This document shows, in pieces, positions 1 through 64,000 of a stretch of DNA of 64,000 nt. This stretch comes from Maribacter sp. ACAM166 (GTDB lineage Bacteria; Bacteroidota; Bacteroidia; Flavobacteriales; Flavobacteriaceae). Location of the stretch: contig NZ_VAUW01000003.1 in assembly GCF_005771495.1 (NCBI RefSeq), positions 124,001 through 188,000 of the forward strand, written 5' to 3'. A program made the position numbers and the translations under genes. Below the pieces are notes generated by a model, which searched no databases, was not told the DNA's origin, and worked only from the letters and a program-made list of their open reading frames with translations. Every line of letters begins with the position of its first letter. Position 1 is the first letter of the stretch.

Positions 1-1
1 C

Positions 2-3000
2 GAGCTTATTCCCGAAAAATTCAGGAAATCGCATCGCGATCATGAACTAAAATATACCGAAAAACCCAAAAAGCGGACGGTAAGCAAACAAATAGACCTG
101 TGGGGTCTTAAAAAAGATGGAACTGAGTTCCCCATTGACATCAGTCTTACCCCTAACAACTTTGACGGCCAATTCGTGACCGTTGCTTTTTTACGGGATG
201 CCACCAATCGAAAAAAAGACACCTCTCTTTTGGAAAAATCGAACACCGTACTGACCGAGACCAACCGAAAGTACAGCACCTTGATCGGTAACCTTAGGGG
301 CATCGTCTATCGCTGCCAGAACGATCGCGACTGGACTATGGAATATATAAGCCAGGGATGCGAACGGATCACGGGCTATACTCCAAAAGAATTTTTGGAG
401 GGCAAGGTGCAATTTTCACATATCACTTTTAAGGAAGACCAAAAAGAGGTTTGGGAAATTACGCAAAAGGCTTTGGAGAAAAAAGAACCCTTTAGCCTTG
501 CCTTTCGGATAAAGGATAAGAAGGGCAGGGTAAAATATATGCGCGAGCTAGGTCAGGGCATTTTTGACGAGAAAGGAAATTTGATTGCCCTGGAAGGTTT
601 TATGGCCGACATCACACCCCAAAAAGAGGCCGAACTAGAAGTGCGTGCCAACGAGGCCAAGAACAAGGCCTTGCTAGAAGCAATGCCCGATATGATGTTC
701 ATACAGGATTATAAGGGAAACTATCTCGATTTTTATGCCCCAGAACCTGAAAAACTGCTCGTGCCCAAAAAAGAAATTATCGGGAAGAATATGAAAGACC
801 TTTTGCCATCAGCGGTGTACAAAAAAGTAAAAGCGGCGATGGAAAAGGCTATTGAAGGCAAAGAGCTACAGATTATCGAATATGCCATGGGCGATGCGGT
901 CGGCCAACGGATGTTTGAGGCGCGCATCATAAACCTTAACAACCATGGGGTCTTGACTATTGTCCGCGATATTACTGAAAACAAACAAGCGGCACTTGCC
1001 CTTAAAAAAGAGAAAGATACCCTGAAACAATACCTCGATACGGCCGCATCGATTTTCGTGGTCATAGGTACTGATCACAAAATAAGGTTGATCAACCAAA
1101 AGGGTTGTGAAATACTTGGTTTTACAGAAGATGAAGTCTTGGGCAACAGTTGGTTTGATAGGTTCATCCCGAAAAGGGAACAAAAAGAAATGATCGTACT
1201 ATTCGACAAAGTACTCCAAGGAAAAATACCGTTCGAAGAACATTTTGAGAACGATATTGTGACCAATGAAAAACAGAAAAGGTTGATCCAATGGCGCAAT
1301 GCGATTATAAGGGATACTGCGGGAAAACCAACGGCAATCTTAAGCTCAGGGGTAGATATTACCGAGGCAAGAATCCTACAGAACGTCCTGAACACTAGAA
1401 ATAGTGCCTTGGAGGCCGCTAGCAATAGTATCATTATTGTAGATACCCAGACCGAAGACCTTCCGATTATCTACTGCAACGATGCTTTTTGTGCGATGAC
1501 CGGTTACGCAGAACATGAGATTTTGGGCAAGAACTGCCGCTTTTTACAGTCCGATGATAGAGAACAAGAGCAGGTGGATGTCATCCGTCAGGCGATTGTT
1601 GCCGAAAAGCCTTCGGAAACGATATTGCGTAATTATAAAAAAGACGGCACCCTTTTCTATAACGAATTGACCATAACCCCCGTAAAGAACGATCAGGGCA
1701 AACTGACGCATTTCATAGGCGTTCAGAACGATGTAAGCGAACGGATCAAGGAAGAACAGCTCAAAGACGAAATACGAAAAATTTTAGAGATGATCGCCAA
1801 GCGAGGGGCTTTGGAGGAAATTGGCATTGCCATATTAAAAGCATTGGAAGGTCATTTAAAGGGTTGTGCGGGATCTATCTTAAGGTTGGATCCGAAGGAG
1901 AAAACGCTACACAAATTGGCAGCACCAAATCTTCCGAAAGGGTTTTGCGATGCCATCGAGGGCTTAAGGATCGGGCCAAAAGTTGGTGCTTGCGGTACGG
2001 CGGCATACCTGAAAAAAGAAGTGATTACAGCCGATATTGCAACCGATCCCCTTTGGGCCGATTATCGGGCGGTAGCCTTAGACCATGGGTTGCGCTCCTG
2101 CTGGTCGTTTCCCATATTTTCTCCGAATAAAACGGTATTGGGTACTTTTGCCGTTTATTGTGAACAGCCCAAAAAACCGACAAAAGCGGATCAAGAGATG
2201 ATTGCCGACCTAAACCAGTTGACCAGCGTGGCATTGGAACAGCACCAAATACATCAACAATTGGATAAAAGCCGTTGGCTGTTACAAGATTATGCAAAAG
2301 AACTTGAACAGACCGTTACGGAGCGCACCGACGAGCTCAAGGCCGCCGTACAAAAACTGGTAGCGACCAACGTAAAACTCAAAGATCAGGTACAAGAGAC
2401 CCTAGCGGCCGAAAGCAGGGCTTTAGAGAGCCAAGCGATGTTTGCCGCCATTTCAAAAAACTTTCCTAAAGGGGTCATCATCGTGTTCAATGCCGATTTT
2501 GAAGTCGCCTATATCGATGGGGGAGAAATACAGCGTATGGGCTTTGATAAAGCCCAATTTGAAGGATTGTGCATCGATGACATCGACATCTTTTCAAAAA
2601 AACGGATAGAAAGAATAAAGAAGGATGTTAAAAAAACCTTTGAGGGCGAACAGCTCTCTTTTGAAATAAAGTTCAGGAACAAGGCCTATACCGTGAATAC
2701 GTCTTCCTTGTTATCCGGAAACAATGAAGCGCAATGGGCACTTTTCGTTTATAACGACATCAGCAAACAAAAACAGGCCGAAGAAGATATCCGCAACGCC
2801 TTGGTACGCGAGCAGGAGCTTAACGAACTGAAATCTCGATTTATTTCCATGGCCTCGCACGAGTTCCGCACCCCTTTAAGTGCCATAAGCACTTCGGCCA
2901 TATTGATAGGCAAGCAGAATATGCCCGGAAAGGAGGAAAAACGTGAAAAGTATGTGGAACAGATACAGAAGAATGTGCGTAATTTGGTAACGATATTGAA

Positions 3001-3499
3001 TGACTTCTTGTCCTTGGGCAAGTTGGAAGAGGGCAAGGTACAGGCCAAGCCCGAATTCTTCGATTTGGTCGAATTCGCTAACGATCTGGCCCTTGAAATG
3101 GAGCCCAACAGAAAACGTGACCAGAAGATAATGGTTTACGTGAACCGGGAGTCCATCCAAGTGTATCTAGATTCCAAACTGATGCAGCACATCTTGAGCA
3201 ACCTTTTGAGCAATGCCATCAAATATTCCGACGAGGGCGATACCATTTCGGTTATGCTGAAAAGTGGAAAGAAAACCGTTAAAATCGAAGTTTCGGATGA
3301 GGGTATCGGTATTCCCAAAGAAGAACATGACAATATGTTCCAGCGGTTTTTCAGGGCGGAAAACAGCACCAATATTGAGGGTACGGGCCTAGGTCTGAAT
3401 ATTGTAAAACAATACACAGAACTCATGGGCGGAAAGGTAGGTTTTGAAAGCGCATTGGGAGAAGGCACGACGTTTTGGGTGGAGTTTAAAGCCCCCTAA
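2..3499 (+). CDS. Multi-PAS/LOV/GAF sensor histidine kinase, 5' end outside window
   Basis: The frame is open from base 2, so the N-terminus lies outside the window; 1165 residues are visible. Order: end of a first PAS domain (LIPEKFRKSH), four further PAS domains, a GAF domain, a coiled coil, a last PAS domain, HisKA (SHEFRTP, phospho-His codon at 2858-2860) and HATPase_c ending with GTGLGLNIVKQ. The domain around bases 1390-1750 has the LOV signature GKNCRFLQ (Cys codon 1535-1537) plus NYKKDG and GVQNDVSER, which is the flavin-adduct motif of blue-light receptors. It lacks its own receiver domain. It converges on the REC-Crp gene 130 bp away, a plausible partner. Membrane segments are not seen in the visible part. 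Confidence 0.93.
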   Translation, partial: ELIPEKFRKSHRDHELKYTEKPKKRTVSKQIDLWGLKKDGTEFPIDISLTPNNFDGQFVTVAFLRDATNRKKDTSLLEKSNTVLTETNRKYSTLIGNLRGIVYRCQNDRDWTMEYISQGCERITGYTPKEFLEGKVQFSHITFKEDQKEVWEITQKALEKKEPFSLAFRIKDKKGRVKYMRELGQGIFDEKGNLIALEGFMADITPQKEAELEVRANEAKNKALLEAMPDMMFIQDYKGNYLDFYAPEPEKLLVPKKEIIGKNMKDLLPSAVYKKVKAAMEKAIEGKELQIIEYAMGDAVGQRMFEARIINLNNHGVLTIVRDITENKQAALALKKEKDTLKQYLDTAASIFVVIGTDHKIRLINQKGCEILGFTEDEVLGNSWFDRFIPKREQKEMIVLFDKVLQGKIPFEEHFENDIVTNEKQKRLIQWRNAIIRDTAGKPTAILSSGVDITEARILQNVLNTRNSALEAASNSIIIVDTQTEDLPIIYCNDAFCAMTGYAEHEILGKNCRFLQSDDREQEQVDVIRQAIVAEKPSETILRNYKKDGTLFYNELTITPVKNDQGKLTHFIGVQNDVSERIKEEQLKDEIRKILEMIAKRGALEEIGIAILKALEGHLKGCAGSILRLDPKEKTLHKLAAPNLPKGFCDAIEGLRIGPKVGACGTAAYLKKEVITADIATDPLWADYRAVALDHGLRSCWSFPIFSPNKTVLGTFAVYCEQPKKPTKADQEMIADLNQLTSVALEQHQIHQQLDKSRWLLQDYAKELEQTVTERTDELKAAVQKLVATNVKLKDQVQETLAAESRALESQAMFAAISKNFPKGVIIVFNADFEVAYIDGGEIQRMGFDKAQFEGLCIDDIDIFSKKRIERIKKDVKKTFEGEQLSFEIKFRNKAYTVNTSSLLSGNNEAQWALFVYNDISKQKQAEEDIRNALVREQELNELKSRFISMASHEFRTPLSAISTSAILIGKQNMPGKEEKREKYVEQIQKNVRNLVTILNDFLSLGKLEEGKVQAKPEFFDLVEFANDLALEMEPNRKRDQKIMVYVNRESIQVYLDSKLMQHILSNLLSNAIKYSDEGDTISVMLKSGKKTVKIEVSDEGIGIPKEEHDNMFQRFFRAENSTNIEGTGLGLNIVKQYTELMGGKVGFESALGEGTTFWVEFKAP

Positions 3500-3629
3500 C
3501 CCCTGAAGGGGGAATTATTTTGGTTATGAAAAAATAAAGGAAAAAAGTTCGAGATACGAGGTACGAGTCTTTTTTATCCTTCCGACGCAGGAGGAAACCT
3601 TCACAACGCGCGTCCATAACCTAAAAAAA

Positions 3630-4700
3630 TTACCTTACATCTGCTATATGCCGCAATTCTTCCTTATCCAGCAAAACGATCCTTCGGCCACGACCCATGG
3701 TTATCAGGCCTTCTTCCTTGAATTCGGAAAGGCTGCGGATCGCGGTCTCGGTAGCGGTGCCGACAATGCCCGCAAAGTCTTCCCTCGGAATATCGATACC
3801 CTCGTTGGGCAAATCCTTTATAATGCCTTTGGCGTACAGGTTCAATAAGGTCTTGGCCACACGCTGCCGAACGCTTGAATAGGCCATGTTGACCAGTTGT
3901 TCCTGCACTTCCGCCAGATTGTTGCCAATGATGTCCATAAACTTTTGTGCTACCTCTTTGTTGTCGTTAAGCAGATGAATGAAATCTGATTTGGGAATGT
4001 GGTACACCTCGGAATCCTCCATAACCATGGCAGACTCCAAATAAGTGCCTTTTTGGTTCATCAGGGACAATTGCCCCATAAAATCGCCCGCTTTAAGGAT
4101 TCCGGTAATAAACTCCTTGCCCGATTCGGTCGATTTGTACGTTTTTGCCGTTCCGCTCTCGATAAGGTACAAGGTGTGCGCGCCATCGCCTTCCATAAAG
4201 ATAAAATCCTTTTTTTTATACGTTTTAGGGCGATAATCCCTTGAAATGGTTTCGAGGTTCAGGTAGTGGCCGGCATCCTGAAAAAAATCGTTGATACCCT
4301 TTATGTTCCTTGAAAACTCCTTCCGTAGAAAATCGTTCTTTTTCAAGCGGCTTTCGATGGCATCCAGAAGCTCAAGTTCCTCAAAAGGCTTGGTCAGGTA
4401 ATCATCGGCACCGAGGTTCATACCTTTTCTAAAATCGCTCCTATCGGTTCTGGCCGTCAAAAAAATAAAGGGAATACCGGCCGTTGTAGCATCCTTGCTC
4501 AATGCGTCAAGTACTTCGTAACCGTCCATCACGGGCATCATAATATCGCAAAGAATAACATCGGGATGGAACTGTTTTCCTTTTTCGATACCTATTTTTC
4601 CATTTTCGGCGGTCGCCACCGTATAATTGGAAAATTCCAGAATATCGGCCGTGTTCTCCCGAACATCTTTGTTGTCTTCTATTAAGAGTATTTTTTTCAT
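3630..4700 (-). CDS. Response regulator fused to Crp/Fnr-type DNA-binding module
   Basis: 356 residues. Residues 1-125 are a receiver domain with acidic pocket E8/D9, phospho-acceptor D52 (VILCDIMMP) and a conserved LTKPF. Residues about 150-270 form a cyclic-nucleotide-binding-like barrel, and about 285-345 a Crp-type winged helix (IPREDFAGIVGTATETAIRSL, with Glu and Arg at the base-contacting spacing of Crp/Fnr recognition helices). REC-Crp fusions of this kind occur in Bacteroidota. No cysteines suited to an Fe-S cluster are obvious, so the input is probably phosphorylation. It is one of two in-window candidates to bind the TGAY-N4-RTCA boxes. Its own upstream region has only an 11-bp TGA-N5-TCA at 4765, with wrong geometry. 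Confidence 0.93.
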   Translation of the reverse strand: MKKILLIEDNKDVRENTADILEFSNYTVATAENGKIGIEKGKQFHPDVILCDIMMPVMDGYEVLDALSKDATTAGIPFIFLTARTDRSDFRKGMNLGADDYLTKPFEELELLDAIESRLKKNDFLRKEFSRNIKGINDFFQDAGHYLNLETISRDYRPKTYKKKDFIFMEGDGAHTLYLIESGTAKTYKSTESGKEFITGILKAGDFMGQLSLMNQKGTYLESAMVMEDSEVYHIPKSDFIHLLNDNKEVAQKFMDIIGNNLAEVQEQLVNMAYSSVRQRVAKTLLNLYAKGIIKDLPNEGIDIPREDFAGIVGTATETAIRSLSEFKEEGLITMGRGRRIVLLDKEELRHIADVR

Positions 4701-4850
4701 TTTCCAATAGGTTTTAGTGCCTGTACAAAATAATTGGTTTTGGGGCGGACATTGTTATTTTTCTTGATTACATCATTCCGTTGTAGTTTCTGAGTTCGAT
4801 GATGTATCGAAAAAATTTGATCGGTAATTGTTCAACTACTCCTAAAAAAA

Positions 4851-5108
4851 TCACTCCAAAAGCTGCTCCGGTTCACTCCTACGAAAGTTTCTTAAAACCC
4901 CTGAAACATTGGAAAGTTTTTTGACGGCGAAGGTCAACAGCATTTTTTGTAAAATGCCTTTTGTACCGCCAAGCAATTGGGTGGGGTAGAAGTTGGCCTT
5001 GGTGCGGTTTAGATGTAGTTTAAAACTCTCGGTATCGATTTCGCGCCTTAGTTTCAATACCTTAAGCCGTTCGTCGACTTCCTTAAAAGAACTGTACCTG
5101 TTTTCCAT
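4851..5108 (-). CDS. Small hypothetical protein, third gene of YtxH/holin-like operon
   Basis: About 85 residues, starting at the ATG just after the stop of the upstream gene; the alternative TTG at 5117 would overlap that stop. The protein is basic with a central stretch (FYPTQLLGGTKGILQKML) and no clear membrane segment. Its place behind a holin-like membrane protein and a YtxH protein is a common flavobacterial arrangement (DUF6327-like by position and size, from memory). Probably an envelope-stress accessory protein; no biochemical role can be assigned. Confidence 0.7.
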   Translation of the reverse strand: MENRYSSFKEVDERLKVLKLRREIDTESFKLHLNRTKANFYPTQLLGGTKGILQKMLLTFAVKKLSNVSGVLRNFRRSEPEQLLE

Positions 5109-5109
5109 A

Positions 5110-5454
5110 TCAATCAAAATATAGTTTGGAGAATTTACGTAGTAAGGACTTGTTCAGGCTATCCCGAAAAACAAAGCAAATAATGGTGATCAGTATATAG
5201 AATGCTCCTGTGATTATAAAACCGAGATAGAGACTGCCGAGTAATTCGTTTAAGGCCAATGACACCCCCAATGAAGGGATGAACAGGGCAAGTATCACAA
5301 TGGCCGCTATCAAAAAACCTTGGGCCATGGTAGTAACCAACCCCATCAATACCTTAAAAACCTTGAGTTTCAGGTATTCCGCGCTGTTTTCGAGATAAGA
5401 CCTCACATCGACCTCGGCTTCCGTGAGGTCCTGCTTCAATTCTTCGAAGGCCAT
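5110..5454 (-). CDS. Phage-holin-3-like (DUF1469 type) membrane protein
   Basis: 114 residues. A charged N-terminal helix (LTEAEVDVRSYLENSAEYLKL) precedes two strong membrane segments, roughly residues 38-62 and 72-96. This matches the Phage_holin_3_6 family, which in free-living bacteria is a small inner-membrane protein of envelope-stress operons rather than a lysis protein. It lies 6 bp downstream of the YtxH gene and 1 bp upstream of the next, so the three are co-transcribed from the box promoter at 5832-5874. No phage genes are nearby. Confidence 0.8.
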   Translation of the reverse strand: MAFEELKQDLTEAEVDVRSYLENSAEYLKLKVFKVLMGLVTTMAQGFLIAAIVILALFIPSLGVSLALNELLGSLYLGFIITGAFYILITIICFVFRDSLNKSLLRKFSKLYFD

Positions 5455-5460
5455 GGGCGA

Positions 5461-5793
5461 CTATTTCTGTAATTGGGCGTTTTTCTTTTTGAGGTCTTCG
5501 AGTTTGCGCTCCAAGGTCGCGATAATGTCATCGGCCTTATAGCTCATGGTCGAGATGGCCTCGTCTAATTTTTGGTCGAACTTGTCTTTTTGTTCCGCGG
5601 CCGATTTGGTCAGTTCTTCCTTGGCATGGTGCATGCGGTCGGTCAGATCGTGTTTGGTATCCACGGCCTTGTCCCTAATCTTGTGTCGGGTTTCGCTACC
5701 CTTGTCGGGAGCATACAAAATGCCGAAGCCCGCACCAATGGCGGCACCTGTTAACAGCGCCAATAAAATGTTCCCACTACTATCGTTTGACAT
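5461..5793 (-). CDS. YtxH domain-containing general stress protein
   Basis: 110 residues. The N-terminus is a glycine/alanine-rich membrane helix (LLALLTGAAIGAGFGILYAP) followed by DKGSETR and a long amphipathic coiled coil rich in Lys and Glu, the standard YtxH layout. Members are membrane-anchored general stress proteins of unknown mechanism. First gene of a three-gene operon. The box promoter 5832-5874 gives a predicted leader of about 34 nt. Confidence 0.88.
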   Translation of the reverse strand: MSNDSSGNILLALLTGAAIGAGFGILYAPDKGSETRHKIRDKAVDTKHDLTDRMHHAKEELTKSAAEQKDKFDQKLDEAISTMSYKADDIIATLERKLEDLKKKNAQLQK

Positions 5794-5831
5794 AATTTCT
5801 GGTTTTTAAATGAATATTAGGTTTATTGGGA

Positions 5832-5874
5832 TAAAAATACCTTGGCAATGGGAAACGGGGAATGACCTTAGTCA
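5832..5874 (-). promoter_or_regulatory. Crp/Fnr-type box promoter of YtxH operon
   Basis: Box TGACCTTAGTCA at 5863-5874; -7 element TATTTTTA (minus strand) at 5832-5839. The box-to--7 gap is 23 bp, as in the other modules of this window. Confidence 0.75.
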
Positions 5875-5930
5875 GTATCGCAACTTATTTTGAACTCGTT
5901 TAAAATTTTTAGATAAACGAATTCTTTAAA

Positions 5931-5973
5931 TGACCTAGATCATTTTGGGCATAGTAGTTGTGAAGTAACTTGC
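5931..5973 (+). promoter_or_regulatory. Crp/Fnr-type box promoter of the 6029 gene
   Basis: Box TGACCTAGATCA at 5931-5942, flanked by AAA and TTTT; -7 element TAACTTGC at 5966-5973 with the standard 23-bp gap. It is back to back with the YtxH promoter. Confidence 0.75.
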
Positions 5974-6028
5974 AATTGAATTGCCGAGAACACACCAGCC
6001 TAAGAAATAGTGTATTCTCAAATGATGT

Positions 6029-6526
6029 ATGATGAAAAAGTCCATTCGGGCAACGGCAACAAAGTATGTTGTGCCCAAAGTCTTCGCCCAATTGACCGAA
6101 GTTGAACGGGCGATTAAAAATAGTACCAAAACCAATGATACCGAAACCCAGTTGACCCTGCTCGTAAAACTGGACGGTGCCAACTATGCCGATATCGGCC
6201 GCTACGAAGAAAAGAACAACAAACTAGAATCGTATTTGAAAGCCTTGTTGGGGCCAAATACCGAATTCGGATTTTTCTACAACCGCGAGATCGGGACTAT
6301 TTTCGTCGCAGGCTCTTTATCCGAACAATTTCTACATGATATAGACGGTAAAAAAATCGGAGAGCTCTCCGAAGGCCCGTATGGAATATTACGGGGTTTG
6401 GGGATATCGGCACCCGAAGCGACGGATGCGGTCAAACGACTCGGCAAAGGAAAATATCTGCTTTTGGTCAGGGGCAACCGTTTCGCCCAAAATGATTTTG
6501 AGGCCATTTGGGACAAGACGGGTTGA
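6029..6526 (+). CDS. Hypothetical stress-type protein
   Basis: 165 residues, soluble, no signal peptide. I do not recognise the whole protein. The C-terminal part (GPYGILRGLGISAPEATDAVKRLGKGKYLLLVRG read in pieces) resembles the helix-strand ending of general-stress-protein-17M-like domains, where a Gly-rich turn and A..y...l..G.yLlLv motif are common; this is a weak pattern match. Start at tandem ATG codons 6029/6032. Driven by the box promoter 5931-5973, so it belongs to the same regulon as the divergent YtxH operon. Confidence 0.75.
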   Translation: MMKKSIRATATKYVVPKVFAQLTEVERAIKNSTKTNDTETQLTLLVKLDGANYADIGRYEEKNNKLESYLKALLGPNTEFGFFYNREIGTIFVAGSLSEQFLHDIDGKKIGELSEGPYGILRGLGISAPEATDAVKRLGKGKYLLLVRGNRFAQNDFEAIWDKTG

Positions 6527-6632
6527 AAGGATTTCTTTCGGGGGATTAGGCTTGTTAAAAACCTTCCATTTTTAAAAATACCGAACAGTAAAACGGAAAT
6601 CGTACCTTTATGGGAACTTAAGGAAAAGGAAC

Positions 6633-6887
6633 ATGGAGACCGTAGATTTAAAAAAGAGCGTACTCGATTATATCGACAATGCGGACGAACGCCTGCTGAA
6701 GTTGATAAAGGCCCTTGTGGAAACGTATCAGGAAGATAAGAAAACAGATGCCGTGGCCTACAATATAGATGGCGAACCCCTTACTTTGAAAGAATATAAC
6801 CAAGAATTGCTCAATGCGGAAGCAGAGATTGAAAACGGCAAGTACACCGCTCAAGAAGACCTAGAAAAAGAATCGGAGAATTGGTAA
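6633..6887 (+). CDS. Antitoxin-like small acidic protein
   Basis: 84 residues, acidic and helical, beginning METVDLKKSVLDYIDNADE. The body (AVAYNIDGEPLTLKEYNQELL) is typical of flavobacterial antitoxins that precede ParE/RelE toxins. The stop codon overlaps the toxin start as TAATG, which suggests translational coupling. A TACCTTTA -7-like element lies at 6603-6610, with no Crp/Fnr box upstream, so this pair looks independent of the surrounding regulon. Confidence 0.8.
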   Translation: METVDLKKSVLDYIDNADERLLKLIKALVETYQEDKKTDAVAYNIDGEPLTLKEYNQELLNAEAEIENGKYTAQEDLEKESENW

Positions 6888-7192
6888 TGGGAAAACTTAA
6901 GCCTATTTGGACCGATGGGGCAAAAGCACAGTTAAGGCAGATACATGATTACCTGAAATACGTAAAAAATACACCTCAGGGTGCGACCAATGTTAAGCGG
7001 GATATTTTAGCGGCCAGCAAGGGCGTTACCTATGCCGAACAATATCAAAAGGACGATATTAATCCGAATTACCGCAGAATAACCGTTAGACATTATAAGT
7101 TGATTTACAAAGTGCAAAAGGAAAGGCTATATATCCTTAGGGTTTTTGATACCTATCAAGATCCCGAAAAATTACAAGAGGGAAACGAATAA
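6887..7192 (+). CDS. ParE/RelE-family toxin
   Basis: About 101 residues, basic. The sequence follows the RelE/ParE fold: an N-terminal strand and helix (WTDGAKAQLRQIHDYLK), then NYRRITVRHYKLIYKV and a terminal strand ILRVFDTYQDP with the usual Arg and Tyr near the end. Start is the ATG overlapping the antitoxin stop; an in-frame TTG 6 nt earlier is less likely. RelE members cleave mRNA and ParE members poison gyrase; the sequence alone does not decide which. Confidence 0.85.
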   Translation: MGKLKPIWTDGAKAQLRQIHDYLKYVKNTPQGATNVKRDILAASKGVTYAEQYQKDDINPNYRRITVRHYKLIYKVQKERLYILRVFDTYQDPEKLQEGNE

Positions 7193-7210
7193 TCCATTTA
7201 GCCAATAACC

Positions 7211-8521
7211 CTAAAACGCCCAAGGATACGTTTCGGGCAACTGCGATTTATCCACATACACATCCATCGCATGAACCCCCTCGGAAGTATCGATATGGAT
7301 AAAGGCATCGTACCGTTCGGGCATTACGGAAGGTACATAATTGCCTATTTTCTCGTACTTGGGATGATAGACCACCCCGATGGCGCGGTGGCCGATAGGA
7401 TCTTTAAATAAGGGGTTTCCTTTTAAGTCTTCCATGAACAACAATTGATTGCCTTTTCCGGTCCGGTGCAATAGGTATTCCCAAGAACCTTCAATGGCGG
7501 GCGGTACGTGCATGTTACGCATGGGTGCGCCCCACTCCGAACCTGCCACCACAGTACCTTGGTAGGATCCAAAACCGACGATCTTTGGGTTGAGGTGCGA
7601 CAGTTCTTCCCGTACCAATTGGCCTACGTTTATGGTGTTGTCCAACGCCATATCGGTCGCACGGGCATCGCCAACATGGGTATTGTGCTCCCAAACAATG
7701 GCTTTTGATTTTCCACCATGAAAATGTAGCAACCGTTGAAGTGTATCCATCATGTGGTGGTCGCGAATATTCCAAGAGCTTTGGTTCGCATGCACCATGG
7801 AGCGGTAGTAACTTTCGGCATTTTTGGCGATGTGGGCGTTCTGTTCCATGTTCAATGTGGCCTCGATGTCGGTATTGAAACTTTGAGAGCGTTGTTTGAT
7901 CTCTTGCAATAACGACACCACTTCATTTTCACAGGTCTTCGGGATAAAGCGTTGCAGGGATCGGGCATAGGCCATGCCCATTTCGTCGCCGAATGGCTCA
8001 AAACAGCCCATGGCCCTTTTGGCCGAAGGTACCAGAATTAGGTCATGGATCTTAAGATAATCGATGATCGCTTCCATCGATTCCCAAAGACTATAGACAT
8101 CGAGTCCGTAGATACCGACCCTTTCATTGGCGGGCCGGTGTTCGTTATGGGTATAGAGCCAATCGGTCAAAGTCTCGATTTCCCAATTGGCCCACATCCA
8201 CGTCGGCCATCGATTGAATTTCTTTAAAACGTCCACCGAATTTTGATGGCTGTTTCCGTAATGTTTTACATAGCGGTTTACCCGATAAAAATCGGGCCAA
8301 TCGCCCTCTACGGCGATAAGATTGAATCCATGTTCTTCGATTAATCGCTTGGTAATGGCGGTACGCCATGTGTAGTATTCATGGGTGCCGTGCGATGCCT
8401 CGCCCAAAAGTACCAAGCTAGAACCGGACAATTTTTCGATCAACGGATCCAAATCAAGGGTGTTCTCCAATTTTTTGCCTACTTTTTTCAGGGCAGCTAT
8501 TCTTTGTTCTTTTATGTCCAT
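7211..8521 (-). CDS. Erythromycin esterase family protein
   Basis: 436 residues, full length. Family motifs include LVLLGEASHGTHEYYTWR near the N-terminus, VEGDWPDFYRVNRYV, YGLDVYSLWESM, and AIVWEHNTHVGDARATDM with the catalytic-type histidine. The fold is that of EreA/B and the broader succinoglycan-biosynthesis esterase family (PF05139). In Bacteroidota these proteins are usually chromosomal and their natural substrate is unknown, so macrolide resistance should not be assumed. It is 20 bp downstream of the LigD-like gene and likely co-transcribed. Confidence 0.9.
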   Translation of the reverse strand: MDIKEQRIAALKKVGKKLENTLDLDPLIEKLSGSSLVLLGEASHGTHEYYTWRTAITKRLIEEHGFNLIAVEGDWPDFYRVNRYVKHYGNSHQNSVDVLKKFNRWPTWMWANWEIETLTDWLYTHNEHRPANERVGIYGLDVYSLWESMEAIIDYLKIHDLILVPSAKRAMGCFEPFGDEMGMAYARSLQRFIPKTCENEVVSLLQEIKQRSQSFNTDIEATLNMEQNAHIAKNAESYYRSMVHANQSSWNIRDHHMMDTLQRLLHFHGGKSKAIVWEHNTHVGDARATDMALDNTINVGQLVREELSHLNPKIVGFGSYQGTVVAGSEWGAPMRNMHVPPAIEGSWEYLLHRTGKGNQLLFMEDLKGNPLFKDPIGHRAIGVVYHPKYEKIGNYVPSVMPERYDAFIHIDTSEGVHAMDVYVDKSQLPETYPWAF

Positions 8522-8541
8522 CGGTTTTATAATTTAAGGAA

Positions 8542-9456
8542 TCAGGAAATAGGTGCTTCGGATGTTGTTTCGCCCATTAACCTTTCCAGTTTCTTTTTGG
8601 CATCGCCAATAATCTGGCTATGCCTGTAAAAGTCTTTCCAAGGATCTGTTTTTAATTTTAAGCGTTTAAAGACGGTATGGATATCGAAGGGCTGCGCATC
8701 CAATATTTGCGTTCCTACCTCGTTCCAGCTAAGCGGTAGGGCTACGGGCGCACCTTCCATTGCCCGAACGGAAAACGGACAAACGGCGGTCTGTGCATAC
8801 GAATTGCGAAGGTAGTCTATGAACAACTTGCCGCTGCGCTGATGTTTTCGCAGTTGAACGGTAAATTCCTTAGGGTGTTTGTTCGCAAGATATCGGGCCA
8901 CCGTTTTAGCAAAATCACGCACTTCGTCAAAGTTTTCGGCACGGCAAATGGGTACGACCACATGAAGTCCCGTGGAGCCCGTTGCCATGGGGTAGGTGGT
9001 AAGGCCCAATTCTTCTTCCAACAACCCGCGTAATAGTTTTGCGCTCGTTACTGCCGCATGAAAATTACTGTCCGGCGGATCTAGGTCGAATATCAACTTG
9101 TCGGGGTAGTCGATCTTGTCCGTTTTGCTCAATGTGACGTGAAAAGTAACGACCCCTTGATTGACCAGATAGAGCAAGGTCTCGACATTCTCACATACGA
9201 CGTGGTTGACCCAACCGCCTTCCTTTTTTATTTCTACTGTCTTGATCCAATCGGGAAAATAGTCCGATGCGTTCTTTTGGTAAAACCCTTTGTGGTGTAT
9301 GCCTTCGGGAAAACGGTGCAAGGTCAACGGACGATCTTTCATAAAAGGCAGCAAGGTATCGGCGATCCGCTCATAATATTGTGCCAGATCGCCTTTGGTG
9401 ATCTTCGATTTCGGGAACATGACCTTATCGGCATGTGTTATTTCGAGTGTTTTCAT
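8542..9456 (-). CDS. LigD-type polymerase (primase-polymerase) domain protein
   Basis: 304 residues corresponding to the polymerase domain of bacterial NHEJ ligase LigD. Visible motifs: FDLDPPD (metal-binding Asp pair), TGSTGLHVVVPI, and KLFIDYLRNSYAQTAVCPFSVR with the third acidic residue. No ATP-dependent ligase or phosphoesterase domain is fused, and no Ku gene is in the window, so it is a stand-alone prim-pol that may act with a ligase elsewhere in the genome. Upstream is a palindromic GTCATTCC repeat; no Crp/Fnr box is seen. Confidence 0.9.
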   Translation of the reverse strand: MKTLEITHADKVMFPKSKITKGDLAQYYERIADTLLPFMKDRPLTLHRFPEGIHHKGFYQKNASDYFPDWIKTVEIKKEGGWVNHVVCENVETLLYLVNQGVVTFHVTLSKTDKIDYPDKLIFDLDPPDSNFHAAVTSAKLLRGLLEEELGLTTYPMATGSTGLHVVVPICRAENFDEVRDFAKTVARYLANKHPKEFTVQLRKHQRSGKLFIDYLRNSYAQTAVCPFSVRAMEGAPVALPLSWNEVGTQILDAQPFDIHTVFKRLKLKTDPWKDFYRHSQIIGDAKKKLERLMGETTSEAPIS

Positions 9457-9497
9457 TGTGATTCTGTTTTATTGTCATTTCCATCCCTTTTTTTTGA

Positions 9498-9572
9498 TTG
9501 TCATTCCGAGGCAAGAGGAATCTCTTGAACGGAGAATCTGCACGTGGGATTCCTCCTTCGTCGGAATGACAA
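9498..9572. repeat. Palindromic intergenic repeat (GTCATTCC ends)
   Basis: Inverted repeat with ends TTGTCATTCCGA and TCGGAATGACAA and an inner GAGGAATC/GATTCCTC arm. The same ends recur at 10329, 11166, 15165 and 20798, so this is a dispersed REP/MITE-like family. It could act as a bidirectional terminator between the two minus-strand genes. Confidence 0.75.
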
Positions 9573-9604
9573 AAAAAGAAAAAATGGGGGGTGTTTGTCC
9601 AACA

Positions 9605-10273
9605 TCAAGCATACGCCGGATAAAACTGCACCTTGATCTCATTTTTCACTTCGGTAACACCTGGGGCGTGAAAAGCGGCCTTTGTGGCATCGTCCTTTTC
9701 CTTGATGGAACTTACCGTGCCGGTCAGGGTCACCACCGAACCCTCTATTTTTACCAACACGTGCTGCGCATCGATATCGGCAGATCGCTCAAAAGCCTTC
9801 TCGATCTGTTCCTTGACTTCTTTGGGCTCTACTTTTTGAATGATCTCGATATTATTGACTACGCCCTTTACGCCCAAGAGGTTTTCTATGGTACGCTTGG
9901 CGGCATTTTTCTGGTATTTCCAAGTCACATCGCCAGTTAGGACAATATAGCCATCATCTACTTTGACCAGTATCTTGTTATTTGGCACCGAAGCGTTCCA
10001 TTCGAGGGCATTGACGGCAGCCTTGGCAATTTCCTGATCGGTCTTTCTATAATCGTCGCCGTACTTGATTTGAATATCCTCGGCAACGGCCTTAACGCCC
10101 GCAACGCTTTTTGCAGCTTTTTCGGCTGCCACCTTTTTCGAAAAGGCATCTACAAATCCGGTTAAAGTAACCACACCGTCTTTTACAATGACCCCGATTT
10201 CAGTCTCGTCGATATTGGGCTGGAATACCAGTTCGTCTAAAATGTCCTGTTTAATCTGTGCATCTGATTTCAT
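9605..10273 (-). CDS. Triple-BON-domain protein (copy 1)
   Basis: 222 residues with three BON domains at about 1-70, 75-145 and 150-222, each ending in a strand like GVKAVAEDIQIKYG or GVKGVVNNIEI. BON domains bind phospholipid or envelope surfaces (for example OsmY), but no signal peptide is present here, so cytoplasmic localisation is expected. It lacks its own box; the gap of 127 bp to the next BON gene upstream holds a short repeat, so it is probably the second gene from the promoter at 11345-11387. Confidence 0.9.
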   Translation of the reverse strand: MKSDAQIKQDILDELVFQPNIDETEIGVIVKDGVVTLTGFVDAFSKKVAAEKAAKSVAGVKAVAEDIQIKYGDDYRKTDQEIAKAAVNALEWNASVPNNKILVKVDDGYIVLTGDVTWKYQKNAAKRTIENLLGVKGVVNNIEIIQKVEPKEVKEQIEKAFERSADIDAQHVLVKIEGSVVTLTGTVSSIKEKDDATKAAFHAPGVTEVKNEIKVQFYPAYA

Positions 10274-10328
10274 GTTTTCTAGTATTTAATAATTAGTATT
10301 TCCTTTTTTTATCTTTTTCTGTTTTTGC

Positions 10329-10380
10329 TGTCATTTCGATTCCCACCGTATTGCCATTCCCAGGCACGAGGAATGACAAA
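10329..10380. repeat. Degenerate copy of the GTCATTCC repeat
   Basis: Contains CTGTCATTTCGATTCCC and CACGAGGAATGACAAA, a partial version of the inverted repeat at 9498-9572, located between two BON genes. Confidence 0.6.
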
Positions 10381-10400
10381 AAATTGAACACAAAAACCCC

Positions 10401-11069
10401 CTACGCAAACTCCGGATACAATTGCACCACAATATCGTTTCGAACTTTCTTTACCCCAGGTGCCTTGTAAGCCGCATTTTCGGCCAGTTCTTTTTCTAGG
10501 TGCGAATGTACACGCCCTTTCAGTTGTACGGTTCGCCCATCAACTTGTACCCGAATGCCCTTGGCTTCAAGGTCGGCAGAACGCTCCAAAGCTTTCTGTA
10601 TTTCCTTGCCGATATTCTCGGGCTTGGCCGTAGGCGTGATTTCGATATTGTTGATGACCCCCTTTACGCCCAATAGATTCTGAATCGTCCGCTTGGCCGC
10701 GTTTTTTTGGTATTCCCATGGCAATTCGCCCGTAAGGTAGATATACCCGTTATCGACTTTTACCATGACCTTTTCTTTAGGTACCGAAGCATTCCATTCC
10801 AGCGCATTGACAGCGGCCTTGGCGATTTCCTTATCTGTCTTCTTATAATTGTCGCCGTATTTCACTTCGATATCCTCGGCAACAGCCTTTACGCCCGCTA
10901 CACTTTTGGCAGCTTTTTCAGCGGCCACTTTTTTGGGGAATTCGTCAACAAACCCCGTTAGGGTTACCACACCGTCTTCAACAATGACCCCGATCTGGGT
11001 CTCGTCGATGTTGGGTTGGAACACCAATTCGTCTAAAATATCCTGTTTGATCTGTGCATCTGATTTCAT
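10401..11069 (-). CDS. Triple-BON-domain protein (copy 2)
   Basis: 222 residues from the MKSDAQ start, which aligns with the starts of the other copies; an in-frame ATG 21 nt upstream is possible but adds residues absent from the paralogues. Three BON domains in tandem, with DETQIGVIVEDGVVTLTGFVD in the first. Closest in-window relative is copy 1. The predicted promoter lies about 270 bp upstream (11345-11387), with a repeat element inserted in the leader. Confidence 0.9.
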   Translation of the reverse strand: MKSDAQIKQDILDELVFQPNIDETQIGVIVEDGVVTLTGFVDEFPKKVAAEKAAKSVAGVKAVAEDIEVKYGDNYKKTDKEIAKAAVNALEWNASVPKEKVMVKVDNGYIYLTGELPWEYQKNAAKRTIQNLLGVKGVINNIEITPTAKPENIGKEIQKALERSADLEAKGIRVQVDGRTVQLKGRVHSHLEKELAENAAYKAPGVKKVRNDIVVQLYPEFA

Positions 11070-11165
11070 AATAATAGTTTTTATTTTCATTTCCGCGAAG
11101 GCGGAAATCTATTTAATTGAATATTGATTTTATCGTTTTCTGTGTTTTGATTTCATTCCCTTGTT

Positions 11166-11330
11166 TGTCTATCATTCCGATTCCCTCCGTATTGTCATTA
11201 CTAGGTGTTTTGAGCCTGCCGAAGCGCACGACGAATCTCACGTGCAGTTGCTCCGTTCAACACATTCCCTGCCCGTCCAACAGGCGGGCTCCTGAATCGG
11301 AACGACAGCCAAAAGAACGGAATGGCAATA
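11166..11330. repeat. Composite GTCATTCC repeat in the leader of BON copy 2
   Basis: Contains ATCATTCCGATTCCC, ATTGTCATTACTAGG and, at the far end, GAATCGGAACGACAG and GGAATGGCAAT, with GC-rich inner arms (CCTGCCCGTCCAACAGGCGGG). It fills most of the 11070-11344 interval and would be transcribed as 5' leader from the 11345-11387 promoter. No gene is supported in this interval. Confidence 0.6.
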
Positions 11331-11344
11331 AATAGAATTCCCCA

Positions 11345-11387
11345 TAAAAGTAATTCCACGATCCATCCTCCAAAATGACCCACATCA
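11345..11387 (-). promoter_or_regulatory. Crp/Fnr-type box promoter of BON copies 2 and 1
   Basis: Box TGACCCACATCA (top) at 11376-11387; minus-strand -7 TACTTTTA at 11345-11352, standard 23-bp gap. On the minus strand the box reads TGATGTGGGTCA, the exact sequence found above another BON gene at 16097. Confidence 0.7.
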
Positions 11388-11441
11388 GTCTTGGAACATT
11401 TTAACATGAATTTTTTTTCCTGCCAAAAAAGATTTTGCAAC

Positions 11442-11484
11442 TGATCTACGTCATTTTACCGATCGCAACAAGATTGCATTTTTG
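11442..11484 (+). promoter_or_regulatory. Crp/Fnr-type box promoter of sigma-like/DnaJ operon
   Basis: Box TGATCTACGTCA at 11442-11453; -7 CATTTTTG at 11477-11484 with the standard gap. Predicted leader to the ATG at 11505 is about 16 nt. Confidence 0.75.
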
Positions 11485-11504
11485 TTTATCCTAAAAAAAT
11501 ATCT

Positions 11505-12275
11505 ATGGAAAAAACTATCGACTATAAGGGCCAAAAAGAGTTTTACACTTTTGTGGCGAGTACCTATTCCGATTTGCGAAAATTCAAAGAAGCAGGTAAA
11601 AAAGCCGCCTTCAACGAACTATTGTTGAAAGATCTTTCGCAGGTAAAACGATACATTACCAAACGGTTGAACACCGCTTTATCAAAGGGCAACTTGCCAA
11701 TGGGGAAATACCGCACCAATGATTTTTTGGATCAATTGTTCATTGAGGTCTATGACCATTTTGAAGAAGTCAAGAACAAGAAGAACCTGTACCCATGGCT
11801 GTTCAAAAGGGCCGATACCATATTGGAAGATACAATCGTGGACGAGGAATTCGATGAAGTTTTTTTTGAGAACATCGATGATTTTTCAAAACCCGCTTGG
11901 GATGCAATGGAAGAAAAATTCAGTACCGATGGCGACGGCGATCTGGTCATGATGGAAGAACTGGACGATATATCATACAGAAAGAATGATTACGTACTGA
12001 ACCATGTCTTTGTGCAAGACGATAACAATGAAATGATCGCCCAATTAGACGAGAAATGGGGCCAAGAGAATATCAGAAAACATGCCGATATGGTCTTGCA
12101 CCACCTGCCCATGCCCATGCGAACGGTCTTTGAACTCGCTACCGAATACCATTTCAACGTGGAGGAAATCGCCCAAATACGCGACCAGAGCCTTGATGAA
12201 GTACAGCAACTTTTAGAACATGCCCGAAAAAGTCTGGAGATCAGTTTTTTCAATAGATATGCTATCGATAAATAG
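11505..12275 (+). CDS. Sigma-70-like factor (divergent ECF type)
   Basis: 256 residues. An N-terminal sigma-2-like helical segment (QVKRYITKRLNTAL ... LFIEVYDHFEEVK ... LYPWLFKRADTIL) is followed by an acidic linker rich in Asp/Glu and a C-terminal sigma-4-like helix-turn-helix (LHHLPMPMRTVFELATEYHF, then VEEIAQIRDQSLDEVQQLL). The long acidic linker is unusual for an ECF factor. It heads an operon with a DnaJ-type cochaperone and a coiled-coil protein under a Crp/Fnr box, suggesting a second regulatory tier. It might alternatively be a sigma-like protein without polymerase function. Confidence 0.75.
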   Translation: MEKTIDYKGQKEFYTFVASTYSDLRKFKEAGKKAAFNELLLKDLSQVKRYITKRLNTALSKGNLPMGKYRTNDFLDQLFIEVYDHFEEVKNKKNLYPWLFKRADTILEDTIVDEEFDEVFFENIDDFSKPAWDAMEEKFSTDGDGDLVMMEELDDISYRKNDYVLNHVFVQDDNNEMIAQLDEKWGQENIRKHADMVLHHLPMPMRTVFELATEYHFNVEEIAQIRDQSLDEVQQLLEHARKSLEISFFNRYAIDK

Positions 12276-12287
12276 CACTTTATAGCA

Positions 12288-13226
12288 ATGAATTATAAAG
12301 ATTATTACAAAACATTGGGGGTTGCCAAAGATGCTTCTCAAAAGGATATTAAAAAAGCCTATCGAAAACTTGCGGCCAAATACCATCCCGATAAAAACCC
12401 GAACGATAACGCTGCCGAAGAGAAATTCAAGGAAGTAAACGAGGCGAATGAGGTTCTCAGTAATAAAGAAAAGCGGGAGAAGTATGATACGTTGGGGTCT
12501 AATTGGGAGGCGTATCAGAACACCGGCGACGATTGGCGTGAATATGCCGACCAAGCAAATCAAAGAGGGAGAAATACCCGCTACTATCAGGGGAATGCCT
12601 CCGATTTTTTCGGACAAGGCGGTGGGGCAGGCGGACAGGATTTTTCCAGTTTTTTTGAAACTTTTTTTGGTGGTAGGGGCGGTCAGACCTCGTTTTCAGG
12701 AGGCGACACCCAAGCAGAAATGCCCATTACCCTTTTGGAAGCGTATGAGGGCAGCAAGCGCACCTTTGAGATTCACAACGAAAAATTACGGATAACCATT
12801 AAAAAGGGCTCTTATGATAGGCAACAATTAAAAATAAAAGGAAAGGGACAGCTTGGTGTACAAGGGAGCAACAGGGGCGATTTGTATATCATTCTAAGGG
12901 TACAGCCAGACCCACGCTTTCAAAGAAGAGGCGATGATTTGATGTACGTTGCCCAAGTGGATCTGTATGCCGCTATTCTTGGCGGCAAGGTTGAAGTACC
13001 CACACTTATCGGAAAGGTAAATGTAACCGTGCCCAAAGGAAGCGAAACCGGTAAAACGCTAAGGCTTAGAGGTAAGGGAATGCCAAAATACAGCAGGCCA
13101 AGTACACATGGTGATCTGTTGGTCAAGCTCAATGTCAATTTGCCAAGGCAGCTTACCACCGAAGAAGAAAAATTATTTAAAAAATTACAGGATTTAAGGG
13201 AAAAAGAACCCGCAACTACAAATTAA
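12288..13226 (+). CDS. DnaJ/CbpA-type J-domain cochaperone
   Basis: 312 residues. J domain at 1-70 with the HPD motif in [10 protein letters not shown], then a Gly/Phe-rich linker ([23 protein letters not shown]) and two C-terminal beta domains ([49 protein letters not shown]). It lacks the zinc-finger repeats of classical DnaJ, which makes it CbpA-like. It stimulates Hsp70 ATPase. It lies 12 bp behind the sigma-like gene and 11 bp before the next. Confidence 0.93.
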
Positions 13227-13237
13227 AACATACTATT

Positions 13238-13645
13238 ATGAATACGACAACAACAAATCCGAAAACGGAACTATTATTGGGCGCCGGCCTTGACGTGCTG
13301 CATTTTGAAAGTAGAGAATGGTTGAGCGACATCGCCTTTTATAAGGACGAAACTAGATTCTTTGCCGACCTACTCAAAAAAAAGAAAACAAAGGATGCAG
13401 CCCAATCGGCCTATAGTAAAATACTGGAAAACCTTGATGAAGTACATGCCGAACTCTTTGATTATCTGGCAGACGATATCGTAGCACATGAAAAACTATT
13501 GTCCCGCTTGGAGAAAGGCGAAAAAGGTTTGGCCGATGGGGATTATAGGGATAAGCATAGAGAGCTTAAAAAAAGAATGGAAACTTTTACCAGCGCTTTT
13601 CGTGAATTCAAAAAAATGGTTTTTGGGTACGCCAAAAAACTTTGA
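13238..13645 (+). CDS. Hypothetical helical protein, family W (copy 1)
   Basis: 135 residues, entirely helical, no membrane segment. It shares a pattern with the proteins at 23805-24209 and 39830-40285: an N-terminal W.S.L.F..DE..F...L block (here REWLSDIAFYKDETRFFADLL), a middle helix around HAELFDYLADDIVAHE and a C-terminal H.ELKKRM..F...FR..KK. I do not recognise a named family. Third gene of the sigma-like/DnaJ operon. Confidence 0.75.
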   Translation: MNTTTTNPKTELLLGAGLDVLHFESREWLSDIAFYKDETRFFADLLKKKKTKDAAQSAYSKILENLDEVHAELFDYLADDIVAHEKLLSRLEKGEKGLADGDYRDKHRELKKRMETFTSAFREFKKMVFGYAKKL

Positions 13646-13719
13646 ACCGTAAAAGCTGTCCCTAGAAAGTAAGTATCAAGAAATATGCTGGGGCTGGCCA
13701 AACAAAAAATAAAACACCT

Positions 13720-14076
13720 ATGGAAATAGCAATTTACGCCAAAGCATATAGACCGGACAGCATTGATAATTTTATTGATTTCTATAATAGCCTACATATG
13801 CGTTACTTAGCGAGCGACCTGTTGAATGAGGGTCTAACGCCCAAACAGATCAGCGATGCTGTTGTCAGGGCTATTAACGTAGCAAAATCTTCGAGAATGA
13901 GCATACGTGAGCATTTTAAGCCTGTTTTTAGCAGTATCAATAACGAAATTATTAGTGATTGCAAACTATCACGATTAGGTTATTGCCTGGTTTTGATGAA
14001 TGCAGAAACGAAACTTTCGGCGGTGGGCGATTTTCAGATAGATGTTTTAAAAAAGTATTTAGATACTACTTCTTGA
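13720..14076 (+). CDS. Hypothetical protein, 118 aa
   Basis: Helical soluble protein starting MEIAIYAKAYRPDSIDNFIDF, with a central NEGLTPKQISDAVVRAINVAKSSRMSI and two cysteines. Not recognised. It follows the sigma-like operon by 75 bp, and a long-range inverted repeat AAGAGTCCTAT / ATAGGGCTCTT (14091-14155) downstream may terminate transcription. Single-domain size and clean start support a real gene, but no function can be given. Confidence 0.6.
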   Translation: MEIAIYAKAYRPDSIDNFIDFYNSLHMRYLASDLLNEGLTPKQISDAVVRAINVAKSSRMSIREHFKPVFSSINNEIISDCKLSRLGYCLVLMNAETKLSAVGDFQIDVLKKYLDTTS

Positions 14077-14153
14077 GCTAGACAAAACTGCAAGAGTCCT
14101 ATATCAGCCGAGTTTTACGGGGGTAAATATAATGAAGTTGGATAGGGCTCTTT

Positions 14154-14357
14154 TCAAGAAACTCTTTTTGCAGCTTTCTTGGAATAGATCCAAGCCCCAA
14201 TGGCCAATACTAGATACAGGATTATGACGGCGAGAATTGCCCCTAAGATAACAAGATTGGTTTCTAAACCGCCGAGTACGTTTCCTGCCCCTGCGGCCAA
14301 TACAAATTCTTTGTTTTTGATGATTTCTTCCGTTGGTATCCGGATTAACGCTCCCAT
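14154..14357 (-). CDS. Small single-span membrane protein, 67 aa
   Basis: One strong hydrophobic helix at about residues 33-58 (LVILGAILAVIILYLVLAIG) followed by a basic tail (SKKAAKRVS), which predicts an N-out orientation. Not recognised beyond that. It converges on the 13720 gene. The upstream 220 bp (14358-14577) is AT-rich with poly-T runs and no feature I can support. Confidence 0.5.
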   Translation of the reverse strand: MGALIRIPTEEIIKNKEFVLAAGAGNVLGGLETNLVILGAILAVIILYLVLAIGAWIYSKKAAKRVS

Positions 14358-14577
14358 CGATATCGTTTCTCTATATGGCTCGTAGCATGTAAATTATAAA
14401 ATTATTTTCGGATGAAGCACGGGCGAATTTTTAAATTTCTCTTATTACCTTTTTTTATCAATAAGCCAAATTTAAAAATTTGACGAACTAGAAAATATAC
14501 CTTAACTTAGATTAAGCAACTGTCTATCTATGAGATATATACGTTTTTTTTTACGTTTTTTTTTCGCAATGTAGCAT

Positions 14578-14913
14578 TCAACAATTCGGAACTTCTCGCT
14601 TTAAATTTCCTTTACCTTTTACAAAAGACATATTAATTAAAATCCACCAATCTCTGTTAGATTTCTGATTCAAGCTTTCTGGTATTTTTCCAATTATTTT
14701 AAAGTCGGTAATTAAATTTTCATATAGTTCCTGAATATCTTTTTCTTCAATTTCTACTGTTAGACTTATTGCTATATCCGAAAACATAGTATGATTCACG
14801 ATATAGCCACCGCAATTATCAATACAACTCTTTAATTTTTCAATTGAGTCAAATCTCGGTATATCGGTTAATATTTGCCAATTCGTTTTATTCTCCAAAG
14901 TTTTACTATTCAT
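14578..14913 (-). CDS. AT-rich hypothetical protein, 111 aa, likely acquired
   Basis: Protein beginning MNSKTLENKTNWQILTDIPR with CIDNCGGYIVNHTMFSDIAIS and VEIEEKDIQELYENLI; soluble, mixed alpha/beta. Not recognised. Base composition is clearly more AT-rich than its neighbours and codon choice differs, which points to transfer. Its start ATG overlaps the stop of a nitroreductase fragment as ATGA, so it is probably read from the same transcript. Confidence 0.6.
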   Translation of the reverse strand: MNSKTLENKTNWQILTDIPRFDSIEKLKSCIDNCGGYIVNHTMFSDIAISLTVEIEEKDIQELYENLITDFKIIGKIPESLNQKSNRDWWILINMSFVKGKGNLKREVPNC

Positions 14914-15089
14914 TTTAAAATATATACCTTTCTATTTAACGCCTCGATGATTTCAAAAGGCTGCAAGCCACTGGAAGTCGATGCCAATCGGGTCGCTTCG
15001 ATAATTTTATCGATTTTTGGCTGCGGTACTTTTTTGCCGTTCATGGCCTTGGTGGCGTAGCGCCATTTTAGTTTTTCGAGCAGTTCCAT
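14910..15089 (-). pseudogene. N-terminal fragment of a nitroreductase-like oxidoreductase
   Basis: The 59-codon frame starts MELLEKLKWRYATKAMNGKK and continues KIDKIIEATRLASTSSGLQP then FEII, a near-standard N-terminus of NAD(P)H-dependent nitroreductases (FMN-binding Arg and Ser/Ser region). Similarity ends after FEII, followed by EALNRKVYILK and a stop. Full-length members have about 200-215 residues, so the C-terminal two thirds is gone. The break coincides with the AT-rich segment carrying the 14578-14913 gene. Confidence 0.75.
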
Positions 15090-15164
15090 AGTTGTTTTTT
15101 GGGATTTTTGTTGTTGTTTAATTTTAAGGATAAATTACTTGTTGTCAATCCGAGAGCTGCTTTT

Positions 15165-15260
15165 TTGTCATTCCGAGGCACGAGGAAGCCCATGCCATGC
15201 CGTCCCATAAAGAGATTCCTAGTGCACTTCAGCTGGCTCAGTAACCATCCGGAATGACAA
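15165..15260. repeat. GTCATTCC palindromic repeat
   Basis: Ends TTGTCATTCCGA and TCCGGAATGACAA with inner CACGAGGAA and GATTCCTAGTGCAC arms. Same family as 9498-9572. It lies upstream of the nitroreductase fragment and downstream of the BON copy 3 gene. Confidence 0.7.
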
Positions 15261-15358
15261 AAAAGGAGGCAAGAGAACGTCACATAAGAGAAAACAATAG
15301 GAAGGCGTACAAATCGCAATTTGCCCATCTTCCTCTTATTATTTAGTTCAAAACTACG

Positions 15359-16027
15359 TTATGCGTACTCCGTATAGTATTGCACTTTGAGCTCATTCTT
15401 CACATGAAACACTCCAGGAGCGCGATATGCGGCAGTTTCGGCATCTTCCTTTTCTTTGATAGAATGTACCTTACCCTGTAGTGTAACCGTATGGCCGTCG
15501 GTCAGTACGGTAACCTTATTAGCATCGAGCTCTGCGGAGCGCTCAAAAGCATTTTTGATGCGTTCTTTTACCTCGTAAGGCTTCACATCTTGCTTTATAC
15601 TGATCTTGTTGATAACGCTGCGCACCCCAAGTAAATTTTCAACGGCACGTTTGGCGGCTTTCCGCTGGTATTCCCACTTAACGTCTCCCGAAAGATATAC
15701 CCAACCGTCTTCGACCTTGATAGTTACATCGTCTTTCGGTACGGCTGTATTCCATTCGAAGGCATCGACCACGGCCTTGGCGATCTCCTTGTCCGTTTTT
15801 TTGTAGTCGTCGCCGTATTTGACCTCGATATCCTCGGCTACTGCTTTAACGCCATCTACACTTTTTGCCGCTTTTTCGGCCGCGATTTTTTTGATATAAT
15901 TGTTTACGGTTCCGCTTAGGGTAACAATGCCGTTTTCAACGCTAACGCCGATTTCGGTCTCGTCGATATTGGGCTGCCAAGCCAATTCATCCAGTACATT
16001 TTCTTTGATCTGTGCATCTGTTTTCAT
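15359..16027 (-). CDS. Triple-BON-domain protein (copy 3)
   Basis: 222 residues, three BON domains, no signal peptide. Starts MKTDAQIKENVLDELAWQPN; domain 2 has DGWVYLSGDVKWEYQRKAAK. Copies 3, 4 and 5 lie in line on the same strand, each with its own box promoter (here 16066-16108), so the family grew by tandem duplication of promoter plus gene. Probable stress-inducible cytoplasmic protein; the ligand of the BON domains is unknown. Confidence 0.9.
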   Translation of the reverse strand: MKTDAQIKENVLDELAWQPNIDETEIGVSVENGIVTLSGTVNNYIKKIAAEKAAKSVDGVKAVAEDIEVKYGDDYKKTDKEIAKAVVDAFEWNTAVPKDDVTIKVEDGWVYLSGDVKWEYQRKAAKRAVENLLGVRSVINKISIKQDVKPYEVKERIKNAFERSAELDANKVTVLTDGHTVTLQGKVHSIKEKEDAETAAYRAPGVFHVKNELKVQYYTEYA

Positions 16028-16065
16028 GATATTATAATTTTGGATTAAACAATTAATTACACCCT

Positions 16066-16108
16066 CAAAGATATTTGGGCGCAGGGCGTTTGAAAATGAT
16101 GTGGGTCA
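16066..16108 (-). promoter_or_regulatory. Crp/Fnr-type box promoter of BON copy 3
   Basis: Box TGATGTGGGTCA at 16097-16108; minus-strand -7 TATCTTTG, a perfect TAnnTTTG, at 16066-16073. Confidence 0.8.
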
Positions 16109-16205
16109 GGGAGTACCGACTTTAACAGAAAAAAAGTTGCCCGAAACGCCATATTTCTGACAATCTTTTTTTTGAAATAATCTTGTATGAATCAGTACTT
16201 CGGTC

Positions 16206-16874
16206 TTATGCATATACAGATTCGAAGTCTACTTTCAGGTTGTTTTTTACATTATAGATGCCAGGGGCAAAATATGCTGCCCTTTGTGCATCTTCCTTTT
16301 CCTTAATGGAAGTTACCGTACCGGTCAAGGTAACGGTATCGCCATCGACGGCAACTTTTACTTTGTTCGAATCGATAGTTGCCGAACGTTTGAAGGCCTC
16401 AGAAATCCTGTTTTTGACATCTTTTGATTTCACGGTCGATTTTAGCTTGATGCTGTTGACCACCCCTCGAACACCGATCAAATTCTGTACGGCACCTTTT
16501 GCGGCACGTTTTTGATAGTCCCAATTGACTTCGCCGGATAGATAGACCCAACCATCCTCAACTTTTATCATGACCTTGTCATCGGGGATCGAAGTATCCC
16601 ATTTGATAGCATTTACTGCGGCTTTGGCGATTTCGGTATCGTTGGGTTTGTAGGAAACGCCGTAAACAACCTCGATATCTTCGGCAACGGCCTTTACGCC
16701 CTGTACTCTTTTTGCGGCCTTTTCGACTGCAAGTTTTTTGGCGTAGGTATTTACCGTACCCGAAAGGGTTACTACGCCTTTATCGACCGTAACCCCGATT
16801 TTGGTCTCGTCGATACTAGGTTCCCAAGACAATTCGTCCTGTACATCGATTTTGATTTTTGAATCTGTTTTCAT
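16206..16874 (-). CDS. Triple-BON-domain protein (copy 4)
   Basis: 222 residues with the same three-domain layout (GVKAVAEDIEVVYG, GVRGVVNSIKLKS, GIYNVKNNLKVDF closing strands). It is the most divergent intact copy, for example WEPSIDETKIGVTVDKGVVTL in domain 1. Own box promoter at 16916-16958 with a predicted leader of about 37 nt. Expected cytoplasmic. Confidence 0.9.
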   Translation of the reverse strand: MKTDSKIKIDVQDELSWEPSIDETKIGVTVDKGVVTLSGTVNTYAKKLAVEKAAKRVQGVKAVAEDIEVVYGVSYKPNDTEIAKAAVNAIKWDTSIPDDKVMIKVEDGWVYLSGEVNWDYQKRAAKGAVQNLIGVRGVVNSIKLKSTVKSKDVKNRISEAFKRSATIDSNKVKVAVDGDTVTLTGTVTSIKEKEDAQRAAYFAPGIYNVKNNLKVDFESVYA

Positions 16875-16915
16875 GATACTAAATTTTTGGGTTAAACTTT
16901 GTTTTAAATTCGACT

Positions 16916-16958
16916 TAAAAGTAATAGCGTATTAGAGCGTTGAAAATGATGTTCATCA
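16916..16958 (-). promoter_or_regulatory. Crp/Fnr-type box promoter of BON copy 4
   Basis: Box TGATGTTCATCA at 16947-16958; minus-strand -7 TACTTTTA at 16916-16923, 23-bp gap. Confidence 0.8.
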
Positions 16959-16991
16959 TTCACGGGAATTTTAAGTGTTAAATCTTACGAT

Positions 16992-17033
16992 AAAAAAAGC
17001 CCGCCCCGCTATGAATTAATTATCGGGGCGGGC
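16992..17033 (-). terminator. Intrinsic terminator of BON copy 5
   Basis: Perfect 10-bp GC-rich stem GCCCGCCCCG / CGGGGCGGGC (16999-17008 and 17024-17033), followed on the minus strand by TTTTTTT (16992-16998). Confidence 0.85.
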
Positions 17034-17056
17034 CATTGAAGAATTATTTTTACCAA

Positions 17057-17731
17057 TTATTTAAGCTTATGCCGAGGTATATTTACTTTAAGTTCGTTTT
17101 TAACGTTATAAACTCCAGGAGCCCTATAGGCTGCGGTTTCTGCATCCTCTTTATCTTTAAGGGAATTTACCTTTCCCTTTAAGGTAACTGTATAACCATC
17201 GGTAGATATAGCGATACCATTAATATCTATACCAACTGAGATTTCAAAAGAATTCTTGATTTTATCACGTACCTCATCGAGTTTAATCGTATTATGTAGA
17301 AGGCTAATGTTGTTGAGGACATTTTTAACTCCAAGTAAATTTTCGACCGCTTGTCTTGCGCCGTTTCTTTGATAGCCCCATTCCACTTCTCCGTTAAGAT
17401 AAACCCAACCATCTTCTACTTTAACCGTTAGATTTTCCTCAGGTACGGAGGCGTTCCATTCAAGGGCATCTACAACAGCCTTTGCGATTTCCTTGTCTGT
17501 TTTTTTATACGCATGGCCACGTTTCACTTCAATATTCTCGGCAACCGCCTTTACGCCGTCTACACTTTTTACAGCTTTTTCTGCGGCTATTTTTTTTGAA
17601 TAATTGTTTACCGTCCCACTTAAGTTCACGATACCGTCCTTTACAGTCACACCGATCTCGGTCTCGTCGATATTGGGTTGCCATGCCAATTCATCCAAAA
17701 CGTCTTGTTTGATTTGTGCATCTGTTTTCAT
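17057..17731 (-). CDS. Triple-BON-domain protein (copy 5)
   Basis: 224 residues from MKTDAQIKQDVLDELAWQPN; the start is set by alignment with the other copies, ignoring an in-frame upstream ATG. Three BON domains; the C-terminus NELKVNIPRHKLK differs from the YxEYA-type ends of the paralogues. The most AT-rich intact copy. Box promoter at 17821-17863, strong terminator at 16992-17033. Confidence 0.9.
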   Translation of the reverse strand: MKTDAQIKQDVLDELAWQPNIDETEIGVTVKDGIVNLSGTVNNYSKKIAAEKAVKSVDGVKAVAENIEVKRGHAYKKTDKEIAKAVVDALEWNASVPEENLTVKVEDGWVYLNGEVEWGYQRNGARQAVENLLGVKNVLNNISLLHNTIKLDEVRDKIKNSFEISVGIDINGIAISTDGYTVTLKGKVNSLKDKEDAETAAYRAPGVYNVKNELKVNIPRHKLK

Positions 17732-17820
17732 AAGTAAATATATTATTGTCATTCCCACCCTTAGTCAAAGCTTTCGATAAACTCGACCAAAATCTTTTAG
17801 GGTAAACATTATTTAATATT

Positions 17821-17863
17821 TAAAGGTACTATCGCCACAAGCCTATAAAAATGATGTACATCA
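17821..17863 (-). promoter_or_regulatory. Crp/Fnr-type box promoter of BON copy 5
   Basis: Box TGATGTACATCA, a perfect palindrome, at 17852-17863; minus-strand -7 TACCTTTA at 17821-17828. Confidence 0.85.
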
Positions 17864-17980
17864 GTCCTATGATTTTTAACATAAATAATTGGATTTATGA
17901 GAATTCGAAAGAATAAAAACCCGCCCCCGATTTTAAGTCCATCAAGGTCGGGCAGGCTTCATAAGCAATTTTATTTCAAG

Positions 17981-18507
17981 CTACGCATAGGCGGAAGCAT
18001 ATTGAACTTTTCGTTCATCTTTAACATCCTAAACACCAGGAGCCCCATATGCAGCGGTATCGGCATCCTCTTTTTCCTTTAAGAAATTTACCTTGCCTTT
18101 TAAGGTAACTGTATGTTCAACCGTGGATATAGTGGTGTTATTGGCATCAAGATCGGCGGAACGCTCAAAGGCGTTCTTGATTTTTTCCGTACCTCAAGCT
18201 TTTACATCTTGCTTGATTTTAAGGCTGTTGATGACCCCCTTCACACCGAGCAGATTCTCCACAACGTGTTTAGCGGCTTTCCGCTGGTATTCCCAGCTAA
18301 CATCTCCCGAAAGATAGATCCAACCGTCTTCGACCTTGATGGTTATATCCTCTTTAGGTACAGCGGTGTTCCATTCAAACGTATCGCATATAGCCTTGGC
18401 AATTTCCTGGTCCGTTTTCTTATAGTCATCCCCGTATTTGACCTCATATTATCATCCAATGCTTGGGCAATGGCGGTAAAATGTTGTGTGGGGTTCGAAT
18501 CGGACAT
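17981..18507 (-). pseudogene. Broken BON-protein copy 6 fused to a foreign N-terminus
   Basis: Minus-strand reading gives BON domains 2 and 3 of the family (PSSLSGDV-type and TVTLKGKV blocks) with in-frame stops: a TGA after VKA around 18196 and a TAG after APGV around 18032. The first BON domain is missing. At about 18448 the frame passes into MSDSNPTQHFTAIAQALDDN (ATG at 18505-18507), which is not BON sequence, so a deletion has joined two genes. A weak terminator-like stem (CCCGCCCCCGA / TCGGGCAGG, 17928-17955) remains downstream. The interval 18508-18715 shows nothing I can support. Confidence 0.85.
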
Positions 18508-18715
18508 TTTTTCTTTGGAGGAATAGAATATGATATAATCGCCCTTTTTATTTCGTTGTAAAGCTGCTTTTTACCCTTGACTGACCTGCATAATATTCAA
18601 ATCCTTGGCTTTCAGCAGATGGTCTTATGAGATGGTCGCTATTCAATATTTTGTGTTTTCCATTTTGTTCTATTAATATATATGTTGTGCATATCGGTTA
18701 TAATTATGTATGCTC

Positions 18716-19819
18716 CTAATATTCGCCATATTCACAGCCACCCAAAGAACCTTCCAGCTCATCAATAAGCTTAAACTCCTTAGCTTCCTTTTTATATAAT
18801 TTCACTATTCCTTCGGCATATCCACCATTTCTCAATTTAGTGTGCTTTATAGGGCCATTTGGGGATTCATAGGTTATGAAGAGCATTTTAGATTTGTCAC
18901 ATTTGAATTTAACATCGATTTTGAACTTTCGATTTTCGGAAACTACCGTCCAGTACAAGTATTGGGCATCTTCGTGTATACTGAATTGCTGATGGGATCT
19001 TTTCCAAAATTTGGAAAAATTGAATTCAATAAATTCCCCTTTGTAATAGAATGCAGTCAAGATCTTTCGCCGAAGAGGAATACCGAATATCTTTGGACAG
19101 CCGCCGCCCACATCTAAACTGGCATCAATTTTAGTGTCGGTCAATTTTGAAGTAAAGTTATTACAGTTCAGCCAGATCCAAGGGTTGGTATACTCTTTGC
19201 CCCAATTTTTATCTTGATAGCCATACGAAGTTTCGGGATGGACAATATACTTTTCTTCGTTAAAAACAATCTCGCCCTTATATTTGCATTTCATGCCCTG
19301 TACGTGCCAGTACATTTCAAATAGACCCATTAGGTTGAACAACCATGAAGTACCGTAACCCATATCGAATTGCACCTCTTTTTCAACCTTCAGATCCCAT
19401 TTTAGGGAACCATAACCGCTCATAAATTCGGGTAAAACGTCTTGTTCTTTTTCGGAAACGGTTACCGAGCCGAACAAGTAGGAATCGGTAAGTTCATTAG
19501 ATCCTATTTTACAATTGAGGTCATTCGAAGAGGCATAGAAATCCGAAATATCATAAAAATTGTGCAACTGTACCTTATCCTCTCCCCAAGTGCCGACCTT
19601 TAACATGGCATAACACGGCTTTTTCTTAGTGTTTTTGTTTTCTTTTTGTTGTCCCCAAATAATCTTACCATTCCATAGAGCAGGATTTATCACATAATAT
19701 TCAATAAAGAAAGGTTTCAATTTACCGGTTTCGGCATGTGTTGCAACAAACGAGTGCCACCACCAATTGTACCCGTTCTTTTTAGAAAACCGGGTTAAAC
19801 TATATCCGTTTTTGCTCAT
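18716..19819 (-). CDS. Tocopherol cyclase-like (PF14249-type) protein
   Basis: 367 residues, rich in aromatic residues, beta-strand dominated, no signal peptide. The key block is GYQDKNWGKEYTNPWIWLNC followed by NNF, which matches the K-W-G..(Y/F)..P.(W/Y)IW...N.F signature of the tocopherol cyclase / CrtC-like lipocalin-fold families. Other hints are WWWHSFVATHAETG near the N-terminus and YGTSWLFNLMGLFEMYWHV in the middle. Bacterial relatives outside cyanobacteria have no known substrate. No Crp/Fnr box is found upstream. Confidence 0.65.
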   Translation of the reverse strand: MSKNGYSLTRFSKKNGYNWWWHSFVATHAETGKLKPFFIEYYVINPALWNGKIIWGQQKENKNTKKKPCYAMLKVGTWGEDKVQLHNFYDISDFYASSNDLNCKIGSNELTDSYLFGSVTVSEKEQDVLPEFMSGYGSLKWDLKVEKEVQFDMGYGTSWLFNLMGLFEMYWHVQGMKCKYKGEIVFNEEKYIVHPETSYGYQDKNWGKEYTNPWIWLNCNNFTSKLTDTKIDASLDVGGGCPKIFGIPLRRKILTAFYYKGEFIEFNFSKFWKRSHQQFSIHEDAQYLYWTVVSENRKFKIDVKFKCDKSKMLFITYESPNGPIKHTKLRNGGYAEGIVKLYKKEAKEFKLIDELEGSLGGCEYGEY

Positions 19820-19899
19820 AACTTCAAAAATGTTTACATCATCAAATGAATGCCAATATTGGTTTTGGGGATATTAGATCTAAAATCTGGTATGGTATT

Positions 19900-20025
19900 T
19901 CATTGCCAATCAACCTCTGAAATAATTGGTTTCGGTACGGCAACTAAAAAATAGATAATGACCAGCACCGTCATGATAAAAGTAATGATAAACCTATAGT
20001 ACCGAAAGAGAAGATGCGAAGTCGA
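19900..20025 (-). other. Interval 19820-20096 with a possible small membrane-peptide remnant
   Basis: The only structure seen is a 42-codon open stretch that contains FIITFIMTVLVIIYFLVAV and ends PKPIISEVDWQ. It has an internal ATG giving 24 residues and no Shine-Dalgarno or box. It may be a remnant of a membrane gene. Confidence 0.25.
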
Positions 20026-20096
20026 TTATCGAAAAGTTTAGCATGCTATATTTCAACTATTGTTTTTGACATCAGAGCTTTCCAGTAGCTATAACT

Positions 20097-20708
20097 TTAT
20101 TTAGTATTTAAAACGATTTGCTCGTATTCGTTTTTAAAGCTGTGCATCATTTTTAGGTCAAATGCCAAAAACAACCGAAAAGCTCCTGCGACTACAAATG
20201 TCATACCTGTTACGTACGAAGTGTTTAAGCCGTCGTTTATGGAATTATGCAGTAACAAAAAGAAAAAGTTCACAATGCCCGATGCAAGGAGAAGAAGCCA
20301 TATCCAATCAAGTTTTCCAAAAAGTCTTGCTCGGTACGAAAACCCAACGGCGACAATACCCCTAAAAAGCAACCAAATGCCCATATAAAAAGGTAAAAAC
20401 GAGAGAATTGCTTCGGGGTAGGCCAATAGCAAAAACGCTATTACCAAATCTAGAATGCCGGCCAACAAACAACCTTCCCTGTTCATTGCGTTCGTTCTAT
20501 TCCGCACAAAGAAAACTATCTCCGATATTCCTGAAATAAAAATGAAAATACCCGATATTATGTATAATGCGAGGTAACTTTCAAAGGGGACGGCAAATGC
20601 CAAAAAGCCAGCTAAAATGTAAAGTACTCCTGGTAAAATCAAAATTTGCCAGCTTCTTAACCCGTTTTGGGTATTATTATGGATATGTTCTAAACCCTTC
20701 TTTTTCAT
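20097..20708 (-). CDS. HdeD-family (DUF308) membrane protein
   Basis: 203 residues with six membrane segments in three DUF308-type hairpins, e.g. ILPGVLYILAGFLAFAVPFE and LDLVIAFLLLAYPEAILSFL. HdeD of E. coli is an inner-membrane protein linked to acid resistance; the homologues' molecular role is unknown. The box promoter 20738-20780 is the weakest in the set, but its spacing is standard. Confidence 0.85.
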   Translation of the reverse strand: MKKKGLEHIHNNTQNGLRSWQILILPGVLYILAGFLAFAVPFESYLALYIISGIFIFISGISEIVFFVRNRTNAMNREGCLLAGILDLVIAFLLLAYPEAILSFLPFYMGIWLLFRGIVAVGFSYRARLFGKLDWIWLLLLASGIVNFFFLLLHNSINDGLNTSYVTGMTFVVAGAFRLFLAFDLKMMHSFKNEYEQIVLNTK

Positions 20709-20737
20709 GATTTCAAGGTTATTTCAATAATCGATGC

Positions 20738-20780
20738 CGAAAGTAGTAGGCCGATTTTGGTTGCAAAATAATATTGGTCA
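20738..20780 (-). promoter_or_regulatory. Degenerate Crp/Fnr-type box promoter of HdeD-like gene
   Basis: Half-degenerate box TAATATTGGTCA at 20769-20780 (TGA replaced by TAA on one side); minus-strand -7 TACTTTCG at 20738-20745 with standard gap. Confidence 0.5.
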
Positions 20781-20797
20781 GCTCTCCTTTGTATTTG

Positions 20798-20842
20798 TCA
20801 TTTCGGCATCTCCCCTTTTCCTTCGACTTCGCTCAGAATGAC
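20798..20842. repeat. Short GTCATT inverted repeat
   Basis: Ends TTTGTCATTTCGG and CTCAGAATGACAAG enclosing CTTCGACTTCG; related to the dispersed repeat at 9498. Lies just downstream of the 20878 gene. Confidence 0.5.
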
Positions 20843-20877
20843 AAGGGGAGAACCTATTTTTTCAACCTTCTAAACTA

Positions 20878-21378
20878 TTATTCCACATTGTTCTTAAAAA
20901 GATCTTTAAGGGCGGTACCGAGTTCGTCCATATCGTGTTTGAATTCGCGCTCAAAAGACTTTTCTTTTTCTTTGGCTTCATCGTTAAACTCGATCAGGTT
21001 TTCTTTGAACCGATGCCCGCGTTCGGCCAACTTTTCTTTTAGTGCTTTGTTCTTTTGTTCCAATTTGTCGAGTTCCGCGCTTAATTTTTCACGGTCTTTT
21101 TTGGCGGACTTGGCAATCTTTTCCCGAAGTTCTTTGATCTGCGTTTCGGTATTGAGAATAATTTTTTCCGATTCGCTTTGGAATTTTTTCCAATTCGTCT
21201 CTAAATAGGCACGGTTCTCCTCACGGGCATCCTTTGCGGCCTGTTTTATGTCTTCTGTTGCTTCGCCCATATTTTCCTTGGCCGATTTCATGTCCTTTTT
21301 CGAGGCTTCGCCACAAGCGGCGAACATTAAGGTAACCAGTAGGCCTGCCAACATCGATATTCTTTGTGTTGTTTTCAT
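20878..21378 (-). CDS. Coiled-coil lipoprotein
   Basis: 166 residues. Signal peptide with lipobox (LLVTLMFAACG, lipidated Cys at about 22), then a long charged coiled coil with heptad-like Lys/Glu/Leu spacing to the C-terminus. Probably anchored in the outer or inner membrane facing the periplasm. No named family. The box promoter is at 21509-21551, giving an unusually long leader of about 125 nt. Confidence 0.8.
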   Translation of the reverse strand: MKTTQRISMLAGLLVTLMFAACGEASKKDMKSAKENMGEATEDIKQAAKDAREENRAYLETNWKKFQSESEKIILNTETQIKELREKIAKSAKKDREKLSAELDKLEQKNKALKEKLAERGHRFKENLIEFNDEAKEKEKSFEREFKHDMDELGTALKDLFKNNVE

Positions 21379-21395
21379 TTTTTAATATTTAGGAT

Positions 21396-21497
21396 TCATT
21401 TCAATATGTCTGACTCTGCCAATTTGCCTATTTCCTCGTCCAGTTCCCAAAGGGTTTCAGATGCTTCGCCGAAGGTTTTTAGCCTATACAAAAGGGT
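21396..21497 (-). other. Possible ORF or gene remnant in the leader of the 20878 gene
   Basis: An open frame of 33 codons inside the predicted leader reads LYRLKTFGEASETLWELDEE and continues IGKLAESDILK to a TGA 18 nt before the lipoprotein start. There is no ATG; TTG at 21489-21491 is the only start. The amphipathic sequence looks coding, so it may be the tail of a lost gene. Confidence 0.3.
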
Positions 21498-21508
21498 TTA
21501 GATCAAGT

Positions 21509-21551
21509 CAAAACTATGAAGATGGTTTCGGGTCGAAAATGATGTAGGTCA
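21509..21551 (-). promoter_or_regulatory. Crp/Fnr-type box promoter of coiled-coil lipoprotein
   Basis: Box TGATGTAGGTCA at 21540-21551; minus-strand -7 TAGTTTTG, a perfect TAnnTTTG, at 21509-21516. Confidence 0.75.
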
Positions 21552-21592
21552 GGAAGCCGAAAAAAGGGTAAGAATTTGAAGTATGCTTCGAT

Positions 21593-21850
21593 TTATCGGG
21601 AAATCAAAATATACAGTACCCCGATAATGATAACGCCGGCAAAGGCGACTATCAATAGCTAAAACGTAAAGGTAGCGGTTAAAGTACCCAGTACAAATCC
21701 TAAAATAGTAGCGATAGGAAAGGTGCGTATGCCCGCAAAGCCTTTATCATACTCCCGCTCCAAACCCAATATCAGGCCGATGCCCATAATGATCAGTACG
21801 CCCAAAAGATAGGGATCCAAGATTTCACTAAGGGTCTAGTCGAATTGCAT
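21593..21850 (-). pseudogene. MgtC/SapB (DUF4010-type) N-terminal remnant
   Basis: One minus-strand frame of 86 codons carries TAG stops at codons 5 and 64 but otherwise reads as the N-terminus of an MgtC/SapB-type membrane protein: LDPYLLGVLIIMGIGLILGL, EREYDKGFAGIRTFPIATIL, GFVLGTL. The two stops and the loss of the remaining several hundred residues mark it as dead. It sits just downstream of no promoter I can identify. Confidence 0.7.
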
Positions 21851-21862
21851 GCTAGTCGTTAG

Positions 21863-23545
21863 TTAGAATTGGTTGTTTTTGAATATGGAAATAACCACCA
21901 AAAAGCCCAAAATTGCTGAAAGTACAAACCCGATGGCACCTAATAGGGGGACACCGTTGACCAAAGGCGGCATTTTGGCGATAACCAAAATGGAGGAGCC
22001 GATGGAAAGGGCCGCAATAATAACTGCAAAAACAAGTCGGTTAGTGGCCTTGCTCAACGCCGTTTGAAATTCTTTAAGACCTTTATGCTCATGGACGACG
22101 ACGAGTTTGCCATCCTTTATTTTTTTGAGGATAGTGTTGAGATCATCGGGAAGCGAATCGACCAGCGTACTGAAATCTTGCAACCTCGCCAAGTTCTTTT
22201 TGAACAACCGCTTTAACCCGAAACGTTTACGGGTCAATTTGGCCATATACGGTTTTAGGTTGTCGGTAATGTTGAATTCGGGGTCTAGCCGGAGTCCAAC
22301 GCCCTCCATGATGATCAGGGCGCGTATCAATAAATACAAGTTATGCGGAAGTATGATATTGTTTCCGTACAAAATGCTTTTGAACTGCGTTAAAGTAGCG
22401 CCCAGTTTGATGTTTTGGATGGAGGTATCACTGATGCCCTGGACCAAGGCGTTTAAATCTTGTTCTAATTTTTTGTAGTCGGGAATGTCTGTTTTTTCGG
22501 CAATATCCTCTAAAATGGGAATCAGTTTTTTGATATCCTTTCTTGTAAAATGGAGCAGTAGGTCGCCCAACAGTTCCTTGTCCTTGGGCAACAGAGTGCC
22601 CATCATTCCGAAGTCGAGAAAACAGAGTTGGTCGCGATCGGTTAGTACGAACAGATTCCCCGGATGCGGGTCGGCATGAAAAAAGCCATGTTCCAAAACC
22701 TGTTCCAGATAAAGGTCAACGCCTACTTTGGCGACGGTCGTGCAATCGATATTCAATGCCTTTAACCTATCGATTTCTGATATTTTGATGCCCTCGATAT
22801 ATTCCATGCAGATCAGTTTGTCCGTGGAAAGCTCACGGTACACTTTTGGAACGTAAATGGATCCGTTGCCCTCAAAATTATGGGCAAACCGTTCGATATG
22901 GTCTATTTCCTTTAAAAATTGAAGCTCTTCATGTATGCTCTGCTCGAACGATTCTACGATACGCATCGGCTGGAATGCCTTGGCCTGTATGCTGTGTTTT
23001 TCAAGGCTGCCCGCTATTTGTTTCATCACGGCAATATCGGCCTCGATGGTTTCCGTGATATTTGGCCTTTGGATTTTCAGCGCGACAATTTCGCCATTTT
23101 GCAATTGTGCCTTATGGACTTGTGCCAAGGAAGCTGCGGCCAAAGGTTCAAGCTCGATGGAGCGAAAATGGTCTTCCATTTTGATGTTCAGTTCGCTTTC
23201 AATCGCTTTTTGCACATCGAAGTTTTGCAAATGGGGCACATGATCTTGCAGTTTTTCCAGTTCTTTGATAAGCCCGGGGGGAAGCATATCTTCGCGATTG
23301 CTAAAGATCTGCCCCAATTTCACATAGCTCGGCCCAAGTTCCTCCAAGACCATGCGGATGCGCTCGAATTTAGAAAAAGAAATGTTCCTGTCCGTATTAG
23401 GATGTTTTTTTAGATAGCTGGCGGGCAGCACTTTTCTGAGTCCACTTTGAGCCACAACGTCCTCAAAACCATATTTGGCCAGTACGCTGAACAACTTGTT
23501 GTATCGTTTGAGTTCCCGCTTTTTTGGGAGGTTGATGCCGAGCAT
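21863..23545 (-). CDS. ABC1/UbiB-family atypical protein kinase
   Basis: 560 residues, full length for AarF/UbiB. Visible hallmarks: KxGQ motif in YVKLGQIFSNREDMLP, the Ala-rich loop AAASLAQVHKAQL, VALKIQRP, catalytic-loop HADPHPGNLF and metal site CFLDFGMMG. Two C-terminal membrane helices (LVFAVIIAALSIGSSILVIA, LLGAIGFVLSAILGFLVV). Members act as ATPases that support isoprenoid-quinone synthesis; most Bacteroidota make menaquinone, so the target here is open. No box upstream. Confidence 0.92.
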   Translation of the reverse strand: MLGINLPKKRELKRYNKLFSVLAKYGFEDVVAQSGLRKVLPASYLKKHPNTDRNISFSKFERIRMVLEELGPSYVKLGQIFSNREDMLPPGLIKELEKLQDHVPHLQNFDVQKAIESELNIKMEDHFRSIELEPLAAASLAQVHKAQLQNGEIVALKIQRPNITETIEADIAVMKQIAGSLEKHSIQAKAFQPMRIVESFEQSIHEELQFLKEIDHIERFAHNFEGNGSIYVPKVYRELSTDKLICMEYIEGIKISEIDRLKALNIDCTTVAKVGVDLYLEQVLEHGFFHADPHPGNLFVLTDRDQLCFLDFGMMGTLLPKDKELLGDLLLHFTRKDIKKLIPILEDIAEKTDIPDYKKLEQDLNALVQGISDTSIQNIKLGATLTQFKSILYGNNIILPHNLYLLIRALIIMEGVGLRLDPEFNITDNLKPYMAKLTRKRFGLKRLFKKNLARLQDFSTLVDSLPDDLNTILKKIKDGKLVVVHEHKGLKEFQTALSKATNRLVFAVIIAALSIGSSILVIAKMPPLVNGVPLLGAIGFVLSAILGFLVVISIFKNNQF

Positions 23546-23804
23546 GTTTTATTGTTGATATTTTCAATTTTAATGGCTCCTCCCTTTTTTAAAGGGAGGT
23601 GGGGTCCGCTTGCGGAGCCGGAGGGATTATTTCGCAAACTTGCTCAGGTACAGCTTTACCGCACGAAATTATGGGTCAAGTATTGTGTCAGCAAGTTCGC
23701 GGGTCAAACTCCCCTTTCTCCACAAGAGCATTCATTCCCCCCCCTTTATCCAAAGAGGGGAGCAAAAAAGAAGCTTTTTAAACCTTTTCAATCCAGTTCT
23801 AGCC
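23546..23804. other. Intergenic interval with short low-complexity inverted repeats
   Basis: About 260 bp between two minus-strand genes. It holds CCTCCCTTTTTTAAAGGGAGG (23579-23599 region), GTCCGCTTGCGGAGC and a C-rich run CATTCCCCCCCCTTTATCC. These are fragments of dispersed intergenic repeats and may terminate transcription. No gene is supported. Confidence 0.4.
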
Positions 23805-24209
23805 TTACATATACTTGCTCAAAAACCGAAAGAAATCCTTTTTTAAATCCGCATAGATTTCGCGCTGTTTTTCCATTTTGTGTCGGAATTCCAAATGCTG
23901 TTTGGCGAAATTACGGTCGATGACATCTTCGTTCTTTTTGCTGTGTTCGGCCATATCGGTCTCGTGCACGTTGATTTCGTGTTGCAAAGTGTCGATGACC
24001 TCGCCGTGCAGGATGAACTCGTTTTGGTAATGCTCCAACTGGGCGAGTACATTTTTGTCCGTCCACCGTTTGACCAGCTCTGCCAATCGGTTTTTGAACG
24101 ATTTCAGTTCGTCTTCCCAAAAGGCCAATTCGCTGCGCCATTGTTTGTGTTCAAAATGCAGGTCTTCGTTGTAGAGTACCTCGGCGATTTTTTTCTGTGT
24201 TTTTTCCAT
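23805..24209 (-). CDS. Hypothetical helical protein, family W (copy 2)
   Basis: 134 residues, helical and charged. N-terminal block HKQWRSELAFWEDELKSFKN, a middle helix ALEHYQNEFILHGEVIDTLQ-type and C-terminal HLEFRHKMEKQREIYADLKK. Same pattern as 13238-13645 and 39830-40285. Last gene of the CMD/FtsH operon (58 bp behind ftsH). In all three cases the family follows protein-quality-control or central-metabolism genes under a Crp/Fnr box. Function unknown. Confidence 0.75.
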   Translation of the reverse strand: MEKTQKKIAEVLYNEDLHFEHKQWRSELAFWEDELKSFKNRLAELVKRWTDKNVLAQLEHYQNEFILHGEVIDTLQHEINVHETDMAEHSKKNEDVIDRNFAKQHLEFRHKMEKQREIYADLKKDFFRFLSKYM

Positions 24210-24267
24210 GATATATTTGTTTTTATAGTTTAAATTTTTGAATTGTCATTCATCCCTTTCTTGTTTG

Positions 24268-26256
24268 TCATTCTACAACCGTTGAAATTCCTCCTTTGGG
24301 GGTTCGGGGGCTTTCGCGTTTCCCTAAAATCTTCTCTAGATCCTCTTTTTCGACTACTTCCTGTTTTAAGAGCAACTGCGCCAATTTTTCGAGTTCAACC
24401 TTATGTTGGATCAAAAGGTTTTTAGTGCGTTCATAGGCGGTGGTAATAAGATCTTGAACTTGTTTGTCGATTTTTTTAGCCATGTCCTCGCTGTAGGGTT
24501 TGCCCAGCATACGTTCGTTGTCTCCAGAGGAATCGTAGAAACTGATGGGGCCGATTTCTTCGTCCAGTCCGTAATAGGAAACCATGGTATAGGCTTGTTT
24601 GGTCACTTTCTCTAAATCGTCCAAGGCACCGGAGGAAGGCTCCCCAAAAATAATGTCCTCGGCGACGCGCCCGCCCAACGACGCACAGATTTGGTCCATA
24701 AACTGTGATTTGGTCACGATCTGCCTTTCTTCGGGCAAATACCAGGCGGCACCTAGAGATTTCCCTCGCGGAATGATGGATACCTTGACCAATGAATCTA
24801 CATTTTTAAGATACCAGCTGGCCACTGCATGACCTGCTTCGTGGTGTGCCACGATTTCTTTTTCCTTGGGCGAGATAATCTTGCTCTTGCGTTCCAGACC
24901 GCCGATAACGCGGTCGCGCGCTTCCATAAAATCAGATTGTTCCACTTCCTTCTTTTTCTTGCGTGCGGCGATCAGGGCGGCCTCGTTGCAGATATTGGCA
25001 ATATCTGCTCCTGAAAAACCTGGGCTCAGTTTCGCCAATAGTTCCACATCGACATTTTTTGAAAGTTTTAGCGGGCGAAGATGGACCCCGAAAATCTCTT
25101 GACGTTCCTCTTTGGTGGGAAGCTCCAGATAAATATGGCGATCGAAACGGCCTGGGCGCAACAATGCCTTATCGAGTACGTCGGGACGGTTGGTGGCCGC
25201 CAATACGATGACCCCCGTGTTGGCACCGAAGCCATCGAGTTCGGTCAATAATTGGTTCAATGTACTTTCTCGTTCGTCGTTGGCCTGAAAGGCGTTGACC
25301 TTGCCCCGAGAACGCCCGACCGCATCGATCTCGTCGATAAAAATGATACTCGGTGCTTTTTCTTTGGCTTTTTTAAAGAGGTCGCGTACCCTTGAAGCTC
25401 CCACGCCCACGAACATTTCCACAAATTCCGATCCCGAAATCGAGAAAAAGGGCACTTGTGCTTCCCCCGCAACCGCCCTGGCCATTAAGGTCTTTCCCGT
25501 TCCGGGAGGGCCTACCAATAAAACACCTTTGGGGATTTTGGCCCCCAATTTGGTATAGGTTTCCGGATTTTTCAGGAAATCGACCACCTCCATGACCTCG
25601 GTTTTGGCTTCTTTCAATCCTGCAATATCCTTAAACGATGCGGAGCTTTTTGTTCCTTTTTCCGAAATCTTGGGCGTTGACTTCCCGAAATTGAAAAGTG
25701 GATTTCCGCCCGTGCCGCCACCGCCCATTCTGCGTAGCATGTACATCCAGAAAAAAATGATAATGCCCAAGGGCAGTAGCCATGACAATAGACTGATCCA
25801 ACTGGTGCGGTTCTGATACTGCACGTCGACTTTTTCCGTCGATTGAAAGCCTGCCTGTGCACGTTGCAGTTTGTCCTCAAAGGTTTCTACCGACCCGATG
25901 GTCATGCTGTACTGGGGTGCTTCCGCCGAACGAAACAACTTTTCGCTGACCTCTTTGTGCTTGGTGTCGCTCAGGTGTTCTTTTTTGATGTAGATCTCGG
26001 CGACTTCCTTGTTGATGACCACGATTTTCGAGACTTCCCGTTGTACCAAAAGGGAATCCTGCAAGAACGACCAAGTGACTTCCTTGGTATTTGCAGCGGG
26101 ATTGGAAAAGATGGAAAACCACAATATAATCCCGAACAACAAAAAATAGAACCAATTGAAACCATACCCACCAAAGGGCCGTTTTGGTTCTTCGTTTACC
26201 GAGGGGTCGGGTTTTTCCTTTTTGTTTTTATACGATGGCTGTTTCATTTTTTTCAA
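24268..26256 (-). CDS. ftsH: ATP-dependent zinc metalloprotease FtsH
   Basis: 662 residues. Two N-terminal membrane helices flank a periplasmic region; AAA domain with Walker A GPPGTGKT, Walker [35 protein letters not shown]; zinc site HEAGH and a downstream acidic ligand ([10 protein letters not shown] region). It degrades misfolded membrane and regulatory proteins at the inner membrane. Start at 26256 overlaps the upstream CMD gene by 29 bp; a second Met at 26247 is equally possible. As this operon is box-driven, the genome may hold another housekeeping ftsH. Confidence 0.95.
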
Positions 26257-26596
26257 GTACTGCGAATTGATCTAAGGCCTCCATGGCCTCACAACCATAC
26301 ACTACCGAAGGGCCACCGCCCATGAGTACGGCCACGCCGATGGTCTCCAAAATCTCTTCTGAACTGGCACCGGCCGTTAACGAATCGTGTACGTGAAAGG
26401 CGATACAACCATCGCAGCGTACAGTTATGGCAATGCCCAATGCGATAAGTTCCTTGGTCTTTGACGAGAGGCTCCCTTTGTCGGTACTGGCCCTATGCAG
26501 ATCGGTAAAACCTTTCATGGTACCGGGGATGCGGGTGCCCAATTTTTTCATGGCCCGTGTGAGGTCGTTGTAGTTTTTTGAATAGTCGCGTATCAT
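26228..26596 (-). CDS. Carboxymuconolactone decarboxylase/AhpD-like protein
   Basis: 122 residues, all helical. The redox motif RCDGCIAFHVHD supplies the CxxCxxxH of AhpD-like peroxidase/disulfide-reducing proteins, followed by GASSEEILETIGVAVLMGGG. Such proteins reduce peroxiredoxin partners or detoxify reactive species. First gene of an operon with ftsH (overlapping) and a family-W protein; box promoter at 26658-26700. Confidence 0.9.
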   Translation of the reverse strand: MIRDYSKNYNDLTRAMKKLGTRIPGTMKGFTDLHRASTDKGSLSSKTKELIALGIAITVRCDGCIAFHVHDSLTAGASSEEILETIGVAVLMGGGPSVVYGCEAMEALDQFAVLEKNETAIV

Positions 26597-26657
26597 TGTT
26601 AGCTAAATTTTAGGTTCGACTTTTTAGTGCCGTGGAAGATGGCCCATAGCGTTACGC

Positions 26658-26700
26658 CAAAGCTATTTGATGCGGATGGGTTTCAAAATGATTTAAATCA
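26658..26700 (-). promoter_or_regulatory. Crp/Fnr-type box promoter of CMD-ftsH operon
   Basis: Box TGATTTAAATCA, a perfect palindrome, at 26689-26700; minus-strand -7 TAGCTTTG, a perfect TAnnTTTG, at 26658-26665. The plus-strand side has only TTATTTCG at the mirrored position, so activation of the 26892 gene from it is doubtful. Confidence 0.8.
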
Positions 26701-26891
26701 TTACACATGAAATCGTTTTGGTTTTATTTCGCGTAAGTTTTTTGCGTGAGGGATTGCAGCGGTTACCCCGCAGGACTTTTGAGCCATTTTCGGATCTAAA
26801 GGCGGAGGAGTATGAGTGGAAAGCCCGACCCTTGTGGTCACGCCCTTATTCAAGAAATAATAGTGAATTCTAACCTTTACATTTTTGAACC

Positions 26892-27341
26892 ATGCTGGGA
26901 GATTTAACAAGTTCACAAATAGAAACACTTTTACACAGCGAGGTAATCGGCCGTATCGGTTGCCATGCAGATGGGATGACCTATGTTGTGCCGATGACCT
27001 ATGCCTATGACGGCGAATACGTTTATGGACATACGAAGGAGGGAATTAAGATCAACATGATGCGCAAAAATGGCAAGGTCTGTTTTGAGGTCGATGTGAT
27101 GGAGAATATGAGCAATTGGCGCAGTATAATCGCTCAAGGACTATTCGAGGAACTGAAAGACCCCAAAGCCCGTAGGGCGGGCATGCAAAAACTCATCGAC
27201 AGGGTATTACCCTTGATGACGGGCGAAACAACCGTAAGCCACTCGATGACGGACGGGCATGGTAAATATATCGAGGCGATGAAAGGGGTGGTGTACCGAA
27301 TAAAACTAACCGAGAAAACCGGACGGTTCGAAAAGCGGTAA
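26892..27341 (+). CDS. Pyridoxamine 5'-phosphate oxidase-like flavin split-barrel protein
   Basis: 149 residues. Begins MLGDLTSSQIETLLHSEVIG then RIGCHADGMTYVVPMTYAYD, the standard start of the FMN-binding split-barrel (PNPOx-like) family, with EGIKINMMRKNGKVCFEVDV in the core. Members bind FMN, F420 or haem and include nitroimidazole-reductase-like proteins; the substrate is unknown. A -7-like TACATTTT at 26878-26885 lies only 6 nt before the ATG, which hints at a leaderless transcript or a different promoter. Confidence 0.85.
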   Translation: MLGDLTSSQIETLLHSEVIGRIGCHADGMTYVVPMTYAYDGEYVYGHTKEGIKINMMRKNGKVCFEVDVMENMSNWRSIIAQGLFEELKDPKARRAGMQKLIDRVLPLMTGETTVSHSMTDGHGKYIEAMKGVVYRIKLTEKTGRFEKR

Positions 27342-27440
27342 GTCTGGGGGTTTTCATGGGTTGTTACTTGGCCTAAGGTTTTCTTTAGGCAAATTTCACC
27401 TATCATACACTTTTATTTATTGAAAAAAATGTGATGGTAA

Positions 27441-27483
27441 TGATGCAGGTCATTTTCAATTTACCGTGGTCGCTTTTATTTTG
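27441..27483 (+). promoter_or_regulatory. Crp/Fnr-type box promoter of lipoprotein/htrA operon
   Basis: Box TGATGCAGGTCA at 27441-27452; -7 TTATTTTG at 27476-27483. It excludes an in-frame start at 27466, which would lie upstream of the transcript, and supports ATG 27502. Confidence 0.75.
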
Positions 27484-27501
27484 TTGTTCAAATACAAAGT
27501 G

Positions 27502-27918
27502 ATGGAAAACAGAAATTTACTTAAATCTTTAGTGCTATTTATTTTGACAATGCTAGTGATGTTGTTGGCAAGCTGTGGCCCAATGGTCATTACTTCCCGA
27601 CCCAACAATCCGCCGCCGCCTTGGTTTTACCCGAATCGGGTAGAGGTGGTGCGCTATGTTTATTTTCCCGAATTCAGTATCTATTATGATCTTTCTGCAA
27701 GAACGTACCTGTATTTGGACGGGGGCGTTTGGGTGCGCCGTAATGTGCTTCCACCGAGATATAGAAGTATCGATTTTAGTAGAAGCCGCTACCGAAGGGT
27801 GCCAAACTATAACGATGACAACATACGGCGATACCACGAGGAGAATAATGTCAATAGGGGCAGGAGTAACAGGACTACGCCTAGAAGCAACAGAAATACG
27901 AATAGAAAAAATAATTAA
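27502..27918 (+). CDS. Small lipoprotein with Arg/Asn-rich tail
   Basis: 138 residues from MENRNLL. Hydrophobic signal ending in lipobox LLASCG (Cys at about 23), a Pro-rich stretch, then VVRYVYFPEFSIYYDLSART and YLYLDGGVWVRR, a pattern common in small Bacteroidota periplasmic proteins, and a low-complexity Arg/Asn tail. Probably a periplasmic or surface lipoprotein. It is 25 bp upstream of the HtrA gene and shares its promoter. Confidence 0.8.
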   Translation: MENRNLLKSLVLFILTMLVMLLASCGPMVITSRPNNPPPPWFYPNRVEVVRYVYFPEFSIYYDLSARTYLYLDGGVWVRRNVLPPRYRSIDFSRSRYRRVPNYNDDNIRRYHEENNVNRGRSNRTTPRSNRNTNRKNN

Positions 27919-27943
27919 TTACGGTTGAATTAACTCAAAGGTC

Positions 27944-29452
27944 ATGAGAACAATAAGAACAAAAATCGGCATACTATTGATGGCTCTGGTATCCGTTTCG
28001 ATTACGTCGTGTAAAGATGTAAACGGGCTACCCGAAAATAGCGATAATGAGCGCTTGCAGTTATATGCCGAGGAAACAAGTAATGAAAAAACGTCAAAGA
28101 ATGACATAACAGAAGGCAAAGGTGGCCCTGTAGATTTTACCGAAACCGCCAAAAAGGTTTTGGATGCCGTGGTGCATATCAGGTCTACTCAGACTAGCCC
28201 TAACGAAAATACTGATAATCAACTGCGCGAACTGCCCGAATTTTTCAGGGATTTTTTCGGGGATCGTTTTCAAACGCCCGAGAATATACCCCAACAACAG
28301 ATGTACGGCTCTGGTTCGGGGGTCATTATCGACTCCGATAAGGGTTATATCGTGACCAATAACCATGTAATCAATAATGCCACGGAATTAGAGGTTACCC
28401 TACATGATAACGAAACCTACAACGCAACGGTAATCGGTACCGACCCCACTACCGATATTGCCTTGTTGCAGATCAAGGGCGACAATCTAAAAGCCTTGTC
28501 ATTTGTGGATTCCGATGATGTGGAGATCGGGGAATGGGTATTGGCCGTAGGAAACCCATATAGCCTTTACTCCACGGTTACAGCCGGTATCATAAGTGCG
28601 AAGGCACGTAATATAAATATCAATCCTGAGAAATTTGCGGTCGAAAGTTTTATACAGACCGATGCGGCTATAAATCCCGGCAATAGTGGTGGTGCACTGG
28701 TAAACCTTGACGGTCAAATTATCGGAATCAACTCGGCCATCGCCAGTAGAACGGGTAGCTATACTGGTTATGGGTTCGCCGTACCCAGCAATATCGTTAC
28801 CAAGGTGGTAGCCGATCTATTAAAATACGGCAGTGTACAACGTGGTATGCTGGGTGTCACAATAAGAACCATGAACGGTGGTTTGGCCAAAGAAAAGAAT
28901 ATGGATTTCGTCAAAGGGGTCTGGATCGAAAACGTTGGCGAAGATAGTGCGGCCGAGAAGGCGGGGATCAAAGCTGGCGATATTATTATCAAGGTGGGCG
29001 ATAGCAGGGTAAGTACTTCCCCAAGATTACAAGAGATCATTGCCCAGCACAGACCGGGCGACAAATTATCGATTATCGTGAACCGAAAAGGAACCGAAAA
29101 GGAATTTCAGGTCATTCTTGAAAACGTAAAGGGCACTACCGACATTACGAAAAAAGAAAATGTGGAAATGCTCAATTATCTGGGAGCCGATTTTGAAACG
29201 CTGGATATGGAAACCGCCAAAAAGTTGAATTTGGATGGTGGTGTCAAAGTCATTAACCTGTATCCGGGCCTGCTGCGCCAAAGTACCCAAATGCGCCCGG
29301 GTTATATCATTACCCATATCGATGGAAAAAAAGTGAGTAATATAAAGGAATTGGTAGCTCTATTAGAAAAGAAAAAAGGAGGCGTAATGCTCGAAGGTGT
29401 ATATGAAGATATGCCCGGAAAACAATATTATGCCTTTGGGCTAGGGTCTTGA
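27944..29452 (+). CDS. degP: Periplasmic serine protease HtrA/DegP, lipoprotein form
   Basis: 502 residues. Signal peptide with a lipobox-like SITSC (Cys about 22), chymotrypsin-like domain with triad H141 (NNHVIN), D171 (TDIAL) and S248 (NPGNSGGAL), then two PDZ domains (about 300-390 and 410-500). It degrades or refolds damaged periplasmic proteins. The predicted lipid anchor differs from soluble E. coli DegP. Second gene of the box-driven operon. Confidence 0.93.
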   Translation: MRTIRTKIGILLMALVSVSITSCKDVNGLPENSDNERLQLYAEETSNEKTSKNDITEGKGGPVDFTETAKKVLDAVVHIRSTQTSPNENTDNQLRELPEFFRDFFGDRFQTPENIPQQQMYGSGSGVIIDSDKGYIVTNNHVINNATELEVTLHDNETYNATVIGTDPTTDIALLQIKGDNLKALSFVDSDDVEIGEWVLAVGNPYSLYSTVTAGIISAKARNININPEKFAVESFIQTDAAINPGNSGGALVNLDGQIIGINSAIASRTGSYTGYGFAVPSNIVTKVVADLLKYGSVQRGMLGVTIRTMNGGLAKEKNMDFVKGVWIENVGEDSAAEKAGIKAGDIIIKVGDSRVSTSPRLQEIIAQHRPGDKLSIIVNRKGTEKEFQVILENVKGTTDITKKENVEMLNYLGADFETLDMETAKKLNLDGGVKVINLYPGLLRQSTQMRPGYIITHIDGKKVSNIKELVALLEKKKGGVMLEGVYEDMPGKQYYAFGLGS

Positions 29453-29663
29453 GTCATGCTACCCCAGAAAGAAGAAATCATTTAAAAAGATTAAAAAAGA
29501 ATGAATACGGCAAAGTATGCATTTTTAAATCAGTTCCGCTCAGGGTTGATGGAGTTCAGCGGGGGATTGAAGGATTGACTATTGGTTGTACTCCTTGAAA
29601 AAACAATCCGATAAAGCAAGGAAGTTAATTTTTAGGCAAACTGTTTTTCTAAATATTATAGTT

Positions 29664-30026
29664 ATGAAGAAGTATTTATTGACATTAGTATTCGTCATTT
29701 CGACAACGGGTCTTCAAGCCCAAAAAAATGCGGAACAACAAGAAGTAAAAGTAGGAGATGTATTGCAAATTGGAAAACCCAAGGCCTTGCAATACAAATA
29801 TATCGATTTTCCCAGACCAAACTTTATCATTAAACGTGGCGGTTTGGCGAATTATGATAGGGTCTTTGGAAATAGGGTAGTGGTTACTTCCGTCAAGCAA
29901 AAAAAAGATGGCACCATTAAGGTAAGGTTAAAGCGTGCTGATGGAGGCCGATTTTTTGGGAGCCATTCACAAGTGGCAGCAAATTTCCGAGAAGCCTTGA
30001 AATCAGGCGAACTACGCACTTTATAG
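29664..30026 (+). CDS. Secreted hypothetical protein
   Basis: 120 residues from the ATG at 29664. A clear signal peptide (KKYLLTLVFVISTTGLQAQ) with cleavage after AQ precedes a small basic domain with GDVLQIGKPKALQYKYIDFP and RVVVTSVKQKKDGTIKVRLK, which reads like a small beta barrel. Not recognised. Upstream 29453-29663 contains no box and nothing else I can support. Confidence 0.75.
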   Translation: MKKYLLTLVFVISTTGLQAQKNAEQQEVKVGDVLQIGKPKALQYKYIDFPRPNFIIKRGGLANYDRVFGNRVVVTSVKQKKDGTIKVRLKRADGGRFFGSHSQVAANFREALKSGELRTL

Positions 30027-30078
30027 CTCACAGAGGGCACCATTAGAATTTTGACTTTGCATGCGGCCTAGTGGTTTC

Positions 30079-30444
30079 TTAGATTTTAATAATATCGGTA
30101 GGGGTTTCCACTAAAATGGTAATATCTCCTCTCAAGGCAATGGGCTGTTTCATGATTTCAGGATTGTGCCGTATCATTTTTATCCAATCCCTTTCAGAAA
30201 AATCATGATGTTCGAAACGCGATTTATACGAGGGGTGTTCTTGATTTACCAAGTCTTTGATTTCAATATTTAATCGACCCGCAAGTTCAGCTATTTGGGT
30301 TCCTGTTAATGGTGTTTTTAGTATGTCTATTTCTTGTATTGCCACCCCCTCTGCTTTAGCATAGGCCAAGGTTTGTTTTGCCCTTGTTGATTTTGAGCTA
30401 TAGAACAATGTTATTTGTCTATCTGATGTAGCGATTTCTCCCAT
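30079..30444 (-). CDS. ArsC/Spx-like thioredoxin-fold protein lacking the catalytic cysteine
   Basis: 121 residues with the ArsC-family order: ITLFYSSKSTRAKQTLAYAK, then IDILKTPLTGTQIAELAGRL and late IRHNPEIMKQPIALRGD. The usual N..C(x)..C or CxxC position is SSKST, so no cysteine is available for arsenate or disulfide chemistry. A non-enzymatic, Spx-like or binding role is more likely. Three bp-scale gaps to its neighbours suggest its own transcript; no box is found. Confidence 0.8.
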   Translation of the reverse strand: MGEIATSDRQITLFYSSKSTRAKQTLAYAKAEGVAIQEIDILKTPLTGTQIAELAGRLNIEIKDLVNQEHPSYKSRFEHHDFSERDWIKMIRHNPEIMKQPIALRGDITILVETPTDIIKI

Positions 30445-30502
30445 GATGTGTATTTTAAATATGCTAATTATTTAATTCTAAATGATACGGGTAATTTGTT
30501 TT

Positions 30503-31861
30503 CTATTTCAGCATACGGGTTATCCATTTTTCTTTACTTTTTGTATGAGGGCTATATTTTAAATTAAGTTCAAACCCAGTAGGTTTATCTAAAATGCTTT
30601 TATAATGGGAGAACGTTCGAAAGCCAAACTTTCCGTGATACGCTCCCATACCACTTTGGCCCACACCACCAAAAGGTAAATTGTTATTTGAAAAATGCAT
30701 CAGAGCATCATTGACGGCACCTCCGCCGAAAGAGATTTCTCTCAAAATTTTATTTGTGGTTGGCTTGTCATTTGAAAAAACGTAACAAGCTAGGGGTTTT
30801 GGCCTGGTCTTGATTTGAGAAATCACGTTATCAAGGTCGTCATATTCAATAATGGGTAAAATAGGGCCGAATATTTCTTCTTCCATGATTTCGTCTTCAA
30901 AAGAAATCTCGGTCATTAGGGTCGGGGCGATGTATCTATTTTCTAGATTATAGTCGCCACCATAGTAGATTTTGTCGGTATCCAATAAATTAATTAACCG
31001 TTCCGTATTTCTTTTGTTGATGATTTGCACATAGTTGCCATTTTCAATCGAAAAATCCGACTTTTCTATTTCTGCTAAAGCTGATTTAAGGAACTCTGAT
31101 TTTCTCGATTTGTGTACCAAAACATAATCCGGGGCAATACAAATCTGGCCCGCATTAAGAAATTTGGACCAAATCAATCTTTTAACTCCCATTTTCAGAT
31201 TACAATTCTCGGAAAAGATGGCAGGACTTTTTCCACCCAGTTCAAGAGTTACAGGAGTGAGATTTTTGGCTGCAGCCCGATATACGATTTTCCCGACTTT
31301 AGGACTTCCGGTAAAAAATATCTTATCGAATTCTTGCTCAAGTAATTCTGTAGTTTCTGGAATACCTCCTTCTATTACTTTGAAAAAGGAAGCATCAAAA
31401 TTTTCATTGATTAACTCAGCCATGATATAACTGGTATTCGCTGGCAACTCGCTAGGTTTGAGCACGACCGTATTCCCTGCGGCAATTGCAGAAATTACAG
31501 GAGCAAGAGACAGTAAATAGGGATAGTTCCACGCACCAATAACCAGTACAACACCCAAAGGTTCGGGTATGACATAGCTTGATGCGGGAAAATTGGCAAC
31601 ATTCGTTTTTACCTTCTTAGTTTTCGCCCATTTTTCGACCTTTTTGCAAGCCTCATTGATCTCTTGATACAATGGCGCAAGTTCGGACATACTATTTTCG
31701 AAGGCCGATTTTTTAAAATCCGCATAAATCGCCTCATGCAATCTGTCTTCGTTCGCCTTCAGTATTTTTTTTAGCTTTTTTAATTGACCGATTCTGAATT
31801 GAATATCCTTAGTCGCGTTGCTACTAAAAAAAGTACGTTGTAAATCAATTAACGATTCCAT
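30503..31861 (-). CDS. Aldehyde dehydrogenase (class 3/fatty-aldehyde type)
   Basis: 452 residues. Family motifs: GVVLVIGAWNYPYLLSLAPV, NTVVLKPSE, FFTGSPKVGK, ELGGKSPAIF (catalytic Glu), NAGQICIAPDY (nucleophile Cys) and EEIFGPILP. The short form and C-terminal FGFRTFSHYKSILDKP resemble class 3 aldehyde dehydrogenases, which oxidise medium/long-chain or aromatic aldehydes with NAD(P). It closes the efflux operon and may remove lipid-peroxidation aldehydes. Confidence 0.93.
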   Translation of the reverse strand: MESLIDLQRTFFSSNATKDIQFRIGQLKKLKKILKANEDRLHEAIYADFKKSAFENSMSELAPLYQEINEACKKVEKWAKTKKVKTNVANFPASSYVIPEPLGVVLVIGAWNYPYLLSLAPVISAIAAGNTVVLKPSELPANTSYIMAELINENFDASFFKVIEGGIPETTELLEQEFDKIFFTGSPKVGKIVYRAAAKNLTPVTLELGGKSPAIFSENCNLKMGVKRLIWSKFLNAGQICIAPDYVLVHKSRKSEFLKSALAEIEKSDFSIENGNYVQIINKRNTERLINLLDTDKIYYGGDYNLENRYIAPTLMTEISFEDEIMEEEIFGPILPIIEYDDLDNVISQIKTRPKPLACYVFSNDKPTTNKILREISFGGGAVNDALMHFSNNNLPFGGVGQSGMGAYHGKFGFRTFSHYKSILDKPTGFELNLKYSPHTKSKEKWITRMLK

Positions 31862-31888
31862 GTTTATAGTTTCATTATTCAGCTCCCT

Positions 31889-32104
31889 TTAGGAATTACT
31901 TTTATGCGTCTCCACATGATTTTCCAATAAAGCCTTTAAACTTTCCAAGTACTCCTGCATTACTTTTTTATCCATATGCGGATGCTGTTTGACGGGCAAT
32001 GTCATAGGGTTTTCATCCAATGAACGATAGAGTTCAGGGTAATTGGTTTCAATGTTAGTTGTGATTTCTGTTATCTCTCTCAGTACGTTATGTAAATCTT
32101 TCAT
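31889..32104 (-). CDS. Small hypothetical protein, 71 aa
   Basis: Helical, acidic, histidine-containing protein (MKDLHNVLREITEITTNIET, YRSLDENPMTLP, HPHMDKKVMQEYLESLKALL). Not recognised as a named family. It lies between the efflux permease (21 bp) and the aldehyde dehydrogenase (27 bp), so it is part of that operon. Confidence 0.65.
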   Translation of the reverse strand: MKDLHNVLREITEITTNIETNYPELYRSLDENPMTLPVKQHPHMDKKVMQEYLESLKALLENHVETHKSNS

Positions 32105-32125
32105 AAGGGTTTATTTTAATTGATT

Positions 32126-33343
32126 TCACTCATATCTCAAGGCATCGATAGGATTTAATTTTGCCGCTTTTCGTGCAGGAAAATATCCGAAGGCAACGCC
32201 TACCAAGGCCGAAAACCCAAAACCGATTAATATCGAATAAACAGCGGTAGGGATAAAAAAATCGGTTGCTTTATAGATGATTTGATTTCCGATAATCCCA
32301 AAGACAATACCTAGAAGACCACCAACCAAACTCAAGACGATGGCTTCGATCAGAAATTGGGTCAAAATATCGCTTTCCCTAGCACCAATGGCCAGTCGCG
32401 TACCGATTTCACGGGTTCGTTCGGTAACGGAGACCAACATAATATTCATAATGCCAATACCCCCAACTATCAATGAAATACTGGCAACGGCACCTAATAA
32501 AATGGTAAGAATACCTGTAATGTTTCCTGTAATTTCCTGAAGCTCTATTTGTGTGGTAATTTCAAAATCATCTTCGTCCCCAGCCTTGATCTTATGCGAT
32601 TCGCGCAACAGTTCAGTAGCTTCTATTTTTGCATCAGCGATGTGGTCTTCGCTCAATGCACTAGCCATAATCAGATTATATCCTCTTTGGTGGCCGAACA
32701 ATCTGTTTTGGATCGTGGTATAGGGAGCAACGACAATATCATCCATATCCTGACCCATACCTCCTGTTCCTTCCTCTTTCAATAGACCTACTACGGTAAA
32801 AGGTACTTTATCTATTCGTATCTGTCTGCCAACCGGGTCTTGTCCAGGGAAAAGTTCTTCCCGTATCGTTTCGCCGATAACACAGTACTTTTTAGCTGTT
32901 TTTACATCTTCTTCCGTAAAGAAGCTCCCTAGTTCTATCTCTCTGCTCGTAATATAAAAATAGTCATAGGAAACCCCATAGACCGTTGTGGACATATAAC
33001 CATTAGGGCCAATAGCTTGTGCTCCAATAGCTACCAAAGGGGAAAGTTGTGGCATCCAAACAGAATTTTTCTGTAACATATCAAAGTCCTTCTTATCTAT
33101 AGGTCGTCCCATTCTCACATTGATGCCTGCCTTATGTTCCGACTTGGTCTGTATCATCAATAGGTTAGTTCCCAAGCCCGATATTTGATTTTGAACTTGC
33201 AATGTTGCTCCCTCTCCTGCCGAAATGGTCATGATTACGGCTCCAACTCCAATGATGATGCCGAGCATCGTCAATAGGCTCCGTGTCCGGTTCTTATTGA
33301 TGGACTGGAAGGCAACTTTGAATATTTTTAAAAATCGTTTCAT
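32126..33343 (-). CDS. MacB-type ABC transporter permease
   Basis: 405 residues. N-terminal membrane helix with SLLTMLGIIIGVGAVIMTIS, a large periplasmic domain (about 45-270, MacB_PCD), and three C-terminal helices (LGAVASISLIVGGIGIMNIM, EREIGTRLAIGAR-type coupling helix, FPARKAAKLNPIDALRYE ending). This is the FtsX-like permease of tripartite MacAB efflux/mechanotransmission systems. The outer-membrane TolC partner is not in the window. Confidence 0.93.
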   Translation of the reverse strand: MKRFLKIFKVAFQSINKNRTRSLLTMLGIIIGVGAVIMTISAGEGATLQVQNQISGLGTNLLMIQTKSEHKAGINVRMGRPIDKKDFDMLQKNSVWMPQLSPLVAIGAQAIGPNGYMSTTVYGVSYDYFYITSREIELGSFFTEEDVKTAKKYCVIGETIREELFPGQDPVGRQIRIDKVPFTVVGLLKEEGTGGMGQDMDDIVVAPYTTIQNRLFGHQRGYNLIMASALSEDHIADAKIEATELLRESHKIKAGDEDDFEITTQIELQEITGNITGILTILLGAVASISLIVGGIGIMNIMLVSVTERTREIGTRLAIGARESDILTQFLIEAIVLSLVGGLLGIVFGIIGNQIIYKATDFFIPTAVYSILIGFGFSALVGVAFGYFPARKAAKLNPIDALRYE

Positions 33344-33355
33344 AGTTTTCTTGCC

Positions 33356-34105
33356 TTAAGGTGTTACCGGTTTTTCCAGTTCTTTGAGCGCAAATTCCTT
33401 GGTACTCCTATCTTCAATAATCTTATCTGAAATGATTCGTCCATCCCTCAAGTAGATCATACGCTTGGCGAATTGGGCAATTTCAGGCTCATGGGTAATC
33501 ATGACGATGGTCTTTCCCTTATTGTTCAACTGCACAAAAAGGTCTGCGATGTCGATACTGGACTTGCTATCCAGATTTCCTGTGGGTTCATCGGCAAGAA
33601 TAAGAGCCGGATTGTTGACCAAAGCCCTGGCAATGGCTACCCGTTGTTGTTGTCCACCGGAAAGTTCATTGGTCTTATGGTATATTCTATCTGCCAGACC
33701 AACCTGTTCCAATGCTTTTTTAGCAAGTTCTTTGGTATTTGAAAATTGCCCTGTTCTATCATAGATCAAGGGCAGTTCCACATTTTCTAGGGCTGTGGTG
33801 CGGGACAATAGATTATAGCTCTGAAAAATAAAGCCTATCTTCTGATTTCGAACATCCGCCAATTTATTTTTGTCCAATTCATTCACTCGCACATCATCTA
33901 AGTTATATTCGCCAGAGGTAGGTCGATCCAAACAACCAATAATATGGAGTAAGGTTGATTTACCCGAACCTGATGCTCCCATGATGGCAACGAATTCCCC
34001 TTCTTCGATGACCATGTCCACATCGGTAAGCGCATGCACCTCGATCTCCCCGTTTTTGAATATGCGGCTCAGTTTTTTGGTTTCTATGACTTTTTTTGAA
34101 GGCAT
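33356..34105 (-). CDS. MacB/LolD-type ABC transporter ATPase
   Basis: 249 residues from MPSKKVIE, chosen because it lies 4 bp after the adaptor stop; the longer frame would overlap that gene. Walker [11 protein letters not shown]-loop FIFQSYNLL, signature [15 protein letters not shown], Walker [15 protein letters not shown]. Partners are the permease downstream and the adaptor upstream. Confidence 0.94.
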
Positions 34106-34109
34106 ACTC

Positions 34110-35327
34110 TTATTTTTTGGATTTAATACCGTTGATGGCCTTACTACCTTCAGATAGGTCTGAACCATCCAAAAAACGTTTTATCTCTGATTGCAGTCCG
34201 GTTTTGATTCCGATTTCTACAAATTTGAAATCCAATTTTCCCTGTTCATTTTGATAAAAGAAACCATCGATGTTGCGGGGCAGATTTTTCTTGTAGTTTA
34301 TTGGGGTGTATAACTCTTCGCTGTTAATACCGCTATTAAACTTTGCCTGTAACGAATCTGGAAGCATTGCTGCGGCCTTCTCTTCCAAAACTGGTTTAAT
34401 CTCTTCGAGCATGACCTCATTGGGTCTAAAGCGCAATGCCGAATTATTGATCAGCAGTACGTCTTTCGCTATGGCCGTAATGAACTCAAGGTTTGCGGTC
34501 ATTCCTGGTAATAGCAGTCCCTTTTTATTGTCAACATCCACCACTACCTGATAATTGACCACATTGTTAATCTCGATGGGTTGCAACCGTATTTGACTTA
34601 CCACCCCGTAAAATTTTTTTTCAGGATACGTCTGTACGGTAAAGCGAACTTGCATGCTATCTTTTATATAGCCAATGTCGCTTTCATCCATATCCGCCAA
34701 GATCTGCATTTTTGAGAGGTCTTCGGCGATAATGAACATGGTAGGGGTAGCAAAGGATGCGGCTACCGTTTGGCCCTCCTCGACGCTGCGCTCGATTACG
34801 GTACCATTGATAGGCGAGGTAATGTGGGCATACCCCATACTGACCTGTATATTTTTTACTGCCGCCGCGGCCGCTTTTTTAGCGCTAAGTGCCTGATTGT
34901 AGGCGTATTTGGAGTTGGTGTACTCTTTGTTTGAAATGACACTCTTTTCATATAAGGTTTGATTGCGTTCATACTCGTCTTTGGCCTGATATAATTGTGC
35001 TTCGCTGACCGCTAAATTGGCCTGTGCACTATTTAAATTGGTGTTCAATAGTTTTAAATCCATCTCGGCCAAAACCTGCCCGGCGTGTACCCTGTCGTTA
35101 TAGTCCACATATATTTTTATGATGGTTCCTGAGATTTGGGTACCTATCTCCACCGTATTGATTGCTTCCACGGTGCCGGTGCTAGATACATCGGCCTCGA
35201 TATTCCCTTTTTCGAGAGCGGTATAGGTAAAATCAAGTTTTTTGGTATTTAGTTTTGGTTTTAGGATCAAGTAACCCACTACGGCCAGTACCAGAATCCC
35301 TAAAATGATCCATGTTGATTTTTTCAT
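34110..35327 (-). CDS. MacA-like periplasmic adaptor (HlyD/RND-type membrane fusion protein)
   Basis: 405 residues. N-terminal anchor helix (WIILGILVLAVVGYLIL), split lipoyl domain (GTIIKIYVDYNDRVHAGQVL and SPINGTVIERSVEEGQTV), helical hairpin between them, and a beta-barrel with PEKKFYGVVSQIRLQP. First gene of the five-gene efflux operon, with box promoter 35367-35409 and a leader of about 35 nt. Confidence 0.93.
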   Translation of the reverse strand: MKKSTWIILGILVLAVVGYLILKPKLNTKKLDFTYTALEKGNIEADVSSTGTVEAINTVEIGTQISGTIIKIYVDYNDRVHAGQVLAEMDLKLLNTNLNSAQANLAVSEAQLYQAKDEYERNQTLYEKSVISNKEYTNSKYAYNQALSAKKAAAAAVKNIQVSMGYAHITSPINGTVIERSVEEGQTVAASFATPTMFIIAEDLSKMQILADMDESDIGYIKDSMQVRFTVQTYPEKKFYGVVSQIRLQPIEINNVVNYQVVVDVDNKKGLLLPGMTANLEFITAIAKDVLLINNSALRFRPNEVMLEEIKPVLEEKAAAMLPDSLQAKFNSGINSEELYTPINYKKNLPRNIDGFFYQNEQGKLDFKFVEIGIKTGLQSEIKRFLDGSDLSEGSKAINGIKSKK

Positions 35328-35366
35328 TGGTCTCTACTTTTGTTCTAGCAATTTCATTTAAGAGTT

Positions 35367-35409
35367 CAAAATTATAGCGAAGTAATGGTTTCTAGAATGA
35401 TATAAATCA
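35367..35409 (-). promoter_or_regulatory. Crp/Fnr-type box promoter of efflux/aldehyde dehydrogenase operon
   Basis: Box TGATATAAATCA at 35398-35409; minus-strand -7 TAATTTTG, a perfect TAnnTTTG, at 35367-35374. Confidence 0.8.
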
Positions 35410-35417
35410 GGGGAGGG

Positions 35418-35528
35418 ATGGCAAGTGCAAAAGAGAATATTCAAGAATTGATTTGTAGTGATGAACAAGCTGCTATAAAAGAAATTAACGAACCATCGGT
35501 AGTACCGCGTTTGCAGATACCATTATAG
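35418..35528 (+). other. Possible 36-residue ORF or gene remnant
   Basis: Frame MASAKENIQELICSDEQAAI then KEINEPSVVPRLQIPL, preceded by GGGGAGGG as a strong Shine-Dalgarno. The sequence looks coding and hydrophilic, but it stops after 36 codons, and the box upstream points the other way. It may be the surviving start of a lost gene. Between 35329 and 35536 nothing else is supported. Confidence 0.3.
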
Positions 35529-35536
35529 GTTACTTG

Positions 35537-35770
35537 TCATATATCCCCCGCATCCCGCGAAACGCAACAACTTCGTCCCTTTCTACAATATTTGGGCGAT
35601 ACCAAACCATTATCAGGCCCTACAGCTCCTGCGGAAGTAATACACCAGCAAATTGTATTGGCATCATCTAATAAGAGCCAGGGACTATCCCCTCCTTCCA
35701 TCATGCCATAGGGGTTTCTAGCGCGAAGGAACTTGCAGATGCCTAATTTGTTGGGTTTGTTTTCTTCCAT
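35537..35770 (-). CDS. Small Cys/Gly-rich protein of the xanthine dehydrogenase operon
   Basis: 77 residues, starting 2 bp after the FAD-subunit stop. It contains KLGICKFLRARNPYGMMEGG, TICWCITSAGAVGPDNG and a Cys-rich end (KYCRKGRSCC), a spacing of cysteines that suggests metal or Fe-S binding. Not recognised as a named family. Close coupling to the dehydrogenase genes suggests a maturation or electron-transfer accessory. Confidence 0.6.
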   Translation of the reverse strand: MEENKPNKLGICKFLRARNPYGMMEGGDSPWLLLDDANTICWCITSAGAVGPDNGLVSPKYCRKGRSCCVSRDAGDI

Positions 35771-35772
35771 AT

Positions 35773-36789
35773 CTAAGAAATTTCCAAAATTGCCTGCTTA
35801 AGAGTAGCAATAAATAGGGGCACCTTATACCCATTTTTAGCAAGTGGGCGCGCTATTTTCATAGCTGCTTCTGCCGCCGCAAATGCATTTTCACTGTTAA
35901 TGGTCTTATTTTCAATAGCCTGTTGGGCTTCCATAGAGCGATAAGGTACCGGAGCGGCCGCCCCTAAAACGATGCTCGCCGAACGACAGGTATTCCCCGA
36001 AACCTCAAAAACTACCGCTACATCTCCCAATGACCAGTCATAAGATTCACGGGCCACCTGTTTAATATAAGCGCTCTTGGTATTTTTTGTGGGAGCCGGA
36101 AGAATGATTTCCGTAATAATTTCCTTTGCCTGGAGGATGTTTTCCATAGCGATATCCTTGCCTGCGGTAACAAAGAAATCATCCATGGTCACTTCTTTCT
36201 TTTCTCCTTTACCATTGATGATAACAACACTGGCATTAAAGGCCATCAGTGCCGTAGCTATAGAGGATGCATGGACGCTTACACAGGAACCATTGTCGAT
36301 AATAGCGTGATTTTCATTTTCGCCAGTTTCAGATTGGCGGGCAAAACAACGAGCTCCTCCTTTGCGGAAGCAATCGTGATCGGCAGAGCGAAAATACCAG
36401 CATCGGTTACGTTGGGCTATATTTCCTCCCAAGGTGGACATATTACGTAGTTGGGGGGTGGCAGCATGGTTTACCGCTTGATGCAGTGCCCAATAATGAT
36501 TCTTTGTTTCAGGATTTGACGCTATTTCGGCCAAGGTTACATTGGATCCGATGCTCATTCCCTTTTTAGGGTCATAGCTGATTTTGTCCAGATCTGGAAT
36601 GTTTCGAATATTGACGATTTTTTGCGGTTTGAGCAGGCCTTCCTTTACCCAGTCGAAGACATCAATACCTCCCGATTTAAAAACCGCTGCTTTATCGGTA
36701 GCCTGATATAACTCTTCTGATACTGTTGAATTCACTTGTTCAAGGGCATCTTCAACAGATTTGGCTTCGTACCAACTAAATTTATTCAT
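35773..36789 (-). CDS. Xanthine/aldehyde dehydrogenase FAD-binding subunit (YagS-like)
   Basis: 338 residues. FAD-binding PCMH-type start (FSWYEAKSVEDALEQVNSTV), AVFKSGGIDVFDWVKEGLLK, GSNVTLAEIASNPE, then STLGGNIAQRNRCWYFRSAD with the Cys-rich insertion FRKGGARCFARQSETGENE that carries an extra [4Fe-4S] cluster in YagS/PaoB-type enzymes. It passes electrons between the Mo and acceptor sites of a three-subunit periplasmic-type oxidase. Confidence 0.9.
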   Translation of the reverse strand: MNKFSWYEAKSVEDALEQVNSTVSEELYQATDKAAVFKSGGIDVFDWVKEGLLKPQKIVNIRNIPDLDKISYDPKKGMSIGSNVTLAEIASNPETKNHYWALHQAVNHAATPQLRNMSTLGGNIAQRNRCWYFRSADHDCFRKGGARCFARQSETGENENHAIIDNGSCVSVHASSIATALMAFNASVVIINGKGEKKEVTMDDFFVTAGKDIAMENILQAKEIITEIILPAPTKNTKSAYIKQVARESYDWSLGDVAVVFEVSGNTCRSASIVLGAAAPVPYRSMEAQQAIENKTINSENAFAAAEAAMKIARPLAKNGYKVPLFIATLKQAILEIS

Positions 36790-36799
36790 GTCTTTGTAT

Positions 36800-39144
36800 T
36801 TAAGAGACTTTATTCAATGCTTTAAGAATACTCGATGGCGTAATGGGTATTTCATATAACCTTACCCCAATGGCGTTATAAACTGCATTGGCAATCGCGG
36901 CCGCCGTTGCAATATTTGCTGGTTCCCCTATGCCATACGCATCCGTTGAGGAAAGTGCAGAATATTCCTCGACAATTATGGTTTCGATCTCGGGAATTTC
37001 CATGGAAAATGGCACCTTGTACTGATCTACATTGGCATTCATCATATGACCCGTACCTTTGTCCATCACCCTATTTTCATATAAAGCATACGATACACCT
37101 TGAATGACTCCTCCATTTATTTGACTTTCCAATTGACCTATATTGAGCGGTCTGCCACAACTGTGGGCAGCGACGATTTTATCGACCTTTACAAATCCTG
37201 TTTCGGTATTGACACTTACTTCTGCAAATTGTACCGAGCCCAGATCACCATAGGCCAGTCCCCATGGTTGTTGAAAGCCACCATAATCATCCGATCGGCT
37301 TGCAATTTTACTGATTTGGCTGGTCTGCATTAATTTGGTCGCCTCTTTAAAGGGCATTTTCAGACCAGCATCCTTTTTACTGCTTACCTGACCATTCTCA
37401 ATAAACAATTCGGATGAATCCGTTTTCCATTCCTTGGCGACCAATTTCAATAACGCGTTTTTTGCCTCAAAAGCTGCGTTACGGGTCGGAGGGGTAATAG
37501 AACCGGTGACCACACTTCCCCCGGAACCGGGTCCCACCGGGAAAAAGGTATCGCCAATATTGACCGTAATATCTTTTACCTGAAGCCCTAATTCCTCCGC
37601 GACAACTTGGGCAAGAATGGTTTTTGTCCCTGTTCCTATGTCCTGGACGCCAGATCGTATTTCAACACCACCATCGTTATGAATCTTAACTTCTACGGAA
37701 GAATCGAGCGTTACGAATCGCGGCCAAGTAGATTGGCCTATTCCAAGTCCTTTCTTTACTATGCCTTTGTCACTGCCAGCGGGTTGACGTCGTGACCAAT
37801 CGAAAAGTTTCGCTCCGCGTTGGCGCTCCACCTTTCTTACCTCACTTTTATCTATTTGATTCCTATAACTTAAGGGGTCTACATTTAGTTTTTCCGCCAA
37901 TTCATCAATAGCCTGTTCCAGCCCAAAAGCACCTTGAACATTACCAGGTGCACGCCAAGCAGCCCCGGGGCCAGCGTTGGTCAATACATCATATTGTTCG
38001 GTCGCAAAATTAGGACAGGGATACAGTATTTGTGCTATCCGACCAACGCCAGCACCAAGGGCTACCCCTGCCGTTCCATGGGAACGTTGTTGAATTCCCG
38101 TCAAGGTACCATCTTTCTTGGCTCCTATTTTTAGATATTGAATTGAGTTGGGCCGGTTTCCCTCAGAATGGTGTTCTTCTTTTCGATCCATCATTAGCCA
38201 AACCGGTCTTCCGGATTTTTTGGCAAGATTTGCCGCCATGGGACCAAAGCTGCCTGCACTATGTTTGGCACCAAATCCGCCACCCATAAAATCACAGACT
38301 ACCCGGACTTTACTTTTTGGTAAATTAAAGACGCTGGCCATTTCATTTCTTACCGCATTGGTATTTTGGGTAGATGCATAGATCATCATCACGTCAGAAT
38401 TCCAGTCGACCACGACGCCATGCGTCTCTAAGGGCATATGTGTCTGCACCTGCGTGCGGTATGTTCTTTCCACTACAACATCCGCTTCTTTGAAACCTTC
38501 TTCCAAATTACCTCTGGGGCCACCAAAAAAACTACTGGTAGATGGTCCCCTAACATTACCTTCCCCTTCACTGCCATCATGCGTTTCGCCTACATCCCGC
38601 CATCTTCCTTTTGCGTAACGGGCTCGTCAAATACGACAGGCGCATTGATTTCCATGGCAGCTTCAAGGTCTATGACGAAAGGCTTCTTTTCATAGTTCAC
38701 TTTGATCAAGGAAATGGCATCTTTGGCAATTTCCAGACTTTCAGCTGCTATACCTCCCAAGGGTTGGCCCACATACTTTACCATTGGGTATTTACCATTC
38801 TTATTCCCTTCCCCTTCTTTCTGGACATTTTCGATAAGGTGTATGGCATGCACGCCTGATAGACTTTTGGCATTGCTGATGTCGATAGAGGTAATCACTG
38901 CGTGGGGTACGTTTGAACGCAACATTTTCGCGTAGAGCATCCCAAGCAATCTGATGTCGGAAGTATATATTGCCTTACCTGTCACTTTATCGAGGGCATC
39001 GATTCTTGTGACTCTTTTTCCAATTATTTTTAATTTATCGTTGACAGGCCATACGGGTGGCTCTTCAATAGGGATATCCCTTTCTATTTCACTTAAATTA
39101 TGCCCTGGAATACCGTATGGGAATTTTTCTTTTCTCGTATCCAT
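36800..39144 (-). pseudogene. Molybdopterin-binding subunit (YagR-like) split by a frameshift
   Basis: Two frames together make one YagR-type subunit of about 780 residues. The 5' part (39144 to about 38590) has MDTRKEKFPYGIPG, KVTGKAIYTSDIRLLGM and VGQPLGGIAAESLE; it stops at MTAG after KEDGG. The 3' part continues DVGETHDGSEGEGNVRGPST and FFGGPRGNLEEGFKEADVVV, then RAPGNVQGAF and GIGEPANIATAAAIANAV with the molybdopterin residues. The shift lies near 38605-38612 in GGCGGGATG; a -1 slip at GGG restores the frame. This may be a mutation, a sequencing error, or programmed frameshifting. The rest of the protein appears intact. Confidence 0.8.
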
Positions 39145-39145
39145 C

Positions 39146-39781
39146 TTATATCGTTTTTTTTGCTGCTGCCAAAGTAGCCTTAAAGACATGGGGATGCGTA
39201 CCACAACGACAAAGGTTGCCCCTAGTGGCATTTTTTACATCTTCCAAATTGAGATCGGTGCTGTTATCCACAACGTGCACGCAAGACATGATCATCCCGG
39301 GTGTACAGTAGCCACATTGGGAAGCATCATGTTCGATAAAAGCTTTCTGAACCGGATGCAATTCGCCGTTTTTTGCTATACCTTCAATGGTCGTAATTTC
39401 TTTGTCTGCGACATCAAAAACCGACATCATGCAGGAGTTAACAGGTTTTCCGTCCAAGTAAACCGTACATGCCGAACAGGAGCCCCGATCACAACCAACC
39501 TTGGTTCCCGTAAGCTCCAAATGGTCTCTTAAGGCAGAGGCCAATGTTGTTCTGGGTTCCACACTAAGTGATTTCACTAAACCATTGACCTTCATCTTGA
39601 TGGTCATGGCATCGGGGCCAAATTCTTCCCCGGCACTACGATGCTCCCTATAGTCTAAAGCAAAAGCATTTGTCGTTAGCAGTACACTACCCGCGGTGGA
39701 TAATCCGGCACCCCTAATGAAACTTCGCCTACTTAAACCTTTTGTTGGTTTGAATTTCGAATCTTGGTTTTTATCTTCCAT
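39146..39781 (-). CDS. Xanthine/aldehyde dehydrogenase [2Fe-2S] subunit with Tat signal
   Basis: 211 residues. N-terminal twin-arginine signal (LSRRSFIRGAGLSTAGSVLL, ANAF-type cleavage) for folded export. Plant-type ferredoxin domain with GCDRGSCSACTVYLDG and C-terminal [2Fe-2S] helical bundle HDASQCGYCTPGMIMSCVHV and RGNLCRCGTHP. It overlaps by adjacency (1 nt spacing) with the molybdopterin subunit. The enzyme should work in the periplasm. Confidence 0.93.
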   Translation of the reverse strand: MEDKNQDSKFKPTKGLSRRSFIRGAGLSTAGSVLLTTNAFALDYREHRSAGEEFGPDAMTIKMKVNGLVKSLSVEPRTTLASALRDHLELTGTKVGCDRGSCSACTVYLDGKPVNSCMMSVFDVADKEITTIEGIAKNGELHPVQKAFIEHDASQCGYCTPGMIMSCVHVVDNSTDLNLEDVKNATRGNLCRCGTHPHVFKATLAAAKKTI

Positions 39782-39829
39782 AAGATTTTACTATGGGTTT
39801 ATAAACTATTCAATTTAATTAAACAGTCA

Positions 39830-40285
39830 TTAAGCACTTAAATTCAACTGTTTGACCATTTCCTCAGTATCAATTACATATTCCGTAACCTTGAAAACTT
39901 CTTTTCGGTTTTTTCTAAAATCGTTGACAAAATCGGCAAGCTTTTCCTCAAGCTGCTCATGTTCTGCTCTGAATTGATGCGAATCGTACGCAAAAGGATT
40001 ATCGATCAACTCAGTCAAATGGTGTAAGTGTTTGTCTGCCCTGTTCAGCAAAGCACCACATTGGTTGTCCATTTGTAGTAACCCAACCTCGATTTCGCGA
40101 ACCATGTCAATGTTCTCTTTTTTTGAGATCCACATAAAATATTTGTCGATCAGATGGTGTAAAAATTTGAGGTCATCATTATAAAACTGAAGGTCGGATT
40201 TCCAGTCTTCCGTGAGTAAATAAAGTTCTTGCCAATCGGCTTCTAGTATGTAATTGGCCTTGGGCCTGCTTCTAAAGTGTGTCAT
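39830..40285 (-). CDS. Hypothetical helical protein, family W (copy 3)
   Basis: 151 residues from MTHFRSRPKAN; the longer frame overlaps the lipoyl gene and is less likely. LLTEDWKSDLQFYNDDLKFL matches the W.S.L.F..DEL.F block of 13238-13645 and 23805-24209; later ELIDNPFAYDSHQFRAEHEQ then LEEKLADFVNDFRKNRKEVF. It lies 4 bp after the lipoyl-domain gene, hence in the PDH operon. Function unknown. Confidence 0.75.
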   Translation of the reverse strand: MTHFRSRPKANYILEADWQELYLLTEDWKSDLQFYNDDLKFLHHLIDKYFMWISKKENIDMVREIEVGLLQMDNQCGALLNRADKHLHHLTELIDNPFAYDSHQFRAEHEQLEEKLADFVNDFRKNRKEVFKVTEYVIDTEEMVKQLNLSA

Positions 40286-40289
40286 TTTT

Positions 40290-40535
40290 TTATGATTTTT
40301 CGGCCTTTGCAATAACTTCCCCTGTTTTGGCCGTTTCCCCACGTTTTATCTTGATTTCTTTTAAGATTCCCGAAAAAGGTGCAGGTACCTCAAAGGCTAC
40401 CTTTTCGGTCTGCACCTCTACCAAAGTTTCGCCCTCCTCAAAAGATTCGCCGATTTCCTTGTACCAGAGTACGATAGAACTTTCGGCATCTTCGCCCAAT
40501 TCCTTAGGGAGTATTATTTCACTTAATTTCGCCAT
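40290..40535 (-). CDS. Stand-alone lipoyl (biotinyl/lipoyl) domain protein
   Basis: 81 residues, just one lipoyl domain: IILPKELGEDAESSIVLWYK, EEGETLVEVQTEKVAFEVPA with the lipoylated Lys in QTEK, and a closing VIAKAEKS. A normal dihydrolipoamide acyltransferase (E2) would continue for another 300 residues or more with a subunit-binding and a catalytic domain; both are missing here, and the frame ends cleanly. It presumably serves as a mobile lipoyl carrier for the E1 genes immediately upstream. Confidence 0.85.
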   Translation of the reverse strand: MAKLSEIILPKELGEDAESSIVLWYKEIGESFEEGETLVEVQTEKVAFEVPAPFSGILKEIKIKRGETAKTGEVIAKAEKS

Positions 40536-40539
40536 ATTT

Positions 40540-41565
40540 TTAGGCCGTTACCATTTTTTCCACTGCATTGATAATATCCTTTGCATCCGGAATCACAAAC
40601 TTTTCCATGATACGGCTGTAGGGAATCGGCACATCGGGAATCGCCAAACGGACAATAGGTACCTTTAGATAATCAAAACCTTCGGAGGCTACAATGGCAC
40701 TAACCTCGGCAGTAATTCCGTAGGAATAATAATCCTCATCGACGACCACTAAACGGCCTGTCTTTTCAACGGATTTCAAAATGGTTTCCTTATCGATAGG
40801 TTTTATCGAACGCAAATCGATAACCTCGGCATCAATACCTCTTTCGGCCAGTTTTTTGGCTGCATCGAGTGCTTCCACGGTCATCATCTGTGCGCCGACG
40901 ATGGTCACATCTTTTCCTTCGCGTACTACTTTTGCCTTGTCCAACGGCACCGTATAGGCTTCTTCGGGAACAGGGCCAAGAGAGGCATCCAACTGATCCA
41001 TCCAACCCAATCCTTGCAGGGTTTTATGGAACATGAACACCACGGGATTGTCATCACGTATCGCCGAGATCAACATCCCCTTAATATCATGCGGAAAGGT
41101 GGGTGCCACCACTTTCATTCCGGGCAGATGCCCGAAACTGGCATACAGCGTTTGCGAATGTTGTGCGGCATCGCTATACCCGCCGCCCACGGCGGTCAAT
41201 AGCGTAATGGGCAGTTTCACATGGCCTCCGCTCATATAAGGTATCTTGGCCATGTGGTTGTAGATCTGATCCATGACCACACCGTGAAAATCCACGAACA
41301 TTAGTTCTACCACGGGTCGTAGCCCTTCGGCAGCGGCACCGATGGCCGCACCGATAAAGCCAGTTTCGGAAATGGGGGTGTCCATGATACGGTCTTCGCC
41401 GAATTTGTCGTACAGTCCGGTAGTGGAACCAAAAATTCCTCCGTATTTGCCGACATCCTCGCCCATGACAAAGATGCTTTCGTCCCTGTTCATTTCTTGT
41501 TCCAAGGCTTGCGCCATGGCCTTACTTCCGGTAAGTTTTCTTGTTTTTTCTTTTGTTGCTTCCAT
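40540..41565 (-). CDS. Pyruvate/2-oxoacid dehydrogenase E1 beta subunit
   Basis: 341 residues from MEATKEKT; an in-frame earlier Met adds 15 residues unlike the family. Motifs: SIFVMGEDVGKYGGIFG, DTPISETGFIGAAIGAAAEG, RPVVELMFVDF, QMTVEALDAAKKLAERGIDA-type C-terminal domain with EVIDLRSIKPID. With E1 alpha it forms the thiamine-diphosphate decarboxylase of pyruvate, acetoin or branched-chain complexes. Confidence 0.92.
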   Translation of the reverse strand: MEATKEKTRKLTGSKAMAQALEQEMNRDESIFVMGEDVGKYGGIFGSTTGLYDKFGEDRIMDTPISETGFIGAAIGAAAEGLRPVVELMFVDFHGVVMDQIYNHMAKIPYMSGGHVKLPITLLTAVGGGYSDAAQHSQTLYASFGHLPGMKVVAPTFPHDIKGMLISAIRDDNPVVFMFHKTLQGLGWMDQLDASLGPVPEEAYTVPLDKAKVVREGKDVTIVGAQMMTVEALDAAKKLAERGIDAEVIDLRSIKPIDKETILKSVEKTGRLVVVDEDYYSYGITAEVSAIVASEGFDYLKVPIVRLAIPDVPIPYSRIMEKFVIPDAKDIINAVEKMVTA

Positions 41566-41634
41566 AATTGATATTTTTATTGTTATTCCCTTGAAGAAGG
41601 GAATCTTCAAAATTTCTTTCTAAAAAGATACTTT

Positions 41635-42624
41635 CTATACAAACACATCCTCTAAAGCGGCTTCAGGTTCCGGGTATTCGCTGTTAATCGCAAATTCATA
41701 GGCATTATCGACCTCTTTTAAAATCTGCTGATCAAGTGCCTTTATATCGTCCTCGGAGGCTAAAGTCTCCTTTAAAAGGTATTTTTTCAACCGTTCAATA
41801 GGATCATTGGCCCTTAATTTGGATACTTCGTCCTTTGGCCTGTACAACTCGGGGTCGCCCTGAAAATGTCCCAAATACCGATACGTCTCGATTTCGATGA
41901 TCGATGGCCCTTCGCCTTTTCTTGCGCGTTCGACCGCTTCTTTGCTGACCCTGTACATTTCCAAAGGGTCGTTATCCCGTACCTCATACCCTTTTATGCC
42001 ATAAGCAGCAGCCCTAACATCGTTGGTCGGCACACAAGTGGATTTATCTTTGGCTACCGAAATGCCCCACGCATTGTCTTCAACGACTACAATAAAGGGC
42101 AGGTTCCATAAGGCCGCTAGATTTAGTGATTCGTGAAAGGCTCCGGAATTTACCGCACCTTCGCCGATGAATGCCACGGCCACACGATCCGTACCTTTCT
42201 TTTTGTTCGCCAAAGCGGCACCCACGGCATGTGGAATACCTCCACCAACAATTCCCCCGCAAGAGAATTTTACATTAGGGTCGAACAAGTGCATGTGTCC
42301 GCCCTTGCCTTTGCCCAATCCTGTTTTTTTACCGAAAATCTCGGCGGTCATTTTTTTCAGGTCAACACCCTTGGCGATAGCCTGATGGTGCGGACGGTGG
42401 GTTGCGGTTACGGTATCTTCATTTGTGAGATGCACGATCATTGATGCGGCTGCAGGCTCTTGTCCGTTCGACAAATGCATCTCTCCCGGTACCGGCCCTG
42501 CACCGATATTGAACACAGGCTGTTTGCCTTCCATATAGGCTTTTTCCATTCGTTCCTCAAAATATCGGGAAGTTTTCATCTTGCGATAGATCCACAGAAG
42601 GTCTTGTTTATTGTTGTTCTTCAT
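41635..42624 (-). CDS. Pyruvate/2-oxoacid dehydrogenase E1 alpha subunit
   Basis: 329 residues. ThDP motif GEGAVNSGAFHESLNLAALW to NLPFIVVVEDNAWGISV, plus GKGKGGHMHLFDP and TYRYLGHFQGDPELYR. It resembles AcoA/PdhA of the heterotetrameric E1 class. First gene of an operon E1 alpha-E1 beta-lipoyl-family W, under box promoter 42647-42689. E2 and E3 subunits are absent from the window. Confidence 0.92.
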   Translation of the reverse strand: MKNNNKQDLLWIYRKMKTSRYFEERMEKAYMEGKQPVFNIGAGPVPGEMHLSNGQEPAAASMIVHLTNEDTVTATHRPHHQAIAKGVDLKKMTAEIFGKKTGLGKGKGGHMHLFDPNVKFSCGGIVGGGIPHAVGAALANKKKGTDRVAVAFIGEGAVNSGAFHESLNLAALWNLPFIVVVEDNAWGISVAKDKSTCVPTNDVRAAAYGIKGYEVRDNDPLEMYRVSKEAVERARKGEGPSIIEIETYRYLGHFQGDPELYRPKDEVSKLRANDPIERLKKYLLKETLASEDDIKALDQQILKEVDNAYEFAINSEYPEPEAALEDVFV

Positions 42625-42646
42625 GACGATAATTTTTTAAGATGGA

Positions 42647-42689
42647 TAAATGTATTTTATCTCTATGGTTTTCAAAATGACCTAGGTCA
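42647..42689 (-). promoter_or_regulatory. Crp/Fnr-type box promoter of PDH E1 operon
   Basis: Box TGACCTAGGTCA, a perfect palindrome, at 42678-42689; minus-strand -7 TACATTTA at 42647-42654. Confidence 0.85.
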
Positions 42690-42731
42690 TCCTAACAAAA
42701 AGATGGATTAATCCCAAATTCTTCCTGAAAC

Positions 42732-42774
42732 TGACCTTCGTCATGGCGCATGCTGTCGCCTCCTTCTATTTTTA
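42732..42774 (+). promoter_or_regulatory. Crp/Fnr-type box promoter of Usp (copy 1)
   Basis: Box TGACCTTCGTCA at 42732-42743; -7 TATTTTTA at 42767-42774. Back to back with the PDH box. Confidence 0.85.
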
Positions 42775-42801
42775 TCCCACTAAAACACAAAAAAGTGTGC
42801 C

Positions 42802-43653
42802 ATGAACAAACGTATTCTTTTACCGACCGATTTCTCGAAGAACGCTCTGAATGCTATCCGCTATGCATTGGAACTCTATAGGGAGATAGATTGCGATTTC
42901 TATTTTGTTAACGTGTACCATGTTGATGGCTATACACTCGACAATATGATAATGATACCAGAGCCTGGTGAACCTGCCTACGAAGCGGCGCGGGTAAAAT
43001 CGGAGGAGGGACTCGAAAACCTTATGGAACAACTGCGGATCCACCCCGATAACCCCAAGCATACCTACCATCAGATCTCCACTTTCAATTCGTTGTTGGA
43101 GGCCGTAAACAATACCATCGCCAAAAAGGATATCGATATCGTGGTCATGGGCACCAAGGGCACCACGGGATCCCGAACGGTTATCTATGGCACCAACACG
43201 ATCAATGTCATGGAGAAAATACGGGCTTGCCCGGTGCTGGCCGTACCGGAAAATGTGCGGTTTTCGCCGCCAAAAGAAGTTGTTTTTCCGACCGATTTCA
43301 AGACCGTGTTCAAGCATAAGGAACTTGCCTACCTTATCGAGATCTGTACCGCGCACAGGGCGTTCATTCGGGTACTGCATATCGATGATGGCGACGATCT
43401 TAACCGGAAACAGCAAGAAAACAAGGAGCTGTTGGAAACTATTCTGCACCAAGCGGACCACAGTTTCCACACCCTAACACATATAAAAGTACAGGAGGGT
43501 ATCAACACCTTCATCGAAAGCCGTGATAGCGACATGATCGCCTTTATCAACCGGAAACACCACTTTTTCGGAAGCATCTTTACCAAACCGCTCGTCAAGG
43601 AGTTGGGCTACCATTCGCAAATTCCCATTTTGGTACTTCGCGACCATTCGTAA
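42802..43653 (+). CDS. Universal stress protein, tandem domains (copy 1)
   Basis: 283 residues with two Usp domains (about 1-145 and 150-283). MNKRILLPTDFSKNALNAIR opens the first; DIVVMGTKGTTGSRTVIYGT is the ATP-binding G-x2-G-x9-G(S/T)-type loop. The second domain opens VVFPTDFKTVFKHKELAYLI and has lost a complete nucleotide loop. Own box promoter. Usp proteins of this class accumulate in energy or oxygen limitation. Confidence 0.92.
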   Translation: MNKRILLPTDFSKNALNAIRYALELYREIDCDFYFVNVYHVDGYTLDNMIMIPEPGEPAYEAARVKSEEGLENLMEQLRIHPDNPKHTYHQISTFNSLLEAVNNTIAKKDIDIVVMGTKGTTGSRTVIYGTNTINVMEKIRACPVLAVPENVRFSPPKEVVFPTDFKTVFKHKELAYLIEICTAHRAFIRVLHIDDGDDLNRKQQENKELLETILHQADHSFHTLTHIKVQEGINTFIESRDSDMIAFINRKHHFFGSIFTKPLVKELGYHSQIPILVLRDHS

Positions 43654-43755
43654 ATCGCAGAGCAATACTTTAAAATCGTAAAATTTTTGGGGAAGGGGGC
43701 CAGTTTTCCATAGAAAAACTTCAAAACTCATTATATACAAAAATACCTTAAGAAG

Positions 43756-43798
43756 TGACCTAGGTCATTTCATGGATTGATTTTGGAACCTACTTTTG
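43756..43798 (+). promoter_or_regulatory. Crp/Fnr-type box promoter of Usp (copy 2)
   Basis: Box TGACCTAGGTCA at 43756-43767; -7 TACTTTTG, a perfect TAnnTTTG, at 43791-43798. Predicted start site about 43803, so the box centre (43761.5) is near -41. Confidence 0.88.
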
Positions 43799-43821
43799 AT
43801 ATGTTGAAAAATCTAATAGTA

Positions 43822-44697
43822 ATGAAGACAATTCTATACACCACCGATTATTCCGAAAATTCCGTAGCCGCTTTAAAATACGCGCAAAAAATGTCGGAAC
43901 AGATGGAAACCCGTTTAGTGATTTCCCATGTATTCGATTATCCGACCGTTTTGGGTTCGGAAGCACTCTCGGAACCCTTTCCACAATTGGAGAAAGATGC
44001 TTTTAGAACGCACCAAGCTAAACTAGAGAAATTCTGTGAGGCGCACCTTGGAAGCGACTGGAAAACCCCGAACATAGAGTTGGAGGTCGTTGAAAACAAG
44101 TCCGTGCTAAAAGGCATTATTTCGGTGGCCGATCAATGGCACGCCTATTTGATAGTCGTTGGTATGAAGGGGGGAAGTACGTTACGGGAAATGCTAATGG
44201 GTAGCACGACAAAACATCTTATCGAAAAAGCACCTTGTCCCATTTTATCCATTCCAGCAGATGCAAGTTATATGCCGTTAAAGACTATCGTATACGCCAC
44301 CGATTTTGAGGATGAGGATGTGTATGCCATTCGAAAATTGGCGGAAATGGCCAAGCAGTTCGAGGCCGAGATTAAAGTCGTTCATATTTCCACCAAAGAA
44401 GAATATGCAGGCGATATGCTAATGGAATGGTTCAAAACGACGCTCCGAGAAAAAGTAAGCTATGAGCGAATGGATTTTAAGGTGTTGTTTACCGATGATG
44501 TTTTTAATTCCCTTAGAATTTATCTTGGGAATACGAATGCAGATCTGATGGTCATGCTCGAAAGGGAACATAAAAGCATCATAAAAAAATGGTTCCATCG
44601 GGATCTTGTCAAAAAAATGGAAAACTACGGAAGGATGCCTCTTTTAAGTTTTAGGGGTGCTAACCATCAACACTTTTATTTTAAGGCAGCACTTTAA
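43822..44697 (+). CDS. Universal stress protein, tandem domains (copy 2)
   Basis: 291 residues from MKTILYTTDYSENSVAALKY; in-frame upstream starts at 43777 and 43801 are respectively before and at the predicted transcription start. Domain 1 has LIVVGMKGGSTLREMLMGST; domain 2 opens TIVYATDFEDEDVYAIRKLA. Followed after 11 bp by a small membrane protein. Confidence 0.92.
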   Translation: MKTILYTTDYSENSVAALKYAQKMSEQMETRLVISHVFDYPTVLGSEALSEPFPQLEKDAFRTHQAKLEKFCEAHLGSDWKTPNIELEVVENKSVLKGIISVADQWHAYLIVVGMKGGSTLREMLMGSTTKHLIEKAPCPILSIPADASYMPLKTIVYATDFEDEDVYAIRKLAEMAKQFEAEIKVVHISTKEEYAGDMLMEWFKTTLREKVSYERMDFKVLFTDDVFNSLRIYLGNTNADLMVMLEREHKSIIKKWFHRDLVKKMENYGRMPLLSFRGANHQHFYFKAAL

Positions 44698-44708
44698 AAT
44701 CTATTGAA

Positions 44709-45002
44709 ATGGCCAGAAGAATCTACAGTATAGTAATCGCAGTTGCATTAGGATTGGGTTTTTACCTATACACTATCAAGGACACCCATTCGGACACCTT
44801 TTTGATTATAATTTCAGGACTGATTTTTACGCTTTTGAGTGTCGGCATCCATGGATTGATCGCACATTCGCTGCACCCGAAAGTGAAGGGCGGTATTTTG
44901 ACCTATCCCTTGTTGATGGGTGTACTTTGGGCCGTACTGTTCTTTTTGTTCGTGTTTTTTGTGATTCCGATGTTCTGCCCCGATTTTTTGTTGACACCTT
45001 GA
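44709..45002 (+). CDS. Small three-span membrane protein
   Basis: 97 residues, with hydrophobic segments at about 5-22 (IYSIVIAVALGLGFYLY), 31-52 (TFLIIISGLIFTLLSVGIHG) and 65-90 (LMGVLWAVLFFLFVFFVIPM). Not recognised as a named family. It follows the Usp gene in the same transcript. Confidence 0.65.
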   Translation: MARRIYSIVIAVALGLGFYLYTIKDTHSDTFLIIISGLIFTLLSVGIHGLIAHSLHPKVKGGILTYPLLMGVLWAVLFFLFVFFVIPMFCPDFLLTP

Positions 45003-45082
45003 TTGCTCTAGTTCTGATCAACGCCACTTTTTAGTTGAAGGTTTACTTTTTCATCCTAAAAAAATCACAAATGCGATCAAAA

Positions 45083-45125
45083 TGATGCAGGTCATTTTCG
45101 CTATGCGAATTGCGTACTATATTGA
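45083..45125 (+). promoter_or_regulatory. Crp/Fnr-type box promoter of the 45152 gene
   Basis: Box TGATGCAGGTCA at 45083-45094, flanked by AAAA and TTTT; -7 TATATTGA at 45118-45125. Confidence 0.75.
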
Positions 45126-45151
45126 GAAAATAATCCCAAAAAGCAATATAA

Positions 45152-45424
45152 ATGAAAGCTATTGCAAATATCAAAAATCTGCAATGTGAGGAGGGAAAAA
45201 ATCGGATTATCAGAAATCTGCACCGCATCCTTGACATTCGTATATTGGATATCGATGTAGAAAACGGTATGATGTTTTTCCTGTATGCAAGTCCGATTGC
45301 GTTGCAACAAGTAAAACAAGAACTTCAACGGATCGGATATCCGATGCAGTCCTGCAAATATCCAGAACCGCTTTCTCCTAAAACATACGGCGGCGGCCAA
45401 ACCACGGAATTGGCTTCGGCATAA
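45152..45424 (+). CDS. HMA-like small protein without metal cysteines
   Basis: 90 residues with a ferredoxin-like alpha/beta rhythm: KAIANIKNLQCEEGKNRIIR, LDIRILDIDVENGMMFFLYA, QQVKQELQRIGYP. This follows heavy-metal-associated (HMA) domains, but the CxxC loop is absent. It ends 2 bp from the convergent Usp (copy 3). Function unknown; its box promoter places it in the regulon. Confidence 0.65.
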   Translation: MKAIANIKNLQCEEGKNRIIRNLHRILDIRILDIDVENGMMFFLYASPIALQQVKQELQRIGYPMQSCKYPEPLSPKTYGGGQTTELASA

Positions 45425-45425
45425 A

Positions 45426-46238
45426 CTATGCGACGATTTGCGGCAGCACCAACAATGGCACTTTGGTCTTGAAGGCCATATGCTTTATAACAGGTTCATG
45501 TAACAGTTTTTGAAAGAATCCGTGTTTGGTATTAAGAAGGGCGACCATACCGATTTCTGGGTGTTCGTGCTCAAAATTACGGAGCGTAATCGAGATTGTA
45601 TCTTCCATTGTTATTTCTACAAATTGCGATTTTACCGATTTTAGGCCATTCTTGAGAAGCTCGTTGTTTTCTTTTTGGTCATCGTTCAGTTCTTTTTCGG
45701 TATGGATATGGAGTATCGATATCTTTGAATCCCAAAGTTTTGAAATACTGATAAGTGGAACAAGTTCGAGATTCGCAAACGCATGTTTAAAATCGGTCGC
45801 AAAGACAATTTCATCGGGCAGATCATAATCGTAATCTGCAGGAACGGCAACGATCGGACAAGGAACAAGATGCTTGATAGCATCTACGGTATTGCTGCCC
45901 AGAAATATCTGGCGAAGTGCAGAAGATCCCTTGGTGCCCATAAAGACAAAGTGTGCGGCATAATCGATGACCGTTCTGTTCATCAAGTTGACCAGCGAAT
46001 CATTTTCAAGGATCGCTTCGAAATGATGGTTGGTGTTGTTGTTTTTGGCCTCGGTTCGCTTTACCAAGTTTTTGAGGTCATTTTCAATATCGAACTTGGT
46101 GGTAGGTGCCGAGGGTGCATCGTGATATGCATGCAGCAAATAAAAGGTGCAGATTTCTTTTTCAAAAAGAAAAAGAGCATAGTCGATGGCGTTTTGGGCG
46201 TTATCGGAGAAATCGGTGGGCAAAATTATTTTTTTCAT
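45426..46238 (-). CDS. Universal stress protein, tandem domains (copy 3)
   Basis: 270 residues. First domain MKKIILPTDFSDNAQNAIDY and HFVFMGTKGSSALRQIFLGS; second domain EIVFATDFKHAFANLELVPL, truncated in its nucleotide loop, ending KTKVPLLVLPQ. Closest in-window relative is copy 1. The bidirectional box at 46296-46369 serves it and the divergent DUF2267 gene. Confidence 0.92.
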   Translation of the reverse strand: MKKIILPTDFSDNAQNAIDYALFLFEKEICTFYLLHAYHDAPSAPTTKFDIENDLKNLVKRTEAKNNNTNHHFEAILENDSLVNLMNRTVIDYAAHFVFMGTKGSSALRQIFLGSNTVDAIKHLVPCPIVAVPADYDYDLPDEIVFATDFKHAFANLELVPLISISKLWDSKISILHIHTEKELNDDQKENNELLKNGLKSVKSQFVEITMEDTISITLRNFEHEHPEIGMVALLNTKHGFFQKLLHEPVIKHMAFKTKVPLLVLPQIVA

Positions 46239-46295
46239 ATATTCCTATGTTTATTTTCATTCTCGTGAAACAGGAGTTTTTTCCTCCCCGGCACC

Positions 46296-46369
46296 CAAAG
46301 ATAATCTTCCAAAAATCCCTTTAAAATGATGCAGGTCATTTGGGGACAAGGGGAATTCAGCCAATTTTA
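46296..46369. promoter_or_regulatory. Bidirectional Crp/Fnr-type box (Usp copy 3 and DUF2267)
   Basis: A single box TGATGCAGGTCA (46327-46338) has a -7 on each side at the same distance: TATCTTTG on the minus strand (46296-46303) and CAATTTTA on the plus strand (46362-46369). Confidence 0.8.
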
Positions 46370-46393
46370 TAGTTCACTTTAAAGCAAAACATC

Positions 46394-46846
46394 ATGGCAC
46401 TAAATTTCAATCAATACGCAACGGAAGGAAACACTTTTTTAAAGGAGTACACCAAAGAAATGAACCTGGGTACCGATACGGATAAAGGCGGACGTATTTT
46501 TACGGCGATTATGCGTGCCCTACGCGATATTATTCCTCCTGAAGAATCATTACAGTTGATCGCCCAACTGCCCATGTTCCTCAAGGGAGTTTACGTAAAC
46601 GGATGGAACATCAAAAAGCAAAAACCTAAGATCAAGCACATGCCAGAGTTCGTGGAACTGGTGCGCCAACACGATAACCCCGCAGCCGGTGGCGATTTCG
46701 GAGAGGATGATGATCTGGCCGAACGCTACATCGATACCACATTTATCTATTTGCGTAAATACATTTCCTTGGGCGAAATGGAGGATATCCGCGACGGACT
46801 CCCCAAAGACCTCAAAAGTATGATTTATTCGAATCTGATGTTCTGA
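46394..46846 (+). CDS. DUF2267 domain protein
   Basis: 150 residues, helical. ALNFNQYATEGNTFLKEYTK, then TAIMRALRDIIPPEESLQLI and AQLPMFLKGVYVNGW match DUF2267, a family frequent beside universal stress proteins and often called PRC-barrel/stress associated. Mechanism unknown. Start at the ATG 25 nt after the plus-strand -7 element. Confidence 0.85.
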   Translation: MALNFNQYATEGNTFLKEYTKEMNLGTDTDKGGRIFTAIMRALRDIIPPEESLQLIAQLPMFLKGVYVNGWNIKKQKPKIKHMPEFVELVRQHDNPAAGGDFGEDDDLAERYIDTTFIYLRKYISLGEMEDIRDGLPKDLKSMIYSNLMF

Positions 46847-46923
46847 AAAAGGAGTCGGCAGTTTACAGTAGCAGTAGATAGTAAAAATATCTTTACTGCC
46901 TACTGCGTAAAGAGAACTGAATT

Positions 46924-47571
46924 TTACTGAATACCGCCCACTCTTTTTACCACTCCCTCTTGTTCCAACTGTTTTACCGTTCTATTTACATAATCATTTA
47001 CCGCCGAACTTATCGTTGAAGGATCTACGATGTTGAAAGTGCCCACCCATACCAGTGATTTTTCCTCGTCGGCCTTTAAATTGTATATGGAAGTCTCCAC
47101 GTGGTACACTTTATAATCGCTGTAATAATCGGGCGTGAAGTACACGTTTTGAAACCGGTAATAGTAAGGGCCGAAACGGTACCAGTAATAATTGCCAAAA
47201 TCGTAGTAACCGGAGCTAAAGTCCGTTTTATCATCGACACCTACCACGGCCGTTATTGCAACGGCATCGAAACCTTTGGCTAAAAGTTTATCTTTCATGG
47301 CATCGATCTCTTGTTCGCTGCGTTCCTCTGAAGTAAATGATCTATCTAGCACCGATGCACCTTGTTGGGCATCGATACCTCTTGCGACGAAGGCATCCGA
47401 TAGTTTTTCCTCAAAGATCTTTCGTGCGGTCAGATTGTTCGTCATACCGATGACCAATAGTTTTTGAGGCTGGAAAGTCGTTATTTCCCTGTTTTTCCAA
47501 CTGTCCACAAATTGTGTGGAGGAGCAGGAGGAAAGTAAGATGAATCCTAATATAAAAGCTATTTTTTGCAT
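46924..47571 (-). CDS. Lipoprotein, DUF4136-like
   Basis: 215 residues from MQKIAFILGFILLSSCSSTQ, lipobox LSSC (Cys 16). An earlier in-frame Met at 47646 is excluded because the predicted promoter lies between it and this start. Then a Rossmann-like LLVIGMTNNLTARKIFEEKL, a Tyr-rich region around the FGNYYWYRFGPYYY block and a C-terminal VWVGTFNIVDPSTISSAVND. DUF4136-like layout, function unknown; surface or periplasmic lipoprotein. Confidence 0.8.
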   Translation of the reverse strand: MQKIAFILGFILLSSCSSTQFVDSWKNREITTFQPQKLLVIGMTNNLTARKIFEEKLSDAFVARGIDAQQGASVLDRSFTSEERSEQEIDAMKDKLLAKGFDAVAITAVVGVDDKTDFSSGYYDFGNYYWYRFGPYYYRFQNVYFTPDYYSDYKVYHVETSIYNLKADEEKSLVWVGTFNIVDPSTISSAVNDYVNRTVKQLEQEGVVKRVGGIQ

Positions 47572-47595
47572 GATCTTGTTTTTAATATTCGCCAA

Positions 47596-47638
47596 CAAAA
47601 TTATATCCCATGCCATCCCATGACAATGATCTAAATCA
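47596..47638 (-). promoter_or_regulatory. Crp/Fnr-type box promoter of the DUF4136-like lipoprotein
   Basis: Box TGATCTAAATCA at 47627-47638; minus-strand -7 TAATTTTG, a perfect TAnnTTTG, at 47596-47603. Confidence 0.82.
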
Positions 47639-47668
47639 GTTTTCAAACAAGAGAAGAACGTTTGCTAT

Positions 47669-47680
47669 TGACGGAAATCA
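47669..47680. promoter_or_regulatory. Orphan Crp/Fnr-type box
   Basis: TGACGGAAATCA with flank ATTTCGGAAAA, almost the same as the box at 50526. No -7 element sits at the expected distance on either strand. The nearest plus-strand gene begins at 47950, and the interval 47681-47949 shows no supported gene. Confidence 0.45.
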
Positions 47681-47949
47681 TTTCGGAAAAGTCTTCGCAT
47701 CGATGGCTATATCCAAACAAACAAAGTTCCAGCTTTAACTTGACTAGTTCCGGTATTGCTTTTTTTTTTACAAACGCCGATAAACTTAACAAACCCTGAC
47801 CATATTTTCGGTGTAATGATAATGGTCAATCTACAAAACTGACTTGTATCATTCTGGTCTATTGCCAGACCTTTTATTTTTGGTATAGAAAAATTCAAGT
47901 GAACATCCCGAGAAGTAAAATAAAAGTATGAACCTGAAAAAATAATCAA

Positions 47950-48459
47950 ATGAAACGTATACCTTTTATTCATTTAAAGCCTTTACTATGGTCGCTCTTG
48001 ACCATAGCAATTTTGGCTGGCAACAACTCTTGCAAAAGGGCAGCAGAAAAGGCTACTGAAAAAATAGTGGAAAAATCGATCGGGGATGAAGTCGAAGTCG
48101 ATATCGATGATGAGAAAGTGGTCATCAAGACCGATGAAGGCACTTTAACTACCGATGCCGCGGTCAAATCTTGGCCTAATGATATACCGGATGAGGTTCC
48201 GGAATTCAAATCGGGAAATATAGTCAGCGTTACTACACAAGAAATCAATGAAGATAATAACTGGGTCGTTATTTTCGAAGATGTTACCACGGCCGCTTTA
48301 GAAAAATACAAGGATGCCCTTGAAAGTGAGGGCTTCAAAATTAATTATACCACTACAGCGGGAACCAGTGGGCATCTCGCCGCCGAGAAGGAAAAATTGG
48401 CCGTGGTTGTAATGGTGGGGGAGGGTAACGCCACGGTTACCGTGGGCAAGAACAATTAA
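47950..48459 (+). CDS. Lipoprotein, 169 aa
   Basis: Signal region LLWSLLTIAILAGNNSCKRA with a lipobox-like NNSC (Cys 27), an Ala/Glu/Lys helical spacer, then an alpha/beta domain (DIPDEVPEFKSGNIVSVTTQ, LEKYKDALESEGFKINYTTT, AAEKEKLAVVVMVGEGNATV). Not recognised; such small lipoproteins are common in Flavobacteriaceae. No functional box directly upstream (see the orphan box at 47669). Confidence 0.75.
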   Translation: MKRIPFIHLKPLLWSLLTIAILAGNNSCKRAAEKATEKIVEKSIGDEVEVDIDDEKVVIKTDEGTLTTDAAVKSWPNDIPDEVPEFKSGNIVSVTTQEINEDNNWVVIFEDVTTAALEKYKDALESEGFKINYTTTAGTSGHLAAEKEKLAVVVMVGEGNATVTVGKNN

Positions 48460-48524
48460 ACGAGTTCAATTTTAAATAAAGGCATTACATAGTATTTAAC
48501 GTAACACAACAAAAAAATATAAGC

Positions 48525-48890
48525 ATGGCATCTATCATACATTTCGATATTTCGGCAGACGACGTACTAAGGGCAAAAACTTTTTATGAAAAGCTTTTCG
48601 GTTGGAAAATCGAAAAATTTCCTACTGGCCCAAGGGAGTACTATCTAATAGAAACGCTTGCAAAGACCGGTAAAAAAAGTATTGGTGGTGGAATCGCCAA
48701 AAGGGAAAAGACAGATCAGCAGATTACCAATTTCATCGAAGTAGATTCCATCGATGAGGCCATTGCCAAGGTAAGGGAACTTGGAGGGGAAATCGTGGAA
48801 CCCAAGTCCGCTATTCCCAATGGAGGTTACATCGCCGCATGCAAGGATACCGAAGGCAATACCTTTGGAATGATGGAGTTGAAAAAGTAA
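48525..48890 (+). CDS. VOC-family (glyoxalase/bleomycin-resistance-like) protein
   Basis: 121 residues, one VOC module pair: ASIIHFDISADDVLRAKTFY, EKLFGWKIEKFP, FIEVDSIDEAIAKVRELGGE, and GYIAACKDTEGNTFGMMEL. Metal-binding positions include an N-terminal His and late Glu. Related proteins act on small thiol adducts or antibiotics; the substrate is unknown. Confidence 0.88.
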   Translation: MASIIHFDISADDVLRAKTFYEKLFGWKIEKFPTGPREYYLIETLAKTGKKSIGGGIAKREKTDQQITNFIEVDSIDEAIAKVRELGGEIVEPKSAIPNGGYIAACKDTEGNTFGMMELKK

Positions 48891-49258
48891 TAGACTGAAA
48901 AATGCGACTCCGGAGCTGGGGGCAGGTAAAAGATCAACTCAAGATGAGTTCAATGTGTAAATGTCCATCATACTACGGATCAAGCTAAAAGTCTTTGGTG
49001 CACACTAGGCACTTATTTAATCTTGAATCTTGAACGATAACTGCAATGAACCAACGACTTACTTTGTTTCTTTCTGAAGATGTAATGATGGGCTTTGGAA
49101 ATGTCTGGATACTTTGCCATCTGAACAATACTAATATTTTACGAATCCTATGTTAAGGATGTGCGCCACTAAGCAGTACTATCCGGGCAGGAGAATGGGT
49201 CAATATATACTCTTCGTCATCGCTTTGCAAAAAAAATGAACGTGTAGTACAGTTTTGG
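48891..49258. other. 368-bp interval without a supported gene
   Basis: Between a plus-strand gene and the 3' end of the zinc-ribbon gene. Both strands are broken by stops; no box, strong hairpin or family resemblance is seen. Confidence 0.4.
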
Positions 49259-49546
49259 TTATTCCACAGGTTTCAATCCTTTCCTTTTTTTAAGTGTAGG
49301 TAAGGTAGTGTGGGCAAAAAATGTGGCTTCCTCCCTTGTAACTCCCTTTTTCTCGTCCATCTTGATGGTTTACTCTATTTTCTGTTCCAAGGTAATTCCA
49401 TGATCGATGAATTTTCCTTTTTGATAGCAATCATGACAGAATTCGGTATTTACGGTACCATCTTCATTAGTGCCAAAATCGGCCAGTTTTAGTATGGATG
49501 CCCCACAGCTCTCACATATATTTTTGTCGAAAAATTTCATTTCCAT
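49259..49546 (-). pseudogene. Zinc-ribbon protein (Zn_ribbon_2 type) interrupted by an in-frame TAA
   Basis: The frame begins MEMKFFDKNICESCGASILK and runs through FGTNEDGTVNTEFCHDCYQK to GITLEQKIE, then TAA (49370-49372). The same frame continues 36 codons as TIKMDEKKGVTREEATFFAH and TTLPTLKKRKG to the next TAA (49259-49261). The part after the stop has the expected family ending (G.t.E.A......LP.LK). The CxxC...CxxC zinc site is before the stop, so a 58-residue truncated protein could still fold. The box promoter is intact. Confidence 0.8.
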
Positions 49547-49584
49547 TCTTAATTGGGTTAGCGAATCAACTATAGTTTTATAGG

Positions 49585-49627
49585 GAAAATTAGCCTCTTA
49601 TTGGATTGGTTGAAATGACCATGGTCA
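49585..49627 (-). promoter_or_regulatory. Crp/Fnr-type box promoter of the zinc-ribbon gene
   Basis: Box TGACCATGGTCA, a perfect palindrome, at 49616-49627; minus-strand -7 TAATTTTC at 49585-49592. Confidence 0.78.
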
Positions 49628-49672
49628 GTTCTGCCGACCAAGCGCGTTAAAGAATAGATTGAGAACGACATT

Positions 49673-50344
49673 TTAAGGGGTTTCCATAGCGGATAGTTTC
49701 TTTCGTACCAGCACCTTTCGGTACAATGCGACATCTAAACCGATAAACCAGCTTATAAAAAGTGTGAACGTAATCTTCTGGATGACGGGTAGCGATGAAA
49801 TGAACAGGCCGGTTTCATAAATGTAATAGTTGACCATAAAGACCAAAAGACAAAGTACACCGAACAAGAACAGGGTTTTATAGCCCGATTTGAAAAGTTC
49901 GATCGAGCAAGTAATAAAGGCGATTACGCCAAAAAAACCTGCAATCCGTACAATTTTATCGTGATTGCCTGAAGCCAAAAAAAGGATTATCAGTAATGAC
50001 AAAAGCCCCGAGACCCTCATCACTTTTTGATTCAAACTCTTGGTGTTGAATAATTTGGGCAAATAATACCATAACCAAAATAAGCCCATACACAACAAGC
50101 CGAGGGCTGCTATTGAATAAGCTCGAGCCGAATTAACCTCTCCGTTGATCGCATAAATGTCTAATAGGTCACAAAGATAATTGTGCCAAAAACTAAAGCC
50201 ATCTTTGTTTGGAAATACCCACGAACCTCCGGGGTAGGTAAATGCGGCCAAAAGATATAGGGCCACAAACAATGCCATGCCGACCAAGGGTAGCAACAAA
50301 ATATTTGGTTTCTTGAGTATAAAATCGGACTTTATTTTTTTCAT
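49673..50344 (-). CDS. DUF998-like polytopic membrane protein
   Basis: 223 residues with six or seven membrane segments (e.g. LLPLVGMALFVALYLLAAFT, AALGLLCMGLFWLWYYLP, LLSLLIILFLASGNHD, LFLFGVLCLLVFMVNYYIY). The loop GFSFWHNYLCDLLDIYAING resembles DUF998/FAR-17-like proteins that have an N-terminal ...YLSDL motif. Function unknown. The box promoter at 50444-50486 gives a leader of about 95 nt. Confidence 0.7.
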   Translation of the reverse strand: MKKIKSDFILKKPNILLLPLVGMALFVALYLLAAFTYPGGSWVFPNKDGFSFWHNYLCDLLDIYAINGEVNSARAYSIAALGLLCMGLFWLWYYLPKLFNTKSLNQKVMRVSGLLSLLIILFLASGNHDKIVRIAGFFGVIAFITCSIELFKSGYKTLFLFGVLCLLVFMVNYYIYETGLFISSLPVIQKITFTLFISWFIGLDVALYRKVLVRKKLSAMETP

Positions 50345-50443
50345 TTTCTTCCGATTATTTTTTTGTCTCTACTTGCCAGTCTGGTAGGCAAGTTTACGCC
50401 TGTTGTTGTTAGAACTTTATACCGTAGTATACCGTGTTGCATA

Positions 50444-50486
50444 TGAAATTACAAATTGAATCCTCTGATGACAATGACCTAAATCA
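50444..50486 (-). promoter_or_regulatory. Crp/Fnr-type box promoter of the DUF998-like gene
   Basis: Box TGACCTAAATCA at 50475-50486; minus-strand -7 TAATTTCA at 50444-50451, one of the weaker -7 matches. Confidence 0.6.
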
Positions 50487-50525
50487 GCTCCGAAAATCTA
50501 TATCGACAGCTCTAATTGATACGAC

Positions 50526-50568
50526 TGACCGAAATCATTTCGGAAAAAGTACGCCTTGTTTATTTTTA
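50526..50568 (+). promoter_or_regulatory. Crp/Fnr-type box promoter of the WG-repeat gene
   Basis: Box TGACCGAAATCA at 50526-50537; -7 TATTTTTA at 50561-50568. Confidence 0.75.
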
Positions 50569-50592
50569 TCCAAATAAAAAAACCATGAAGAA

Positions 50593-51249
50593 ATGAAACG
50601 TTTATATCTATTTATAGCATTGATTGCCATACCATTTTTCGGCACTTCACAGACCTTGGAAGAACTCAACAAACCCATCGTAAGTGGACTCGATGAGGTA
50701 ACGACATGCAACGAAGGCCTAACAGCGGTCAGAAAAGGAAATCAATGGGGCTTTATCGATAAGACCGGAACCTTGATCATCGATTTTAGGGACGATTTGC
50801 TTTGGAACAAAGAAGCCGATACAAACATTTTAGGTGTTGGAGGTATCGGTTGTCCTGAGTTCAAGGAAGGGCTTTGTATTGTAAAAGCATTGAACGAAGA
50901 AGGTATTGCCCGATATGGTTTTATGGATATCACGGGAAAGATTGTAATCGAACCTGAATTCCTCAATGTTACACAATTTGATAATGGCCGTGCCGTGGGC
51001 ATTTTTGAACGAAAGTCATTACGGGGAAAAAATCCGTTTCAACTAAAAATATACGATTATGCCTTTACCGAAGTGGTCGTTAACAAAAAAGGGGAAATGG
51101 TCTGGCCCATACAGGAAAGACACAACATCGTGATGTCAAAAAGGTTATATGAACTGCCGGAACTACACGCCAAAATCGTTTCCGAAAATCTGTTGGCCGT
51201 CAAGGGCAAAGAGAATAAATGGAAGGTTGTACAACTTGAACTGAAATAA
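50593..51249 (+). CDS. WG-repeat secreted protein
   Basis: 218 residues. Signal peptide MKRLYLFIALIAIPFFGTSQ, then WG repeats: AVRKGNQWGFIDKTGTLIID, YGFMDITGKIVIEPEF and FDNGRAVGIF. WG repeats form beta-propeller-like units in periplasmic or outer-membrane proteins of Bacteroidota. Function not known; box promoter 50526-50568. Confidence 0.85.
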   Translation: MKRLYLFIALIAIPFFGTSQTLEELNKPIVSGLDEVTTCNEGLTAVRKGNQWGFIDKTGTLIIDFRDDLLWNKEADTNILGVGGIGCPEFKEGLCIVKALNEEGIARYGFMDITGKIVIEPEFLNVTQFDNGRAVGIFERKSLRGKNPFQLKIYDYAFTEVVVNKKGEMVWPIQERHNIVMSKRLYELPELHAKIVSENLLAVKGKENKWKVVQLELK

Positions 51250-51323
51250 AATTGGGAGTTACCAGTACGGTCGTCGGGCAGAGCTGAAGTGCACATACGG
51301 AAACGACAATAAAATGTTTGATT

Positions 51324-52085
51324 ATGGAACGCTTAAAAAATAAAGTCGCCATTATTACAGGTGGTGCCGGAGGCATAGGAAAAGCTACCGCAAAACTGTT
51401 TTTGGAGGAAGGGGCCAAAGTAGTCATTGTAGATCTTGACAAAGAAATTTTGGAAAAGGCCGCCTATGAGCTCGACCACGAAAACCTTTCGTTCTGCGTT
51501 GCGGATGTTTCCAAGGTAAAGGATGTTGAAAAGTATGTGCAGGAAACTTTGGAGGTTCATGAAAGAATCGACATTTTTTTCAACAATGCCGGTATCGAGG
51601 GCAGGGTCAAGTCTATTGCCGAGTATCCGGAAGACGTTTTCGACAAGGTCATCGCCGTGAATCTGAAGGGTGTTTGGTTGGGGTGTAAACACGTTATCCC
51701 CAAAATGGAAGAGGGCGGTAGCGTCATGATTACGTCATCCGTTGCCGGACTCAAAGGCTTTGCAGGCTTAGGTGCCTATGTGGCTAGTAAACATGCCGTC
51801 GTAGGCATTATGCGCACAGCGGCATTGGAATTTGCGGACAAGAATATCCGTGTGAATACGGTGCATCCCGCTCCGGTAAACAATCGGATGATGCGGAGTA
51901 TCGAAGGGGATAGTAATCCTGATAATCCGGAGGATGTCAAAAAAGGATTCGAGGCCACCATTCCCTTAAAACGCTATGCCGAATCGGAAGAGATCGCACA
52001 ACTCGTCTTGTTTCTCGCCTCTGATGAAAGTAAGTATATTACGGGTAGTACCTATGTAATCGATGGGGGGATGCTGACGGCTTAA
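51324..52085 (+). CDS. Short-chain dehydrogenase/reductase (SDR)
   Basis: 253 residues from MERLKNKVAIITGGAGGIGK. Classical SDR: TGxxxGIG nucleotide site, acidic D after strand 2 (VVIVDLD), suggesting NAD preference, NNAGIEG, catalytic YVASKHA with Ser before it, and a C-terminal YITGSTYVIDGG. Substrate unknown. No Crp/Fnr box; start ATG rather than the TTG six bases upstream. Confidence 0.92.
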   Translation: MERLKNKVAIITGGAGGIGKATAKLFLEEGAKVVIVDLDKEILEKAAYELDHENLSFCVADVSKVKDVEKYVQETLEVHERIDIFFNNAGIEGRVKSIAEYPEDVFDKVIAVNLKGVWLGCKHVIPKMEEGGSVMITSSVAGLKGFAGLGAYVASKHAVVGIMRTAALEFADKNIRVNTVHPAPVNNRMMRSIEGDSNPDNPEDVKKGFEATIPLKRYAESEEIAQLVLFLASDESKYITGSTYVIDGGMLTA

Positions 52086-52164
52086 CGCATGTTAGGGCAA
52101 CAAAAAGTTTATAGTCATTTTGATTTCAGTATTCAATATTCAGTCGATTGCCTATCTTTGAACT

Positions 52165-53115
52165 ATGGCAACCGCTGAACAGATAAAGTCATTATTGCAG
52201 TCGCACTATAAAAACGACGATGATCGGTTTACTTCTATCGCCCTCCAAGTAGCGGCACATGAGGCTCGAAAGGGCAATATGTCGATTGCCCAGGAAATCA
52301 AGTCTTTGGTCGAAAAATCGAAATCTGGTGGGTTCAAGATCATTAAGCTAAATAGGGATGTTAGCGATCTCGTACTTGTCTTCCATCCCGAGAATAGGTT
52401 GAACGAACTGATACTTTCCGAGGAGGTCAGAAGCAAACTGGAAAGAATAATCACGGAATATAAACAAAGGGACAAAATACAAAAATTCGGTTTGAACAAC
52501 CGTAGAAAGATTCTGTTGTCGGGCATTCCCGGTACGGGAAAAACTATTACCGCTTCGGCCATAGCTGGCGAATTGAAATTGCCCTTATATGTCATTATGA
52601 TGGACAAGCTCATGACCAAATATATGGGCGAAACGGCAGCCAAACTTCGGGATGTCTTTAATATGATGCAATCGAACCGAGGGGTGTATCTCTTCGATGA
52701 ATTCGATGCCATCGGTGCCGAAAGAGCACGGGACAATGAAGTAGGGGAAATGCGAAGAGTGCTGAACGCCTTCCTACAATTTATTGAACAAGATACCTCC
52801 GATAGTATAATTCTTGGGGCTACCAACAATATAAAAATCCTTGATTCCGCTCTTTTTAGGCGTTTTGACGATATTATCACATATACAATCCCTAATACAC
52901 AAGAAATCAAGGAATTGATCGGTTTAAAATTATCTGGATTTCTGGGAAAATATAAACTGGACAAAGTTATCAAAGAGTCCAAAGGTTTAAGCCATGCCGA
53001 AATTACCAACGCCTGCAACGATGCTTTGAAAGAAACAATATTGGCAGATAAGAAAACAGTTTCTCAAGTGCTATTGATTCGAATGATACAGGATAGAAAG
53101 ACCAACTACTTGTAA
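52165..53115 (+). CDS. AAA-family ATPase (paired with subtilase)
   Basis: 316 residues. Helical N-terminus of about 100 residues (SIALQVAAHEARKGNMSIAQ), then AAA core: Walker A LLSGIPGTGKTITASAIAGE, Walker B GVYLFDEFDAIG, sensor 1 SIILGATNN and an arginine-finger-like LFRRFDDII. TATCTTTG at 52153-52160 lies 4 nt before the ATG, so the transcript is probably leaderless. The subtilase gene follows after 9 bp. AAA plus S8-protease gene pairs recur in bacterial genomes as small conflict-type or quality-control modules. Confidence 0.9.
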   Translation: MATAEQIKSLLQSHYKNDDDRFTSIALQVAAHEARKGNMSIAQEIKSLVEKSKSGGFKIIKLNRDVSDLVLVFHPENRLNELILSEEVRSKLERIITEYKQRDKIQKFGLNNRRKILLSGIPGTGKTITASAIAGELKLPLYVIMMDKLMTKYMGETAAKLRDVFNMMQSNRGVYLFDEFDAIGAERARDNEVGEMRRVLNAFLQFIEQDTSDSIILGATNNIKILDSALFRRFDDIITYTIPNTQEIKELIGLKLSGFLGKYKLDKVIKESKGLSHAEITNACNDALKETILADKKTVSQVLLIRMIQDRKTNYL

Positions 53116-53124
53116 ACCTGATTT

Positions 53125-55596
53125 ATGGCCGAAGACTTCAAACCACACCTCTTTGTACAAAACATTCATACCGCCCAGAAATACAAAGTCCCTCCCAGAA
53201 ACATACAAGCCAGAAACGCTATTCCTGAACGTGATAGGGTACAGCATGGCAACTCTGTTTTAAACCAGCTTAAAGAAGTATGGAATAAGGCGAACCAAGA
53301 ATCCATTTTGCGTAAAGCCCAAAACTTACCCACTAAAGATGGCGAGTATGTTACCTTTAAAAGTGCCAAGGAAAACAAACTCAAAATCGAATCCCTCGAT
53401 GCAAACGGAGCAAGGCTCTTGAATGTGAAGTTTGATGAAACCTCGTTTGAAGAGTTGGCCACACTCTTCATTCCCGATGAAAAAAAGGAACAACTCATTT
53501 CAAAAATCGAGAAATACGCCGACATACAAAAGGTCGAAAGATTCAATAAAGAATTGGTTGCCAGAATCGAACAGATTTTATCTGCCGGAATTGAAAATTT
53601 GTGGAGTAGTGCCATTGAATATCTGCCAAAAGAAGAAGCCATTTGGATAGAGCTTTGGCTAAGCGGAGGCAAACAACTTTATGAAGAGGTCCAAGCCGAA
53701 TTTCAAGATGTATGTGAACTGTTCAATATTCAGATAGGGGAAGGCTTGCTGGTATTTCCTGAACGAACCGTTATCAATATCAAAGCCGATTACGAGCAAC
53801 TTGGCGAACTTGTAAAATCGTTCGGTCATATTGCGGAGTTGCGAAAACCGGAAGAACTGAATTCATTTTGGCTGGACCGTACCGTTATTGAACGTGAAGA
53901 TTGGATTAATGAAACCTTGGATAACATCACATTCAATAAGACGGATAATTTTATATCCGTTTTGGATACCGGAATAAATAATGCACATCTTTTGATTGCT
54001 CCCGTATTGGATGACGAAAACAAACTAACGGCAGATATCAATTGGGGCACGAACGATAAAGGTGGCCATGGAACCAAAATGGCGGGAGTGGCCGTTTACG
54101 GAAATCTAAATTCGGTTTTTGAGAATCCCGCAATCGAAATAAACCATCAACTAGAGTCGGTAAAAATTATCGCCCCGAACGGAGAGGCCGAGGAAGAAAA
54201 ATTACCTTTCGTTACCCAAAATGCCATTAATTTGGCGATTATCAATAATGCGGATATTAAAAGAATCTATTGCTTTGCAAATACCGGAAGAAACCAATTT
54301 GAATTTGGCCGTCCCTCCACATGGTCCGCGACCATTGATAATCTTATTTTTGGCGATGACCATGAAGATAAAAAGGTATTTGTCATTAGTGCCGGAAACA
54401 TAAGGGAAGAGGATGATTATTCGCAATATCCCGAGAACAATCTGAACCTTCAGATTGAAAGCCCGGCACAATCGTGGAATGCCCTGTCCGTAGGTGCATT
54501 TACGCAAAAAATACTACCGAATAGGAATACGGTTGCAGGCAATGATGAATTATCCCCTTTTAGCAGAACATCGAACGCATGGGAATCGAACTGGCCGATA
54601 AAACCCGATATTGTTTTTGAAGGGGGGAATTTGATAAAGTTGGATAATGGCGACATTGATTTTCATGATGACCTAGACGTTTTGACCACATCAAGTAATG
54701 CCGTAATCAACCAATTGACGACCATAAATGCCACAAGTGCGGCAACCGCCTTTGCGAGCAACTTTATTGCAAGATTAAGACACGCTTATCCAAACGCTTG
54801 GGAAGAGACATTGAGAGGTTTGGTCGTTCATTCTGCATCGTGGACACCGGCAATGAAGGAACAATTCGATTTTGATGGCAGCCAAGCTTCTATTGTTAAA
54901 ATGCTTAGAACATACGGATATGGAGTTCCTAATTTGGAAAAGGCCATCGAATGCCAATCGAACTATTTAACCTTTATTTCAGAAGAAATAATTCAGCCAT
55001 ACATCAAGGAGGAAGGAAAGAATCCGGCAACAAACGATGTTCATTTTTACGAATTTCCATGGCCTAAAGATACTCTGGAAGGTTTAGGAGATGTGGATGT
55101 AACCGTACGAATTACACTTTCCTATTTTATAGAGCCCAACCCGGGAGAAAAAGGCTACTCCACTAAATATTCCTATCAATCGACAGCGTTGAAATTCGCC
55201 ATGATGCCACCGAACGACTCCCCTGAAAATTTTATGCTACGGATCAACAATGCCGCAAGGGAGGATTTGAAGGAAGAACTTGAGGTTGAAAGATTACCAG
55301 AAGATGCTATAGAAAGAATGTCTAATGTGAAGTGGGCCTTGGGTGCGGAGAATGTATTCAAGGGTTCTGTTCACAGCAATTTCTGGAAAACTTCCGCAGC
55401 AAATGCGGCAGCTTGCAACTACATAGCCGTTTATCCACAGCCTTCAGGATGGTGGAAAAATCTAAAAAAGAAACACAAGTATAACGAAAAACTCAGGTAC
55501 TCTTTGATCGTATCTATTGAGACCCCTGAGAATGTTGCGGATATCTATACTATGATAGCCCAAAAGGTCAATGTAGAAAATCTGATCAAAGTATAA
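53125..55596 (+). CDS. S8 subtilisin-like serine protease (paired with AAA ATPase)
   Basis: 823 residues, no signal peptide, so cytoplasmic. N-terminal region of about 250 residues without recognisable motifs; subtilase triad D280 (VLDTGIN), H315 (GGHGTKMAG) and S538 (TSAATAFAS) with oxyanion N in VISAGNI; a C-terminal beta-rich domain (ITLSYFIEPNPG and following) typical of this subgroup. Together with the ATPase it forms a two-gene unit; target proteins are unknown. Confidence 0.9.
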   Translation: MAEDFKPHLFVQNIHTAQKYKVPPRNIQARNAIPERDRVQHGNSVLNQLKEVWNKANQESILRKAQNLPTKDGEYVTFKSAKENKLKIESLDANGARLLNVKFDETSFEELATLFIPDEKKEQLISKIEKYADIQKVERFNKELVARIEQILSAGIENLWSSAIEYLPKEEAIWIELWLSGGKQLYEEVQAEFQDVCELFNIQIGEGLLVFPERTVINIKADYEQLGELVKSFGHIAELRKPEELNSFWLDRTVIEREDWINETLDNITFNKTDNFISVLDTGINNAHLLIAPVLDDENKLTADINWGTNDKGGHGTKMAGVAVYGNLNSVFENPAIEINHQLESVKIIAPNGEAEEEKLPFVTQNAINLAIINNADIKRIYCFANTGRNQFEFGRPSTWSATIDNLIFGDDHEDKKVFVISAGNIREEDDYSQYPENNLNLQIESPAQSWNALSVGAFTQKILPNRNTVAGNDELSPFSRTSNAWESNWPIKPDIVFEGGNLIKLDNGDIDFHDDLDVLTTSSNAVINQLTTINATSAATAFASNFIARLRHAYPNAWEETLRGLVVHSASWTPAMKEQFDFDGSQASIVKMLRTYGYGVPNLEKAIECQSNYLTFISEEIIQPYIKEEGKNPATNDVHFYEFPWPKDTLEGLGDVDVTVRITLSYFIEPNPGEKGYSTKYSYQSTALKFAMMPPNDSPENFMLRINNAAREDLKEELEVERLPEDAIERMSNVKWALGAENVFKGSVHSNFWKTSAANAAACNYIAVYPQPSGWWKNLKKKHKYNEKLRYSLIVSIETPENVADIYTMIAQKVNVENLIKV

Positions 55597-55625
55597 TCAA
55601 AAATTAGCTTAATTGTGCATAGTCC

Positions 55626-56015
55626 TTAAAGGCTTTGTACGGCCGTTTTCAACTTATTCCGCACTTCATCCGCTATACCCGCCAACCCCTCGTTCTTTAC
55701 GCCCATCATAGAAGCGACCGGATCCACGGCGGCAACTTCTACCGAGCCGTCCTTGGTCTCGCGAACGATGACGTTACAGGGCAGCATGGTGCCGATCTTG
55801 TCCTCGGCCTGAAGGGCTTTATAGGCAAAACTGGGACTGCATGCGCCCAAAATCTTGTAATTGGGAAAATCAACGTCCAGTTTTTTCTTCAGGGTAGCTT
55901 TGATGTCAATTTCGGTCAATATACCGAAGCCTTCTTCCTTTAAGGTTTGGGTTATGCGCTCTATCGCCTTATCAAAGGATGTATCGGTAAGGGTCTTGCT
56001 GAAATAATAGTCCAT
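55626..56015 (-). CDS. DUF302-family protein
   Basis: 129 residues. MDYYFSKTLTDTSFDKAIER, LKEEGFGILTEIDIKATLKK, YKILGACSPSFAYKALQAED and GTMLPCNVIVRETKDG are the standard DUF302 sequence, a small cytoplasmic fold often next to stress and sulfur genes. Molecular role unknown. Shares the bidirectional box at 56039-56112 with the Crp/Fnr gene. Confidence 0.92.
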   Translation of the reverse strand: MDYYFSKTLTDTSFDKAIERITQTLKEEGFGILTEIDIKATLKKKLDVDFPNYKILGACSPSFAYKALQAEDKIGTMLPCNVIVRETKDGSVEVAAVDPVASMMGVKNEGLAGIADEVRNKLKTAVQSL

Positions 56016-56038
56016 TTTTTTGCTTTTTATTGAAACTT

Positions 56039-56112
56039 CAAAAATAGTGGATGGTCTTTTTGGAGCAAATGACGAATATCATTTCAAAGGTGCTTCCGTA
56101 AAAATAATTTTG
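56039..56112. promoter_or_regulatory. Bidirectional Crp/Fnr-type box (DUF302 and Crp/Fnr regulator)
   Basis: Box TGACGAATATCA (56070-56081) has perfect -7 elements on both sides at the same distance: TATTTTTG on the minus strand (56039-56046) and TAATTTTG on the plus strand (56105-56112). It links regulation of a Crp/Fnr regulator to the box family. Confidence 0.85.
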
Positions 56113-56162
56113 TAAAAGTTTACAGGGGTTAATAGAGTATAGAAAAGTAAATCAAATGGAAT

Positions 56163-56831
56163 ATGTTCAAAGAGCTGACAAAACACTACGGACGCATTTT
56201 TGAGGAAGAATTGCTTAGGGAGATCAACCAAATTGGTGCTTTTAAAGAAGTAAAGGAAGGCCAAGTATTGATAAAAATCGGGCAATACGTGAAATTTATG
56301 CCCCTTTTGGTTTCAGGGGTACTCAAAGTTATGCGAGAAGACACCAACAACAAGGAATTACTCCTCTATTTTTTACAGGATGGCCATACGAATTCCATCA
56401 AATGGGTTTGGGGCACCGAACGAAAAAAAAGTAGGGTCAAGGTGGTTGCCGAGACGGATGCCCAGGTCATTATGCTGCCTGCCAAGAAAATGACGGAGTG
56501 GCTTTTGAAGTATAAAAGTTGGGGCACATTTGTACTTTCCAGTTATGACCACCGGATGAACGAACTATTGGATATGATGGACAGTATCGCCTTCTTGAAG
56601 ATGGATGAACGCCTGCTCAAGCACTTAAAAGAACGGGTACGCATTACCAAGAGTACAATGCTATACTGTACCCATCAAGAAATTGCCGATGACCTCAATA
56701 CCCCTAGGGAGGTGGTTTCCCGATTGTTGAAAAAATTGGAAAATATGGGTAAAGTTAAACTTCAGCGCAATCAAATCGAAATTCTTGACTCAAAATTTCG
56801 TTCGCTATCGCACTCAAAAAGAACGGCTTAA
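56163..56831 (+). CDS. Crp/Fnr-family transcription regulator
   Basis: 222 residues. Cyclic-nucleotide-binding-type barrel (FKEVKEGQVLIKIGQYVKFM, GVLKVMREDTNNKELLLYFL), long dimer helix, and HTH with HQEIADDLNTPREVVSRLLK, whose RE..SR recognition-helix pattern matches Crp/Fnr proteins that read TGA half-sites. No N-terminal Fe-S cysteines like those of Fnr. Its promoter carries a box, so it may regulate itself and is a good candidate for the activator of this regulon. Confidence 0.93.
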   Translation: MFKELTKHYGRIFEEELLREINQIGAFKEVKEGQVLIKIGQYVKFMPLLVSGVLKVMREDTNNKELLLYFLQDGHTNSIKWVWGTERKKSRVKVVAETDAQVIMLPAKKMTEWLLKYKSWGTFVLSSYDHRMNELLDMMDSIAFLKMDERLLKHLKERVRITKSTMLYCTHQEIADDLNTPREVVSRLLKKLENMGKVKLQRNQIEILDSKFRSLSHSKRTA

Positions 56832-56860
56832 CTTTTTTTCAAAAAAAGAAGCTGCCTGTG

Positions 56861-56904
56861 TGATAAAAGTCACAAAGATGAAGGCAGTCTCGCAAATATC
56901 TTTG
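56861..56904 (+). promoter_or_regulatory. Crp/Fnr-type box promoter of the rhodanese gene
   Basis: Box TGATAAAAGTCA at 56861-56872; -7 TATCTTTG, a perfect TAnnTTTG, at 56897-56904. The gap is 24 bp, one base longer than the rest of the set. Confidence 0.65.
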
Positions 56905-57072
56905 TAAAAAAAAAGCAAGGGTAATGCAGAAGAGCGATGCGACTTTTAACCTACTTAGTTCCCCCGAAACGTAGCGCAATTGTTTTGTTATTTTTTCGGG
57001 AGTGGTGCTGTTAGTGTTTCCGCTCCCTTTTTTATGCATCGGCTTTTCAAAATTACTGCTCAAAAGTCTCTT

Positions 57073-57393
57073 ATGGATAGAAAACAAAAACCACCTAAGA
57101 ATATTACACTATTACCAGCCCCTGAATTCATTACAGCCGTTCAAAATAGAAAGGTTCAGTTGATTGATATTCGAACGCCTCCAGAATATGATGCCAAGCA
57201 TATTAGGGGTGCCATAAATATTGACTTGTCCTGTTTTGATAGTTTTATCGAGGCATTTGAAAAAATCGAAAAAACCAGACCGCTTTATTTGTATTGCGAA
57301 ACCGGAAGAAAAACAGAAAAAGTGGTAAAGCTTTTTTCTAAAATGGGTTTCGAAAGCATCTGCCATTTAGAACGCGGTATTAAAGGAATTTAA
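57073..57393 (+). CDS. Rhodanese-like domain protein
   Basis: 106 residues from MDRKQKPPKN; longer in-frame starts (ATG 57034, TTG 56980) are possible. Rhodanese fold: QLIDIRTPPEYDAKHIRGAI, DLSCFDSFIEAFEKI, LYLYCETGRKTEKVVKLF with the active-site Cys in CETGRK, and a closing GGI-type ERGIKGI. It could transfer sulfur or sense it. Long leader (about 160 nt) containing a CCCCGAAA/TTTCGGG stem. Confidence 0.85.
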   Translation: MDRKQKPPKNITLLPAPEFITAVQNRKVQLIDIRTPPEYDAKHIRGAINIDLSCFDSFIEAFEKIEKTRPLYLYCETGRKTEKVVKLFSKMGFESICHLERGIKGI

Positions 57394-57416
57394 GGAGTAG
57401 GGGGCAGCCAAAAACA

Positions 57417-57445
57417 GAAACAGGAGGCCTATGGTCTCCTGTTTC
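57417..57445 (+). terminator. Terminator of the rhodanese gene
   Basis: Stem GAAACAGGAG / CTCCTGTTTC with inner GCC/GGT pairs, followed by CTTTT on the plus strand. On the minus strand it is followed by TGTTTTTGG, so it may act both ways. Confidence 0.7.
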
Positions 57446-57600
57446 CTTTTGAAGCGTTCGAATTTATTTTTTGTTTCTGACACATCCTTAGCATTTTCAT
57501 CGCTGAAATTGCATTGGGCGGTCTTCGTTAAAAATAAGAGCGAGCCCTTTCTGGACTTTAGAATTTTGCAATTCTATCGCCCTTTCCCTTATGTTTTTAA

Positions 57601-57638
57601 AAAGAACCGGAATATCGGAATATCCCGATTCTTTTTTA
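57601..57638. terminator. Terminator-like hairpin in the non-coding array
   Basis: Imperfect stem AAAGAA..CGG..AATAT / ATATCCCG.TTCTTT followed by TTTTTT (plus strand). No transcript could be assigned to it. Confidence 0.45.
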
Positions 57639-57859
57639 TGGTATCCTACGATTCTAATTTTTGAATGCAGACCAAGCAGGAACGTACTAGCATACGCATA
57701 TACTTGGATTTCTAAATGAAAGAACTCGCTGCGATACCACTTTTATGGCCGCCAAGGCATTGCTGCTTGGAAGCCTTTATCGTTGATTTGAATAACTCCT
57801 ATTTTACCTCCCCTAAGGGGAGGTCGAAATTGATTTTTCGCAATTTCGGGTGGGGCTAA

Positions 57860-57945
57860 GAGAAAAAACAGGAAGCCGAGACTTCCTGTTTTCCATAAAG
57901 AAATGAAATTCATCGTTACCTTCAACTTATCTTTTATATCATTTT
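57860..57945 (-). ncRNA. Candidate short RNA, possible decayed sRNA copy
   Basis: The -7 octamer TATTTTAG (57950-57957) is the same one used by the three sRNAs, and about 80 nt downstream is a strong terminator, stem AAAACAGGAAG / CTTCCTGTTTT (57865-57892) plus TTTTTT. No Crp/Fnr box is present at the expected place, so this may be a decayed or differently controlled copy. Confidence 0.3.
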
Positions 57946-58039
57946 ATCACTAAAATAATCTAACCGATACATTTGGGTTTCAACTGCATCCTTTTCTTCA
58001 TTATGATTTGTGCCGGTCTTACGATGGCACCGATCAATG

Positions 58040-58287
58040 CTTTAAAGAAACTGGAACATTCGCATGTTCCAGTTTCCAAGAAAGTGTAAAATTTACCGTT
58101 GACCGCTTTACGTAATCTTGAGTGAAACCTATTGCTAGGCCATAGCTAAGACCACACGGCTTGGGGTATTTTTAACACCTTCCTATACCAGACCTTATTA
58201 CTCCCCACGAATAATAAGTTCGTCGTATTTTTAACCTTGAAGTCGTTCGGACTTCGTTTTTCAAAGAACTAGATCGTTTCTAATGAT
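58040..58287 (-). ncRNA. Small RNA A of the tandem array
   Basis: Predicted transcript of about 248 nt from the box promoter 58292-58334 to the terminator stem GAAACTGGAACAT / ATGTTCCAGTTTC (13 bp, loop TCGC). The 5' part has AGTTCTTTGAAAAA, shared with copies B and C. A middle hairpin CTTATTA / TAATAAG presents the loop TTCGTGGGGAG. It has no ORF of useful length. The 3' body has diverged from B and C. Confidence 0.7.
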
Positions 58288-58291
58288 GCCA

Positions 58292-58334
58292 CTAAAATAG
58301 GGGAGGGCACCACCGCTCAAAATGACCTACGTCA
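58292..58334 (-). promoter_or_regulatory. Crp/Fnr-type box promoter of small RNA A
   Basis: Box TGACCTACGTCA at 58323-58334; minus-strand -7 TATTTTAG at 58292-58299. Confidence 0.8.
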
Positions 58335-58351
58335 GTTTGCTGCTTTTTTTT

Positions 58352-58577
58352 AGAAAAAGAAACTAGGATACCGAGATACCCTAGTTTCCTAGAAGACGTT
58401 ATTCTAACCTATAACCTCTTATACTGGTACTTACTTGAATTTATCGCTAAATCCGTTCAGGACTCAAATGGTATAAAGGATGTCCTAACGGCCTCCTTTT
58501 CTTTGGCTTTTCGTTTCCCCACGAAACAAAGACCCAACCTACTTATTTTTTCAAAGAACTATATCGTTTCTAAATAT
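58352..58577 (-). ncRNA. Small RNA B of the tandem array
   Basis: About 226 nt. 5' element TTTAGAAACGATATAGTTCT then TTGAAAAAATA, a hairpin built on TTTCGTGGGGAAACGAAA, then CCAAAGAAAAGGAGGCCGTT, and a terminator stem GAAACTAGGGTATC / GGTATCCTAGTTTC followed by TTTTT. There is no ATG in the transcript. The GGAGG element has no start codon behind it, so it is not a ribosome site for a coding region. Confidence 0.75.
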
Positions 58578-58581
58578 GATG

Positions 58582-58624
58582 CTAAAATAGGGGAGGGTTT
58601 CCATACTCAAAATGACCTACGTCA
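58582..58624 (-). promoter_or_regulatory. Crp/Fnr-type box promoter of small RNA B
   Basis: Box TGACCTACGTCA at 58613-58624, identical to copy A; minus-strand -7 TATTTTAG at 58582-58589. Confidence 0.8.
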
Positions 58625-58641
58625 GTTTGAACATTTTTTTT

Positions 58642-58875
58642 GAAAAAGAAACTAGGATACCGAAATATCCTAGTTTCCTAGAAGACGTTCTTCGACCCGA
58701 TTTCCGCTTATAATGATATGTACTGCGGTAAATTGCTCAACCTTCTTCCATATCAAGGGTACAAAAGGGATTCTGTAACGGCCTCCTTTTCTTTGGATTT
58801 TTGTTTCCTTGTGAATCAAAAACCCAATCAACCAACCAAACTATTTTTTCAAAGAACTATTTCTATCTTATTTAT
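58642..58875 (-). ncRNA. Small RNA C of the tandem array
   Basis: About 234 nt. Shares AGTTCTTTGAAAAAATAG, AAATCCAAAGAAAAGGAGGC (then CGTTA) and the terminator GAAACTAGGATA / TATCCTAGTTTC (12 bp, 58648-58677) plus TTTTT with copy B. The middle stem keeps pairing with changed bases (TTTTTG...CAAAAA in place of the B stem). The only ATG opens a 4-codon frame. It begins right after pfkB, so read-through from pfkB is possible. Confidence 0.75.
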
Positions 58876-58879
58876 AAGG

Positions 58880-58922
58880 CTAAAATATAGCAGTTTTTCG
58901 ATGTTCAAAATGACCTAGATCA
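58880..58922 (-). promoter_or_regulatory. Crp/Fnr-type box promoter of small RNA C
   Basis: Box TGACCTAGATCA at 58911-58922; minus-strand -7 TATTTTAG at 58880-58887. Confidence 0.8.
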
Positions 58923-58937
58923 GTTTGAGGATTTTTT

Positions 58938-59891
58938 TTATTTTTTAACAGTTTGTGCCCTCCTGATCCATTCGTACAACTTGTCCGCATCGTCTTTGTT
59001 GCACAATTTCGTTCCCTCGTGCATGGTAGCCGCCGTGCCGCAGGCTACTCCGTATTTTACCATGTCGCTGAACGATTTGCCCCAGATAAGGCTCATGACC
59101 ATACCGGCGACCATGCTATCGCCCGCACCGATGGTACTTTTTTGAAGCACCGTGGGGGCGGGCACATACTCCATTTCATACTTGGTAGCCAATAGTGCTC
59201 CTTTTGCGCCGAGCGAAACCACCAAAGCCTCACAATCATGTTCCGCCAAAAACTTTTTCGCCAAGATTTCCAGTTCCAAGGCCGAAATTGATGGTACGCC
59301 GCACAAGGCGGCCAACTCGCCTAAATTGGGTTTTAGGATATAAATGTGTGAATGGGCAGCGGCCTTCATTAAAGCTTCTCCCGAGGTATCCAAAATAAAA
59401 CGCGCCTTTTTCTTTCGGGCGATTGCTGCCACTTGTACATAAAAGTCATCGGGAATTCCAGGAGGCAGTTTTCCGCTGGCAATCAGATAATCGCTCTCTT
59501 GAAGATAATCCTCCAATTGTTTTAGAACGGCTTCCCATTCCTCCTTTTTTACATTCGGCCCGGGCATCCCGAACCTGTATTGCTGATTTGTAACGGTATC
59601 GGTCACGGCGAGGTTGTCGCGCGTCCACCCTTCGATTTTGATAATTGATTGCTCAATGCCATCCTTGTCCAATAGCTGTTTGAGATGATTTCCGGTCGGG
59701 CCACCGGCCAGATACATACCAAGCGAATCGCCCCCTAATTTTTTGATGGCGCAGGACACGTTTATTCCCCCGCCACCGGCATCATAAGTGGGTTCTGTAC
59801 AGCGCAATTTGCTATTAGGGCTTATTCCGACTACCGTAGTGCTTTTGTCGATTGTCGGATTTAAGGTCAATGTGATGATTCTTCTGTGCAT
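58938..59891 (-). CDS. pfkB: 6-phosphofructokinase 2 type sugar kinase (PfkB)
   Basis: 317 residues. Close to E. coli Pfk-2 throughout: LTLNPTIDKSTTV, KLRCTEPTYDAGGGGINVSC, WTRDNLAVTD, QYRFGMPGP, IASGKLPPG and anion-hole/catalytic-base TIGAGDSMVAGMVMS. It phosphorylates fructose 6-phosphate with ATP. It lies 15 bp behind gpmA in the same operon. Confidence 0.94.
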   Translation of the reverse strand: MHRRIITLTLNPTIDKSTTVVGISPNSKLRCTEPTYDAGGGGINVSCAIKKLGGDSLGMYLAGGPTGNHLKQLLDKDGIEQSIIKIEGWTRDNLAVTDTVTNQQYRFGMPGPNVKKEEWEAVLKQLEDYLQESDYLIASGKLPPGIPDDFYVQVAAIARKKKARFILDTSGEALMKAAAHSHIYILKPNLGELAALCGVPSISALELEILAKKFLAEHDCEALVVSLGAKGALLATKYEMEYVPAPTVLQKSTIGAGDSMVAGMVMSLIWGKSFSDMVKYGVACGTAATMHEGTKLCNKDDADKLYEWIRRAQTVKK

Positions 59892-59906
59892 TTTTAAGAT
59901 TGTTTC

Positions 59907-60617
59907 TTAAATCAGTTCAACGGCTCTTTTTTTCAATTTTTGCTTTCCTAGAAGTTTTAAGGTATCATCGAATTCATACATAAAAGGAATTCCCGTCGGG
60001 ACTTCGATATTTGGCAGGTCCGTATGTTTTATTTGCTCCAAATGTGCCATCAAGGCGCGAAGTGAATTTCCGTGCGCGGAGACCAGAACGGTTTTGTTTC
60101 GGGCCAGTTGGGGCACAATGGCATCGTAGAAATAATTGACCGCCCTGAGTTGGGTAATTTGCAATGATTCGGTATTAGGCAACAGATTTTCATCCAATGC
60201 CTTATAATTGCTATCATATAAAGGATGCCGTTTGTCCTCCAAAGTAAGTGGCGGCGGTGGGGTAGCATAGCCCCTTCGAATGCCCCAATAGGTTTTTTCG
60301 CCTACTTCTTTGAGCACTTCGTCCTTATTTTTGCCCTGCCAATCGCCGTAATGCCGTTCGTTCAATTTCCAATGATATCGGGTATCTACGTGCATCTGTT
60401 CGGCAGTATCCAAAATTATCCAAGCGGTCCGTATCGCCCGTTTTAGGTAAGAGGAAAAACAAATGTCAATATCAATGTCGTTCGATTTTATAATTTCTCC
60501 TGCTTTTTTGGCCTCTTCTATGCCTTCCGGGGCTAGATCTACATCCGTCCAACCCGTAAAAATGTTCTGTACGTTCCATTCACTTTTGCCATGGCGTACC
60601 AATATTAAATTTCCCAT
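59907..60617 (-). CDS. gpmA: 2,3-bisphosphoglycerate-dependent phosphoglycerate mutase
   Basis: 236 residues. LVRHGKSEWNVQNIFTGWTD with the phospho-His, SYLKRAIRTAWIIL, LNERHYGDWQGKNKDE and VLVSAHGNSLRALMAHLEQI with the second His. It interconverts 3- and 2-phosphoglycerate. First gene of the gpmA-pfkB pair; box promoter 60643-60685. Confidence 0.95.
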   Translation of the reverse strand: MGNLILVRHGKSEWNVQNIFTGWTDVDLAPEGIEEAKKAGEIIKSNDIDIDICFSSYLKRAIRTAWIILDTAEQMHVDTRYHWKLNERHYGDWQGKNKDEVLKEVGEKTYWGIRRGYATPPPPLTLEDKRHPLYDSNYKALDENLLPNTESLQITQLRAVNYFYDAIVPQLARNKTVLVSAHGNSLRALMAHLEQIKHTDLPNIEVPTGIPFMYEFDDTLKLLGKQKLKKRAVELI

Positions 60618-60642
60618 TTCCTAGTATTATTTATTTCAGATA

Positions 60643-60685
60643 CAAAGTAATGGCTCAAGAAATTGATGTAAAATGATTTGAGTCA
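60643..60685 (-). promoter_or_regulatory. Crp/Fnr-type box promoter of gpmA-pfkB
   Basis: Box TGATTTGAGTCA at 60674-60685; minus-strand -7 TTACTTTG at 60643-60650 (7 of 8 to TAnnTTTG). Confidence 0.7.
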
Positions 60686-60732
60686 TGCCTAGTGACAGGT
60701 TTTATGGCGGTAGGAGAACAATTTCGTTTCAG

Positions 60733-61194
60733 CTATTGGTTTATCAGTTTTTCCAATTCCAAAATAAATGGCATTTGCCCTCGAACGATTTTTAGTTTCG
60801 CATCGATTAAATCGAACCAAGACGCTTTATCGATTTCCGGAAATAGTGCTTTCTTGCTGGATTTGGGTGGCCATTCCATTTCAAAGGAATTGCTCTCGAT
60901 TTTTGAAATATCAAAATCTCCTTTTACCGACCATGCATGAATCACTTTGCCACTTTTTTGTTTTTGGGATTTTAAAGGAGTAAATTCTCCCTGTACTTCT
61001 AATCCGGTTTCTTCCTCGGTCTCGCGAATGGCGGCATACAACGGATTTTCGTCAGGTTCGATTTCTCCCTTGGGAATCGACCAGACACCAATATCCTTTT
61101 TTGCCCAAAACGGCCCGCCGGGATGTACCAATAGCACTTCCAACGCTTTGTTATTCCATCGATACAGTAGGATGCCCGCGCTTTGTTTTGGCAT
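60733..61194 (-). CDS. NUDIX hydrolase
   Basis: 153 residues. NUDIX box GEIEPDENPLYAAIRETEEE then TGLEV (GX5EX7REUXEEXGU), preceded by SAGILLYRWNNKALEVLLVH. The N-terminal PKQSAGILLYR resembles MutT/diadenosine-polyphosphate-type NUDIX proteins. It removes or recycles nucleotide derivatives; the exact substrate is unknown. Eight bp behind ppsA, hence co-transcribed. Confidence 0.92.
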   Translation of the reverse strand: MPKQSAGILLYRWNNKALEVLLVHPGGPFWAKKDIGVWSIPKGEIEPDENPLYAAIRETEEETGLEVQGEFTPLKSQKQKSGKVIHAWSVKGDFDISKIESNSFEMEWPPKSSKKALFPEIDKASWFDLIDAKLKIVRGQMPFILELEKLINQ

Positions 61195-61202
61195 AGACTT
61201 TT

Positions 61203-63611
61203 TCAGTTACTACTTTCCGCCATACCAAAAGTTACCAAATCCTCCTCTGCGGCATTGATGTTCTCGATACCGGCAATCAGGGCATCCGCATTAAAAGAAA
61301 TGGAGTTTATTCCCTTTTCCACCAAAAACTGGGCAAACTCGGGATAATCGCTGGGTGCCTGCCCGCACAACCCGATTTTGGTATGGGTTCTTTTGGCGGA
61401 ATCTATGGCCATAGCGATCATTTTTTTGACTCCGGGATCATTGATGTCAAAAATGTCGCTCAATAATTCGGAATCCCTATCCACGCCCAAGGTCAATTGG
61501 GTCAAGTCGTTGGAGCCGATGGAAAATCCGTCGAAGAATTCGGCAAACTCCGCTGCCAGAATTACATTATTGGGTATTTCGGTCATCATGTAGAGCTGTA
61601 GTCCGTTTTCGCCCCGTTTCAATCCGTTGTTTTTCAAAACTTCCACTACTTTCTTGGCCTCTTTTAAGGTGCGGCAAAAGGGAATCATGATCTTTACGTT
61701 ATCCATGCCCATATCCTCGCGTACCATTTTCATCGCCTTGCACTCCAGTTCAAAGGCTTCTTGGTACTTGGGATGATAATAGCGCGATGCGCCCCGAAAC
61801 CCGATCATGGGGTTCGATTCTTCAGGCTCGAATTCGGTACCGCCGATTAGGTTGGCATATTCGTTCGATTTAAAATCGCTGGTACGCACAATGACATCCT
61901 TCGGATAAAAGGCCGCGGCAATGGTCGCGACCCCTTCCGCCAATTTATGTACGAAATAATCGGCCTTATCGGGATAGTGGTGTGTCAATTTTTCTATTGT
62001 TTCCTTGGTGGACGCATCCTTCAAGGTATCAAAATGTTTTAAGGCCATGGGATGGATCTGAATGGAATTGTTGATGACGAATTCCAACCGCATCAACCCG
62101 ATGCCCTCCGTGGGATAGAACGATAGCTTGAATGCCTGATCGGGATCGGCCAAGATCAACATGGGTTGGGTCTTAGGTTTTCTAAGGGCTTGGGTATCGA
62201 CTTCCTGTTCGTTCCATTTCAAACGCCCTTCATAGGCGATACCCGTATCGCCCTCGGCGCAAGAAATAGTGATTTCCTGTCCGTCTTTGATGGATTTTGT
62301 GGCATCTATGGCCCCCACAATGGCCGCTGCTCCGACTTCACGGGCAACGATGGCGGCATGGCTGGTGCGCCCGCCCTGGTCGGTAATGATACCCGCCGCT
62401 TTTTTGAGTATCGGATCCCAATCGGGATCGGTTCTTTCCGTAACCAGAATTTCGCCCTTTTGTAGTTTGTCCGATTCTTGGGGAGAATGCAGCACCCGTG
62501 CCTTACCGGCGGCTATTTTATTCCCGAGGCCCATTCCCTTGGTCAGTATCTTGCCCTTTTCGAGGAGTGTAAAAGTGGTAATTTTGAGTTTGTTCGTGAT
62601 GGCACTCTGTACCGTTTCTGGCCTAGCTTGTACGATAAACAGTTGGTCATTTTTTCCGTCCTTGGCCCATTCGATGTCCATTGGGCGTTGGTAATGTTCT
62701 TCGATGATCATGGACCATTCGGCCAGTTTTAGCACTTCCCTGTCGGTTAGGACGTATTGTTCCTGTTTTTCCAATGAAGTGTCCAGATTCAAAGTGCCGT
62801 TGCCCGATTCATCATAGACCATAGTCTTTTTCTTGCTTCCCAAATTTCGTGAAATTATGGGCTGGCGGATGCCTTTTTTTATACTCGGTTTGAACACATA
62901 AAAATCATCGGGGTTAACGCTACCCTGTACGATGTTCTCTCCCAACCCCCAAACCCCCGATATCAAGACCACATCATCAAAACCGGTATCGGGATCGAGG
63001 GTAAAGTTTACCCCCGAACAGGCCAGATCGGCGCGGACCATCAATTGCACCCCGATGGAAAGTGCTACCTCCATCTGGTCAAAACCATTGTCCTCACGAT
63101 ATTTTATCGCACGATCGGTAAACAACGAGGCATAACACTTATGGCAGGCGGCGATGAGTTCGCTAAAACCCTTTACGTTGAGATAGGTTTCTTGTTGGCC
63201 CGCGAAACTGGCATTGGGCAAATCTTCGGCTGTGGCACTACTTCGCACGGCCATGGAAATTCCTTCTCCATATTCCTTGACCAGATTTTCATAGCCTTCT
63301 TTTACCGACTTCTTGATGGCCTCCGGAAACTCGGCATCGGCGATCGTCTGTCGAATGGACTTACCGACTTCCCTTAAATTGGAGAATTCCTTTTTGTCCA
63401 GTTTTTTTATTTCTTGGGCTAAGCTGTCCTTTATGCCAGCTTCCTCCAAAAAGAGCCAATAGGCTTCCGAGGTCGTTGCGAATCCGTCCGGTACTTGTAC
63501 GCCTTTGGATGTCAATTTTTGGAACATTTCCCCCAAAGAGGCATTTTTTCCACCTACGATGGGTACGTCATTGATGTCTATTTCGCTGAAGCGTTTGATG
63601 TAGTTTTTCAT
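61203..63611 (-). CDS. ppsA: Phosphoenolpyruvate synthase
   Basis: 802 residues. ATP-grasp N-domain (IVGGKNASLGEMFQKL, MAVRSSATAEDLPNASFAGQ), swivelling phospho-His domain (TDQGGRTSHAAIVARE) and PEP-binding C-domain (MIGFRGASRYY, FDGFSIGSNDLTQLTLGVDR). It makes PEP from pyruvate and ATP. Starts at 63611 or the in-frame ATG 63620; 63644 is excluded because it lies upstream of the predicted transcription start. Confidence 0.95.
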   Translation of the reverse strand: MKNYIKRFSEIDINDVPIVGGKNASLGEMFQKLTSKGVQVPDGFATTSEAYWLFLEEAGIKDSLAQEIKKLDKKEFSNLREVGKSIRQTIADAEFPEAIKKSVKEGYENLVKEYGEGISMAVRSSATAEDLPNASFAGQQETYLNVKGFSELIAACHKCYASLFTDRAIKYREDNGFDQMEVALSIGVQLMVRADLACSGVNFTLDPDTGFDDVVLISGVWGLGENIVQGSVNPDDFYVFKPSIKKGIRQPIISRNLGSKKKTMVYDESGNGTLNLDTSLEKQEQYVLTDREVLKLAEWSMIIEEHYQRPMDIEWAKDGKNDQLFIVQARPETVQSAITNKLKITTFTLLEKGKILTKGMGLGNKIAAGKARVLHSPQESDKLQKGEILVTERTDPDWDPILKKAAGIITDQGGRTSHAAIVAREVGAAAIVGAIDATKSIKDGQEITISCAEGDTGIAYEGRLKWNEQEVDTQALRKPKTQPMLILADPDQAFKLSFYPTEGIGLMRLEFVINNSIQIHPMALKHFDTLKDASTKETIEKLTHHYPDKADYFVHKLAEGVATIAAAFYPKDVIVRTSDFKSNEYANLIGGTEFEPEESNPMIGFRGASRYYHPKYQEAFELECKAMKMVREDMGMDNVKIMIPFCRTLKEAKKVVEVLKNNGLKRGENGLQLYMMTEIPNNVILAAEFAEFFDGFSIGSNDLTQLTLGVDRDSELLSDIFDINDPGVKKMIAMAIDSAKRTHTKIGLCGQAPSDYPEFAQFLVEKGINSISFNADALIAGIENINAAEEDLVTFGMAESSN

Positions 63612-63641
63612 TTTTTTCATTTTTTTTTGGAATCGGAAAAT

Positions 63642-63684
63642 CAAAATTCACATGGTTGGTCTTTTTATACAATGATTCAGATCA
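63642..63684 (-). promoter_or_regulatory. Crp/Fnr-type box promoter of ppsA
   Basis: Box TGATTCAGATCA at 63673-63684, overlapping the last codon of the upstream gene; minus-strand -7 GAATTTTG at 63642-63649 (7 of 8). Confidence 0.72.
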
Positions 63685-63999
63685 GTTGCCCATATTTCTA
63701 CTAGTTTGAACCTCATCATCCTTCGTATTTTTGTCGAGTCTTTTATTTGGTAAACCCATTAACTCTCTTAATGCCCCATGAACAAATGCAATTGGTAATA
63801 TAAGAGCACCGGCTATCAACATCCCCAGTTCATAAAACAAGGAACTCCCTTTGAACGGTGTCCCCTTAAGCCTAGACTGAAATGCACTATAAGGAATGCC
63901 GTACATATTGCCCGAAATCATGAACTGCACGGCGGAAAGCATGATACCCGCTTCTTTTTCGTCATATTCCTTCACGATGGCATCATATGCGTATTTCTT
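63682..63999 (-). CDS. Hypothetical protein, 5' end outside window
   Basis: The frame is open to the right edge, so only about 105 C-terminal residues are seen (KEYDEKEAGIMLSAVQFMIS, GIPYSAFQSRLKGTPFKGSS, a hydrophobic stretch IAGALILPIAFVHGAL and a polar tail). A GTG at 63975 is the only in-window start. Not recognised. Confidence 0.55.
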   Translation of the reverse strand, partial: KKYAYDAIVKEYDEKEAGIMLSAVQFMISGNMYGIPYSAFQSRLKGTPFKGSSLFYELGMLIAGALILPIAFVHGALRELMGLPNKRLDKNTKDDEVQTSRNMGN

Positions 64000-64000
64000 G

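Follow-up and report, generated by a model that had tools for sequence, protein, structure and literature searches.

A tandem array of structured noncoding RNA modules with a boxA-like 5' element in Maribacter sp. ACAM166 and other Flavobacteriaceae

Small RNAs under the control of an oxygen or stress regulator include FnrS in enterobacteria and a DosR-dependent sRNA in mycobacteria. The array described here, which lies in a 64,000 nt stretch of the Maribacter sp. ACAM166 genome (the window), was likened to them in a sequence-only reading, and as proposed there it would share this type of control. It differs from them in having six modules and a boxA-like element, in lacking an Rfam match and in lying in a genome in which no Hfq was found. 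At gathering score, neither the window nor 18 relative loci matched any family of Rfam 15, and none of the nine matches in a relaxed scan of 57380-58960 reached this score, the best being whalefall-1 on the other strand; FnrS and other Rfam families were rejected on this result. No PF17209 (Hfq) match was found in the Maribacter genome at E 0.001, where 5 of 14 control genomes were positive, which disfavours an Hfq-dependent sRNA. The view that the RNA is not FnrS in sequence agrees with both searches.

The sibling sRNAs of Neisseria and LhrC of Listeria are short base-pairing sRNAs with their own promoters. Like the array they comprise several homologous sRNA genes per genome, but the array modules are diverged and ordered, and those downstream have no recognised promoter. 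Sponges of the CsrB/RsmZ type have multiple, repeated hairpins that present a common motif, as the array does. They differ in that no CsrA was found here (no PF02599 match in the genome at E 0.001, with 3 of 14 control genomes positive), and a CsrA sponge was rejected for this reason. 6S-Flavo RNA (Rfam RF01685) is also a noncoding RNA of Flavobacteria; here it has a separate gene elsewhere in the genome (102.9 bits) and no match in the array, and 6S was rejected for the array on these results.

Antitermination at boxA is known for rRNA, some mRNAs and CRISPR arrays. Like the array, boxA-led rRNA operons and CRISPR arrays have a long untranslated transcript with boxA near its start and several units downstream (PMC7862264). 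The array differs in that its units are structured RNAs, it has a Crp-type box and terminator-like hairpins separate its units; its boxA is recognised by sequence. A survey of boxA in gamma-proteobacteria states openly that non-coding RNAs were left unconsidered (PMC5725501). Within the same bacterial family, the Rfp sRNAs of Flavobacterium psychrophilum, for example Rfp18, are structured as well; they are compared here by description, not by sequence, and neither 'fnr' nor 'boxA' occurs in the main text on them (PMC9723704). Titles and abstract openings returned by a literature search held no description of the array RNA.

Array layout and promoter geometry

The three tandem minus-strand units of the sequence-only reading were refound by an unguided repeat scan of the window, with start-to-start distances of 298 and 290 nt. 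Over 115 nt, identity to the middle copy is 77% and 74% for the two outer copies. The box, the -7 element and AGTTCTTTGAAAAA are at equal positions within each of units 1-3, and box and TATTTTAG combined occur at three places in the genome, all of them in the array. The three units are real, but they are part of a longer array: the repeat scan and a covariance model, R1 (see below), give six related modules between 57412 and 58940 (Table 1). R1 finds weaker units downstream of the leading units in steps of about 190 nt. Its match to unit 6 is weak by itself. Neither box nor boxA was found in unit 4. The units had been described as lacking ORFs; on both strands the array contains ORFs of 42 to 77 aa.

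Between modules 4 and 5 there is a whalefall-1-like element on the plus strand (57804-57857), which is sub-threshold at 28.3 bits against a gathering score of 37. In the relatives L048 and L022 there is only a short linker at this place.

Table 1. Features of the array and candidate regulator genes in the window
Feature	Position	Strand	Basis or remark
Receiver domain + cNMP-binding + Crp-type HTH protein, candidate box regulator	3630..4700	-	Pfam
Second Crp-family protein near array, alternative regulator	56163..56831	+	Pfam
pfkB-family sugar kinase gene, directly upstream of array	58938..59891	-	Pfam PF00294
Activator box, unit 1 (TGA-N6-TCA dyad + TTTT)	58907..58923	-	exact match; -7 element 19 nt downstream
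-7 element TATTTTAG, unit 1	58880..58887	-	
boxA-like element AGTTCTTTGAAAAA, unit 1	58845..58858	-	
5' hairpin, unit 1	58793..58827	-	predicted fold
Structured core, unit 1 (M1 type A): rod + terminator-like hairpin 58648-58677	58643..58787	-	R1 113.6 bits; in model training
Activator box, unit 2	58609..58625	-	exact match
-7 element TATTTTAG, unit 2	58582..58589	-	
boxA-like element AGTTCTTTGAAAAA, unit 2	58547..58560	-	
5' hairpin, unit 2, G-rich loop GUGGGGA	58503..58537	-	predicted fold
Structured core, unit 2 (M1 type A), terminator-like hairpin 58359-58388	58354..58497	-	R1 136.7 bits; in model training
Activator box, unit 3	58319..58335	-	exact match
-7 element TATTTTAG, unit 3	58292..58299	-	
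boxA-like element AGTTCTTTGAAAAA, unit 3	58257..58270	-	
5' hairpin, unit 3, G-rich loop	58185..58228	-	predicted fold
Structured core, unit 3 (M1 type B), terminator-like hairpin 58047-58076	58042..58184	-	R1 77.6 bits, E 7e-19; outside model training
Unit 4 (module M2), terminator-like hairpin ~57863-57894	57859..58046	-	R1 39.9 bits, E 2.8e-8 on 57859-58001; alignment A3 covariation
Unit 5 (module M3), terminator-like hairpin ~57603-57632	57598..57785	-	R1 29.5 bits, E 2.3e-5 on 57598-57741; aligned with relatives
Unit 6 (module M4), terminator-like hairpin ~57417-57446	57412..57597	-	R1 20.3 bits, E 0.009 on 57412-57552; alignment A4 covariation

The box CTGANNTAGGTCATTTT is present without mismatch once in each of units 1-3. 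Allowing up to two mismatches there are 15 matches in the window against 0.32 expected, the two at 5927 and 5930 being the two strands of a single palindromic site. An activator-type box at a fixed promoter distance had been claimed, and TANNTT (density 0.0064) does lie exactly 19 nt downstream of the box in 12 of the 15, or 9 of the 12 outside the array. This spacing places the dyad centre near -40, which is the class II position of Crp/Fnr activators. By this geometry, units 1-3 are predicted to start at a class II Crp/Fnr-type activator promoter.

The 12 matches outside the array include those at 42674, 43755 and 47623; the nine with the same TANNTT distance precede genes that appear by eye to be stress-related (universal stress proteins, BON-like proteins and PDH E1). 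These boxes may constitute a class II regulon of the whole island. The most likely candidate regulator of the box is the receiver-Crp fusion; homologues, some of them partial, were found by tblastn in 12 of 36 relative loci collected by pattern.

Structure, conservation and distribution of the modules

The modules follow a common predicted layout: a hairpin comes first, then a long imperfect rod whose tip is often capped by a GNRA loop, and finally a 3' hairpin. In M1 an outer stem leads into a rod interrupted by internal loops, which is topped by an apical stem whose loop is mostly of GNRA type; a hairpin of 14 pairs follows. Single-sequence folds were better than those of shuffled sequences for unit 1 (z -3.7) and unit 3 (z -6.2), and weak for unit 2 (z -1.8, with 9 of 200 shuffles equally good).

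A hairpin with compensatory base changes had been described from the three copies, and the alignments bear this out. Alignment A2, on which R1 is based, contains 24 sequences (units 1 and 2 and 22 relatives), 23 of them distinct. It does not include L035, L021, L060, the four units of type B or the Winogradskyella-like types, and L038, which is cut by a contig end, was excluded from model work. Its structure of 46 pairs was written by hand. In A2, 88.2% of cells pair and 30 of the 46 pairs have changes on both sides, with 106 double-change cells against a shuffled mean of 34.3; none of 500 shuffles was as high, and one of the five measures ('further pair types') was attained by 7 of 500. When partners were slid by 1 to 3 columns only 37-54% of cells paired, a control that leans in favour of the structure because it was partly drawn from single-sequence folds. 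The M2 alignment A3 (20 sequences; eight of 28 candidates excluded and L019 added) has changes on both sides in 27 of 54 pairs and 73 double-change cells against 23.4, and the M4 alignment A4 (13 sequences; two of 15 candidates excluded) in 18 of 49 pairs with 35 cells against 12.5; again none of 500 shuffles was as high in either case. The M2 and M4 structures were predicted from the same alignments used for covariation. Across M1, M2 and M4, sliding the partners reduced paired cells from 88-93% to at most 58%. The covariation supports M1, M2 and M4 as conserved structured noncoding RNA modules. M3 was treated with RNAalifold only, on nine sequences, one of which is doubtful.

The loop of the 5' hairpin is often G-rich in the leading units of the window and their relatives (GUGGGGA, CGGGGGAA); it is a possible pairing or binding site. 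Additionally, a stem-closed tip motif, YAGNRAUR, which was picked after the array had been inspected, occurs four times in the 1.5 kb array (units 2, 3, 4 and 6) and seven times in the whole window on both strands. In 500 first-order Markov shuffles it occurred 0.09 times per array length, with a maximum of one. Its presence in four of six modules makes a shared protein partner plausible.

Unit 2, used as a DNA query against 249 genomes of the same family (its own included), gave matches in five: its own genome, L011, L012 and L013, which have the same layout, and L014, where the match is short and chance-like. The pattern of box, -7 element and boxA gave 51 matches in 46 loci across the genome contigs, and ten of these loci were dropped as chance by eye (L023, L024, L029, L043, L045, L050, L053, L055, L061 and L062). 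The remaining 36 loci (41 matches) are all from Flavobacteriaceae, going by their titles, and include Maribacter, Arenibacter, Winogradskyella, Saonia, Algibacter, Gelidibacter, Kordia, Eudoraea and Croceivirga. R1 matched at E <0.01 in 34 of the 35 pattern loci searched (21 of the 35 are in its training set), missing L035, and on the ten chance loci gave one match, at E 0.68. The covariance-model search that the sequence-only reading had proposed is therefore positive, for relatives as well as for three more units of the array itself, and the proposal of a novel family is upheld by these many relatives and the lack of an Rfam match.

The order M1-M2-M3-M4 is the same in L018, L022, L048, L052 (which has two leading units) and L056. 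Shorter series of the M1-M2(-M3) type are found in L021, L040 and L060, L020 also has a partial series, and the Winogradskyella locus L026 has three promoter-led M1 units with further R1 matches after the second and third. The neighbourhood recurs too. In a tblastn search with 23 window proteins (E 1e-8), at least one homologue was found in 33 of the 36 loci (all except L036, L044 and L058) and in none of the ten chance loci; some matches are partial or of 25-33% identity, and several protein names were assigned by eye. A PfkB homologue is a recurrent neighbour (11 of 36 loci), as are PEP synthase, DUF302, universal-stress-type proteins and a PAS kinase.

At E 0.01, R1 has matches in 35 of 397 family genomes, the Maribacter genome among them, and 19 of these score at least 40 bits. 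Within the genus 13 of 36 genomes match, 12 of them with more than 100 bits. A phylum-wide draw gave 7 of 395, where only two, at 29-31 bits, are outside the family. These counts are lower bounds because the large searches use stricter filters. The distribution of the array is patchy. Two further copies of the RNA are present in the Maribacter assembly (G000:C38:62444-62579 and G000:C63:20534-20670; L150 and L147): one is degenerate and without boxA, and the other is of the Kordia-like M1-M2 type with a truncated second leader. Their origin is uncertain, given an assembly contamination of 4.58%. A related tandem series in L117 (G031) has a different box (ATGATATTTGTCAT) and 5' hairpin, and is perhaps a sister family.

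The boxA-like element and the follower modules

AGTTCTTTGAAAAA occurs exactly at five places in the 4.92 Mb genome, three of them in the array, and is one base off the gamma-proteobacterial boxA consensus GYTCTTTAANA (PMC5725501). The genome's own rRNA leader reads GTTCATTGAAA, again one base different from the array element. In a set of 30 leader loci, mostly from the same genus (some pairs are from one genome and one locus has a leader of only 36 nt), TTC[AT]TTGA or TTCTTTAA was found within 350 nt upstream of 16S in 27 loci, 21 of the 30 as GTTCATTGAAA; the T form of the array element was in none of the same-genus leaders. A second leader set had a form within one mismatch in 9 of 16, and of the other seven, five are AAGTTC-led by eye and two are short.

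Because boxA, the -7 element and part of the box were in the pattern by which loci were collected, finding them in those loci is circular. R1 does not include the 5' element and its matches therefore serve as a test. With at most one mismatch, GTTCTTTGAAA lies 51-63 nt upstream of the R1 match in 13 of the 30 loci examined. Many of the weaker matches among the 30 are probably chance; above 90 bits, 9 of 12 have the element within one mismatch and a tenth has it with two. Eight of the 13 bearing loci (L101, L102, L103, L105, L108, L109, L110 and L116) are outside the R1 training set and were collected without a boxA query. Their variants include GTTCATTGAAA, the form of the genus rRNA leaders, and GTTCTTTAAAA, a boxA preceding a Legionella CRISPR array (PMC7862264). 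L107, which was counted as lacking GTTCTTTGAAA, reads GTTCATTTGACAT, near the rRNA-leader forms. In L101, L102, L103 and L107 the boxA variant upstream of the RNA is identical or close to forms seen in rRNA leaders of the family (GTTCATTGAAA, GTTCATTTGACAT).

The shared 5' element of the sequence-only reading is thus present in all three units, but it is best read as boxA, a putative NusB/S10 antitermination signal, and not as specific to the family. What speaks for this is resemblance at a conserved position, which makes the element a putative NusB site. In the predicted fold of unit 1 boxA is complementary to the 3' part of the unit; this complementarity is absent from the predicted folds of units 2 and 3.

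Units 1-3 each have a box and a -7 element of their own, as expected of independent sRNA genes. In the relatives that were laid out, however, box and boxA are on the first module, or the first two, only, and the downstream modules do not match that description. Among 41 followers, each checked over 90 nt, the TGA-N6-TCA box was never found, and TANNTTNG, the -7 element, was absent from 40 (19 of 20 M2, 8 of 8 M3 and 13 of 13 M4); looser TANNTTT strings lie upstream of three M2 and one M4. The check was limited to the -7 element and this type of box. All 24 leading units carry both, which follows from how the set was assembled, except for L011 and the window units, whose collection did not depend on the pattern. 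With no such promoter seen for the followers, M2-M4 are most simply explained by read-through. It is not needed for units 1-3, each of which has its own promoter.

A strong terminator stem had been described, and each of units 1-3 does end in a hairpin of about 14 pairs with T-rich sequence behind it, but a terminator scan called no module-end hairpin in the sense direction (3 sites in the region against 1.4 expected), possibly because the scan extends the stem into the U tract. As the scan calls no hairpin of the array, terminator activity is judged here from inspection of stem and U tract alone. Since NusB/S10 complexes work chiefly against Rho, it cannot be taken for granted that polymerase would pass intrinsic-type hairpins. 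A clean association of boxA with followers was looked for across the relatives and not found: L102 and L103 have boxA and no visible follower, and L097 has followers and a poor boxA (two mismatches). The solitary copies L100 and L146, without boxA and without followers, fit such a link, but they are only two.

A model for the array and its alternatives

We favour the explanation, with a probability of about one half, that the locus encodes a stress-induced polycistronic structured noncoding RNA that is read through by boxA-modified polymerase. A Crp-family activator, most likely the receiver-Crp fusion together with a sensor kinase, would bind the TGA-N6-TCA box, which lies about 40 bp before the start, and switch on the leading promoters, as their position and neighbourhood suggest. 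NusB/S10 would load at boxA, transcribed about 20 nt into the RNA, and the polymerase so loaded would resist termination as on rRNA operons and CRISPR arrays. It could then cross the leaky terminator-like hairpins into the promoter-less M2, M3 and M4. Partial termination or processing at the hairpins would give nested RNAs of about 190-240 nt and longer.

The alternative that survives best, and which we think rather unlikely, is that of tandem independent sRNA genes. Each leading unit would yield a single terminated sRNA, about 230 nt long, that acts on mRNAs in trans; the 5' element would be a pairing seed or a stabilising leader, and the followers would be read-through products or relics. 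The promoter and terminal hairpin of units 1-3, the solitary leading units without visible followers (L100, L146, L102 and L103) and the often G-rich 5' loop are all consistent with this. However, separate covariation in M2 and in M4 indicates that these followers are conserved and more than relics; the genome search gave no Hfq, and the variants of the 5' element in relatives are those of rRNA-leader boxA.

We regard it as improbable that the array is a boxA decoy, in which abundant short RNAs with a 5' boxA would soak up NusB/S10 in stress and so reduce rRNA antitermination and ribosome synthesis, with copy number setting the dose. Such a role would suit the location within a stress-type gene region (several names being assigned by eye) and the multiple copies of boxA near the 5' end of every leading unit (three in L026), yet some leading units, such as L100, have no boxA, and a decoy would need neither conserved rods nor promoter-less modules. 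The literature search, in titles and abstract openings, found no description of such titration. It is very improbable that the long imperfect rod seen in many predicted folds binds RNA polymerase as 6S RNA does, given the separate 6S-Flavo gene, the absence of an Rfam 6S match in the array and the presence of several, diverse modules in each array. A repeat family without function, REP-like or mobile, that folds by chance would account for the patchy distribution and for the two further copies in the genome, at least one of them degenerate. It is barely credible, however, since base changes are compensatory, promoter geometry and module order are fixed, and neighbours recur.

Returning to the polycistronic RNA that we favour, since neither Hfq nor CsrA was found, the partner of the repeated fold is more likely to be a different protein, or else RNA with which it pairs independently of Hfq. 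We tentatively suggest a long multivalent RNA of repeated GNRA-tipped rods, expressed as a unit in the style of an rRNA operon, that may act as a scaffold or sponge for one RNA-binding protein. If so, the availability of the Nus complex would set how far the array is read, and would couple ribosome synthesis to the stress programme. If the polycistronic reading is correct, the Flavobacteriaceae would gain a conserved stress RNA, here in a genome in which no Hfq was found, and boxA antitermination would also drive long regulatory RNAs.
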